Shown: positions 1 through 43,184 of the stretch, piece after piece | How the letters are laid out: each line of letters opens with the position of its first letter | Position numbering within the stretch: position 1 is the stretch's first letter | IMG/VR virus record: IMGVR_UViG_3300035168_000026 | Location: 1-43,184 of that record | From: a virus | DNA length: 43,184 nt | Direction: 5' to 3' (one strand) | Made by a program: the position numbers and the translations under genes | The notes under the pieces: model-generated | Told to the model about the DNA's origin: nothing | What the model saw: the letters and a program-made list of their open reading frames with translations, nothing else | Databases searched by the model: none

Positions 1-123
1 AAGGTCTCGAGGCTGATCTCCGACTACAAGCAGGGCAAGCCCGGCAAGGCCGACACGTGGCACGACCTGACGGTCTACTCGATGATGGCCCGCCGATTGC
101 AGGAGACTGGTCGATGGCCGTGA
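1..123 (+). CDS. MazG-like pyrophosphohydrolase, 3' end only (split by window start)
   Basis: This is the last 40 codons of the gene annotated whole at 42794-43180; the cut is caused only by where the circular map was opened. The visible residues include the conserved DTWHDLTVY stretch of the MazG-like family. The stop TGA at 121-123 lies inside the next gene, which starts with ATG at 114, giving a 10-base overlap that points to translational coupling. Confidence 0.85.
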   Translation, partial: KVSRLISDYKQGKPGKADTWHDLTVYSMMARRLQETGRWP

Positions 124-127
124 TCCT
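1..127. repeat. Terminal direct repeat, left copy (circular assembly overlap)
   Basis: These 127 bases are identical to 43058-43184. A repeat of exactly 127 bases at both contig ends is what a de Bruijn assembler with k=127 leaves on a circular or circularly permuted molecule. I read it as proof of completeness rather than as a biological terminal repeat. The unit genome is 43,057 bp. Confidence 0.93.
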
Positions 128-398
128 CAAATGGCCATTCCCAGTGGATCCGGTCGGGCGCGTCCTTGAGATCGAGGTGTCGGAGGGCAAGCCGGTGCTG
201 TTCGACTTCCAGCGGGGCGTGCCGACTTTGTGGATGCAGGTGGATGATTCTGGCGGCAACCAAGTGCGGCTGCGGCGGTTCGTTATGTTCGGCACTGGCG
301 ACCCTCAGCCAGACGAACTGACGCTTGAGCATATCGGCAGCGCAGTCGGCTATGAGGGCAAGCTCGTGCTGCACTGTTTCGAGGAGGTGCTCGGCTGA
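114..398 (+). CDS. Conserved phage protein, DUF7352-like
   Basis: A 94-residue protein starting at ATG 114, overlapping the end of the MazG-like gene. It looks like a small all-beta actinophage family (MAVILKWPFPVD start, an RRFVMFGTGDPQP block in the middle and a C-terminal LVLHCFEE). From memory this resembles DUF7352; its function is unknown. It has no signal peptide or membrane segment and so is predicted cytoplasmic. It is co-transcribed with purZ, dut and the MazG-like gene across the circular join and overlaps the next gene by one base (TGATG). The longer frame from 57 would overlap the MazG-like gene heavily and lacks a better ribosome-binding site. Confidence 0.7.
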   Translation: MAVILKWPFPVDPVGRVLEIEVSEGKPVLFDFQRGVPTLWMQVDDSGGNQVRLRRFVMFGTGDPQPDELTLEHIGSAVGYEGKLVLHCFEEVLG

Positions 399-841
399 TG
401 CTCGCCTATTTGGCAGGCCCGCTCGACGGAGTCTCGCACGAGGACGGCCGGGAGTGGTATAAGAAGCTCGAAGCTCTCGCTCCGCCGGGTTGGGTGCTTT
501 ACTTGCCCGGTCATGCGTTCGCCAGTCCGGCCTCAGACGCAATCGCCACCGATGCCGCCAACCGGAGCGTTATCGTCCACGCTGCCTCCGTGGTCATCGC
601 GAACCTCAGCGGGCCAGGCAGGGGCTTCGGCACCATCCGGGAGATCGAGTTCGCCCGACAGCACGGGAGGCCCGTGGTCGTGATCGGCGAACTGGACTCA
701 CTCCTGGCGCACGATGTCGAGTGCGTGGCCAGGCCGGAGGACGTGTGGCCGTACATTATCGAGCAGATCGACCGCCAGACGGAGTCCATGCGCGACAATC
801 CGATAGTGCGACTGTTCGAGGGCCTAAGTGGCAACGAGTAG
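398..841 (+). CDS. Nucleoside 2-deoxyribosyltransferase / dNMP N-hydrolase-like protein
   Basis: A 147-residue Rossmann-like protein of the nucleoside 2-deoxyribosyltransferase superfamily. Visible features are the N-terminal strand with AGPLDG (residues about 5-10), a VVIANLSGP block, and the GTIREIEFAR helix carrying the family's glutamate, followed by GRPVVVIG. Relatives either transfer deoxyribose between bases or, as in DNPH1/RCL, hydrolyse the N-glycosidic bond of deoxynucleoside monophosphates. Its place directly after purZ, dut and the MazG-like gene suggests nucleotide-pool editing during 2-aminoadenine synthesis. One inference is removal of competing purine nucleotides, because no DatZ dATPase is recognisable. 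The substrate cannot be read from sequence. Its 3' end overlaps the GTG of the next gene by 14 bases. Confidence 0.65.
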   Translation: MLAYLAGPLDGVSHEDGREWYKKLEALAPPGWVLYLPGHAFASPASDAIATDAANRSVIVHAASVVIANLSGPGRGFGTIREIEFARQHGRPVVVIGELDSLLAHDVECVARPEDVWPYIIEQIDRQTESMRDNPIVRLFEGLSGNE

Positions 842-1334
842 ACCTGTCGTCGTCGGGCTTGACCACGACTCCAAGGGCTTCCACGCGGTCGTGTTTGGAG
901 CGGAGACTCGCTGGCGCTCCAACTCGTTCACGGAGCCGAACACAGACGTGCGCCGGATGTATGCCTGCGACTCCTTCAGGGCCTTCCTGGACTTGCTCCC
1001 TCGCCAGGCCCACATCTTCGCCGAGGAACCGCTGTCCTTGAGGAACGGCAAGACGAATCGAGTGCTCGCGCTCATGGCGGGAGCTTTGTGGGCGCAGGGC
1101 CTGGGTCGAGACCTGTTCTGGCACTGGGTGGACATCGCCCACTGGAAGCGCGAGGTCATCGGCAAAGGGAATGCCTCGAAGGAGGAGGTCGCCGACTGGG
1201 TGCGAGCTTCTGCCAAGAAGATGGGGCCGGAGGATCGCATCTCGACCTACGAAGTCTACCCAGACCTCTTCGACGCTCACTGCCTGGCGGTCTACGGCAT
1301 GCGGGCCGTCCCGACTCTCGAGCTAGTAGCATGA
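828..1334 (+). CDS. RuvC-like Holliday junction resolvase
   Basis: A 168-residue RNase H-fold nuclease. The RuvC layout is visible: a first strand ending in an Asp (VVVGLDHDSKGF, Asp about residue 12), a second-strand acid (IFAEEP), a GKGNASKEEV lysine-rich segment, and a C-terminal DLFDAHCLAVYG helix with the paired acids. RuvC-type enzymes resolve branched DNA before packaging and act on recombination intermediates, which fits a phage that also encodes a Sak4-like ATPase and a Cas4-like nuclease. The GTG start at 828 lies inside the previous gene, and the stop overlaps the next ATG (ATGA). Confidence 0.72.
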   Translation: MATSRPVVVGLDHDSKGFHAVVFGAETRWRSNSFTEPNTDVRRMYACDSFRAFLDLLPRQAHIFAEEPLSLRNGKTNRVLALMAGALWAQGLGRDLFWHWVDIAHWKREVIGKGNASKEEVADWVRASAKKMGPEDRISTYEVYPDLFDAHCLAVYGMRAVPTLELVA

Positions 1335-1993
1335 GCGCTCTGGCCTACCTCGACGCTGAGAAGGCCCGCACGACTCAGATGCTCGCTGTCGCGATGCACG
1401 AGGCTGTGTGCGGATCGTGGGAAGCAGCGGGGTTCGACGTTCGCCAGGGCTTCCTGCTCGCAGGCGAAGCCGCACGTCAGGCTCTCGCGAAAGAGGGATG
1501 GGACATCTTCGCTTTCCCCGATGGCGGCTGGGGGCTGGTGATGAGGCGGACCCGTGCCGAGGAGCAGTTGGAGGCTTTGCAGAAGGAGCGCCACGTCCAG
1601 AACCTTAAATGGGCGATGTCGCTGGCTGAGTCCGACCCGCTCTACGCCGAGGTCTTCCGGCCGTACTTCCAGAAGATCGTGGACGCGCTCGCCTCGAATC
1701 CAGCAAAGAGCCGCACGCTGCGAGACGAGCAGTTCGAGCACGACTACCGGATGGGGACTACTCCCGATAGCGCACAGAACACAGACTCGGAACTTGCCAC
1801 CACGATTGAGAAGTTGAGGGCGCTGGCTGGCCGCACGAACGATGATGCGTGGTTCGTAGGCACGACTCTGACGCTCGCCCTCCCGCAGATCGTGGCTGTG
1901 GTGGAGGCGGCGGAGGGTTACAAGGTGAACAACCCCAAGACATTGAGAACACTCAACGCGGCCCTCGCTGCTCTCGATGAGGCTCTGTCGTGA
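1331..1993 (+). CDS. Hypothetical protein
   Basis: A 220-residue protein of unknown function starting at ATG 1331 (ATGA overlap with the RuvC-like gene). It is mainly helical by composition, with charged stretches such as RAEEQLEALQKERHVQNLK near residue 70 that could form a coiled coil, and a C-terminal segment (LAGRTNDDAWFVGTTLTLALP) that is moderately hydrophobic but too polar to call a membrane helix. There are no Cys pairs or nuclease motifs. It is followed by a GTGA overlap, so it belongs to the same operon. I do not recognise the family. Confidence 0.65.
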   Translation: MSALAYLDAEKARTTQMLAVAMHEAVCGSWEAAGFDVRQGFLLAGEAARQALAKEGWDIFAFPDGGWGLVMRRTRAEEQLEALQKERHVQNLKWAMSLAESDPLYAEVFRPYFQKIVDALASNPAKSRTLRDEQFEHDYRMGTTPDSAQNTDSELATTIEKLRALAGRTNDDAWFVGTTLTLALPQIVAVVEAAEGYKVNNPKTLRTLNAALAALDEALS

Positions 1994-2184
1994 ACTTCGA
2001 ATGTCCACCACTCGATCCGCCTGGGTGTAAGTGTGACTCCCAGTGCGACTTCCCATGCTGGCAGCGTGTCGGCATCGGGCCAGCCTGCGACGACTGCGGC
2101 TGCGACCAGCCCGCCACCGAAGAGGCGGGGCAGCAACCAAAGGAGGCGGAGCTATCCGCATCGCAATGGCCATCTGCATCGTGA
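1990..2184 (+). CDS. Small cysteine-rich protein
   Basis: A 64-residue protein from GTG 1990 (GTGA overlap with the previous stop). The first 40 residues hold eight cysteines (FECPP, GCKCDSQCDFPCW, ACDDCGC), suggesting a zinc-binding or disulphide knot module. The C-terminal 25 residues are low complexity. Its last 19 bases overlap the next gene. This cysteine pattern is not expected from a random frame at this base composition, which is the main support. Function unknown. Confidence 0.5.
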   Translation: MNFECPPLDPPGCKCDSQCDFPCWQRVGIGPACDDCGCDQPATEEAGQQPKEAELSASQWPSAS

Positions 2185-2744
2185 TCTCACTACTGACCTT
2201 GGGGGCAGCTGCCGCATCTCGCGGAACCTCAATGCCTGCCGCACTGACAAAGGCTGCTCCCAAGCACCAAAGCTGCAAGCCCGCCCAGCGTGCGATCAGG
2301 TTCTACAAAGAACGGACGCACAACTGGCAGCGGCTTCGTGGCGGGAGGCTCGCGGAGAGGCTCCGGTGGCCGACGTGCCACTTGGCCCGCCGTGCAGCCT
2401 CAGAATGGCACGCGAGGGCGGAGGAGGCCAGGAAGACATATCTCCGCTGGCATGCCTACCACTGGGACTGGCCAGCCTGGCTGCCGGACAAGTGGCAGCG
2501 GGTCGGTGCCTGCGAGACGGGCTACGGGCGCAGGCCGGGCAACTGGCAGCACAGCAACTCGTCCTACGAAGGTGCCTTCGGATTCGCCAAGTCCAGCTGG
2601 GATGGCTTCAAGGATGACGCCGACCCCAAAGCAGGGCCGTACCCGTCCGACGCGTGGCAGGCGACACCTCGCCAACAGTACGAAGTCGCACTCGCTATCT
2701 GGCGGCGGTATGGGTTCTCGGGCTGGGGGTGCCGTGGTGCCTGA
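2166..2744 (+). CDS. Secreted Rpf-like transglycosylase (lysozyme-fold)
   Basis: A 192-residue exported protein. Residues 1-18 form a signal peptide or anchor (MAICIVISLLTLGAAAAS). The C-terminal 95 residues match the resuscitation-promoting factor / transglycosylase-like fold: W-rich DWPAWLPDKW, then CETGYG with the catalytic Glu at residue 117, GNWQHSNSSYEGAFGFAKSSW, and ATPRQQ. These enzymes cut the glycan strand of peptidoglycan, and Rpf-type domains are typical of Actinobacteria and their phages. It lies far from the endolysin (29311-30774), so it may act early or at another stage, such as wall remodelling or superinfection effects. ATG 2166 is chosen as the only start before the signal peptide; the AGGAGG at 2141-2146 is 19 bases away, unusually far. 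Confidence 0.72.
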   Translation: MAICIVISLLTLGAAAASRGTSMPAALTKAAPKHQSCKPAQRAIRFYKERTHNWQRLRGGRLAERLRWPTCHLARRAASEWHARAEEARKTYLRWHAYHWDWPAWLPDKWQRVGACETGYGRRPGNWQHSNSSYEGAFGFAKSSWDGFKDDADPKAGPYPSDAWQATPRQQYEVALAIWRRYGFSGWGCRGA

Positions 2745-2779
2745 CGTGTCTTCTATTCCGTACTACGATGGAGGTACCC

Positions 2780-2947
2780 ATGCAGAAGCTCCCGCCAGAG
2801 AAGACGTTGGGCGTGGTGATGCTCAAGACCGCGCACGCTTTTCAGAGATTCAACGAGGCGATGGAGCGTTCACGTGTCGAGGAGCGCAGGCAACGAGAGA
2901 TGAATCGCGCTCTGAACGTGGCTCGCGGACTCGCAAGACCTCGGTAG
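2780..2947 (+). CDS. Hypothetical 55-residue basic helical protein
   Basis: It starts at ATG 2780 with a good GGAGG at 2770-2774. The product is highly charged and predicted to be one long helix (FQRFNEAMERSRVEERRQRE). It has no recognisable family; a small DNA- or RNA-binding or scaffolding role is possible but unsupported. It lies in the forward early operon between the transglycosylase and another small gene. Confidence 0.55.
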   Translation: MQKLPPEKTLGVVMLKTAHAFQRFNEAMERSRVEERRQREMNRALNVARGLARPR

Positions 2948-2969
2948 CCCGCGCGGAGTGGAGCGTCGC

Positions 2970-3146
2970 ATGAGCGGCGTCTCCAAACCACACAAGAAGT
3001 GCCTCCCGTTCTTCCACCGCTATCACCGAATCGGTGAGCCGTACTCTGTGCCGTCATGGGATCAGCACGCCAATCCACGCCCTGGACTCGCGGTGAAGGT
3101 GCGGTGCTCCAAGTGCGGCTTCGAGAAGAAGCGGTTTCTCAAGTGA
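2970..3146 (+). CDS. Small zinc-ribbon-like protein
   Basis: A 58-residue basic protein from ATG 2970 (GTG 2958 is an alternative). It has a C-terminal CSKCGFEKKRF module plus an upstream KKCLPFFHRYH segment, which could form a His/Cys zinc site. Its stop overlaps the GTG of the next gene (GTGA). Function unknown. Confidence 0.5.
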   Translation: MSGVSKPHKKCLPFFHRYHRIGEPYSVPSWDQHANPRPGLAVKVRCSKCGFEKKRFLK

Positions 3147-3529
3147 GCGCCTCGAAGCAACATTCCAATCCGAACATGATCTCCGAGGCGGTACGTCGCA
3201 ACGGCTACTGCGGAGAAGTCTCGGCGAACGGCGAGTGGGTGTGCATCAAGGACGCCGGGCACGATGACGCGCATGGCGACGAACGGTGGGGAGGAGACGA
3301 CTTCTCGATCCTTCGCAACTACCTGTTCGACGGCATCGGCAACGACGCCCTCACGCGCATCGAAGAGCAGTTGGAAGCCGCGCCGACGTTCAACGTCGTA
3401 ATCCGAGACGACGACGGTGAGCCGATCACGGTGTGGTTCGTGACCGAGACCGAGATGATCGCATTCATTCATCTCTGGGACGCGATTCAGCGCGGATCGA
3501 ATCCAGCTTCGGAGCCGAAGGCGTCGTGA
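3143..3529 (+). CDS. Hypothetical protein
   Basis: A 128-residue acidic protein from GTG 3143. The middle shows a C-x(n)-C-x(n)-H-x-H pattern (YCGEVSANGEWVCIKDAGHDDAH), typical of small phage proteins that may bind zinc. The C-terminal half is an acidic alpha/beta stretch with FNVVIRDDDGEPITVWFVTETEM. It is coupled at both ends by GTGA overlaps. No family can be named with confidence. Confidence 0.6.
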   Translation: MSASKQHSNPNMISEAVRRNGYCGEVSANGEWVCIKDAGHDDAHGDERWGGDDFSILRNYLFDGIGNDALTRIEEQLEAAPTFNVVIRDDDGEPITVWFVTETEMIAFIHLWDAIQRGSNPASEPKAS

Positions 3530-3606
3530 GTTGTGCCGCCTGGGTGCTGTGGTGCCTAGTGTTCTGGATGATCGTCGGTGCGGTCATCTTCTTGGTAATC
3601 AACTGA
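3526..3606 (+). CDS. 26-residue single-pass membrane peptide
   Basis: GTG 3526 overlaps the previous stop (GTGA) and the frame closes at TGA 3604-3606. The peptide is almost entirely one hydrophobic helix ([10 protein letters not shown], then [13 protein letters not shown]) and would sit in the host membrane. Codon-level coupling on the upstream side and a ribosome-binding site for the next gene immediately downstream support it as a real gene. A holin, anti-holin or exclusion role is possible but not shown. Confidence 0.5.
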
Positions 3607-3616
3607 AGGGAGTGTC

Positions 3617-4138
3617 ATGGGTCTAAGGTTGTTCGGAGTCCTGGCCACGATGGTGGTCGGTGTGCTCTTGGTGTTCGCCATGCCAGCGTTCGCCACCGGA
3701 GGAGGTAGCTGCCAGTGTCACGGTGATCCCGGCCCCAAGGGAGATCCTGGCCCGAAGGGGCCAAAGGGAGACCCAGGTCCTCCTGGCCCTCCAGGTGTTC
3801 CTGGTCCGAAGGGAGATCCCGGTCCTAGCGGTCCTGGCGGAGGCCAAGGTCCGCCCGGCCCCTCTGGCCCCGCAGGCCCTCCTGGCCCGAAGGGTGATCC
3901 CGGCACTCCTGGTGAAGCAGGCCCTCCCGGCCCGGCAGGGAAGACCGGTAAGTCCGGCACCGTGAAGCTCAAGCCGACGATCATCTACCGCACGGAGCCA
4001 GGGCTGCTCAAGAGGATCAAGCTCCTGGAGATCAAGATACGCAAGCTGGAGAAGTGGTGCCCCATGCCGCCAGAGCCATGCCCCCCTGGGTACACACGAA
4101 ACCCAGACGGCAAGTGCTCGCCACAAGGATCAGGCTAG
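3617..4138 (+). CDS. Secreted collagen-like protein
   Basis: A 173-residue protein from ATG 3617 with AAGGGAG upstream. A signal peptide ([19 protein letters not shown]) is followed by a CQC motif, about 75 residues of Gly-X-Y repeats of the GPKGDPGP / GPPGPPG type (rich in Pro and Lys/Asp, so able to form a stable triple helix), a short amphipathic helix ([18 protein letters not shown]) and a C-terminal cysteine-containing tail. Unlike the two collagen-like fibres at 15649 and 17492, whose repeats are Gly-X-Thr, this one is exported and sits in the early block beside a transglycosylase. It is the last gene before a strong terminator. It may coat the infected cell or the virion; the role is unknown. 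Confidence 0.75.
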
Positions 4139-4154
4139 CGGGACGCCGCTAGAC

Positions 4155-4194
4155 GGGAGCCTGGCCTTCCCTCTCTCCCCGAGGCCAGGCTCCC
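4155..4194 (+). terminator. Intrinsic-type terminator after early operon
   Basis: GGGAGCCTGGCC (4155-4166) pairs perfectly with GGCCAGGCTCCC (4183-4194) over 12 bp with a 16-base loop. There is no long T tract, as is common in high-G+C hosts. It lies 17 bases after the collagen-like gene, where the forward early block ends. Confidence 0.75.
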
Positions 4195-4205
4195 ACAGTC
4201 TCTTC

Positions 4206-4235
4206 TTGCAGGGCGACCGGCCGGGCTGCTTTAAT
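4206..4235 (+). promoter_or_regulatory. Promoter of the TTTAAT family driving the HNH gene
   Basis: TTGCAG (4206-4211), an 18-bp spacer and TTTAAT (4230-4235) match the element found upstream of five reverse-strand genes. It follows directly on a terminator, as expected for an independent transcription unit. A GTG codon lies 10 bases after the -10, so the transcript may be leaderless. Confidence 0.6.
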
Positions 4236-4244
4236 ACCCGGCAC

Positions 4245-4532
4245 GTGGCGACCGCCCTACGCTCCTGCACAGTCTGTGGACGCCGGTGCTCAGGCAGCCG
4301 GTGCCATAGGCATGCGATAGTAAGGGGCACCCAGCACCGTCGAGTACGTGCCGTGGTGCTGGCCTCCTCCTCGGCGTGCTGGATCTGTGGGGATCCGGCC
4401 CGGCCCGACGACCCGCTCACACTCGATCATGTCGTCCCGTTGTCACGGGGAGGCGCGACGACGGTGGAGAACGGACGCGCTGCGCACCTCAGCTGCAACA
4501 GCCGACGAGGGGATTCGGGGTATGAAAACTAG
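4245..4532 (+). CDS. HNH endonuclease
   Basis: A 95-residue protein with two zinc-knuckle pairs and an HNH core: CTVCGRRCSG near the N terminus, CWICGDPARPDDPLTLDHVVP, and HLSCNSRRG. HNH proteins next to terminase often assist cos cleavage and packaging; others are homing endonucleases. GTG 4245 is chosen because the frame upstream runs through a -35/-10 promoter, so an earlier TTG at 4206 would precede the transcript start. There is no Shine-Dalgarno sequence, which fits leaderless translation. It is isolated between a terminator and reverse-strand genes. Confidence 0.7.
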   Translation: MATALRSCTVCGRRCSGSRCHRHAIVRGTQHRRVRAVVLASSSACWICGDPARPDDPLTLDHVVPLSRGGATTVENGRAAHLSCNSRRGDSGYEN

Positions 4533-4596
4533 CCCTATGCATTCCTCAGCACCCCGCGCCTTCGTCGCGAGCGAGAGGTTGACCAACCCAAACATG

Positions 4597-4622
4597 CCTG
4601 AGGCCTCCGGAGAGGCCCCAGG
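4597..4622. terminator. Bidirectional hairpin between HNH gene and reverse-strand pair
   Basis: GGCCTC-CGGA-GAGGCC (4602-4617) is a perfect 6-bp stem with a tetraloop. It extends through an A/C mismatch to CCTG/CAGG (4597-4600 with 4619-4622). It lies between two convergent genes ending at 4532 and 4645. Confidence 0.55.
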
Positions 4623-4644
4623 ACGTTCCCCCAGCGAGGGAGAC

Positions 4645-5088
4645 TTACGGGCGGCGGATCTTCGAGCGCAGACCGCGAAGCTCAGCGGCCGACTCGCGCA
4701 GGTCATCGAGGTCGAGACCGACGTAGGCGGTCCAGTAGATCGCGTCGGCGACCTCGTGCCACTTGATGTAGCCGCGATACATGGCCAGCGCGAGGGCGTC
4801 GGCGTCGGAGCCGACCTCGCTGTCCTCGTCAGCTGGGGTAACCGACGGCCACACGACCCACTTGAGGGCGTCGGAGCCGAGGTAGGCAGTGATCGCGTCG
4901 GCCACGGTCGTGGTGGACTGCGGGTCGAGGGCGTCGGTCATCATGATCGAGCCTTCCATCCGCTTGGTGGCCTCGTCCACGAGGGACTCGGCGGACCAGC
5001 CGGACTCCTGGAGCGCGGCGATGATGCTGCCGAGGTGATCGGCCGTGTGGGCGTTGACCTCGGGACCGTCGATGTAAAGCTGGGGCAT
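4645..5088 (-). CDS. Hypothetical acidic protein (reverse-strand island)
   Basis: A 147-residue acidic protein starting at ATG 5088 with TAAGGAGGAACC just upstream. It follows the 77-residue gene at 5331-5098 with a 9-base gap, so the two form one reverse transcript driven by the promoter at 5371-5400. It has no signal peptide and no recognised domain; the middle contains SEVGSDADALALAMYRGYIKW and a helical C terminus (LRESAAELRGLRSK). It is inserted opposite to the structural genes and is probably a moron (extra gene). Confidence 0.62.
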   Translation of the reverse strand: MPQLYIDGPEVNAHTADHLGSIIAALQESGWSAESLVDEATKRMEGSIMMTDALDPQSTTTVADAITAYLGSDALKWVVWPSVTPADEDSEVGSDADALALAMYRGYIKWHEVADAIYWTAYVGLDLDDLRESAAELRGLRSKIRRP

Positions 5089-5097
5089 GGTTCCTCC

Positions 5098-5331
5098 TTA
5101 GCTTTCGTTGCTGGAGCGGTTGACGATTTCGAGGGCCTGGATCATGGCGGCGAGGTGGTCGTAGCACTCAGTCTTGGTGCCGATCTTGAGCGTCTTGACG
5201 ACGCCGAACGCGTCGCAGAGTTCAAGCGCGGTGTAGCCGTTCCGGCCTTCGACGTCGATGCGCAGGCCATTCAGCATGCGGCTGACGACTTCGGCGCGAT
5301 GATCGAGGTTGATCTTGGTCGTGCGGGGCAT
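5098..5331 (-). CDS. Hypothetical 77-residue protein with possible dual start
   Basis: A small protein from ATG 5331 with AGGAGG before it. The reading frame continues upstream without a stop to a second ATG at 5364, exactly six bases after the -10 hexamer of its promoter, so an 88-residue leaderless form beginning MSLNPSNQEAP is also predicted. The core (INLDHRAEVVSRMLNGL, then YTALELCDAFGVVKTL) is mixed alpha/beta and unassigned. It is the first gene of a two-gene reverse island between the HNH gene and terminase. Confidence 0.62.
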   Translation of the reverse strand: MPRTTKINLDHRAEVVSRMLNGLRIDVEGRNGYTALELCDAFGVVKTLKIGTKTECYDHLAAMIQALEIVNRSSNES

Positions 5332-5363
5332 GGGAGCCTCCTGGTTGCTGGGGTTCAAGCTCA

Positions 5364-5400
5364 TACCCGTATTAAAGCACACGGAACCCATTCCATGGGG
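5364..5400 (-). promoter_or_regulatory. Dispersed promoter element, copy A
   Basis: Read on the minus strand: a weak -35 (CCCCAT, 5400-5395), an 18-bp spacer, TTTAAT (5376-5371), ACGGGT, then ATG (5364-5362). It shares CATGGAATGGG and CGTGTGCTTTAATACGG with copy C at 14007-14042. Downstream, an ACCCCAGCA leader precedes the Shine-Dalgarno sequence. Confidence 0.65.
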
Positions 5401-5441
5401 CCTTCGAGTAGGTTGCGTGAATGTCTTAACATGAGGCGCTC

Positions 5442-7091
5442 GTGACCGTCCTAAGCCTGGACGAGCAGCGCCAGAAGAACCGCGCCAAGGCGAAGCGTCA
5501 CTACGACAAGCAGCGCGTCGTCACCGACCAGGGCTTCCGCTGCCAGTGCACGGTCTGCGGCGACGAGTTCTTCGCCCGGAAGCGCGACGTGAAGGTCTGC
5601 GGCGAGGGCGGGTGCGCCAAGGTCGTGGCCAGGCAGCGGTACAAGCCCTTCACCGTCGAGCACTTCGAGAAGTGGGCGTCCGGAGTGATCTTGGACAACG
5701 GCAAGCCCTGGAAGCTGGAGCGGTTCCATAAGCGCTTCATCGCCGACCTGTTCTCCGGCTTCCGCGAGCTTTGGCTCCTGATCGGCGAGGGGAACACGAA
5801 GACGACGACGCTGGGCGGGATCGCGCTGTATCACTGCCAGTTCCGGCGGCTAGGACGAGTCCCGATTGCGGCTGCATCTCGCGACCAAGCGTTCGAGATG
5901 TATCTGCAGATGCAGGTCATGGTGGAGTCGTCACCAGCCCTGTGGGATCTGTTCAAGTGTCACGAGGGCCAGCGCCAGATCAAGTGCGACTCGATGTCGT
6001 CGCGAGCACAGATCTTCTCGGCCGACGACCGCACCGGCGACGGCGTCATCTTTACGCTGGCGCTGATCGATGAGCTACACCGGGCCAGAGACCTGAGGCT
6101 CTACCGCACCTGGGTCGGCAAGACCGAGAAGAGGGGAGGCCAGGTGGCAGGGATCTCGACCGCCGGTGATCCTGGCTCCGACTTCGAGCTTACGCGGGCG
6201 CGGATCCGCCAGACGGCGACCGACCGCAAGACCGACGAGCCTGGCTATCTGCGGGCGGCGTCCAAGGATGTCGTCCTGCACGAGTATGCGTGCCCGCCGG
6301 AGTCCGATGTCGAAGACATGAAGAATGTGAAGCTCGCCAATCCGTTCTCCGGCATCACGCTCACGAGCCTCAAGCGCAAGCGCAAGTCTCCGACGATGAC
6401 GATCTCGCACTGGAAGCGGTTCACCTGCAACATCGCCACCCGCGACATCAACGCGGCCATCCTGGAGCAGGAATGGTTCGACCAGGTGACGAGCATCGAG
6501 ATCCCGGTCGGCGTGCCGATCTACTGCGGCCTGGACGTGGCATGGAAGAACGACACCACGGCTCTGGCTCCGCTGTGGGTGAGAGACATGAGCTTCCGCT
6601 TGTTCGGCAAGGGCGAGATCCTTGTGCCTCCTGGTGGGGGCCAGTCGCTCGACCCGCACAAGGTGGAGGACGCACTGCTCCAGACGCACGACCGGAACCC
6701 GATCCATACGCTCGTGATGGACACGATCAAGGCGGAGCAGCTGGCTGCCTGGGCGGCAGAGAATCTGGGCTGCACGGTGATCGACCGTGGCCAGTCCAAC
6801 GCGCACGCCGCGCTCGACTACGAGCGCTGGATGGAGGGCATCCGCGAGGGCAGCATCTACCACCCTGGTGACGCCGACTGCACACGGCACGTGCTCAACG
6901 CCGTGGCCCGGCCGCTGCCCAGCGACAAGACGAGATTCGACCGGCCCATGGCCACTCGTGGCGGGCCGGAGCTTGCGCAAGCTATGCGGGTGATCGATTG
7001 GCTCACCGCTGCCGCGATGGCGAACACCCAGGCCGTCGCCGATCTGATGGAGCCGGAAGAGCCGCAGTACCGCGTGGCGGGATTCTCGTGA
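5442..7091 (+). CDS. terL: Terminase large subunit
   Basis: A 549-residue DNA-packaging motor. An N-terminal Cys-rich module (residues about 31-60, CQCTVCGDEFF, CGEGGCAK) precedes the ATPase. The Walker A is the divergent GEGNTKTT (115-122), the Walker B is ALIDELH (207-213), and the C-terminal RNase H-like nuclease begins at GLDVAWKNDTTAL, with the metal-binding Asp at 365. It translocates DNA into the prohead and cuts the concatemer. GTG 5442 is used; a four-codon frame starting at ATG 5431 ends across it (TCGTGA), which may couple initiation. No separate small terminase is obvious upstream, though the HNH protein at 4245 may assist packaging. Confidence 0.93.
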   Translation: MTVLSLDEQRQKNRAKAKRHYDKQRVVTDQGFRCQCTVCGDEFFARKRDVKVCGEGGCAKVVARQRYKPFTVEHFEKWASGVILDNGKPWKLERFHKRFIADLFSGFRELWLLIGEGNTKTTTLGGIALYHCQFRRLGRVPIAAASRDQAFEMYLQMQVMVESSPALWDLFKCHEGQRQIKCDSMSSRAQIFSADDRTGDGVIFTLALIDELHRARDLRLYRTWVGKTEKRGGQVAGISTAGDPGSDFELTRARIRQTATDRKTDEPGYLRAASKDVVLHEYACPPESDVEDMKNVKLANPFSGITLTSLKRKRKSPTMTISHWKRFTCNIATRDINAAILEQEWFDQVTSIEIPVGVPIYCGLDVAWKNDTTALAPLWVRDMSFRLFGKGEILVPPGGGQSLDPHKVEDALLQTHDRNPIHTLVMDTIKAEQLAAWAAENLGCTVIDRGQSNAHAALDYERWMEGIREGSIYHPGDADCTRHVLNAVARPLPSDKTRFDRPMATRGGPELAQAMRVIDWLTAAAMANTQAVADLMEPEEPQYRVAGFS

Positions 7092-7097
7092 GGGTAT

Positions 7098-7129
7098 CGT
7101 CGTGGCCTCCCGTGGCTCTCCGTGACCAC
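7098..7129 (+). repeat. Dispersed short repeat, copy 1
   Basis: GTCGTGGCCTC then TGGCTCTCCGTGACCAC (7113-7129), which recurs exactly as a 17-mer at 31951-31967. Looser inverted copies lie at 36655-36678 and 36716-36745. Here it is in the non-coding gap between terminase and portal. Confidence 0.5.
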
Positions 7130-7131
7130 AG

Positions 7132-7167
7132 AGCGCCCCTATGCGGCCGTCTGGCTGTGTGGGCGCT
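7132..7167 (+). other. Hairpin in the terminase-portal gap
   Basis: AGCGCCC (7132-7138) pairs with GGGCGCT (7161-7167) across a 22-base loop, shortly before the ribosome-binding site of the portal gene. It could attenuate readthrough or expose the start; there is no T tract. Confidence 0.35.
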
Positions 7168-7191
7168 TCGAGTCCGAAGGAGGGCCGGAGA

Positions 7192-8631
7192 GTGAGCACG
7201 ATCTCAGAGAACTGGCTTAGGACGCTGCTGAGCCGCCTGGAAGCCCGCTCCATCGAACTGAAGAAGTTCGATGGCTATTACAACGGCGACCATCCGATGC
7301 CGTTCTTGACCAAGGCCCACGAGGCCAAGATGCGCAACGAGTTCGTCAACATGCTGAAGGACAGCCAGGCCAACTTCATGCGCCTGGTGGTCGATGTCGT
7401 GGAAGAGCGCCTGAAGGTGGAGGGCTTCCGACTGTCGGCGACCTCCGACCAGGAGACGGACAAGGCGACCTGGGACATCTGGCAGGCGAATCAGCTGGAC
7501 TCGCAGTCGCAGGTTGCTTTCGTGGAGTCGCTGATCAAGGGCGTGAGCTACATGTCGGTGTGGTCGAGCGACGAGGACGGCGAACCGCCGGTGATCTGCG
7601 TCGAGGATCCGACAGAAACGATTGTCGCCTACGAGCCTGGCAGCAACTACCAGCGCCGCCTGGCAGCGCTCAAGGTCTGGCGCGACGAGGACGCCGGTCT
7701 GCGCCGGGCCAACGTCTACCTGCCGGACGGGATCTGGAAGTACAAGTCGGACCTGGGCAACAAGCCTGCCGCCGGTTTCGGCCAGTCGTTCATGCGCTCC
7801 TTCTTGCCGACGAGGCAGCCAGGAGCCGACTGGGACGAGATTCCAGGCTCGTGGGTGCCCAACCCCATAGGGGTCGTCCCCATCGTCCCGCTGCGCAACC
7901 GGCCCAGGCTCTTGAGCGAGGGAGAGTCGGAGCTTGCAGATGTCTTCCACGTCCAGAATCAGATCAACGGCATGCTGTTCCTGCTGCAGCTGGCGGGCTA
8001 CATGGGTGCGCACCGGCAGCGCTGGGTCAGCGGTCTCAAGATCATGGAGGACACGGCGGGCAACCCGGTCGAGCCTTTCAATCCGGCAGTGGACAAGCTC
8101 TGGCAGGCCGAGAACCCGGAGGTCAAGTTCGGCGAGTTCGAGCAGACGATGCTGGACGGATACCTCAAGTCCATCGACCAGAAGGTCCAGCACATCGCCG
8201 TAACCACCCGCACTCCCAAGCATTACCTGATCCCGACTGGCCAGGAGCCTAGCGGCGATGCGATCAAGTCGGCGGAGTCGGGCCTGGTCAAGAAGATCCT
8301 GCGCAAGCAGACTGTCTTCGGCGAGGGCCTGGAGGAAACGCTCAGGCTCGCTCGCTTGTTCGCCGGTGAGAGCGATTCGCCGGTCGATAGCGAGGTGGTG
8401 TGGGCCAGCCCGGAGATCACGACCGAGGCAGAGCAGGTCGATGCTGCGGCAAAGAAGCTCTCGCTGGGCCTGATCGACAAGGCCCAGGCTCTCGAAGACA
8501 TGGGCTATACGCAGCAGCAGATCACCAGGATGCTGGCCGCTTCCCCAGAGGCGGTAACAATCAACCCAGATCCAAACGCAGACCCCACGGCTCCGCCGGA
8601 GCCGGTGACTCCTGAGGAGGAGCAAGCATGA
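7192..8631 (+). CDS. Portal protein (SPP1 gp6-like)
   Basis: A 479-residue protein forming the dodecameric ring through which DNA enters the capsid. Length, position after terminase and sequence features (KKFDGYYNGDHPMPF near the N terminus, VVDVVEERLKVEGFR, a central NPIGVVPIVPLRNRP, and AVTTRTPKHYLIPTG) fit the SPP1-like portal family. The Pro/acidic C-terminal tail is typical. GTG 7192 has AAGGAGGG about seven bases upstream; the longer frame from 7141 would run through non-coding repeat sequence. It overlaps the scaffold gene by ATGA. Confidence 0.92.
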   Translation: MSTISENWLRTLLSRLEARSIELKKFDGYYNGDHPMPFLTKAHEAKMRNEFVNMLKDSQANFMRLVVDVVEERLKVEGFRLSATSDQETDKATWDIWQANQLDSQSQVAFVESLIKGVSYMSVWSSDEDGEPPVICVEDPTETIVAYEPGSNYQRRLAALKVWRDEDAGLRRANVYLPDGIWKYKSDLGNKPAAGFGQSFMRSFLPTRQPGADWDEIPGSWVPNPIGVVPIVPLRNRPRLLSEGESELADVFHVQNQINGMLFLLQLAGYMGAHRQRWVSGLKIMEDTAGNPVEPFNPAVDKLWQAENPEVKFGEFEQTMLDGYLKSIDQKVQHIAVTTRTPKHYLIPTGQEPSGDAIKSAESGLVKKILRKQTVFGEGLEETLRLARLFAGESDSPVDSEVVWASPEITTEAEQVDAAAKKLSLGLIDKAQALEDMGYTQQQITRMLAASPEAVTINPDPNADPTAPPEPVTPEEEQA

Positions 8632-9224
8632 GCGAGCAAGCCACAGAGCCGACCGCCGTGGTCGAGCCGACGCCGCCAGCGGAGCGGAGCTTCAGCCAGG
8701 CCGACGTGGACAGGATCGTCCAGGAGCGTGTGGCCAGGGTGAAGGCAGAGCCACCGGCCGACTACGCAGAGCTTCAGGCAGCAGCCAAGGAGCTAGCGGA
8801 GATCAAGCAGGCCGGGATGGACGAGACAGAGCGATTGCGTCAGCAGCTGGAGGAGACGGAGCAGCGGGCCGTCCAGGCGAAGGCGGCTGCGGAGCGCCAG
8901 CTGGTCCAGGCCTCGATCTTGGCGGAGGCGAGCAAGCAGAACGCGCTGAAGCCCGAACACCTTCACAGGCTTATCGACACGGGAGCGGTGACCGTTGGCG
9001 ACGACGGCCAGGTCACCGGAGCCGAGGAGGCCGTCAAGGCCTTCCTCGCAGAGAACCCGGAGTACGTCGGCTCGACACGACCCGCCGGGTCGGCGGACCA
9101 AGGCGCTCGCGGAGGCGGAGGCAACCAGCTGACGCGAGAAGACCTTCAAAAGATGTCCAGCAGCGAGATCGTGGCAGCCCAGAAAGACGGGCGGCTGTCG
9201 CACCTGCTGCAGGGCAGTTCCTGA
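8628..9224 (+). CDS. Capsid scaffolding protein
   Basis: A 198-residue highly charged, helical protein (residues about 25-105 are an Ala/Glu/Arg/Gln coiled coil with LRQQLEETEQRAVQAKAAAE). A Gly-rich linker (GARGGGGN) and a short C-terminal helical segment follow. This order, length and composition between portal and major capsid protein is the hallmark of siphovirus scaffold proteins, which guide prohead assembly and then leave. The C-terminal part probably contacts the capsid protein. Confidence 0.85.
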   Translation: MSEQATEPTAVVEPTPPAERSFSQADVDRIVQERVARVKAEPPADYAELQAAAKELAEIKQAGMDETERLRQQLEETEQRAVQAKAAAERQLVQASILAEASKQNALKPEHLHRLIDTGAVTVGDDGQVTGAEEAVKAFLAENPEYVGSTRPAGSADQGARGGGGNQLTREDLQKMSSSEIVAAQKDGRLSHLLQGSS

Positions 9225-9236
9225 AAGGAATAGGCA

Positions 9237-10094
9237 ATGGCTGGACCCATCGCTGACTTCATCCCAGAGATCTGGTCAGCAAACATCCTGGAGACCCTGG
9301 AGCAGACGCTCGTCTACGCAGGGCCTTCGGTTGTCAACCGCAACTACGAGGGCGACATCGCGCAGGCTGGCGACACCGTCCACGTGACCTCGTTCGACGA
9401 TCCGACCATCGGGTCGTACACGGTCGAGACGAACATCACCGTCCAGAGCATCGGAGACGACACCGACTCGCTCGTGGTCGATCAGGCGAAGTACTTCGCC
9501 TTCGACGTGGACGACGTGATCCGGCGGCAGGCGCTGCCGGGCTGGGTCGAGTACGTGACGGGTCGCGGCGGCTTCAAGCTCGCCAGCACCATCGACTCGT
9601 TCTTCTCGGGCCTCATGTACACGGCGGTCAACGGGACGGCGAACGATCTCGGCGACCTGACCGTGGACATCAGCGACAACAACGCCTACGGGGCGTTGGT
9701 CAACCTGCGCACGACGCTCAAGAACAGCGAGACGCCGGATGCAGGCCGGTGGGTCATCGTGTCGCCGGAGTTCTACGCGGCACTGCTCCAGGACAACCGC
9801 TTCATCGACGCCAGCGCATCGGGCAGCGACCAGGCCCTGCGCAATGGCTTCGTCGGGCGGGCGGCGGGATTCGACGTGTTCGAGTCCACGACCGTGCCGG
9901 AGCCGACCGCCAACCGGTGGGCGATCATCGCCGGGCACAACATCGCCACGACCTACGCCAGCCAGCTGACGGAGGTCAAGGCACAGGAGCGCGAGCTTCG
10001 GTTCGGGCACCTGGTCAAGGGCCTGGCTCTCTACGGTGGGAAGGTCTTCCGCCCGGAGAACCTCGCCATGTACACGGCGGTCGTCCAGGCGTAA
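9237..10094 (+). CDS. Major capsid protein
   Basis: A 285-residue HK97-fold coat protein starting at ATG 9237 with GAAAGGAA upstream. It has features of the short P22/phiKZ-independent actinophage group: FIPEIWSANILETLEQ at the N terminus, GDTVHVTSFDDPTIG, DQAKYFAFDVDDV, and a long C-terminal domain with RWVIVSPEFYAALLQDNRF and GFDVFESTTVPE. There is no protease gene beside it and no extended delta domain, so maturation probably does not use a phage protease. Its stop overlaps the glycosyltransferase start (TAATG), which is an unusual neighbour. Confidence 0.92.
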   Translation: MAGPIADFIPEIWSANILETLEQTLVYAGPSVVNRNYEGDIAQAGDTVHVTSFDDPTIGSYTVETNITVQSIGDDTDSLVVDQAKYFAFDVDDVIRRQALPGWVEYVTGRGGFKLASTIDSFFSGLMYTAVNGTANDLGDLTVDISDNNAYGALVNLRTTLKNSETPDAGRWVIVSPEFYAALLQDNRFIDASASGSDQALRNGFVGRAAGFDVFESTTVPEPTANRWAIIAGHNIATTYASQLTEVKAQERELRFGHLVKGLALYGGKVFRPENLAMYTAVVQA

Positions 10095-10771
10095 TGCGCC
10101 TGACGTTCGTGACACCCGCGTGGGGCCGGTTTGCCGTCACCAGACTGGCGCTCGCTCAGCGTCGTCAGCTGTGCGACGAACTGGCCCTGCGCGGGATCAC
10201 GGCCGACTGTGTCGTGGTCGCGGACGACGAGAACGTCGAAGTGGCGGAGGAGTTCGGCTTTCAGTCGCTCCTCCGCCCGAATCTTCTCGGCTACAAGCTC
10301 AACTCCGGCATCGCGCTGGCGCTGGAGCAGGAAGCCGATTACGTGAGCTTCGTGGGATCAGACGACTGGATGCACCCGGATCTCTTCGTGCCGGACATGC
10401 TCGACGGCCGCACGGTGGTCTCTGGGCGGAAGCTCTGCCAGTTCGACCTGGCGACCGGCCAGAGCAAGGTGGTCGGGACGAGGAGTCCGTTCGGCGTGAT
10501 CCCGTGGCTCATCCCCAGGTCGCTCCTGAGGCCGGAGATGGTGCCCCACCACCAGGGCAGTGGGCTGGACCTCCATCTGGCCCTGGGCCTGGGCGTGGCC
10601 TCGTGGCGGATGCACGACCCGCACCCGCTAGCACGAGTGGACTTCAAGTCGAGCGTGGGTCTCACACCGTATGGGGCCGGTATCGGAGTCACGGCACCGC
10701 GCCTCGAAACACGCTATCCGGAGTCGCTGGTGGAGATGGTGTACACCTGCAACCTGGAGGCAGCAGCGTGA
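10094..10771 (+). CDS. Glycosyltransferase family 2-like (GT-A), first of tandem pair
   Basis: A 225-residue protein from ATG 10094, directly fused in expression to the capsid gene (TAATG). The GT-A nucleotide-sugar fold is indicated by the N-terminal RLTFVTPAWGR strand-turn, CVVVADDEN, the LGYKLNSGIALALEQ helix, and the metal-binding FVGSDDWMHPD (Asp 90 and 91). Such enzymes transfer a sugar from an NDP donor; here the likely acceptor is a virion protein or a glycan on it. It overlaps the next glycosyltransferase by GTGA. The donor and acceptor cannot be inferred from sequence. Confidence 0.8.
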   Translation: MRLTFVTPAWGRFAVTRLALAQRRQLCDELALRGITADCVVVADDENVEVAEEFGFQSLLRPNLLGYKLNSGIALALEQEADYVSFVGSDDWMHPDLFVPDMLDGRTVVSGRKLCQFDLATGQSKVVGTRSPFGVIPWLIPRSLLRPEMVPHHQGSGLDLHLALGLGVASWRMHDPHPLARVDFKSSVGLTPYGAGIGVTAPRLETRYPESLVEMVYTCNLEAAA

Positions 10772-11541
10772 GCAAGCTGGCGTTCATCGTGCCGACCTTC
10801 CGCCGGTTCGACCTCACCAGGGTCTGCCTCCAGCAGCTGCGGCGGACATGCACGGCCCTGGCAGACATGGGGATCCAGGCGACAGCTGTGGTCGTGGGTG
10901 ACGATCAGAGCTTGGACGTGGCGGAGCTTCTGGGCTTCGCGACCGTGCGCCAGGACAATCTACCGCTGGGGCGGAAGTGGAACGACGGGATCGAGTATGC
11001 CTGCCGCTACCTGGGGGTCGATTACGTCATGCCCTTCGGCACCGACAACTGGGCCGACCCAGACCTGATCGCCTTCCTCCCCTCCCCTGACTCGATCATG
11101 GCTCACCGGCTCTGCACGCTCGTCCACCAGGACGGACACAAGTCGGTCAAGCTGAAGGTCACTTATGACGGCGGAGACGGAATCCGCTGCATGCCAGCTG
11201 CGCTGCTCGAAGTCTTGAGCTTCCGGCCCTGCGACGAAGATCGCAACCGGGCAACGGACACCTCGATGCGCGACCGGCTGGGACGCAGGCTGGGGCGTAA
11301 GCCTCCGTTCCAGTACATCGACCTGCACCCGCTCCAGATCGTCAGCTTCCAGTCCACGGAGCAGCAGCTGAACACGTACGACGACCTGGCCATGGCGTTC
11401 GGCGTGGGTGAGAGCTTGTCGCCCTGGGACGACCTGGCGACAGTCTATTCGAGCCAGGCCATCGCCGAGGTGCGCGAGGTGTTCGCATCCAGACACAGCG
11501 GAGGCCCCGTCTCCGAGGCCTCCGTGGGAGCGACCGCGTGA
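10768..11541 (+). CDS. Glycosyltransferase family 2-like (GT-A), second of tandem pair
   Basis: A 257-residue paralogue or analogue of the preceding protein. It has LAFIVPTFRRFDLTR at the start, VVVGDDQS, LPLGRKWNDGIEYA, and FGTDNWADPD (Asp 93) in the place of the DxD motif. The similar architecture and the direct GTGA coupling suggest a duplication and two successive sugar additions. The C-terminal 60 residues (from FQYIDLHPLQIVSFQS) have no counterpart in the first copy. It ends 11 bases before the convergent reverse-strand gene. Confidence 0.78.
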   Translation: MSKLAFIVPTFRRFDLTRVCLQQLRRTCTALADMGIQATAVVVGDDQSLDVAELLGFATVRQDNLPLGRKWNDGIEYACRYLGVDYVMPFGTDNWADPDLIAFLPSPDSIMAHRLCTLVHQDGHKSVKLKVTYDGGDGIRCMPAALLEVLSFRPCDEDRNRATDTSMRDRLGRRLGRKPPFQYIDLHPLQIVSFQSTEQQLNTYDDLAMAFGVGESLSPWDDLATVYSSQAIAEVREVFASRHSGGPVSEASVGATA

Positions 11542-11552
11542 GCGGGCTGGCT

Positions 11553-11906
11553 CTAGACCTCCTGGCCCGTGTCGGTGTCAACGACGACGACGACGGTGCC
11601 CGGCCCGTGATTGCCGACCCTGGACTCCTTCACCTTCACGGCCGTAGCGTAGGAATCGCTCCGTTTGATGATCTCGGCGAAGGCGACGTACGTGACGCGC
11701 TCCGGGCTGATCGAGCGGGCGACATCCTGGCCGACCCACCACTCGGCGGTCGAACGGCCCATGTGACGCCGGATGACGCGGCCGTCTTCGAAGCCATTCC
11801 AGACTTCGGCAGTGATGGCCTCTTCGCGGGCAGCAACGACGGCGTAGCGCCGGTTGCTCGTGGTGCGGATCTTGTGTCCACGGACGGTGAAGGTGCGGGA
11901 CGACAT
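11553..11906 (-). CDS. Hypothetical protein of a reverse-strand island, possible dual start
   Basis: A 117-residue protein from ATG 11906 with AGGAGG upstream. The frame remains open to ATG 11936, which lies six bases after the promoter -10, so a 127-residue leaderless form (MEFTPAQEAK added) is possible. The sequence is beta-rich with TVRGHKIRTTSNRRYAVVAA, ITAEVWNGFEDG and VTYVAFAEIIKRS; I do not recognise it. It sits alone, opposite to the glycan cassette, between the second glycosyltransferase and the first methyltransferase. Confidence 0.62.
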   Translation of the reverse strand: MSSRTFTVRGHKIRTTSNRRYAVVAAREEAITAEVWNGFEDGRVIRRHMGRSTAEWWVGQDVARSISPERVTYVAFAEIIKRSDSYATAVKVKESRVGNHGPGTVVVVVDTDTGQEV

Positions 11907-11935
11907 CTTGGCCTCCTGTGCTGGGGTGAATTCCA

Positions 11936-11970
11936 TACCCGTATTAAACATTACGGGAACCCTCGCGCAA
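11936..11970 (-). promoter_or_regulatory. Dispersed promoter element, copy B
   Basis: On the minus strand: TTGCGC (11970-11965), a 16-bp spacer, TTTAAT (11948-11943), ACGGGT, then ATG (11936-11934). The leader that follows reads TTCACCCCAGCACAGGAGG, with the Shine-Dalgarno sequence for the second start. Confidence 0.7.
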
Positions 11971-12003
11971 AGGTTCACGAGCCATTCCGGAGCGTTTCTT
12001 AAC

Positions 12004-12606
12004 ATGAGCGTCCAGGCATATCCGGCGGCATGGTACGACGAGGTCATGGTCGAGGACGGCAGCCCGGCTATGCTGCCGCTGGAGGACAGCCCGTGGCTGA
12101 CCACCTACGAAGCGCTGGCCGGGATGATCGACCCGCACGAGGAGGTCGTTGACCTGGGCTGCGGCACCGGCCGCTTCATCGAGCTTTTGCGCCGCAACGG
12201 GCACTACGCCAAGATCACCGGAGTGGACTGGTCGGCAGCTGCGCTCGAAGCAGCCTTCGAGTACGTAAGCACCGGCCCGACCGAGAGGAACAGCTGGCAG
12301 CGGCTCGACCTGCTCGACTGGCAGCCCGATCCCGACCGCGCTGGCAACACGGTCTACGTGTCCAGCGAGGTGCTGGAGCACATGCCTGACGATCTCGACC
12401 TGGTGCGCCGCCTGCCGCCTGGCCATCGGTTCCTGTTCACCGTGCCCAACTTCTGGTCAGAGTCGCACGTGCGGATCTTCGCAAACGTGGGCGACCTGTG
12501 GGCACGCTATGATGGGTTGCTCCACTTCCGGCTCTGGCGCATGACCGGCACGGAGCGCCAGGGCATCCATATCTGCGAGACGCGAAGGAGGCATGACGCC
12601 TGGTGA
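12004..12606 (+). CDS. SAM-dependent methyltransferase (class I), first
   Basis: A 200-residue methyltransferase. Motif I is VVDLGCGTGRF (residues 48-58) and motif II is KITGVDWSAAALEAA; motif IV is represented by NTVYVSSEVLEHMPD, typical of small-molecule O- or N-methyltransferases. The target is unknown; the cassette context points to methylation of a sugar or of a glycan intermediate on the virion. ATG 12004 is preceded by TTCTTAAC; the 12-mer TCTTAACATGAG at 11997-12008 also occurs at 5424-5435 before terminase. There is no clear Shine-Dalgarno sequence. Confidence 0.8.
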   Translation: MSVQAYPAAWYDEVMVEDGSPAMLPLEDSPWLTTYEALAGMIDPHEEVVDLGCGTGRFIELLRRNGHYAKITGVDWSAAALEAAFEYVSTGPTERNSWQRLDLLDWQPDPDRAGNTVYVSSEVLEHMPDDLDLVRRLPPGHRFLFTVPNFWSESHVRIFANVGDLWARYDGLLHFRLWRMTGTERQGIHICETRRRHDAW

Positions 12607-12686
12607 CCATCGAGAGACTCATAGTGCCCGTGCTGTTCTTCATCCTGGGCTACATGTGGTGTTCGCTGGGCTGGTGGCCGGGTTGA
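12603..12686 (+). CDS. 27-residue membrane peptide between methyltransferase and ATPase
   Basis: GTG 12603 overlaps the methyltransferase stop (GTGA) and the frame ends at TGA 12684-12686, which overlaps the TTG start of the next gene (TTGA). The peptide has one hydrophobic helix (IVPVLFFILGYMWCSLGWW) after a short charged N terminus. Tight coupling on both sides supports translation. The alternative, an N-terminal extension of the next gene through this interval from ATG 12593, looks like a shadow frame of this peptide. Confidence 0.5.
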   Translation: MTIERLIVPVLFFILGYMWCSLGWWPG

Positions 12687-13687
12687 AGCTGACGCTCGAC
12701 AGAGCTTGGCTGCGCCCGGACTTCCAGCCGCGCTCGCTCACCGACTCGCCCTTCGGGGAGGCCATGCCTGCTTCTCTTGCATGGGGGGACCTCTCCTGGG
12801 CCGTCCGTGACCACGAGCCGTGGAAGGGGTCTCTTGAGTCCTTCGGGGCTGCGCTGGTCACGGAAGCCAGAGGGACGCTCAAGGCGACACATGCCCCGAT
12901 CCATCTCGCCGTGTCGGGCGGCTACGACAGCCGCATCCTCTTGGCGATCTGCGAGGAGGAGGGCCTGGACGTGCTGTGCTGCGGCGACGGGACGCAGGAG
13001 CCGGTCGCCGGTCGGACTCTCGACTACCTGGGCGTCCCAGCCTCGCGCCGGTACACTCACGATCTGGACCAGGACGACCCCTACGGGGTCGCCCAGGTCG
13101 AGATCATGGGGGCAGCGCCGCTGTACTTCGGCATGTCCTTCTTCACCCCAGACCCTGGGGCCGTGCTCGTCACGGGCCTGGGCGGAGGCGAGTGGTTCAG
13201 CTATCCGGCGGCGGGCTGGCACAACGGGCATCGTGCCCGGACTCCACGCAAGACGCTGGTGGACTGGTGGATGGACACTTGGCCCAACTACTGGCTGCTG
13301 CCGATCTCCTGGCGGACGGGATACAAGTCGGCAATCCATCCGTATTGCATGATCAGCTACGCACAGCTGGCCACCAAGTGCCATCCGGAGTGGCTGTTCG
13401 AGACCAGGCCGGAGATCGAACTCGATGCCGTGCGCGAGGCCATGCTGTACGCGCTCGATCCGAAGCTCTGCGACCTGGGCTATGCGCCGCACCGTTACGA
13501 CTGGCGGCTGACCCAGGCCCAGGAAGAGTGGATCGATGATCGATTCCGGCGCTCGTGGCTGGGGAGCTTGCCGGAGATGGAAGGCGTCCGGCCGTCGCGC
13601 ATGCACCACGATCCCTTCGCCTGCACGATGGGCGGGCTGGCCACCTGGTGCGAGGCCCTGGTCGAGCAGGGAGCGACCATCACATGA
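12683..13687 (+). CDS. Asparagine-synthetase-like ATP pyrophosphatase
   Basis: A 334-residue PP-loop protein. HLAVSGGYDSRILLAI (SGGYDS at residues 78-83) is the ATP-pyrophosphate loop of the asparagine synthetase C-terminal domain; the N-terminal glutaminase (class II amidotransferase, Cys2) is absent. Related stand-alone domains adenylate a carboxylate and join it to an amine, and occur in polysaccharide and aminosugar clusters. With two methyltransferases, glycosyltransferases and a WbqC-like protein around it, a role in making an amide-bearing sugar is a reasonable inference. TTG 12683 is chosen because it overlaps the preceding peptide's stop; ATG 12593 would add 30 residues. Confidence 0.75.
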   Translation: MKLTLDRAWLRPDFQPRSLTDSPFGEAMPASLAWGDLSWAVRDHEPWKGSLESFGAALVTEARGTLKATHAPIHLAVSGGYDSRILLAICEEEGLDVLCCGDGTQEPVAGRTLDYLGVPASRRYTHDLDQDDPYGVAQVEIMGAAPLYFGMSFFTPDPGAVLVTGLGGGEWFSYPAAGWHNGHRARTPRKTLVDWWMDTWPNYWLLPISWRTGYKSAIHPYCMISYAQLATKCHPEWLFETRPEIELDAVREAMLYALDPKLCDLGYAPHRYDWRLTQAQEEWIDDRFRRSWLGSLPEMEGVRPSRMHHDPFACTMGGLATWCEALVEQGATIT

Positions 13688-13713
13688 CTGAGGCCCCATC
13701 TCTGGAGCCTCAG
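13688..13713. terminator. Hairpin between convergent genes
   Basis: CTGAGGC (13688-13694) pairs with GCCTCAG (13707-13713), extended by CC/GG after one mismatch. It lies in the 47-base gap between the forward ATPase gene and the reverse 79-residue gene, the expected place for a bidirectional terminator. Confidence 0.5.
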
Positions 13714-13734
13714 CCGGTGCTTATGTCGCGGAGT

Positions 13735-23387: not shown

Positions 23388-25941
23388 CAAGCGCAAGATC
23401 GAAGTCGAACTGATCGGCGACAGCCGCTCCCTGGAGCGTGCTTTCAAGCGTGGTGCCAAGGCGGGCACCACGTTCAGCGCTAGCATCACGGGCCTGCGCC
23501 GCAGTATTGCTGGCGGTCTGGGCCTCGCAGCCGGTGCCGGTGCGGTCGTCCTGTTTACGCGGGCACTGACGGGATCGGTCAAGGCGGCTGGTGACTTCCA
23601 GCTGGCGCTGCAGAAGATGGTCGGCCTGTCAGGTGTTGCCCAGTCTTCGATCCGGGATCTGCGCAGCGACGTGCTGGCGCTGGCTCCAGTCGTCGGCAAG
23701 GGGCCGCAGGAGCTTGCGGAGGCGCTGTTCTTCATTACGTCGTCCGGTATCCCTGCGGCCAAGGCGCTCGATGTCCTGACCGTCTCGGCCAAGGCGTCGG
23801 CTGCCGGGCTGGGCGAGACGCAGACCGTGGCCGATGCAGTCACGTCGGCACTCAATGCCTACGGGCCTGCGGCGATCAACGCGACCCAGGCCACGGACGT
23901 GCTGGTGGCAACCGTCAGAGAAGGTAAGGGGGAGGCAGACCAGTTTGCCGGAGTCATCGGCAACGTGGCGGCGCTGGCTGCTGAGCTTGGCGTCTCGTTC
24001 GACCAGGTGGGCGCGGCACTGGCAGCGCAGACCAGGCTGGGCACCGACGCCGAGACTGCCGCCACCCAGCTGAACCAGGTGTTCTCAGCGCTGCTGAACA
24101 CCAGCCCCAAGGTGGCCAAGGCGTATGCCAGCGTCGGCCTGAACCTGGAGGATCTACGCAAGAGCCTGCAGAACGAGGGGCTGCTACCGACGCTCACCAA
24201 GATCAAGAACGCGTTCGGCGACAACACGACGCAGCTGCGGTCTGCCATCCCGGAGATCCGTGCGTTCCGTGGTGTACTGGCTCTGGTCGGCAAGCAGGCC
24301 GGGCCGGTTAAAGCGATCTTCGACCGGCTGGCCAAGTCCACCGGATCTCTGGGCGCGGCGTTCAACGCGATCAGCGGGACGCAGGCCCAGCAGTTCGCTC
24401 AGCTGAACGCTAGCCTGGAAGTCTTCAAGATCACGGTGGGTGCAGCCCTGGCACCGGCGATCAAGGACGTGCTCGATCCGCTGACCAAGTGGCTGGCAAA
24501 GACTGAGAATCAGAAGCGGGTACAGGGCGAGTTGACCAGGACGGTGCGCGATGCCGTAGGCGGCATACGCGCCTTCCTGGGGGTCGTTCGGCCGCTCGCG
24601 GCAGCCGCAAAGGATGCGACTGACCAGCTGGGCGGATTGAAGCGAGTGGTGGAGCTACTGACCGTGGCGTTCGTGGCCAGCAAGCTGCTGGGCTTCGCCA
24701 GCGCCATCACGGGCATCGGCACGGCAGCGGGTGTGGCCACAGGTCGAGTCGCTGCGCTCCGGCTGGCGCTGCTGCGGCTGGGTGCGCTGGCAGTGGTCAC
24801 GGTTGGCATCGAGATCCTGCTGAACAAGGACAAGATCGACGACGCGGTGCAGAAGTTCTTGCGAGGCAACAACCTGGGCTTCCTGGCCAACGAGACGATC
24901 AAGATCCCGGTGGACGCCGACCTGGGTGCACTGATCAAGATGCGCAACAGGATTGCGGATGTGAAGGGCGAGTCCGACCTGATGGTGAAGGCGCTCGACA
25001 AGATCATCGCCAGGCTGGACACCATCGACCACTCAGGCTTCGTGGATCAGCCCGGACTGCGACCTCGCAACAAGACCAAGAGCACCACCGTCGTAAAGGT
25101 TGACAAGGACAAGTCCGTGAAGACCGCAGCTGCCGTCGGCGAGAGCGCCGGAGATGCTGCCAAGAAAGCGTTCAACAAGACGATGGGCCTGCTGGAGCTT
25201 GCCTTCGACAAGGCATCGCAGACCACCAGCCTGCGCGACGACCTGGGGATCTTGAAGCAGCAGGAGAAGGTGCTCCGGGCACGTATTGCTCACTCGAAGA
25301 ACGACCTCGATCTGCAGAAGCAGCTGGTCGCAGTCCAGGGTCAGCAGCGCGACATCCTCAAGGAGATCGCCGCCAACCAGGCGACGGCCAAGAATGCGCG
25401 GCAGTTCAAGGCGCTGGGGCTGACCGGCACCGGCGACACGATCACGCCTTCCGCCGGAGCGTTGAGCAAGCGCCTGGGGTCGGTGTCCAAGCTGGTCGAG
25501 GGCAGCGTGCTGGACACACCCAAGACCGCAAAGAAGCTGGCCCAGATCGCCAAGGTCTTGTCCGGCAAGTTCGGCAAGGTCGGCAAGGACGTGCGGGCGG
25601 CGATCCTTCAGATGCTGAACGACATCCAGAGCGCACTGGACAGTGGCGACAAGAAGGGGCCACTGACCAAGACCAGCAGCCTGAACACGTTCAAGGTGAC
25701 CGCTGGGCTGGGCCTGACGCCGGAGCAGGAGCGTGCGCTGCGTAGTCGCTTGTCGGGCTTCAACTCCGCCGGGCTGGGCCTGGCCAGGGGCCAGCAGACC
25801 GGCAACTTCGTCGTTGAGTCTCACACGACCATCAACGTGGACGGTGCCAAGGTCGCCAACGTCGTGACCCGTCAGCAGCAGAAGAACAAGCGCCGCAACC
25901 CACGACAGAAGCGCGGGCCGCACCGCATCGGTGGCGTCTAG
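23380..25941 (+). CDS. Tail tape measure protein (TP901-type)
   Basis: An 853-residue protein. The N-terminal 330 residues match the TP901 tape-measure core (VGKGPQELAEALFFITSSGI, GLGETQTVADAVTSALNAYG, GVSFDQVGAALAAQT, LRSAIPEIRAFRGVLALVG). Residues about 430-470 are hydrophobic (LLTVAFVASKLLGFASAITG and nearby), the usual membrane-penetrating zone, and the C terminus is basic and helical. At roughly 0.15 nm per residue, the predicted tail length is about 125-130 nm. The start overlaps the frameshifted chaperone. Confidence 0.92.
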   Translation: MASKRKIEVELIGDSRSLERAFKRGAKAGTTFSASITGLRRSIAGGLGLAAGAGAVVLFTRALTGSVKAAGDFQLALQKMVGLSGVAQSSIRDLRSDVLALAPVVGKGPQELAEALFFITSSGIPAAKALDVLTVSAKASAAGLGETQTVADAVTSALNAYGPAAINATQATDVLVATVREGKGEADQFAGVIGNVAALAAELGVSFDQVGAALAAQTRLGTDAETAATQLNQVFSALLNTSPKVAKAYASVGLNLEDLRKSLQNEGLLPTLTKIKNAFGDNTTQLRSAIPEIRAFRGVLALVGKQAGPVKAIFDRLAKSTGSLGAAFNAISGTQAQQFAQLNASLEVFKITVGAALAPAIKDVLDPLTKWLAKTENQKRVQGELTRTVRDAVGGIRAFLGVVRPLAAAAKDATDQLGGLKRVVELLTVAFVASKLLGFASAITGIGTAAGVATGRVAALRLALLRLGALAVVTVGIEILLNKDKIDDAVQKFLRGNNLGFLANETIKIPVDADLGALIKMRNRIADVKGESDLMVKALDKIIARLDTIDHSGFVDQPGLRPRNKTKSTTVVKVDKDKSVKTAAAVGESAGDAAKKAFNKTMGLLELAFDKASQTTSLRDDLGILKQQEKVLRARIAHSKNDLDLQKQLVAVQGQQRDILKEIAANQATAKNARQFKALGLTGTGDTITPSAGALSKRLGSVSKLVEGSVLDTPKTAKKLAQIAKVLSGKFGKVGKDVRAAILQMLNDIQSALDSGDKKGPLTKTSSLNTFKVTAGLGLTPEQERALRSRLSGFNSAGLGLARGQQTGNFVVESHTTINVDGAKVANVVTRQQQKNKRRNPRQKRGPHRIGGV

Positions 25942-27270
25942 GTGGCGGTCACAGATTCGCCAGGGCCGGGCCGGGTGCTGATCGCGCTGGCGGACGGCCC
26001 ACTGGAGCCTGAGCCGACCTGGACGCGATTCGACATGCTGTCCACCTGCCGGTGCTACGGATTCGACTCCTACGCCGGTCGGCAGTCGGAGCTTGACACG
26101 ACCGACACCGGCACCGCCACCGCGTTCTTTCACGACCGCGACCGTACGCTGGACGACGACGACCTGGTGGGGATGCAGATCATGTTCCAGCTGTACAACC
26201 CGGTCACCGACAGCTGGCACCCGCGCTGGCGCGGGCACATAGACGACGTTGCCCACGACTTGGTGCCCGTCGCTGCACCTGACATGCCGCTGTCGGACGC
26301 GCAGATCATCTGCACTGGGATCTTCGACTACCTGGGTGGGTGCAAGATGCTGCCGGGCGTGTTCGGCAACTTTGCCGACCAGCTGTCGGCGGACACCGTG
26401 TTCTACGAGAACGGGCGCTTCGATGACCGCTGCATCAAGCTGCTGGACGACGCGCTGATCGACGTGGACATGCGGGTGACCTTCACGGGCAACGTGTACG
26501 TGAACGAGACGCAGTACGACGTGGACGACGTGATCCTCCAGGCTCTGAGAGATGCGTGTGATGCGGAGTTCCCTGGTGTGGCCAACGTCTATGAGGATCG
26601 GTTCGGCCGGGTGGCGATCCACGGGCGACACGCGAGGTTCGACCCGGAGGGCACGGCAGCCGGTGGAGCCAACTGGGACTTCAATCGCTGGTACGCCGCC
26701 ACCAGGGAGGACGTGACCGGCGACAACGCGCAGATCCGCGAGTTCGGGTACAATCGCCCACGCTCGCGGATCATCAACAGCTACGTGGCCTGGCCACGCG
26801 AGGACGAGGCAGGCGTGCCCATCGACAGGGACATCATCGCCACCTTGCTGCGTACCGACCCCACGTCCATCGGGATCTACGGGTATCGCGGCGACGACGC
26901 ACCGGACCTGATCCTGCAGCGCGAGTACGCGGCTTCTGGTGACCGCACCGGCACGGAGCTATGCGGTCTGTTTGGGGACTTCTACATCGCCAACTACGCG
27001 GCAGTGCGGAAGGCGATCCAGCGTGTCACGCTCAAGGCGCTGCGGGCCGACGACCCCAGGGCAGCCGCCACGTGGGATACGATGTGCCGCATGGACATCT
27101 CGGACGGCATGAACCTGACGGTTGACGAGGCTGGCCTGGCGGACACGCCGTTCTTCATCGACGGCGTATCGGTCGAGTGCCGGGTGCTCAACCCCGACCA
27201 CGACATGGTGACCGTGACTCCCAACCTGACACCGGCCAGCTATTACGACACGGACGTGTTCGACGTATGA
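25942..27270 (+). CDS. Minor tail protein (tail tip)
   Basis: A 442-residue protein from GTG 25942, directly after the tape-measure stop. Features are beta-rich: TRFDMLSTCRCYGFDSYAGR, TATAFFHDRDRTLDDDDLVG, WHPRWRGHIDDVAHDLVP, ICTGIFDYLGG, and VNETQYDVDDVILQALRDAC. The position matches distal tail/tail-tip hub proteins, and the fold of repeated beta domains agrees. It overlaps the next gene by ATGA. Which hub component it is cannot be said. Confidence 0.75.
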   Translation: MAVTDSPGPGRVLIALADGPLEPEPTWTRFDMLSTCRCYGFDSYAGRQSELDTTDTGTATAFFHDRDRTLDDDDLVGMQIMFQLYNPVTDSWHPRWRGHIDDVAHDLVPVAAPDMPLSDAQIICTGIFDYLGGCKMLPGVFGNFADQLSADTVFYENGRFDDRCIKLLDDALIDVDMRVTFTGNVYVNETQYDVDDVILQALRDACDAEFPGVANVYEDRFGRVAIHGRHARFDPEGTAAGGANWDFNRWYAATREDVTGDNAQIREFGYNRPRSRIINSYVAWPREDEAGVPIDRDIIATLLRTDPTSIGIYGYRGDDAPDLILQREYAASGDRTGTELCGLFGDFYIANYAAVRKAIQRVTLKALRADDPRAAATWDTMCRMDISDGMNLTVDEAGLADTPFFIDGVSVECRVLNPDHDMVTVTPNLTPASYYDTDVFDV

Positions 27271-27884
27271 GCGGCGTCAACTACCACGCACAGACGCACC
27301 GCAAGAAGTCGCAGGGCGGCACCGACCCGCTCGACATCATCCCGTCGTGGTGCCGCGTCAACTTCGAGGGCGAGTACGACTTCGCCGGTGGGTCGTACCC
27401 GACGTGGGACTGGGGAGCGGCTGCGTTCACCAGCTTCTTGACCAACGATGATGCCGCGTTCGTCAACGACTCGGACGCGGCAGTGCTGCTGGGGCCGGGA
27501 ATCTTTGCCACAAGCATGCACGTCCGAGTCAACATCGACGGTCAGTTTCTTGACCTTGCGCCACAGGCTGGGACTACCCGACTGCATCCAGGTCACCTGC
27601 TGACTTCGATAGCACTGGCGGTTAGCGGCTTCTCCGATCTGCTGCGCACACACGTGTGGTCGGAGGAAGCGTATGACTTGACCGCCAGCCTGGGACTACT
27701 TGGTCGGTTCGAGGACGAGCTTGCGGGCTTCATCGGGACGACCGACGCGGATACGGCAGTGTTCCCACAACTCGTTTCTGCTGATGCGCTGATTGGCCCC
27801 AACAACACGGGATCATTCCCAGTGCTGGCCCCGTCGTTCGATGGGCACTTCTGGATCGAGCAGGTATCGGCGGTGTTCCCATGA
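27267..27884 (+). CDS. Minor tail protein, putative tip component
   Basis: A 205-residue protein from ATG 27267 (ATGA overlap). It begins with HAQTHRKKSQGGTDPLD, an N-terminal motif shared by many actinophage tip or fibre proteins (histidine-rich H-x3-H followed by GGTDPL), then has aromatic beta-strands (FAGGSYPTWDWGAAAFTSFL). It probably attaches to the tip and may take part in receptor contact. It overlaps the next ATG by ATGA. Confidence 0.7.
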   Translation: MSGVNYHAQTHRKKSQGGTDPLDIIPSWCRVNFEGEYDFAGGSYPTWDWGAAAFTSFLTNDDAAFVNDSDAAVLLGPGIFATSMHVRVNIDGQFLDLAPQAGTTRLHPGHLLTSIALAVSGFSDLLRTHVWSEEAYDLTASLGLLGRFEDELAGFIGTTDADTAVFPQLVSADALIGPNNTGSFPVLAPSFDGHFWIEQVSAVFP

Positions 27885-28333
27885 TCGCATCCCTGGCCTT
27901 CGGTCTTGAGTTGCAGGAGTGGGCGCTGCTGATCACGGGCGTATTCGTGGCTGCCGAGATCACCGGTTTCTCGCGTTCGGGCAGGACTGCCCGCAAGGAC
28001 AATGCCGACCTGCGCGAGCGCAACGCGACGCTGGAGGGCGAGGTCAAGACCCTGGAGGAGAAGGCGGCAAGCCTGCAGCTGCAGATCGCCGCTCTGGTGC
28101 GACAGGTGGACGACTTGAAGGAGCGCAACGTAGACGCGCTCTGGTCGGCGTACCGTGAACACGACCAGCGGGTGACCGAGGGCCATGCTGCCCTTGGCAG
28201 CACCCTAACGCTCCTGTCCGAGAGCATCACCTTGCACGAGGAGCAGGCGCAGGGACGGCACGGGGCCATGCTGGTCATCATGGAGCGGATTGCCGACAAG
28301 GTAGATGGAACATCGACAGAGGGAGGAAGGTAA
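27881..28333 (+). CDS. Membrane-anchored coiled-coil protein (lysis region)
   Basis: A 150-residue protein. Residues about 12-30 form one membrane helix (EWALLITGVFVAAEITGF), followed by a basic turn (SRSGRTARKDN) and a long coiled coil (ADLRERNATLEGEVKTLEEK, then AASLQLQIAALVRQVDDLKE). It sits immediately before the two-helix holin candidate and may be a holin partner or spanin-like protein. No lipobox is seen. Confidence 0.65.
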   Translation: MIASLAFGLELQEWALLITGVFVAAEITGFSRSGRTARKDNADLRERNATLEGEVKTLEEKAASLQLQIAALVRQVDDLKERNVDALWSAYREHDQRVTEGHAALGSTLTLLSESITLHEEQAQGRHGAMLVIMERIADKVDGTSTEGGR

Positions 28334-28530
28334 TGCTCACACGCATCACGGTCGTGGTCGGACTGCTGACCGCACTCGTCCAGGGTGCCGTCTTGTTCGG
28401 CTGGGACATCACGCAGGATCAGCAGGCATGGATCACCGGCTTCATCGTGCTTGCTGGCGGCGCTGTCCACGCCTGGTTCAACCCGAACGTCCCGCTGCCC
28501 GGCAGTCCGACGGGCGGAGACGGTGGCTAG
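28333..28530 (+). CDS. Putative holin (two membrane helices)
   Basis: A 65-residue protein from ATG 28333 (TAATG overlap). Two hydrophobic segments are visible: ITVVVGLLTALVQGAVLFGW and AWITGFIVLAGGAVHAWF, joined by a short polar loop (DITQDQQ), with a Gly/Pro tail. Size, topology and position before the endolysin are typical of class II holins, which open the membrane at lysis. Confidence 0.7.
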   Translation: MLTRITVVVGLLTALVQGAVLFGWDITQDQQAWITGFIVLAGGAVHAWFNPNVPLPGSPTGGDGG

Positions 28531-29023
28531 CGTCGCACCAAAGGTAGCGGCGGGCGTGGCTGCGGTCGCGCTCGCCGCTGGCGGGTTCGTACTCGCTGGG
28601 TCAGACATCTCGCCGCTGACGGCTACGGAAACCGTGGTGGTCACCCCACCGACGATGGGCTGCAACGACTGGCCGGTGCAGCTATCCACCGGCGAGTGCC
28701 AGGCAGCCGGGACGATCAGATATGTGTCCCTGGTCAACCTCCAGGGTGCGGCACAGTTCTGCAAGTGGAAGTCGGCCAACCAGGGCGAGTGGTCACGGCT
28801 GAAAGCGTATGCGGCCAGCACCACGCCGCCGATGGACGTGGTGACCTGGTTAGGCTCGTCTATCCTGAACCAGTTGCAGGCGTACTTCGTCACCGGTGCT
28901 CCGTCGTTCGTCATGCCGGTGAACGATGCCCCGAACAAGTGTCGGACTCCGCTACCACCGCCTGGCATCGCATCGGTGATCCCTGGGCAGACGGACGTAA
29001 CGGTGACAGTGAGCAGTCCTTGA
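28523..29023 (+). CDS. Exported or membrane-anchored hypothetical protein
   Basis: A 166-residue protein from GTG 28523, overlapping the holin stop by eight bases. The N terminus has a hydrophobic stretch (VAAGVAAVALAAGGFVLAGS) like a signal or anchor, and the mature part contains four Cys (MGCNDWPVQLSTGECQAAG, QFCKWKSA, NKCRTPLPP) that could pair in the cell wall space. A role in lysis or cell-envelope contact is plausible from context only. Confidence 0.6.
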   Translation: MASVAPKVAAGVAAVALAAGGFVLAGSDISPLTATETVVVTPPTMGCNDWPVQLSTGECQAAGTIRYVSLVNLQGAAQFCKWKSANQGEWSRLKAYAASTTPPMDVVTWLGSSILNQLQAYFVTGAPSFVMPVNDAPNKCRTPLPPPGIASVIPGQTDVTVTVSSP

Positions 29024-29026
29024 ACC

Positions 29027-29314
29027 GTGGACGAGAGGATCTACAGGCTCGTTATGTCGCGCCCGATCCCAGACAAGCTGATACGGAATCTGGGCAACCT
29101 TGAGGCACGCAGAAAGACCCCACTCACATCTACGCAGCGCAAGACGTTGCAGCTGGTGTGCGAGGGCTACTCCACGCCGGAGATCAGCGCCATGAGGCAT
29201 TACCACCCGGACAGCATCAAGTACCAGATCCGCAGGCTCAAGTGGTTCTTCGGGGCACGCAACCGGACGCACCTGGCGGCGCTCGCAGTGGCCCAGGGAT
29301 ACGTAGACCTGTGA
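29027..29314 (+). CDS. LuxR-type helix-turn-helix DNA-binding protein
   Basis: A 95-residue protein of mostly one LuxR/GerE-type HTH: LTSTQRKTLQLVCEGYSTPE, the recognition-helix region HYHPDSIKYQIRRLKWFFG, and NRTHLAALAVAQGYVD. No sensor or receiver domain is present. It probably regulates a phage promoter, and its place directly upstream of the endolysin suggests late-gene control. GTG 29027 lacks a clear ribosome-binding site, so ATG 29054 is an alternative. It overlaps the endolysin start by GTGA. Confidence 0.75.
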   Translation: MDERIYRLVMSRPIPDKLIRNLGNLEARRKTPLTSTQRKTLQLVCEGYSTPEISAMRHYHPDSIKYQIRRLKWFFGARNRTHLAALAVAQGYVDL

Positions 29315-30774
29315 TCGACCTGTTCGCCACCGGCGTCTATCTGCGCAAGCCGGGCGGCAACGTCGAGAACCTGGCCGACCAGGCGCTGGTGCCGGTGGCC
29401 TGGGCTGCGCTCAACGTCGGCGGCGATGTCGGGCGCGATCCGTCCGTATGGGCACGCCAGCGGGCGCTGTACGCTCAGGCAGGCGTGCCGGTGTGCCCGT
29501 GGCTCCACTGCCGAAACATCGCGGACATCGAGTGGCTGATCGGCGTAGGGGAGCTTTGGAAGTCCAAGGCCATCGGCGTCAACATCGAGGACGTGGCGGG
29601 CGACAAGATCAGCCTGCGCGAGGTCGGCGGCGTGCTGCTCGACTTCTGGGTGAACCCACACGAGGCGCAGGTGCACCTGGCCACGCTGCCCTGGGTGCAG
29701 AACGGGCAGGGCTGGCATCACGTGGACTTCGCCGTGGTCGCTCTCGAGATCAACCCGGACGAGAACGACAACTCCAAGGCTCCGCTCCAGGTGCTGGCCG
29801 ACCATGCCTTCGCCGAGGGCCTCAAGCACGTGACCTACATGTACGGCACGAAGGTGCACACCTGGCCCTACGACCTGAGCTTCTCCCACAGCCTCTACAC
29901 GGGCGACGACATACCGCCGTTGGCTGCCACCTGGCGGCGCTGGCAAGATCCCGCCGTGGTGACCAAACCACGACCTACTCCACCACCGCCTGGAGGGCAG
30001 AAAATGCTGACCGTGAAGCAGTTCCCATACACCGGCCCCTTTCGCCAGGGCGACCGCAACCACTCAACAATCAAGGGCTTGAAGCGCGGCATGATCCGCC
30101 TTGGCCACCTGCACCAGAAGCTGGGCACCGAGACGGACGACTTCGGCCCAGATCTGGACGATGCGATGACCGACTGGTGGAAGGCGCGTGGCGGCATCGG
30201 CAAGTTCCACGGCTACGGCAAGGGGTCGTGGCTGGCGCTACGCCAGGAGCGGCTGATCGAAGGGCCGAACGCGGGCGCGTGGGCGATGGACAGCCTGGCG
30301 TTGAAGTACGTGCGCGACGACATGCTGACCATGTGCTACCCGCACGTCGCTGGCAGCCTGTCCGAAGTCCCGGCGACGGTGCCGCACGTCACAGCTGGGG
30401 TGCCGGGCAACTGGGCCTATGACTTCATCGCTCCGGGTGGCACCAAGGTCGTGGCCGTCGAGCGGGCTGAGATCACGCGGCTGTCGGGACATGATCCTTC
30501 TGAAGGGGCCGACCAGGTGGTCGGGATATTCGGCTGGTCGATCAGCTATGAGACCGCTGCAGGCTACCGCTACTTCTCAACTCACTACGGCACGCGTGCT
30601 ACACTGGCCGTAGGCCAGATAGTCGATGTCGGCCAGGTGCTGGGCACCGTGGGGCACTGGCCCGGAGATCCGTCTCGAAGCCATACGCACCTCGGGGTCA
30701 CATCGCCTCTAGGCACAGCTGATGCCAAGAAGCGCATCGGCCAGATCAAGTCGGCAGCCAGGGTGGCTGCCTGA
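29311..30774 (+). CDS. Endolysin with C-terminal M23-type peptidase domain
   Basis: A 487-residue modular lysin from GTG 29311. Residues 1-220 are an unassigned alpha/beta domain (TGVYLRKPGGNVENLADQAL, AWAALNVGGD) that may be a glycoside hydrolase-like barrel. A Pro-rich linker (RPTPPPPGG) leads to a helical middle module that may bind the wall. Residues about 360-470 are M23-like: NWAYDFIAPGGTKV (Asp 371), THYG, and SHTHLGV (His 458 and 460). The first zinc ligand is Asn 367 rather than the usual His of HxxxD, so the metal site is either atypical or inactive. It cleaves peptide cross-links if active. It is encoded after the holin candidates. Confidence 0.8.
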   Translation: MIDLFATGVYLRKPGGNVENLADQALVPVAWAALNVGGDVGRDPSVWARQRALYAQAGVPVCPWLHCRNIADIEWLIGVGELWKSKAIGVNIEDVAGDKISLREVGGVLLDFWVNPHEAQVHLATLPWVQNGQGWHHVDFAVVALEINPDENDNSKAPLQVLADHAFAEGLKHVTYMYGTKVHTWPYDLSFSHSLYTGDDIPPLAATWRRWQDPAVVTKPRPTPPPPGGQKMLTVKQFPYTGPFRQGDRNHSTIKGLKRGMIRLGHLHQKLGTETDDFGPDLDDAMTDWWKARGGIGKFHGYGKGSWLALRQERLIEGPNAGAWAMDSLALKYVRDDMLTMCYPHVAGSLSEVPATVPHVTAGVPGNWAYDFIAPGGTKVVAVERAEITRLSGHDPSEGADQVVGIFGWSISYETAAGYRYFSTHYGTRATLAVGQIVDVGQVLGTVGHWPGDPSRSHTHLGVTSPLGTADAKKRIGQIKSAARVAA

Positions 30775-30788
30775 AAGGAGCGAACAGA

Positions 30789-31025
30789 ATGCTGGAGCCA
30801 CACTGGGTTCAGTTCCACGACGGAGAAGGCAACTCGTATCCGTTCCTCGTCACGCAGCACGGAGCCGACGAGCACGTGGGCGGCTCTGTCCTCGTGGTGG
30901 GCGAGGTCGAGGAGAACGAGGCAGGGCTATCTACCGGATGGAACACACGCGAGCACATCGGCCGAGGTGACGTGACCAAGGGTGCGTCCTGGTCGCCGGT
31001 CGATGGCGTGGACACAGACCTCTAG
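30789..31025 (+). CDS. Hypothetical 78-residue protein, last of late operon
   Basis: It starts at ATG 30789 with GAAAGGAGC upstream. The product is acidic and beta-rich (MLEPHWVQFHDGEGNSYPFL, then VLVVGEVEENEAGLSTGW), probably a single small domain of unknown function. It is the final gene before the 16-bp-stem terminator, so it is transcribed with the lysis genes. Confidence 0.62.
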   Translation: MLEPHWVQFHDGEGNSYPFLVTQHGADEHVGGSVLVVGEVEENEAGLSTGWNTREHIGRGDVTKGASWSPVDGVDTDL

Positions 31026-31031
31026 ACACAG

Positions 31032-31074
31032 ATCAGGGGCCACTCCGTCCATCGTCTGCGGAGTGGCCCCTGAT
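31032..31074. terminator. Bidirectional terminator, 16-bp stem
   Basis: ATCAGGGGCCACTCCG (31032-31047) and CGGAGTGGCCCCTGAT (31059-31074) are perfect inverse repeats with an 11-base loop. The hairpin lies between the forward late operon (ending 31025) and the reverse operon (ending 31083), so it can stop both. Confidence 0.85.
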
Positions 31075-31082
31075 GATCGAGC

Positions 31083-32213
31083 TTAGCTGACTGCGCCAGC
31101 CTTGGACTGGAGCCGACCGCCGCGCCGCTTGGCTGCCGGAGCGGGCTTCGGGTCAGGCTTGACCTCGCCGTCCACCTTCTTGGCCTCGCGCTTCTTGGCG
31201 GCTGCCCTGACCTTGGAGATTCCGGCCTTCGCCTTGCTGGCCTTCGCCTTCTCCGCCTTCGCCGCCTTGGCCTCGATGATCTCGCGCTTGCGGGTCAGGA
31301 ATCCGACCCAGTTGCGCACCTGCAGCCGCTCCAGAGCGTCCTTGACTTCGAAGGTCATGAGCGCCTTCTTGTCCTTGATGCCCAGGGCGGAGTTCACGAG
31401 GTCGCTCTTGTAGCGGGCGTCCATGCCGGGCCTGAAGTTGCCGGACTCGGACAGGTAGACCTCTGGGGTGCCCAGGTCGCGGGCGGTCTGCTTGGGGGCC
31501 TTTTTGTCGGCCATCGTCTTGATCCTTTCGATCTGCCGGGCGGACGCGTCAACGTCCTGCATCCGGCGCTCCAACTCTGCAGGATTGCGGAGTTGGTCGA
31601 GCTTCTGTGCTGCTGACTTGCGCTGCTCCAGCAGGGCCATGATCTGCCTGCTGCAGCGGTCGGATTCGGCTGTCACCGCTGGTGACACGTTCTCGAATCC
31701 GGACTTCGACTCCTTGGCCCAGGCCTTGTCGTAGTCGGCCTGGACCTGGATCAGGTCGGCGTCGATCCGCTCGACCTTGGACTGAAGCTCTGCGATCTCG
31801 GCGTCGAGCTTCACCTTGATCGGGTGGTCGTCGGCGATGGTCATGACCTCTTCGAGCGCTGCCGCGAACTCCGGCGACTCCATCTCCGTCTTCAGCTGAG
31901 CGACTGCCGTGTCGATTACTGCCCGCGACGGCCCCGTCGTGGCCTCTTCCTGGCTCTCCGTGACCACGGGAGCCTCCGGCCCGGCCTCCGGGCCTCCCTG
32001 GGCGTACTCGTCGTACGGGAGGCCGGAGACGGCCCACGCCTTCACCTGGTCGTTGTCCATGCCCGTGATGCGCCGGATCTGCGCTCGTGCGTTCTTCACG
32101 GTCTGGAGGCCGAGGGTCCAGTCGTAGGACTGATCGCTCTTGCGAGCGCCCTGCTGTGCCATGCGGGCCATAAGCTCGTCCGGCGTCATGTCCTTGATGC
32201 GCTTGGCAGCCAT
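31083..32213 (-). CDS. Large basic coiled-coil protein (nucleoid-like C terminus)
   Basis: A 376-residue protein from ATG 32213. Residues about 100-245 are coiled coil (KLDAEIAELQSKVERIDADL, CSRQIMALLEQRKSAAQKLD), then a middle domain (TARDLGTPEVYLSESGNFRP, SDLVNSALGIKDKKALMTFE), and a Lys/Ala-rich C terminus (EIIEAKAAKAEKAKASKAKA) like histone-tail or nucleoid proteins. DNA binding is likely; the family is not recognised. It has its own promoter (copy D) and a possible upstream in-frame leaderless start at ATG 32252. Part of the dispersed repeat encodes its VTESQEEATTG segment. Confidence 0.7.
   Translation of the reverse strand: MAAKRIKDMTPDELMARMAQQGARKSDQSYDWTLGLQTVKNARAQIRRITGMDNDQVKAWAVSGLPYDEYAQGGPEAGPEAPVVTESQEEATTGPSRAVIDTAVAQLKTEMESPEFAAALEEVMTIADDHPIKVKLDAEIAELQSKVERIDADLIQVQADYDKAWAKESKSGFENVSPAVTAESDRCSRQIMALLEQRKSAAQKLDQLRNPAELERRMQDVDASARQIERIKTMADKKAPKQTARDLGTPEVYLSESGNFRPGMDARYKSDLVNSALGIKDKKALMTFEVKDALERLQVRNWVGFLTRKREIIEAKAAKAEKAKASKAKAGISKVRAAAKKREAKKVDGEVKPDPKPAPAAKRRGGRLQSKAGAVS
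31935..31967 (+). repeat. Dispersed short repeat, copy 2
   Basis: CGTCGTGGCCTC, then TGGCTCTCCGTGACCAC (31951-31967). This 17-mer is identical to 7113-7129, with a 1-base length difference in the spacer. Here it lies inside the coiled-coil gene and is read in frame. Confidence 0.5.
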
Positions 32214-32251
32214 TCGGCCGCTCCTTTCGCTGGGGGCTGGGGTGAACTGCA

Positions 32252-32287
32252 TAACCGTATTCAATCAGATGGGGCGGTCGGCGTCAA
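32252..32287 (-). promoter_or_regulatory. Dispersed promoter element, copy D
   Basis: On the minus strand: TTGACG (32287-32282), a 17-bp spacer, TTGAAT (32264-32259), ACGGTT, then ATG (32252-32250). The leader continues CAGTTCACCCCAGCCC. It lies between two reverse-strand genes, so it is an internal promoter of that block. Confidence 0.65.
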
Positions 32288-32292
32288 GGTTA

Positions 32293-32568
32293 TCAGTCGC
32301 GCTCGTCCAGGCGCGTGGGAGCGAACGGGCGAGGGTAGACCTGCTTGCGCTGGGTGCCCTGAGTGACGACGACCCGGAGACCTGCAGTCCCGTAGCCGAC
32401 CGCCACACCTGGGTCGTGGAAGCCGACGGCCAGGGTGGCACCGTCAGCGCCGACCGCTCGAAGGTCGCACTTCTCCTCGGGTACTAGCGTGCGCAGGGCG
32501 AAGATGGCGTTCTCAAGCGAGTCGGCTTCGGCCACGAGCTTGTTGCTGTTGTCGATGATCTCGATCAT
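32293..32568 (-). CDS. Hypothetical 91-residue protein
   Basis: It starts at ATG 32568 with AGAGGAGGAG upstream and overlaps the winged-helix gene end by ATGA. The sequence is beta-rich (MIEIIDNSNKLVAEADSLEN, CDLRAVGADGATLAVGF, GTAGLRVVVTQGTQRKQVYP). It is the last gene of the helicase operon, upstream of promoter copy D. No family recognised. Confidence 0.6.
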   Translation of the reverse strand: MIEIIDNSNKLVAEADSLENAIFALRTLVPEEKCDLRAVGADGATLAVGFHDPGVAVGYGTAGLRVVVTQGTQRKQVYPRPFAPTRLDERD

Positions 32569-32819
32569 GACTCCTCCTCTGGGGGGTCGAGGGTTTCGAC
32601 GATGCGTGCGCCTGCCGGGGTCAGGCCCCACACTCGTGTGTTGCCCTCCCACCTGACGACCTGGGCGAGCTTCCGCATGTAGAGTTGGTCCATCACTCGT
32701 CGGACGACTGTCACATCGAGCGGATACCAAGCTTCCCAATCACTGATCTTGGCGTCCCGTGCGCTCAAGACGTTGAGCATGTATTCCTGTCTGCGGGTGA
32801 GCTTCGTGCGATGTCGCAT
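32565..32819 (-). CDS. Small winged-helix-like DNA-binding protein
   Basis: An 84-residue protein from ATG 32819. The arrangement RHRTKLTRRQEYMLNVLSAR, VTVVRRVMDQLYMRKLAQVV and RWEGNTRVWGLTPAGARIVE is a winged helix-turn-helix with a characteristic wing (W-G-L-T-P-x-G). It resembles small transcriptional regulators in phage early operons. It overlaps the membrane peptide upstream (TGATG) and the next gene (ATGA). Confidence 0.72.
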   Translation of the reverse strand: MRHRTKLTRRQEYMLNVLSARDAKISDWEAWYPLDVTVVRRVMDQLYMRKLAQVVRWEGNTRVWGLTPAGARIVETLDPPEEES

Positions 32820-32929
32820 CAGCTGGGGATGGACGTTGGGACGACGTGGAACAGGTTGGCCAGCAGCTGGGCGATGATGACAGCCAAGCAGATGGCCAGG
32901 GCGACGATGAAGGCGAACGAGGACTTCAT
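32819..32929 (-). CDS. 36-residue single-pass membrane protein
   Basis: ATG 32929 overlaps the stop of the preceding gene (ATGA) and the stop overlaps the following start (TGATG). One hydrophobic helix fills most of it (SFAFIVALAICLAVIIAQLL). Tight coupling on both sides supports translation. Function is unknown; exclusion or membrane signalling is possible. Confidence 0.6.
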   Translation of the reverse strand: MKSSFAFIVALAICLAVIIAQLLANLFHVVPTSIPS

Positions 32930-33135
32930 GCCGAGGCCCATCGGTTCGGCAGGACGGGCGCGATGCCAAGCTGCGCCGCCAGCACGCGCTGGCATTGCAG
33001 GCACTCGCACCCGGCTTCGGCCCTAGGGTCGAGCTTGCGCCAGTTGCGGCGGTAGAGCGTCCGGCCACACAGGGTCGTGCCGTGCTCCTCGTTGACGAGG
33101 TGCCGCTTGCCGGATCTCTTGTGAACGGAGATCAT
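32926..33135 (-). CDS. Small zinc-finger-like protein
   Basis: A 69-residue basic protein (HKRSGKRHLVNEEHGTTLCG, then RRNWRKLDPRAEAGCECLQC). Three or four Cys with a C-x-C-x2-C ending and flanking His suggest a zinc knuckle. ATG 33135 overlaps the helicase stop (ATGA), so it is translated with the helicase and may assist it on DNA. Confidence 0.6.
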   Translation of the reverse strand: MISVHKRSGKRHLVNEEHGTTLCGRTLYRRNWRKLDPRAEAGCECLQCQRVLAAQLGIAPVLPNRWASA

Positions 33136-34742
33136 GCTGGGACTCCTTCCGTTGCTGGGAGCGTGGATTGAAGCACAGCCACGTTGGTGATGTCAAGCTG
33201 GACCTTGGCCCGCGTGGCGGCGACGTACAGGAGACGAAGCTCCTCGTCTGACGGGTTCTCCGGCGGGAAGTCGCCCGCCAGCTGGACGGAGTCCCACTCA
33301 CGGCCCTTGGCCTTGTGGGCGGTCGAGACGACGACATCGGCCTCGTCCTCGCGGATCGTCTTGTCGAGCGCGTCCAGGATGACCGGCACGCCGAAGTCGT
33401 CCACGAGCTTCACCATCAGCTGAAGCTCTGCGCCCAGCTGATCCTCTTGCACGTAGGCTTGGACTTCTCCCCAGGAGTCGAAGCAGGCGAGGTCGGGGTG
33501 CTCTGTCGGCAGGCCCGCCATCACGTCTGCGGCTGCTCGTGCGAACGCGACGACCTCTTTGCCTCCGCCGACCAGGCAGGCCCGCTGCTCGTTCTTCTGT
33601 GCTCGCAGGACGGTCGCGACGGCGACGGCATTGGTGCGGGTCAGGATCGCGGTGGGGGAGTCTAGGGCCTCCACGACGGAGGGGATCGAGTCGGTGCCCA
33701 CCAGGCGAAGCTCTGCGTTGAGCAGGCCCAGGATCTCGTTGGCGACCTCGGCGATTGCCGGGCCGAAGCGGAAGCTCTGCGTCAGGTAGGCCCTGGCGTC
33801 GGCGTCCACCTGCTGGAGCGCGTTGACTGCGCCGGTGAACGAGTAGATCTGCTGCTGCGAGTCGCCGACCCAGACCAGCTGTGCGTGGTCGGCCTGCGCG
33901 GCGATGATCGCCTGCATGACCGGGTTGGCGTCCTGCGCCTCGTCGAAGAGGATGTAGTCGGTGTTGATCGTCGGCTGGCTCAGCTGCCAGGCCTTGAGGT
34001 AGTGGTCGTGGCGGTAGGGCAGGATGCCGGTCTCCGACATCAGGTCGGCCCAGGCGGCTTCGAGCTTCGGCAGGAGCACGCGAGCCACGAGCTTGTTCTG
34101 CTCGTAGGAGCGCACGCCATCGGTGACGGGGTCGATGCCCTCGATATAGGGGAAGTTGCGGACGGAAGGCTCCAGGTCTGCGGTCTGGCAGAAGCGGATC
34201 ACTGCCGCCATGACGTGCCCGCCCAGGAAGCTCTTCGGCAGCTGCTTGCTCTTGCCGTCGAGGCCCTGCACCTGGATCGCTTCGACACCCAGGCGGAGCG
34301 CGATGTCCAGCGACTTCATCCGCTTGCTGCCGCGCAGTCGGTGGCTGAACTTCGTGCCCCAGGCCTTGTACGCGAGCGAGTGCGCGGTCGAGGAGGAGAC
34401 GGTGGCGGGCATCTTGGCCTGGGCCTCCGTCACGATGGACTTGTTGAAGGCGACGTACTGCCCACGCCGGTTCGGTGCCGACTTGGCCAGCAGGAGGAGC
34501 GTGCTCGTCTTGCCGGTGCCAGCGCCAGCCTCCACGGCCAGCGAGTCGCCGGAGTTGAACAGATCGAGCGCGTGAGCTTGCTCGCCCGTGGGCGCGAAGC
34601 TCGTGACCGGCTTGTCTGCCACCGGCTTGGCGCAGGCCTCATGCGTGACGCCTTCGCCCTTCGTCCACTCGACGCGCTCGCCCGCTGCCACGGGCTGGCC
34701 GCACGAGCGGCAGGTGCCTGGGAACTTCGCGGTGATTGTCAT
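33132..34742 (-). CDS. SF1 (UvrD/Rep-type) DNA helicase with N-terminal zinc finger
   Basis: A 536-residue helicase. An N-terminal zinc module (C11, C14, H34, C37) precedes the motor: Q-motif region FAPTGEQAHALD, Walker A EAGAGTGKTS (73-79 core), motif II DEAQDANP, motif III WVGDSQQQIYSFTGA, and motifs V/VI STAHKAKGREWD and LLYVAATRAKVQ. These enzymes are 3'-5' translocases used in repair, recombination and restart. Start ATG 34742 has AAGGAGG. The frame is open back to the promoter (34797-34825), but no ATG lies six bases after this -10 (TAC instead), unlike the other copies. It heads the reverse operon. Confidence 0.88.
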   Translation of the reverse strand: MTITAKFPGTCRSCGQPVAAGERVEWTKGEGVTHEACAKPVADKPVTSFAPTGEQAHALDLFNSGDSLAVEAGAGTGKTSTLLLLAKSAPNRRGQYVAFNKSIVTEAQAKMPATVSSSTAHSLAYKAWGTKFSHRLRGSKRMKSLDIALRLGVEAIQVQGLDGKSKQLPKSFLGGHVMAAVIRFCQTADLEPSVRNFPYIEGIDPVTDGVRSYEQNKLVARVLLPKLEAAWADLMSETGILPYRHDHYLKAWQLSQPTINTDYILFDEAQDANPVMQAIIAAQADHAQLVWVGDSQQQIYSFTGAVNALQQVDADARAYLTQSFRFGPAIAEVANEILGLLNAELRLVGTDSIPSVVEALDSPTAILTRTNAVAVATVLRAQKNEQRACLVGGGKEVVAFARAAADVMAGLPTEHPDLACFDSWGEVQAYVQEDQLGAELQLMVKLVDDFGVPVILDALDKTIREDEADVVVSTAHKAKGREWDSVQLAGDFPPENPSDEELRLLYVAATRAKVQLDITNVAVLQSTLPATEGVPA

Positions 34743-34796
34743 GGAAGACCTCCTTGCCGGGATCGTGTGTACCGGCGGTCGCTGGGTGTAAACCGC

Positions 34797-34825
34797 ATTA
34801 AACCAAACGGAGCGGACGAGCACAA
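34797..34825 (-). promoter_or_regulatory. Dispersed promoter element, copy E (helicase operon)
   Basis: On the minus strand: TTGTGC (34825-34820), a 17-bp spacer, TTTAAT (34802-34797), GCGGTT. It lies back-to-back with a forward promoter whose -35 is at 34840-34845. The leader reads ACACCCAGC, similar to the other copies. Confidence 0.65.
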
Positions 34826-34839
34826 TGGTATGGCCGGGC

Positions 34840-34868
34840 TTTACGGCCTCCGCTCCGTGTGCTAAGCT
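34840..34868 (+). promoter_or_regulatory. Forward promoter of the early operon
   Basis: TTTACG (34840-34845), a 17-bp spacer and TAAGCT (34863-34868), with CCGTGTGC before the -10 as in copies A and C. It drives the forward early block after a leader of about 130 bases (to ATG 35003), the longest non-coding leader in the genome, which ends in CCAGCAACCCAGCAGAAGG. No open regulatory motif can be named in the leader. Confidence 0.55.
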
Positions 34869-35002
34869 ACCTGCCGGGCGCGGCTCTCGGGCTGCCTCGG
34901 GGCCGGTCGTTCAGCTGCTGCGAAGATGCCTCTTGCTGGGGGTGGCGGAGCGCAGAGGCGACCGGCTCCACTTACTCCAGCAACCCAGCAGAAGGAGGCA
35001 TA

Positions 35003-35329
35003 ATGTCGGTTCTTTACGAGAAGGGATCTGCAGCCTGGGACGTGTCGATCATTCTGACCAGGCACGGCGACGGCAGAGTCCGCACACAGAACGGTGACTA
35101 CCTCGCCTGCGCGAGGCTGTCCGAGGTTCGCCGGACGGCGACCTGGCTGGACTCCCAGGAGCGACTCCGTCTGGCGCTCGCTGTACCATGTACGTGCGGC
35201 GCTGGAGACTCCATCGCCGAATCAACATCATTGGGCCAGGCTAAGCTGGCCGAGACAGGAGGAGCAGATGTCCCAGCAAGAGATGGACTTGGGGCCGACG
35301 AATCGGCACCGATCCCCTCAGCAGCTTGA
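35003..35329 (+). CDS. Hypothetical protein, first gene of early operon
   Basis: A 108-residue protein from ATG 35003 with AGAAGGAGG. The first 70 residues look folded (SVLYEKGSAAWDVSIILTRH, YLACARLSEVRRTATWL); the last 40 are Ala/Gly/Ser-rich and overlap the next gene by 62 bases in another frame. First position in the operon suggests very early expression, such as host takeover, but no family is recognised. Confidence 0.55.
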   Translation: MSVLYEKGSAAWDVSIILTRHGDGRVRTQNGDYLACARLSEVRRTATWLDSQERLRLALAVPCTCGAGDSIAESTSLGQAKLAETGGADVPARDGLGADESAPIPSAA

Positions 35330-35660
35330 GCTAGACGAGTTCAGGGGAGCGCTGCGGTATTTCCCCACTCAGTGCCGGGCCTACCAGGCCGGGCCACACC
35401 TGCTGTTCGTCCATCATTACGACCACAACCGTGAGATCGGCAAGGCCCACCGGCGGCTGTGGCTGGGGATGGTCAGTTACGGCAAAGATCCCGACGCGCC
35501 AGGGACCATCACCGTCATGTGCGTCTGGGGAGTCCCTGGCATGAGAGTCGGCCGATATCTGCAGCGCTTCGATCACAGGGGCGACAGCGGCAGGGAATCG
35601 GCGACCGACGACTCGATCAAGGCGGCTCTGTCGCAGTGGGAGCGTGAGGCTCTTGACTGA
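35268..35660 (+). CDS. Hypothetical 130-residue protein
   Basis: It starts at ATG 35268 with ACAGGAGGAGC. Internal sequence RYFPTQCRAYQAGPHLLFVH, then HYDHNREIGKAHRRLWLGMV and DSGRESATDDSIKAALSQWE, gives an aromatic alpha/beta domain. No catalytic motif is certain. It is coupled to the nuclease gene by a short overlap and may act with it. Confidence 0.65.
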   Translation: MSQQEMDLGPTNRHRSPQQLELDEFRGALRYFPTQCRAYQAGPHLLFVHHYDHNREIGKAHRRLWLGMVSYGKDPDAPGTITVMCVWGVPGMRVGRYLQRFDHRGDSGRESATDDSIKAALSQWEREALD

Positions 35661-36645
35661 GACGCTGACCCACTCGAAGCGGGCTGCATTCCTCAACTGC
35701 CCGCGCTATTACTTCAACCGACACGAGCGGCACCTCCGGCCTCGTGTGGCCAAGCCCGGTCGGCGTCGTGGTGCCGCCTTCGGTGACGCGATCTTCGCGA
35801 TCTCCGACTCCGGCATTCCTGCGCTGAACGTGGATACCCAGACCCGGATGGAGATCATCTGCGACTCGGTGGACGAGTCATACTCCAGCATCTTCCCCTC
35901 TAACCAGGAGGAGTCAGACGTGCTGGAGCTTGAGAAGGTCAAGATCAGGCAGCTGGCGTTCTACTACGTCGGGCGGTATGGGGTCGAGGCGGGCAAGCGC
36001 GAGATCGTGTTCGACCTGCCGCTGATCAACCCGGCCACTGGCCGTCACTCACGAGCCTTCCGGCGCGGAGGCAAGATCGACGGGCTGCTGAGCCTGGGGG
36101 GCGGGCGCTGGCGTGTGATTGAGGACAAGTTCGTGGGCCAGATCCAGAAGGCCATGATAGACCGCCTGCCGCTCGACGCTCAGAGCAACGAGTACGTGGA
36201 TGCTCTGTCGCAGCTGGGCCTGACGGCGGAGGTAGCCTATCGGCACACACTCAACCCGACCTCCGCGCCGAAGCTGGTCGGCACCGGCGAAGCTCGTAGA
36301 CGTGAGACTCTGGATGAGTACGAGCTTCGCCTGGCCGAGGACATCGAGGCTCGGCCGGAGCATTACTTCGATGAGCAGATCCTCCAGTTCCCAAAGGATC
36401 GGCTCGATGACTACCGGCTCGGCCGGTGGGGCACGGCCCGCAAGATCCTGGACGCGAGGCTGCTGGCCAAGCGCCTGGGCTGGCAGGCGGCGTGGCCCAT
36501 GAATCCGTCGCGATGTTGGGAGTACGGAGGATGCGAGTTCATCCCCCTGTGCACTCGCGGCGAAGACGCCATCGACCTCTACACGACCGAGGTCGATAAC
36601 CCAGAGCTAGGAAAGGAGCAGGATGTCGAGTACCACACGAGCTAA
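35653..36645 (+). CDS. PD-(D/E)XK exonuclease, Cas4/RecB-like, with Fe-S cluster cysteines
   Basis: A 330-residue nuclease. The N-terminal LTHSKRAAFLNCPRYYFNRH is the classic RecB-family opening with Cys 16; the active site is GKIDGLL (Asp 143) and WRVIEDKF (Glu 157, Lys 159). Cys 288, 294 and 300 near the end (CWEYGGCEFIPLC) complete a four-Cys Fe-S cluster as in AddB and Cas4. Such enzymes resect ends to feed recombination. Followed by a Sak4-like ATPase, it forms a phage recombination pair. TTG 35653 is preferred (overlap with TGA 35658); GTG 35644 is the alternative. Confidence 0.82.
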   Translation: MTETLTHSKRAAFLNCPRYYFNRHERHLRPRVAKPGRRRGAAFGDAIFAISDSGIPALNVDTQTRMEIICDSVDESYSSIFPSNQEESDVLELEKVKIRQLAFYYVGRYGVEAGKREIVFDLPLINPATGRHSRAFRRGGKIDGLLSLGGGRWRVIEDKFVGQIQKAMIDRLPLDAQSNEYVDALSQLGLTAEVAYRHTLNPTSAPKLVGTGEARRRETLDEYELRLAEDIEARPEHYFDEQILQFPKDRLDDYRLGRWGTARKILDARLLAKRLGWQAAWPMNPSRCWEYGGCEFIPLCTRGEDAIDLYTTEVDNPELGKEQDVEYHTS

Positions 36646-37471
36646 GAAGGCCACGGAGAGCCTTCCGGAGGCCACCGGCGTGGCGGAGGGCCGGACGCCC
36701 CAGGGCGCCGCACGAGGGTCACGGAAGGCCACGGGAGGCCAGGACGGCACCACGAAGCGGCAGCCGCCCGCGCTACCAACAGCCAAGACGCGCTCCGGGC
36801 CGTCGCTGGAGGAGAAGACCGTGCTCCTGTACGGGCCTCCAGGGATCGGCAAGAGCACGCTCGCCAGCGAGTGGGCCGGAGGTGACGTGTTCTTCTTCGA
36901 CTGCGCCGGTGAGCTTAACGACATCGAGTGCTACAGCCAGCGGATCGGCAACTGGGTCGAGTTCAAGGAGTACTGCTGGTCGCTGGAGACCGACCGTGGG
37001 CCGTTCAAGGTAGCGGCCATCGACACCGTGGACGTGCTGGCCACGTTCTGCGCTCAGCACATGCGCAAGAAGCTGGGCATCGTCCACGAGTCCGACGCCG
37101 AATGGGGGAAGGGCTGGGCCATGGTGAAGGAGGAGTTCGCCTCCACCGTGGTGAAGCTCGCGAGCCTGCCCGGTCTCGGCCTCATCCTCATCAGCCACTC
37201 GAAGGAGGTGGAGATCAAGACCAGGACGGCGACCTACAACAAGCAGGTGCCGTCCCTCAGCGGCGGGATCGGCGATGTGTGCCTGAATATGCCCGACCTC
37301 GTCCTGCACCTGGACTGGTCAGAGCAGGACTCACGTGTGATCCACACGAAGCCGAGTCCTTATTACGACGCCAAGGAGCGGAGCACCACTCCCAGACTCC
37401 CAGCGGAGATCCCGTGGCTGCTTGGCACCTCCGGCTACAACGTTCTGAAAGAGGTGTGGTACGATGGCTAA
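36623..37471 (+). CDS. Sak4-like RecA-fold ATPase (single-strand annealing/recombinase)
   Basis: A 282-residue AAA_24/Sak4-type ATPase. A disordered, Ala/Gly/Arg-rich N-terminal 60 residues precedes Walker A LLYGPPGIGKSTLAS (71-79), Walker B VAAIDTVDVL (Asp 134), LILISHSKEVEIK (sensor region) and LSGGIGDVCLNMPDLVLHLD. Sak4 proteins anneal or exchange single strands and cooperate with phage SSB, here probably 38253-38723. The N-terminal segment is encoded by two inverted copies of the dispersed repeat, so this extension may be a recent addition. ATG 36623 has AAAGGAGC. Confidence 0.82.
   Translation: MSSTTRAKKATESLPEATGVAEGRTPQGAARGSRKATGGQDGTTKRQPPALPTAKTRSGPSLEEKTVLLYGPPGIGKSTLASEWAGGDVFFFDCAGELNDIECYSQRIGNWVEFKEYCWSLETDRGPFKVAAIDTVDVLATFCAQHMRKKLGIVHESDAEWGKGWAMVKEEFASTVVKLASLPGLGLILISHSKEVEIKTRTATYNKQVPSLSGGIGDVCLNMPDLVLHLDWSEQDSRVIHTKPSPYYDAKERSTTPRLPAEIPWLLGTSGYNVLKEVWYDG
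36655..36745 (-). repeat. Two inverted copies of the dispersed short repeat
   Basis: On the minus strand, GTGGCCTCCGGAAGGCTCTC lies at 36678-36659, and a second copy (GGCCTCCCGTGGCCTTCCGTG and flanks) at 36745-36716. They resemble 7098-7129 and 31935-31967 and code here for KATESLPEATG and RKATGGQ in the ATPase's N-terminal extension. Confidence 0.4.
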
Positions 37472-37928
37472 GTATATCTCAGTTACGCAGGACATGATCG
37501 ATCGTGCAGTGCCGAAAGACTCAAACCGATGCATGATTGCGGATGCTGTCAAGGCAGACAATCCGCTACGACAGCGAATCATCGTTGACACGCAGTCTAT
37601 TCGGTACACGCTCGATGACAAGCGCTACTTGCACTTTACGCCTAGGGCCGTCCAGCAGAGCATCGTGGACTTCGACGAGGGAATCACGCCCGACCCGTTT
37701 AGGTTCAGGTTGCAGCCCGCAGTGCAAGTCGTCCAGGCCGACAGCAGGAGTCGAGCGAAGGACCCTGCAAAGGCGAAGGTCCGGACTCACGCGCACAAAG
37801 GACGACCGGGCAAGGAGATCAAGTTCCAGAAGCAGGGAGGACAACTCCCACCGAAGGGCAAGCGCTCTTCGCGAGCATTCGGAATGCGGAACATGCGTGT
37901 CAACCAGCGTGAGGAAGCAGCATCGTAA
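37464..37928 (+). CDS. Conserved hypothetical phage protein
   Basis: A 154-residue basic protein whose N-terminal half (KYISVTQDMIDRAVPKDSNR, CMIADAVKADNPLR, YTLDDKRYLHFTPRAVQQSI) belongs to a family common in actinophage early regions, of unknown function. The C-terminal half is rich in Lys, Arg and Gln. The DNA here is visibly less G+C-rich than its neighbours and codon use differs, suggesting arrival together with the following HNH gene. The ATG overlaps the ATPase stop (ATGGCTAA). Confidence 0.68.
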   Translation: MAKYISVTQDMIDRAVPKDSNRCMIADAVKADNPLRQRIIVDTQSIRYTLDDKRYLHFTPRAVQQSIVDFDEGITPDPFRFRLQPAVQVVQADSRSRAKDPAKAKVRTHAHKGRPGKEIKFQKQGGQLPPKGKRSSRAFGMRNMRVNQREEAAS

Positions 37929-38266
37929 CCACGGCTGCACAAGCTCGCGAGCTGCGCCGGTCAAAAGATCCGGCGTACGCTGCGCGACGCAAGGCCGCTA
38001 ATCGTCGCCTGCACGAACGAAGGCAGGTGGCACTCAGAGCGGCCAAGGATCTACCATGCGTGGACTGCGGACAGAGCTACCCGTTCTACGTCATGGATCT
38101 TGACCACGTGCCGGAGCGAGGGCCCAAGCTCTTCAACCTTGGTAGCGTTGGTCGTATTGGGTGTGGCATGGCGAAGCTCCTGGCCGAGATCGCAAAGTGC
38201 GATCCGGTTTGCGCCAACTGCCACCGCATCAGATCATACGAAAGGAAGCAACATGTCAACGTTTGA
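37922..38266 (+). CDS. HNH endonuclease, probable non-ATG start (homing-type)
   Basis: An HNH protein with CVDCGQSYPFYVMDLDHV, LLAEIAKCDPVCANCHRIRS. The only usual start is GTG 38027, which leaves the fold short, yet the 35 codons before it encode a typical basic HNH N-terminal helix (ELRRSKDPAYAARRKAANRR). A start at ATC 37922, overlapping the previous stop with GAGGAAG upstream, or a -1 frameshift from the previous gene, would include it; the N terminus is therefore uncertain. A homing function is suggested by the small size, position and lower G+C. Confidence 0.62.
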   Translation: MVTTAAQARELRRSKDPAYAARRKAANRRLHERRQVALRAAKDLPCVDCGQSYPFYVMDLDHVPERGPKLFNLGSVGRIGCGMAKLLAEIAKCDPVCANCHRIRSYERKQHVNV

Positions 38267-38723
38267 AGAGGAAATGCGCGGCTTCGAGGAGGAGTGGACC
38301 TCGGCCCAGGAGAACGCAGGCACCGGCGGCGGGATGCTGCCGGACGGTGACTACCAGGCCAAGATCATCGAGTCACGCGTCGAGATGAGCGACTGGGACG
38401 AGTGGCAGCTGTACCTGAAGTACGAGGACCTCGGCGGCGCAGGCGAGATCCGCAGCTGGGACTCGCTCCAGCATGAGGTCGGCCGCTCAATCGCAGCGGA
38501 GCGCACGAAGCGCCTGGGCTATGACGGCACGCTGGCAGACCTCGAGGCGGCGGTCGTCGCAGGCGACTTCATCGACCTGGTGGTGGACATCAGGGTCAAG
38601 ACGAAGAAGGGCGACACGCGGGACTTCAAGCAGGTCTACGTCAACCGGTGCTACGGCAAGGCCGGAGATGGCGGCGTGCCGGAGCCTAGCGCTCCGGTTG
38701 ACGACGAAGACATTCCCTTCTAG
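38253..38723 (+). CDS. SSB-like/DUF669-like protein with acidic C-terminal tail
   Basis: A 156-residue protein from ATG 38253 (AAAGGAAG upstream). A core beta domain (DGDYQAKIIESRVEMSDWDE, WQLYLKYEDLGGAGEIRSWD, FIDLVVDIRVKTKKGDTRDF) and the acidic tail ending DDEDIPF are the signature of single-strand DNA-binding proteins and functional analogues, whose tail recruits partners. It lies next to the Sak4-like ATPase and before the replication pair, so it probably coats single strands during phage replication and recombination. Confidence 0.75.
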   Translation: MSTFEEEMRGFEEEWTSAQENAGTGGGMLPDGDYQAKIIESRVEMSDWDEWQLYLKYEDLGGAGEIRSWDSLQHEVGRSIAAERTKRLGYDGTLADLEAAVVAGDFIDLVVDIRVKTKKGDTRDFKQVYVNRCYGKAGDGGVPEPSAPVDDEDIPF

Positions 38724-38726
38724 CCG

Positions 38727-38909
38727 ATGAACAGAGAGGACGAGGAGCGCCTCTACGCAGAGCAGATGGGGAGGGAGGCGCTCCTCCGCCAGAAGGCACC
38801 GGACATCTGCAAGACGTGCTGGCAGCCGAAGGATAATCACCACCCAGCCTGCTATCGGGGCCGACGCCAGGCCCAGGAGCAGCAGAATCCGAGGAGGAAG
38901 CGTGGATGA
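38727..38909 (+). CDS. Small zinc-binding-like protein
   Basis: A 60-residue charged protein with CKTCWQPKDNHHPACYRGR (C-x2-C ... H-H-x2-C), consistent with a single zinc site. ATG 38727 follows the SSB stop by three bases, and its stop overlaps the next GTG by eight bases. Function unknown. Confidence 0.52.
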   Translation: MNREDEERLYAEQMGREALLRQKAPDICKTCWQPKDNHHPACYRGRRQAQEQQNPRRKRG

Positions 38910-39093
38910 GACTCAGCGTAAGCTGCTGCACCGGCAGGCGGCGAAGATCCAGATCGACTTGACGCCGGGCCAGCGCGTGGCGGCGCTCCTGGCGCTCGAC
39001 CAGGCCGACCGTGACTGGCTCACGCTGCTGCCGCCCAGGGAGCAGGAGGTCGTCCTCGAGGTCGTGACGAGGCTGGGAGGAGTGATCGAATGA
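38902..39093 (+). CDS. Hypothetical 63-residue helical protein
   Basis: GTG 38902 with AGGAGGAAGC. The product is almost all helix (TQRKLLHRQAAKIQIDLTPG, QRVAALLALDQADRDWLTLL). It overlaps the following gene by ATGA. There is no recognised family; it may be a small accessory of the replication region. Confidence 0.52.
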   Translation: MDETQRKLLHRQAAKIQIDLTPGQRVAALLALDQADRDWLTLLPPREQEVVLEVVTRLGGVIE

Positions 39094-39491
39094 CACTCCG
39101 TCCAGTGGAGGACGTACGGATCGAGATCCCGCCGCAGGACTGCTGGACTCCGTACGACCTGCCACCCACCTGCCAGGTTCCGCGATGCATGCAAAGGTGG
39201 GATCACCGGCACCACATCGTGCGCCGGTCGGCCACGGCCGGGCCGAAGCGTTGGATCTCGGTCGATGGGCTGATCCTGCCCAACGTCGCCGGTCTGTGCA
39301 AGCTGCACCACGATCAGGTGACCGGCGGGATTGGCGGGCACCAGGCCAAGATCGGGTTCCCCTCGCTGGAGCAGCTGGTGGACGGCCTTTACAGAGCGTG
39401 GTGGCTGTGGTACGCTCGTCTGCCCGCCCACCGCTCCGGCACCGACGACTGGGTCGAAGCCGGGCCACTCGATCAGCCCGTCTACCTTTAA
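39090..39491 (+). CDS. HNH-like endonuclease
   Basis: A 133-residue protein with a modified HNH core: CQVPRCMQRWDHRHHIVRRS (first Cys pair and His-His), GPKRWISVDGLILPNVAGLC and KLHHDQVTGG. Cys-x4-Cys and Cys-x2-His probably bind a structural zinc; the H-x-H-H group may be catalytic. Unlike homing HNH genes it is embedded in the operon by tight overlaps, so a structural role in replication or DNA processing is possible. Confidence 0.65.
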   Translation: MTLRPVEDVRIEIPPQDCWTPYDLPPTCQVPRCMQRWDHRHHIVRRSATAGPKRWISVDGLILPNVAGLCKLHHDQVTGGIGGHQAKIGFPSLEQLVDGLYRAWWLWYARLPAHRSGTDDWVEAGPLDQPVYL

Positions 39492-39500
39492 AGGAGGACC

Positions 39501-39776
39501 ATGGCTCCACCAGCGACATGCCCAGCCTGCAAGCGACCCCTGCCCAAAGAGAAGACCGCCGAGGACGACGCTCCAGCACGCGGCAAGAAGTGGACCAGGC
39601 TCACCATCGTGATGCCGGAGCAGTCCGATAAGGACGCCATCGAGGAGAAGCTCGAAGTCATGGCCTCCAGGTACGAGGAGGTGACCGGCCGTAAGGTGGC
39701 GAGATTCATGCTGCTCGATTGGATCCTGCATGAGATGATCTCCTCCGGAATCCTCCCAGCGGAGGAGGGTGGATGA
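39501..39776 (+). CDS. Hypothetical protein with N-terminal zinc-ribbon half
   Basis: A 91-residue protein from ATG 39501 with a strong AAAGGAGG. CPACKRPLPKEK at the start is half a zinc ribbon; the remainder (WTRLTIVMPEQSDKDAIEEK, LEVMASRYEEVTGRKVARFM) is a ribbon-helix-helix-like or small helical domain. It directly precedes the initiator gene (ATGA overlap) and may assist it. Confidence 0.55.
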   Translation: MAPPATCPACKRPLPKEKTAEDDAPARGKKWTRLTIVMPEQSDKDAIEEKLEVMASRYEEVTGRKVARFMLLDWILHEMISSGILPAEEGG

Positions 39777-40543
39777 GCATCAAGGTCACAGCCTGGGTCT
39801 ACGACCAGCGCGTCGGCGACCACATCGCCAAGTCGGTGCTGGCCAAGCTCGCAGACAACGCGAACGACGACGGCGTGGCCTGGCCGTCGATCAAGCTCAT
39901 CAGTGAGCAGACCGAGATCCCGGATCGCACCGTCAAGCGCAAGCTCGCGTGGCTCGCGGACGCGGGCTGGATCTCGGTGTCGAAGCGCCGGTCAAGCTCC
40001 GGCCGGTGGGGCCACAACGTCTACCAGCTGGCAGTACCGTGGGCCACCGTGGCCTCCGGTTACCGTGGGCCATCGGAGGTCGTCACCGTGGGCCAGAGCT
40101 TGGCCCAGGAACCGTCAGGGGAATCATCACTTCCTCCGGAGGCTGCCCACGTGCTCGCGCACGCGGGCACGCTGGTCGCGGGCTGGATCGACAACTACCG
40201 CAGCGTGGCCAACGAGGATCCGCCGAAGCGCACCATCGGCCAGATGTCTCGGCAGATTAAGCAGCTGCTCGATGGAGGAGCTAAGCCCGAGACCGTGAGC
40301 GTGGCCCTGGCGTTGGTGGTGGACAAGCGCTTAGCTCCAAGCTCTCTCCCCACGGTGATGTTGGAGGCGGCAGCCGGGCCTCGAGAGCCAAAGCAGCAGC
40401 AACGATTCGGCAGGGGCCTGACCGCCGACCAGGTGGCCCGTGTCGCCCAGCAACTACGACAGAAGGAGGAGATCGATGAAAGAGTCGGAAGCAACGGAGG
40501 CTCTGGGCATTCTGCTGGCGGGCTTCCCCCAGGAAGCGCTTGA
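39773..40543 (+). CDS. Replication initiator-like helix-turn-helix protein (lambda O analogue)
   Basis: A 256-residue protein. Residues 1-85 are a winged HTH of the replication-initiator/DnaD N-terminal type: AWVYDQRVGDHIAKSVLAKL, GVAWPSIKLISEQTEIPDRT, VKRKLAWLADAGWISVSKRR, and WGHNVYQLAVPW. A linker encoded by direct repeats (40035-40095) follows, then a helical C-terminal domain. This mirrors lambda O: DNA-binding domain, iterons in the middle of the gene, partner domain, then the helicase-loader gene overlapping its end. It is expected to melt the origin and recruit host replicative helicase. Confidence 0.75.
   Translation: MSIKVTAWVYDQRVGDHIAKSVLAKLADNANDDGVAWPSIKLISEQTEIPDRTVKRKLAWLADAGWISVSKRRSSSGRWGHNVYQLAVPWATVASGYRGPSEVVTVGQSLAQEPSGESSLPPEAAHVLAHAGTLVAGWIDNYRSVANEDPPKRTIGQMSRQIKQLLDGGAKPETVSVALALVVDKRLAPSSLPTVMLEAAAGPREPKQQQRFGRGLTADQVARVAQQLRQKEEIDERVGSNGGSGHSAGGLPPGSA
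40035..40095 (+). repeat. Iteron-like repeats inside the initiator gene (putative origin)
   Basis: ACCGTGGGCCA occurs at 40036-40046, 40062-40072 and 40085-40095, with a degenerate ACCGTGGCC at 40046-40054. The intervals are 26 and 23 bases. They lie just after the DNA-binding-domain coding region, as in lambda O, where origin iterons sit in the initiator gene. Confidence 0.55.
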
Positions 40544-40793
40544 ACCGGCGACCGGCGAAGTCTGGGTCAAGCTGCTCACGGACTTGGACGCGGACGCCAC
40601 CATGGCCGTGATCTATCAGTGGATCAAGACGGAGCCGAAGTTTCCAGCCATGGCCCAGCTGCGCCAGGCCGTGCGTCAATATCGTAGTCGGCAGGAGTCG
40701 GAGCGCGTGCGCCTGTCGCTGTCACGGACAGCTGGCCCGCTGGAGGTTCCGGCAGAGGTCAAAGAGTGGCAGTCGTCAGTGGGATGGGATTGA
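40476..40793 (+). CDS. Helicase-loader-like protein (lambda P analogue position)
   Basis: A 105-residue all-helical protein from ATG 40476 with AGAAGGAGGAG, overlapping the initiator gene by 68 bases. The fold pattern (SEATEALGILLAGFPQEALE, VWVKLLTDLDADATMAVIYQ, WIKTEPKFPAMAQLRQAVRQ) matches short phage replisome organiser or loader-type proteins. Position after the initiator supports a role in delivering host DnaB. No AAA motif is present, so it would act without ATP hydrolysis. Confidence 0.65.
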   Translation: MKESEATEALGILLAGFPQEALEPATGEVWVKLLTDLDADATMAVIYQWIKTEPKFPAMAQLRQAVRQYRSRQESERVRLSLSRTAGPLEVPAEVKEWQSSVGWD

Positions 40794-40828
40794 CACCGGA
40801 ACCGTGCATGTGATTGACTCCCATCCCA
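40780..40828 (+). promoter_or_regulatory. 10-bp inverted repeat in the gap before the nucleotide genes
   Basis: TGGGATGGGA (40780-40789) pairs with TCCCATCCCA (40819-40828) around a 29-base loop containing ATTGAC twice. It spans the stop of the loader gene and the gap before 40863. It could be a terminator, an operator or an mRNA-stability element. Confidence 0.4.
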
Positions 40829-40862
40829 TGTACCCCAGCCACCCTCCGAAGGAGGTCCCAGC

Positions 40863-41063
40863 ATGAAAGGCATTCTGGCCTTGCCGACCGCAATGCTCGA
40901 ACACGCGGAGCGCGACAATCTCCGCGTGGGTCAGATGGTCCAAGTGACGATCCAAGGCGTCGTCACCAAGGAGTTCACAGAGCAGCTTGGCGACGACGAC
41001 CCGCGTGAGATCGGACCGCCTCGGATGGCGATTTCGGTCGAGCACGTGGTGGAGTGGGCATGA
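40863..41063 (+). CDS. Hypothetical 66-residue protein
   Basis: It starts at ATG 40863 with GAAGGAGG. The sequence (KGILALPTAMLEHAERDNLR, VGQMVQVTIQGVVTKEFTEQ, GPPRMAISVEHVVEW) is a small beta-rich domain with an OB-like look. It overlaps the next gene by ATGA and starts the tight purZ-dut-MazG-like operon, so it may be involved in nucleotide metabolism, but no family is recognised. Confidence 0.58.
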   Translation: MKGILALPTAMLEHAERDNLRVGQMVQVTIQGVVTKEFTEQLGDDDPREIGPPRMAISVEHVVEWA

Positions 41064-41296
41064 AAGTTGTCGAAGGCAGCAACGGATGGATCTACGTCGA
41101 TGACGACGGCGACGAATGGTACGCACAACGCACCGAAGAGGCCACCGACCGCGACACGTGGGATCTGGAGGCAGACAGCATCCGCGAACGGATCTGGCTC
41201 CAGCTTGGATCCGGGCGGCTGATCTTGGGCGAGACGCCGGTGGCCGAGGAGGGCCAGGTCGTCATGATGTTCCAGCAGATCGAGGCGTCGACATGA
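41060..41296 (+). CDS. Hypothetical 78-residue acidic protein
   Basis: It starts at ATG 41060 (ATGA overlap) and overlaps purZ by ATGA. It is acidic and aromatic (GWIYVDDDGDEWYAQRTEEA, DTWDLEADSIRERIWLQLGS, VVMMFQQIEAST). The position immediately before purZ, coupled on both sides, suggests a function linked to Z-nucleotide metabolism or its control; that is only inference. Confidence 0.58.
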   Translation: MKVVEGSNGWIYVDDDGDEWYAQRTEEATDRDTWDLEADSIRERIWLQLGSGRLILGETPVAEEGQVVMMFQQIEAST

Positions 41297-42360
41297 GGGG
41301 TCGAGCCACAGCCCTGGTCGGAGCGCAATATGGATCTGAAGGGAAGGGCCTCGTGGCCGCTGCCCTGGCCAACCAGTTCGAGGTCCACGTCCGCACCGGC
41401 GGGCCGAACGCGGGCCACACGTTCTATCACGATCACGAGAAGTTCGTGGCACGCTCGATCCCGTGCGGATGGATCAACCCGGACGCGCTGCTCCTGGTCG
41501 GGCCGGGCGCTGTCATCGACCTCGAAGTGTTCAAGCGCGAGCTTCAGGAGATCAACGACCGGGCAGATGTCGCTGAGCGTCTGACGGTCGATTACAGGGC
41601 GACCGTCATCAGCCACAGCCAGCACCAGGGCGAGGGCGGCGTCCACGGCGTGGCTCATCGCGAGATCGGCTCGACCGGCGAGGGAGTCGGCCTGGCCAGG
41701 ATGTCCAGGATTAATCGCGACACGCTGATCTCCACCGACATCTCGCCATTCGCACACATCAGAGCACACGACCGGCGCGAGGAGTTCGAGAGCATGGGCG
41801 TCCAAGTCGAGGACGTGGCGTCGATCCTCCACAGCGAGATCGAGGCTGGGGCGGAGGTGCTGCTCGAAGGGACGCAGGGATGCGGCCTGAGCATGACCCT
41901 CGGACCCTGGCCTTACTGCACGAGCGCCGACACCAACGCCGCGCAGCTGGCGTCAGATGCCGGGATCTCGCCCAGCGACGTGAAGGAGACTGTGCTGGTG
42001 GCCCGCACGTACCCGATCCGGGTCGCCGGTAAGTCTGGGCCACTGTGGAGTGAGACGACCTGGGAGGAGGTCGGCCAGAAGCCGGAGACCACGACCGTGA
42101 CCAAGAAGGTGCGCCGCGTCGGGCTGTGGAACGACGACCAGGTGCGGCAGGCCAGCCGGGTCAATCATCCGGCGCTGCTGGTCATCACCTTCCTGGACTA
42201 CATCTTCCCTGAGACAGCTGGGATTCGCAACTGGAGGGCGCTGCCGCAGCCAGCACTCGACTGGCTGATCGAGAAGGAGCGTCTGCTGAATCTTCGCGTG
42301 ATCGGCGTCGGGACGGGTCCAGACTCGTATTGCCCCATCGGGCAGCTGGGTGCGCCATGA
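41293..42360 (+). CDS. purZ: PurZ: N6-succino-2-amino-2'-deoxyadenylate synthase
   Basis: A 355-residue member of the adenylosuccinate synthetase family, shorter than PurA (about 430). ALVGAQYGSEGKG carries Ser 15 where PurA has its catalytic Asp (GDEGKG); this Asp-to-Ser change is the hallmark of phage PurZ, which accepts dGMP instead of IMP. PurA landmarks retained are NAGHT (His 42), EGTQGCGLSMTLGPWPY, TYPIRVAG, and VGTGPDS. The enzyme joins dGMP and aspartate using ATP; host PurB, guanylate kinase and NDK then complete dZTP. It precedes dut (ATGA overlap) and the MazG-like gene, as expected for a Z-nucleotide cluster. Host PurA contamination is ruled out by length and motif. Confidence 0.88.
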   Translation: MRGRATALVGAQYGSEGKGLVAAALANQFEVHVRTGGPNAGHTFYHDHEKFVARSIPCGWINPDALLLVGPGAVIDLEVFKRELQEINDRADVAERLTVDYRATVISHSQHQGEGGVHGVAHREIGSTGEGVGLARMSRINRDTLISTDISPFAHIRAHDRREEFESMGVQVEDVASILHSEIEAGAEVLLEGTQGCGLSMTLGPWPYCTSADTNAAQLASDAGISPSDVKETVLVARTYPIRVAGKSGPLWSETTWEEVGQKPETTTVTKKVRRVGLWNDDQVRQASRVNHPALLVITFLDYIFPETAGIRNWRALPQPALDWLIEKERLLNLRVIGVGTGPDSYCPIGQLGAP

Positions 42361-42797
42361 TTGTCGAGTTCACGAAGCTCGCACCGGAGGCGGTCGTCCC
42401 CATGACAGCCTATCCGGGCGACGCAGGGTGGGATCTCCACGTGCTGGAACCGACCTGGGTGGCTGTCAACTCTGGCGTTGATGTCCGCACAGGTATCGCC
42501 GTGGCGATCCCACCTGGATATTACGGCCGGATCGTCGGCCGGTCGAGCGCTCTTCGCAAGAAGGGCCTGCTCGTCGTGGAGGGCATCATCGACGCGGGCT
42601 TCAGGGGCGAGCTATTCAGTTACGCCTACTGCCCGCCGGTCACCAGGAACGTGACCACCAACGGAGTGCAGCTGAAGGCGGGCGACTCAATCGCCCAGCT
42701 GATCCTGTGCCCGATCCCCAGCATCGAGTGGACGGAGGTGGACGAGTTGCCACAGTCAGAGCGAGGCACCAACGGATTCGGGAGCAGCGGGCGATGA
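42357..42797 (+). CDS. dut: dUTPase
   Basis: A 146-residue trimeric-type dUTP diphosphatase with all five motifs: AGWDLHV (1), GIAVAIPPGYYGRIVGRSS (2), GIIDAGFRGEL (3), GDSIAQLIL (4) and ERGTNGFGSSG (5). It converts dUTP to dUMP and pyrophosphate, keeping uracil out of DNA and supplying thymidylate synthesis. It overlaps purZ and the MazG-like gene by ATGA, so all three are made together. Confidence 0.92.
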   Translation: MIVEFTKLAPEAVVPMTAYPGDAGWDLHVLEPTWVAVNSGVDVRTGIAVAIPPGYYGRIVGRSSALRKKGLLVVEGIIDAGFRGELFSYAYCPPVTRNVTTNGVQLKAGDSIAQLILCPIPSIEWTEVDELPQSERGTNGFGSSGR

Positions 42798-43180
42798 GCG
42801 CGGCTGACCAAGTGCGCAGGTTCGGACAGGCGCTCGTCGGTGAGGCTCCGGAGATGGACGACATCGAAGCGTGGTGGCTACACGTCTCGATGAAGGACCT
42901 GGACGCCGCCCGCCCGAAGATTGACGAGTATGGCGGAGCCGGTGAGGGGTCGAGCGACCTCCGGGTCATGGGAGACGCGCTGGCGGAGCTTTGCGGGACG
43001 CACGATGCACCGGACGCGGTCAAGCAGGAGTTGGCCTGCTGGTTCTACGCTCTGGGTAAGGTCTCGAGGCTGATCTCCGACTACAAGCAGGGCAAGCCCG
43101 GCAAGGCCGACACGTGGCACGACCTGACGGTCTACTCGATGATGGCCCGCCGATTGCAGGAGACTGGTCGATGGCCGTGA
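42794..43180 (+). CDS. MazG-like nucleotide pyrophosphohydrolase (MazZ candidate)
   Basis: A 128-residue helical protein of the actinophage MazG-like group: ARPKIDEYGGAGEGSSDLRV, CWFYALGKVSRLISDYKQG, and DTWHDLTVYSMMARRLQETG, whose Glu/Asp residues would bind Mg2+. In known Z-genome phages MazZ hydrolyses dGTP to dGMP, the substrate of PurZ; sharing an operon with purZ makes that the likely role here. It continues through the circular join (the last 123 bases are repeated as 1-123) and overlaps the gene at 114 by 10 bases. Confidence 0.78.
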   Translation: MSAADQVRRFGQALVGEAPEMDDIEAWWLHVSMKDLDAARPKIDEYGGAGEGSSDLRVMGDALAELCGTHDAPDAVKQELACWFYALGKVSRLISDYKQGKPGKADTWHDLTVYSMMARRLQETGRWP

Positions 43181-43184
43181 TCCT
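43058..43184. repeat. Terminal direct repeat, right copy
   Basis: Identical to bases 1-127; see the left copy. Genes running over this point (the MazG-like protein and the 94-residue protein at 114) are continuous on the circle. Confidence 0.93.

Follow-up and report, generated by a model that had tools for sequence, protein, structure and literature searches.

Genome Organisation and Minus-Strand Transcription Units

The leftward genes of the virus described here raise the question of whether one transcript can offer the ribosome two starts, one at its very 5′ end and another behind a Shine-Dalgarno (SD) sequence. The IMG/VR record IMGVR_UViG_3300035168_000026 was analysed over its whole length of 43,184 nucleotides, referred to below as the window. 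Its minus strand has five transcription units in all, each headed by one copy (A to E) of the same promoter/leader module (Table 1), and in four of the copies an ATG occupies the predicted first base of the transcript.

The first 127 bases of the window recur at its end, which indicates a circular virus genome of 43,057 bp; its GC content is 64%. The genes for the terminase, portal, capsid and tape-measure proteins, a siphovirus-like set, are located on the plus strand. The capsid relatives that reside within cellular genomes are mainly Actinomycetota prophages, and the phage, a soil virus, probably has actinobacteria as its host group.

Searches of PHROGs and Pfam gave no match for genes A–D, and Rfam and tRNA scans found nothing. 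In the IMG/VR search, no relative was found for the product of gene D, and for that of gene B only an identical fragment (L004). The islands carrying genes B (11545-12003) and C (13735-14037) are missing in a 75% identical relative (L007), where the genes flanking the two sites overlap each other. This indicates antisense single-gene cassettes among the late genes, and like morons they have a promoter of their own, the opposite orientation and no counterpart in the close relative.

Other features of the genome were also noted. A PurZ-like gene (2-aminoadenylosuccinate synthetase, phrog_1211; 41116-42360) adjoins a dUTPase-like gene (42357-42797), and the phage may have 2-aminoadenine in its DNA. 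Collagen-like repeats of the Gly-X-Y type, in 9-nt units, are located at 15727-16553 and 3722-3934. On the plus strand at 5431-5445, ATGAGGCGCTCGTGA forms a four-codon ORF, and its stop codon shares bases with the GTG that starts the terminase gene; TCTTAACATGAG, part of this element, is common to the start of a methyltransferase gene at 12004.

Table 1. Positions in the window of the promoter/leader copies and of the genes that follow them
Feature	Position	Strand	Details
Copy A -10 hexamer	5371..5376	-	TTTAAT, extended (TGC ahead); then ACGGGT
Copy A ATG at predicted +1	5362..5364	-	
Copy A leader	5332..5364	-	33 nt, in frame, MSLNPSNQEAP; SD AGGAGG 5337-5342; SD-led ATG from 5331
Gene A	5098..5331	-	77 aa, SD-led
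Second gene of unit A, after gene A	4645-5088		147 aa
Copy B promoter	11943..11971	-	TTTGCG-N17-TTTAAT; then ACGGGT
Copy B leader	11907..11936	-	from +1 ATG, 30 nt, in frame, MEFTPAQEAK; SD AGGAGG 11912-11917; SD-led ATG from 11906
Gene B	11553..11906	-	117 aa, orphan, in antisense cassette
Copy C promoter	14014..14042	-	TTGCAT-N17-TTTAAT, extended (TGC); then ACGGAT
Copy C leader	13975..14007	-	from +1 ATG, 33 nt, in frame, MKFTPAAKEDT; SD AGGAGG 13980-13985; SD-led ATG from 13974
Gene C	13735..13974	-	79 aa, orphan, in antisense cassette
Copy D promoter	32259..32287	-	TTGACG-N17-TTGAAT, extended (TGA); then ACGGTT
Copy D leader	32214..32252	-	from +1 ATG, 39 nt, in frame, MQFTPAPSERSGR; SD AAAGGAG 32221-32227; SD-led ATG from 32213
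Gene D	31083..32213	-	376 aa, orphan
Copy E promoter	34797..34825	-	TTGTGC-N17-TTTAAT, extended (TGG)
Copy E leader	34743..34790	-	48 nt, +1 TAC not ATG, retains TTTACACCCAGC; SD AGGAGG 34749-34754; SD-led ATG from 34742
Gene E	33132..34742	-	536-aa UvrD-like DNA helicase, heads minus-strand operon reaching 32293

Predicted Promoters and Transcription Start

A sequence-only reading of the window had put an ATG (first bases 5364, 11936, 14007 and 32252) exactly six bases past a -10 hexamer in copies A–D, and recomputation returned the same positions. Its proposal that this hexamer is a -10 element and that the RNA begins on the ATG is supported by the promoter geometry. A TTG lies exactly 17 nt ahead of TTTAAT or TTGAAT in C, D and E (chance about 1e-5), which fixes the -10 and thereby places +1 on the ATG, and in A, C, D and E the hexamer comes directly after TGN. 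Against the proposal, copy A has no recognisable -35, and the hexamer, lacking A at position 2, is not a canonical TAnnnT; for this reason the copies were missed by a canonical sigma-70 promoter scan. On the plus strand at 34858-34863, TGTGCTAAGCT is a normal extended -10 that faces away from copy E and probably belongs to a divergent early promoter.

A SigA-type promoter module, TTG-N17-TT(T/G)AAT, appears to have been copied ahead of each of the five minus-strand units. RNA polymerase would start 6–7 nt past the hexamer, and with a gap of six the first base of the transcript would be the A of the ATG in copies A–D.

Leaderless Starts in Related Phages

The core of copies B–D, with up to three mismatches, gave three matches against none in 100 shuffles. 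A near-identity search of phage records found no match, none of 160 related loci contained the motif, and among IMG/VR and GTDB genomes the sole true match was L004, the other loose-pattern matches being chance-like, one per contig. Since L004 is 100% identical over 14 kb, it carries no information on conservation, and no diverged orthologue of copies A–D was found in the searched records. As L004 was the sole other searched record with the module, the leaderless principle was tested in relatives instead.

The relatives comprised 3.27 Mb of GC-rich, mostly actinobacterial loci with the capsid or the helicase in common, in which ORFs of at least 60 codons beginning with ATG were considered. The ATG lay 6 nt after TAnnnT in 68 cases and 7 nt after it in 94, compared with about 20 at each other gap (162 for the two gaps combined, about 40 expected). 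This pile-up indicates that leaderless starts are a habit of this phage group, and together with the prophage relatives of the capsid it supports the earlier appeal to the leaderless habit of actinobacteria. Outside the copies, the rest of the window has no such peak. Copies A–D match the peak with their spacing of exactly 6 nt; they depart from leaderless genes in having an SD-led start in the same ORF.

One relative, L091 (IMGVR_UViG_3300027870_000001, 86,791 bp), shows the same architecture and also has the copy-E helicase (55% identity). It carries about 25 repeated promoters of the form ..CTGTC..GCTACAGT-N7-ATG on one strand (pieces L258-L262), most of which drive genes that lack an SD and begin ATGGAcGCAcCC; judged from its sequence, this is a phage-wide leaderless regulon. 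Like the copies studied here, the L091 promoters are repeated and have conserved codons after an ATG at +1, and three of them (10525, 62959 and 73168) have dual in-frame starts, 30, 39 and 39 nt apart. They differ in sequence, mostly head leaderless-only genes and include one dual copy that is out of frame (13596, with an 11-codon ORF); another relative, L089, also has an out-of-frame dual copy. Three further L091 copies lack a start at +1 (38129, 61339, where ATC is found, and 66910). Each has a downstream ATG fitting a leadered start, flagged as SD-led at 38129 and 61339; at 66910 it follows a weak AGAGG only and was not so flagged.

The TTG-N17 geometry, the 6–7-nt peak in the relatives and the parallels in L091 make leaderless initiation at +1 plausible.

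Phase of the Two Starts

In copies A–D, an SD sequence (AGGAGG or AAAGGAG) lies 5–7 nt ahead of a second ATG. The distances from the +1 ATG to this ATG, given earlier as in-frame and free of stop codons, were confirmed for all four copies, as was the in-frame position of copy E, where TAC stands in place of ATG. Two in-frame starts with no stop between them are thus a property of A–D and not of E. The chance of finding all four in phase is 0.012 and that of no stop in all four is 0.34. The sequence-only reading had called such phase unlikely by chance; the figure is suggestive but not by a wide margin, and taken alone it is weak evidence, the more so as the copies are mutually related and the test is not fully independent. 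Codon scoring of leaders A–D ranked the ATG frame best of three, whether the SD part was included or left out, but B–D share sequence, so this support amounts to nearly one observation. In the relatives, an ATG at the leaderless gap ahead of an SD-led start was in frame in 9 of 14 cases, one of them with a stop between the starts; at control gaps the figure was 14 of 41 (Fisher p=0.049). Some of these dual cases may in truth be leaderless genes in which a chance SD lies ahead of an internal Met, and such a Met is in frame by necessity.

The reading favoured here, with moderate confidence, is that each of these genes yields a long and a short protein. A 70S ribosome could start on the 5′-terminal AUG and a 30S subunit at the SD site of the same mRNA, and one message would give the protein together with a version bearing 10–13 extra N-terminal residues. 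Our guess is that the extension is not a functional peptide and that it would mainly secure the translation of unrelated cassette genes by either route.

The module might instead be a relic that descends from a promoter serving a genuinely leaderless gene and was recruited ahead of SD-led genes. The SD start would then make nearly all of the protein, the +1 ATG would be used trivially or not at all, and the phase would reflect chance and common descent. Such an origin agrees with copy E, which lacks the ATG, and with its L091 counterpart at 61339, each of which has an ATG further on that fits SD use; also in agreement are the dominance of leaderless-only promoters in L091 and a chance of 0.012 for the phase of the four copies. 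However, the spacers of A–D differ in length (30, 33 and 39 nt), and compensating indels separate A from C, yet all are in phase; the best studied actinobacteria translate any +1 AUG, needed or not (PMC4633059). On this evidence, we regard the relic origin as rather unlikely.

Conservation of the Leader

The comparison of the copies points to conservation of the DNA. TTCACCCCAGC is the same in copies B, C and D, third codon positions included. Copy A has ACCCCAGC shifted by one base, and a compensating indel brings the phase back. The similar peptide noticed earlier is indeed present in B, C and D, as M-x-F-T-P-A; in copy A, since ACCCCAGC falls in another frame, the peptide is M-S-L-N-P-S. 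Copy E keeps ACCCAGC and has lost about eight bases including the ATG; as it nevertheless retains the promoter, the phase and the SD, the ATG is dispensable. All this is most simply read as a copied module conserved at the level of nucleotides, from which the M-x-F-T-P-A peptide would follow. Selection on the extension peptide is therefore unsupported: it is the DNA that is conserved, and the downstream element persists in copy E although the ATG is gone. A conserved peptide as the primary cause was rejected, since these bases lie in another frame in copy A. RNA folding of the leaders revealed no unusual or stable fold (z from -1.35 to 1.06), which leaves an RNA structure hiding the SD unsupported.

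Conservation of this kind might also be expected if the stretch from +1 to +17, ATGnAnTTCACCCCAGC, were a regulatory DNA or RNA site of the minus-strand regulon, for example a repressor operator or an anti-termination or initial-transcript signal, with the ATG incidental. The identity of B, C and D at third codon positions, the shifted frame in A and the ACCCAGC of E without an ATG would all fit, and actinophages are known to have repeated intergenic elements that are operator-like or associated with starts, as in Cluster O (17-bp repeats; PMC4351075) and Cluster K (ESAS/SAS; PMC11373665). Nevertheless, the stretch has no dyad symmetry and, as noted, no stable RNA fold, and TTCACCCCAGC is not a genome-wide repeated site, with 20 matches in the window against 15.4 expected, which is not above chance. 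The ESAS/SAS of Cluster K resemble the present module in that a conserved promoter with leader and SD is repeated ahead of several genes in one phage. They combine an inverted repeat at the promoter with a conserved 13-bp sequence at the SD, and no +1 start codon is described in the text consulted; the stretch conserved here is asymmetric and stops before the SD. A regulatory site is fairly unlikely, though, like the relic, a serious alternative.

A start elsewhere, with a leadered transcript from a base past the ATG made from TAATAC as the -10 or by a phage-specific polymerase, would account for the missing A of TTTAAT, which TAATAC overlaps, but it is highly improbable: the TTG lies 17 nt from TTTAAT and 19 nt from TAATAC, and the sole variable hexamer base (T, or G in D) is at position 3, free in TAnnnT, both of which favour TTTAAT, while the plus-strand element at about 34858 aligns with TGTGCTTTAAT and the proteins scanned, a part of the gene set, included neither an RNA polymerase nor a sigma factor.

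Comparison with Known Systems

In mycobacteria, an ATG or GTG at +1 suffices for leaderless initiation (PMC4633059). The actinobacterial leaderless mRNAs of that study (Shell et al. 2015) resemble the proposed ones in having a -10 about 6 nt ahead of the ATG at the would-be 5′ end, with no SD needed, and some of them likewise begin in frame ahead of the annotated start. Unlike them, the copies described here have a strong SD-led in-frame second start 30–39 nt further on, repeated in a phage promoter family.

The nearest described parallel is found in Cluster O mycobacteriophages, for which leaderless SigA promoters were predicted, one of which would serve a leftward gene lying in the structural operon (PMC4351075). 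The Corndog promoters PL1, PR2 and PL2 are SigA-like and have +1 on the start codon, as here; in the text consulted, a second SD-led start is not described, and the promoters do not form a repeated sequence module.

N-terminally different products of one gene, as proposed here, are known for Shigella VirF (PMC5101355), one form of which comes from a leaderless mRNA, and for Streptomyces sigma-R/sigma-R′ (PMC4921905). Both rely on two separate promoters, whereas the present proposal has a single promoter and a single transcript. No description of a module that is repeated and sets an in-frame +1 ATG ahead of an SD start was found in the papers retrieved from an open-access library, and its novelty is provisional.

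Taken as a whole, the interpretation of the sequence-only reading is supported in part: it gains from the promoter geometry, the leaderless peak of the relatives and the in-frame dual starts of L091; it is weakened by the relatives, which keep the phase in only 9 of 14 cases, and by conservation of the leader as DNA.

A broader and rather doubtful possibility, put forward tentatively, is that the module is a mobile actinophage promoter cassette which brings its own +1 start, held in phase with a strong SD start, and gives every cargo gene two independent routes of translation from one mRNA. Expression would then be secured when SD initiation is impaired in infection or stress, and every cargo protein would have two N-termini.

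Should both starts be used as proposed, gene starts of this phage group would be mis-annotated, and one transcript would feed two initiation pathways, providing a natural, repeated test system for the competition of 70S leaderless and 30S SD initiation on one mRNA. Leaderless starts, long debated for the hosts, would be a main mode in some soil actinophages.

Follow-up and report, generated by a model that had tools for sequence, protein, structure and literature searches.

The whole 43,184-nucleotide (nt) stretch of DNA analyzed here, termed the window, is best explained as the complete genome of an uncultivated tailed phage of bacteria. Its PurZ probably represents a lineage beside the PurZ0 proteins, and the phage probably makes 2-aminoadenine (Z) nucleotides, which the host replicase would incorporate into its DNA; taken as a whole, we consider this explanation reasonably likely. 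It builds on gene content and order, family placement, key residues, completeness, and the absence of four polymerase families, all of which are observed in the window. A preliminary description had predicted Z-DNA from the PurZ-type gene. This core is well supported by profiles, tree, and the DutZ-like and DmtZ-like neighbors, while details of that description were off. A broader reading, in which we have about as much belief as doubt, is that a third phage PurZ lineage, unknown in cultured phages, includes a subgroup of complete genomes that build Z-DNA by the host replicase, with pool control by DutZ and DmtZ and without a phage polymerase. In this broader reading, a helical protein encoded in the cluster is an undescribed Z-pathway component that PurZ0 phages also have, possibly with a DUF5664 counterpart in Arthrobacter phages.

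The two contig ends share an exact 127-bp direct repeat (1-127 = 43058-43184), indicating that the genome is circular and complete, with a length of 43,057 bp. The record is listed as linear; the exact end repeat speaks against a truncated contig. Because the contig is terminally redundant, the Z cluster runs across the joined ends and on into positions 1-841 (Table 1). The joined order is PurZ, DutZ-like protein, helical third open reading frame (ORF), small ORF (114-398), and DmtZ-like protein (398-841), each overlapping the next. ATGA overlaps were found between 41293-42360 and 42357-42797 and between 42357-42797 and 42794-43180, making translational coupling plausible. Coupling of PurZ to a dUTPase and a MazG-like enzyme had been described previously. 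The overlaps and the dUTPase-fold match (PF00692, E=2.4e-25) are in keeping with this, but MazG was not recovered by Pfam, PHROG, NCBIfam, PDB profile, fold, or profile-profile comparison. At the DNA level, relatives of the terminase-portal region were limited to short 70% patches in Arthrobacter and Curtobacterium phages.

Table 1. Features of the window discussed in the text
Feature	Position	Strand	Basis or remark
Direct terminal repeat, left copy	1..127	.	Identical to 43058-43184; codes C-terminus of third ORF
Small ORF (MAVILKWPF...)	114..398	+	Between helical protein and DmtZ-like protein after joining ends
DmtZ-like NDT-superfamily protein, 147 aa	398..841	+	PF05014 E=1.5e-4; triad Tyr4/Asn55/Glu82, Asp10
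UvrD/Rep-like superfamily 1 helicase	33132..34823	-	phrog_1967 E=8e-87
Sak4-like recombinase/ATPase	36623..37471	+	Replication-recombination block; Pfam/PHROG profile searches
Lambda-O-like replication initiator (HTH)	39773..40543	+	phrog_1032 E=1e-23, phrog_391 (O-like) E=7e-22, HTH_36
Conserved small ORF in helicase-loader position	40476..40793	+	By position only; no Pfam match; homologue in L030
PurZ (PurZ0-like, predicted GTP-dependent), 355 aa	41293..42360	+	Ser15 in GSEGKG; profiles, tree, residues
DutZ-like protein (dUTPase fold), predicted dATP/dGTP/dUTP diphosphatase, 146 aa	42357..42797	+	PF00692 E=2.4e-25
Helical protein of PurZ0-linked family, 128 aa; possible nucleotide pyrophosphohydrolase (putative)	42794..43180	+	29 phage-collection matches
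Direct terminal repeat, right copy	43058..43184	.	Exact copy of 1-127

The window PurZ begins MRGRATALVGAQYGSEGKGL... and has Ser at residue 15 (AQYGSEGKG), where E. coli PurA has Asp. The earlier account of a PurA homologue of about 355 residues with Ser15 in GSEGKG was thus accurate (ORF 41293-42360, 355 aa). The matches to PF00709 (E=4.9e-54) and to PHROG 1211 "2-aminooxy adenylosuccinate synthetase" (E=3e-73) lie far beyond chance. Against the NCBIfam PurZ model NF038379, the protein scored 261.6 bits, under the cut-off of 300, and against archaeal-type PurA (PRK04293), it scored 263.5 bits (cut-off 368). Along with S15, the His of NAGH, the Asp in ITFLDY, and GTGPD are kept. The guanine-recognizing Asp, equivalent to E. 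coli Asp333, is kept in the window clade and in PurZ0, whereas phiVC8, Bhz20, and S-2L have Asn or Gln at this position. This Asp is linked to GTP use in PurA enzymes generally and in the reported PurZ0 structure. Since it is kept as in PurZ0, GTP is the likely phosphate donor, and the predicted reaction would yield dSMP from dGMP, Asp, and GTP.

Relatives of the window PurZ are distant. Its identity to proteins of named phages was ~39% at most, with most top full-length matches at 35-36%. Scanning viral contigs with the window PurZ as a single protein returned no relatives; the alignment-based scan returned 273, the best 80 of which were kept (at most 54% identity). In the IQ-TREE phylogeny, the window PurZ fell in a 28-row phage clade with 100/98 support. 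The nearest group was PurZ0 (94/81), the phiVC8/S-2L-type PurZ stood apart, and canonical PurA was cut off by a 100/100 branch. On this tree, the window clade is probably sister to PurZ0, and its branch appears so far unseen in any cultured phage. Because the 28-row clade is separate and the window PurZ lies outside the PurZ0 clade, we filed the protein as PurZ0-like rather than as PurZ0. A constraint placing the window and contig L030 within PurZ0 came at a cost of 39.7 log units, and the AU test did not formally reject it (p-AU 0.071). Nor did this test reject a union of the window clade and chromosomal Ser-type PurA (p=0.203), so the deep branching is not firm.

Among known systems, the phages phiVC8, S-2L, and SH-Ab 15497 had been put forward as models. 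These members of the ATP-type cluster share with the window the Ser at the catalytic position. They differ in having GSTGKG instead of GSEGKG, Asn or Gln at the Asp333 equivalent, and DatZ and MazZ, for which no counterpart was found in the window; S-2L also has a PrimPol. Neither loss of the guanine-recognizing Asp nor grouping with phiVC8/S-2L, which mark ATP-type PurZ, was observed for the window PurZ. Canonical PurA (E. coli, Pyrococcus) resembles it in fold and in most substrate-binding motifs, but has the catalytic Asp13 in place of the Ser. The closest characterized proteins are the GTP-type PurZ0 of actinophages, represented by Gordonia phage Ghobes, Arthrobacter phages Wayne and Dino, and Microbacterium phage Cicada, which replace the models named before. 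Like the window, these phages have a Ser-type PurZ with the guanine-recognizing Asp and a DutZ adjoining or near purZ, and several have DmtZ in the cluster. In contrast, the window PurZ is only ~35-36% identical to theirs over most of its length and belongs to a separate clade, and an O-like initiator is located upstream of purZ in place of DNA polymerase I.

The product of the second gene, previously called simply a dUTPase, does have the dUTPase fold, but its affinities are with DutZ. Its 60 best phage rows were all from Arthrobacter PurZ0 phages, including Wayne (51.9%). In a tree with dUTPases from E. coli, five chromosomes, and seven other phages as the comparison set, it was placed within a 39-row DutZ clade (100/96) of PurZ0- and window-clade-linked proteins, apart from the E. 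coli, actinobacterial, and most phage dUTPases. Among its members are Ghobes DutZ and the enzyme of Korravirus (Dino), which is related to that of Wayne. A long-branch dUTPase of Moorella phage MTATph1 (L194), which was not among the PurZ-linked rows, also lies inside it. Ghobes DutZ and Wayne DmtZ-DutZ hydrolyze dATP, dGTP, and dUTP, and dutZ was present in 98/98 PurZ0 genomes surveyed (PMC12884076). By homology, the window protein is predicted to be a dATP and dGTP diphosphatase, which would supply dGMP in this phage.

The DmtZ-like protein showed weak sequence likeness to known DmtZ (3e-5), and tblastn against the phage collection gave no match; the call was therefore made by profile, fold, and triad. 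Its predicted model (pLDDT 88.7) matched the folds of 2-deoxyribosyltransferases, MilB, and DNPH1. Residues Tyr4, Asp10, Asn55, and Glu82 correspond to Tyr6, Asp12, Asn77, and Glu103 of DmtZ (DmtZ numbering according to PMC12884076). Y4, D10, and E82 are invariant and N55 is near-invariant. By analogy with DmtZ, the protein may be a dAMP hydrolase, possibly with transfer to Z base.

The third ORF matched no Pfam, PHROG, or NCBIfam family, and its predicted all-helical model gave no significant fold match. A MazG-like enzyme had been assumed here, with the MazZ role of supplying dGMP. This assignment is not upheld: the family profile found no MazG in the PDB, and profile-profile comparison gave MazZ a probability of 0.1%. 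The main text of PMC12884076 leaves MazG unmentioned. A PHROG 474 "phosphofructokinase" match, seen for 4 of 18 family members with 5e-4 at best, was not trusted. By tblastn, the family had 29 matches in 50,697 phage records, all from Microbacterium, Streptomyces, Gordonia, Curtobacterium, and Micrococcus phages, and PurZ0 phages of these genera have the helical third protein as in the window. All 29 appear to be PurZ0 phages. In those also found among the PurZ matches, and in Olihed, the homologue is located shortly downstream of purZ; the remaining ones were tied to PurZ0 by per-genus counts that agree with those of the PurZ matches. Locus by locus, the family was present at 50 of 53 PurZ0-group loci, 4 of 28 window-clade loci, and none of the 79 chromosomal loci. 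In Arthrobacter PurZ0 phages, purZ is instead followed by what we read as a DUF5664-type protein, which hints at an equivalent role for the two proteins. An unnamed helical family tied to PurZ0 phages is thereby pointed out, and it is directly assayable.

Unlike in nearly all Z phages, no phage DNA polymerase was detected in the window genome. PF00476, PF09250, PF07733, and PF00136 had no matches in the window genome, L030, L009, L025, L028, or L033. The search covered polymerase families A, B, C, and PrimPol, none of which was found in the window; the phage family A polymerase (PF00476) is the mark of DpoZ-bearing Z phages. Terminal repeats (exact, 30 bp, in L030; 210 bp, 99.5%, in L009) indicate that the relatives L030 and L009 are probably complete, whereas L025, L028, and L033 may be fragments. 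Since 19/28 window-clade loci have pol I, the missing polymerase characterizes the part of the clade to which the window belongs. O-like replication initiators were found in the window, L030, L009, and L025, the last of which also has a DnaC-like loader. Two phage PurZ groups have been described, each paired with its own DpoZ (PMC12884076). According to PMC8065100, S-2L also has no DpoZ, its sole polymerase being a non-selective PrimPol. In E. coli with the S-2L genes, cell polymerases incorporate Z into DNA, where it takes the place of 12.1% of the adenine in plasmids and 3.9% of that in the chromosome (PMC8342488). That these genes suffice makes Z incorporation by a host replicase credible, though not full replacement. 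No DatZ homologue was found in the window genome; with neither DatZ nor a Z-selective polymerase found, complete replacement may not be reached.

In the pathway we propose, the DutZ-like enzyme would hydrolyze dATP to dAMP, thereby depleting the competitor, and dGTP to dGMP, the substrate of PurZ. PurZ would then join dGMP and aspartate, with GTP, to succino-amino-dAMP, from which host PurB and kinases would produce dZTP. The DmtZ-like protein would remove dAMP and may shift its deoxyribose phosphate to free Z base. The O-like initiator would recruit the host replicase, and Z would be incorporated from a biased pool and not through polymerase selectivity. The enzyme activities in this scheme are predictions, as are the presence of Z in the DNA and the degree of replacement. 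If the third lineage with its polymerase-free branch is real, it would show that control of nucleotide pools together with the host's unmodified replicase can suffice for Z replacement, and that the Z pathway extends well past cultured phages.

A scan of prokaryote genomes revealed a separate Ser-type PurA family in bacterial and archaeal contigs, which formed its own group in the tree (96/86). These proteins resemble the window PurZ in their catalytic Ser and length. In many of the contigs, the gene is closely followed by a dCTP-deaminase (DCD)/dUTPase-superfamily gene, a pair reminiscent of purZ-dutZ (L101, L102, L106, L108, L109, L111, L114, L123, L125, L128, L133, L138, L139, L147, L152, L154, L160, L164, L169, and L173). 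PADLOC gave no defense-system match for these pairs or for the window proteins. Because chromosomes carry Ser-type PurA, the Ser column alone is not diagnostic of Z-DNA, and the substitution by itself is an unfit predictor. The PurZ/PurA phylogeny suggested in the preliminary description places the window PurZ outside canonical PurA, but its Ser column is indecisive.

This family bears on the strongest competing explanation, which we consider unlikely: the action of the PurZ homologue yields a modified purine deoxynucleotide or alters the purine pools, and Z is not a true genome constituent, either because the host replicase still picks dATP or because the product has another purpose, as may hold for chromosomal Ser-type PurA. 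The lack of DpoZ and DatZ matches, the DCD-like neighbors in non-phage contexts, and the deep placement left open by the AU test fit this view. However, the DutZ-like and DmtZ-like partners match those of PurZ0 phages, neither DmtZ-like nor helical proteins occurred at any of the 79 chromosomal Ser-type PurA loci, and cell polymerases do put Z into DNA (PMC8342488).

Ordinary nucleotide scavenging, in which the PurA-like enzyme would use IMP and be accompanied by a genuine uracil-excluding dUTPase and a generic phosphohydrolase, is very improbable. The Asp-to-Ser change, the position outside canonical PurA, the grouping of the window dUTPase with DutZ, and the NDT-fold DmtZ-like gene in the same cluster all argue against it, even though the PRK04293 PurA score is as good as that for PurZ, dUTPase-family proteins are widespread among phages (1098 records), and DutZ enzymes also hydrolyze dUTP (PMC12884076). 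Least probable of all is a Z phage whose polymerase went unrecognized or lies on a lost segment: PurZ0 phages usually have pol I upstream of purZ, and unassigned ORFs of at least 300 aa are present at 10036-11541, 12593-13687, 25942-27270, and 31083-32213 (-), but three of these four lie within the structural block, loss of a segment is improbable given the exact end repeat, and the terminally redundant L030 and L009 also have no pol I and have an O-like initiator upstream of purZ.

Additional genes were observed in the window and at related loci. PurB-like adenylosuccinate lyase genes lie beside some PurZ loci (L004, L033, L037, L053, and others) and were found by profile at 23/53 PurZ0-group loci; some phages may thus not need host PurB. 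The protein encoded at 828-1334, adjoining the DmtZ-like gene, had no match in a Pfam search and by eye has the look of a RuvC-type resolvase; its counterpart occupies the same place in L030 (12366-12902). A glycosyltransferase-like gene is located amid structural genes (19717-20781; phrog_13126, 1.1e-15), and the protein encoded at 3617-4138 contains collagen-like Gly-X-Y repeats.
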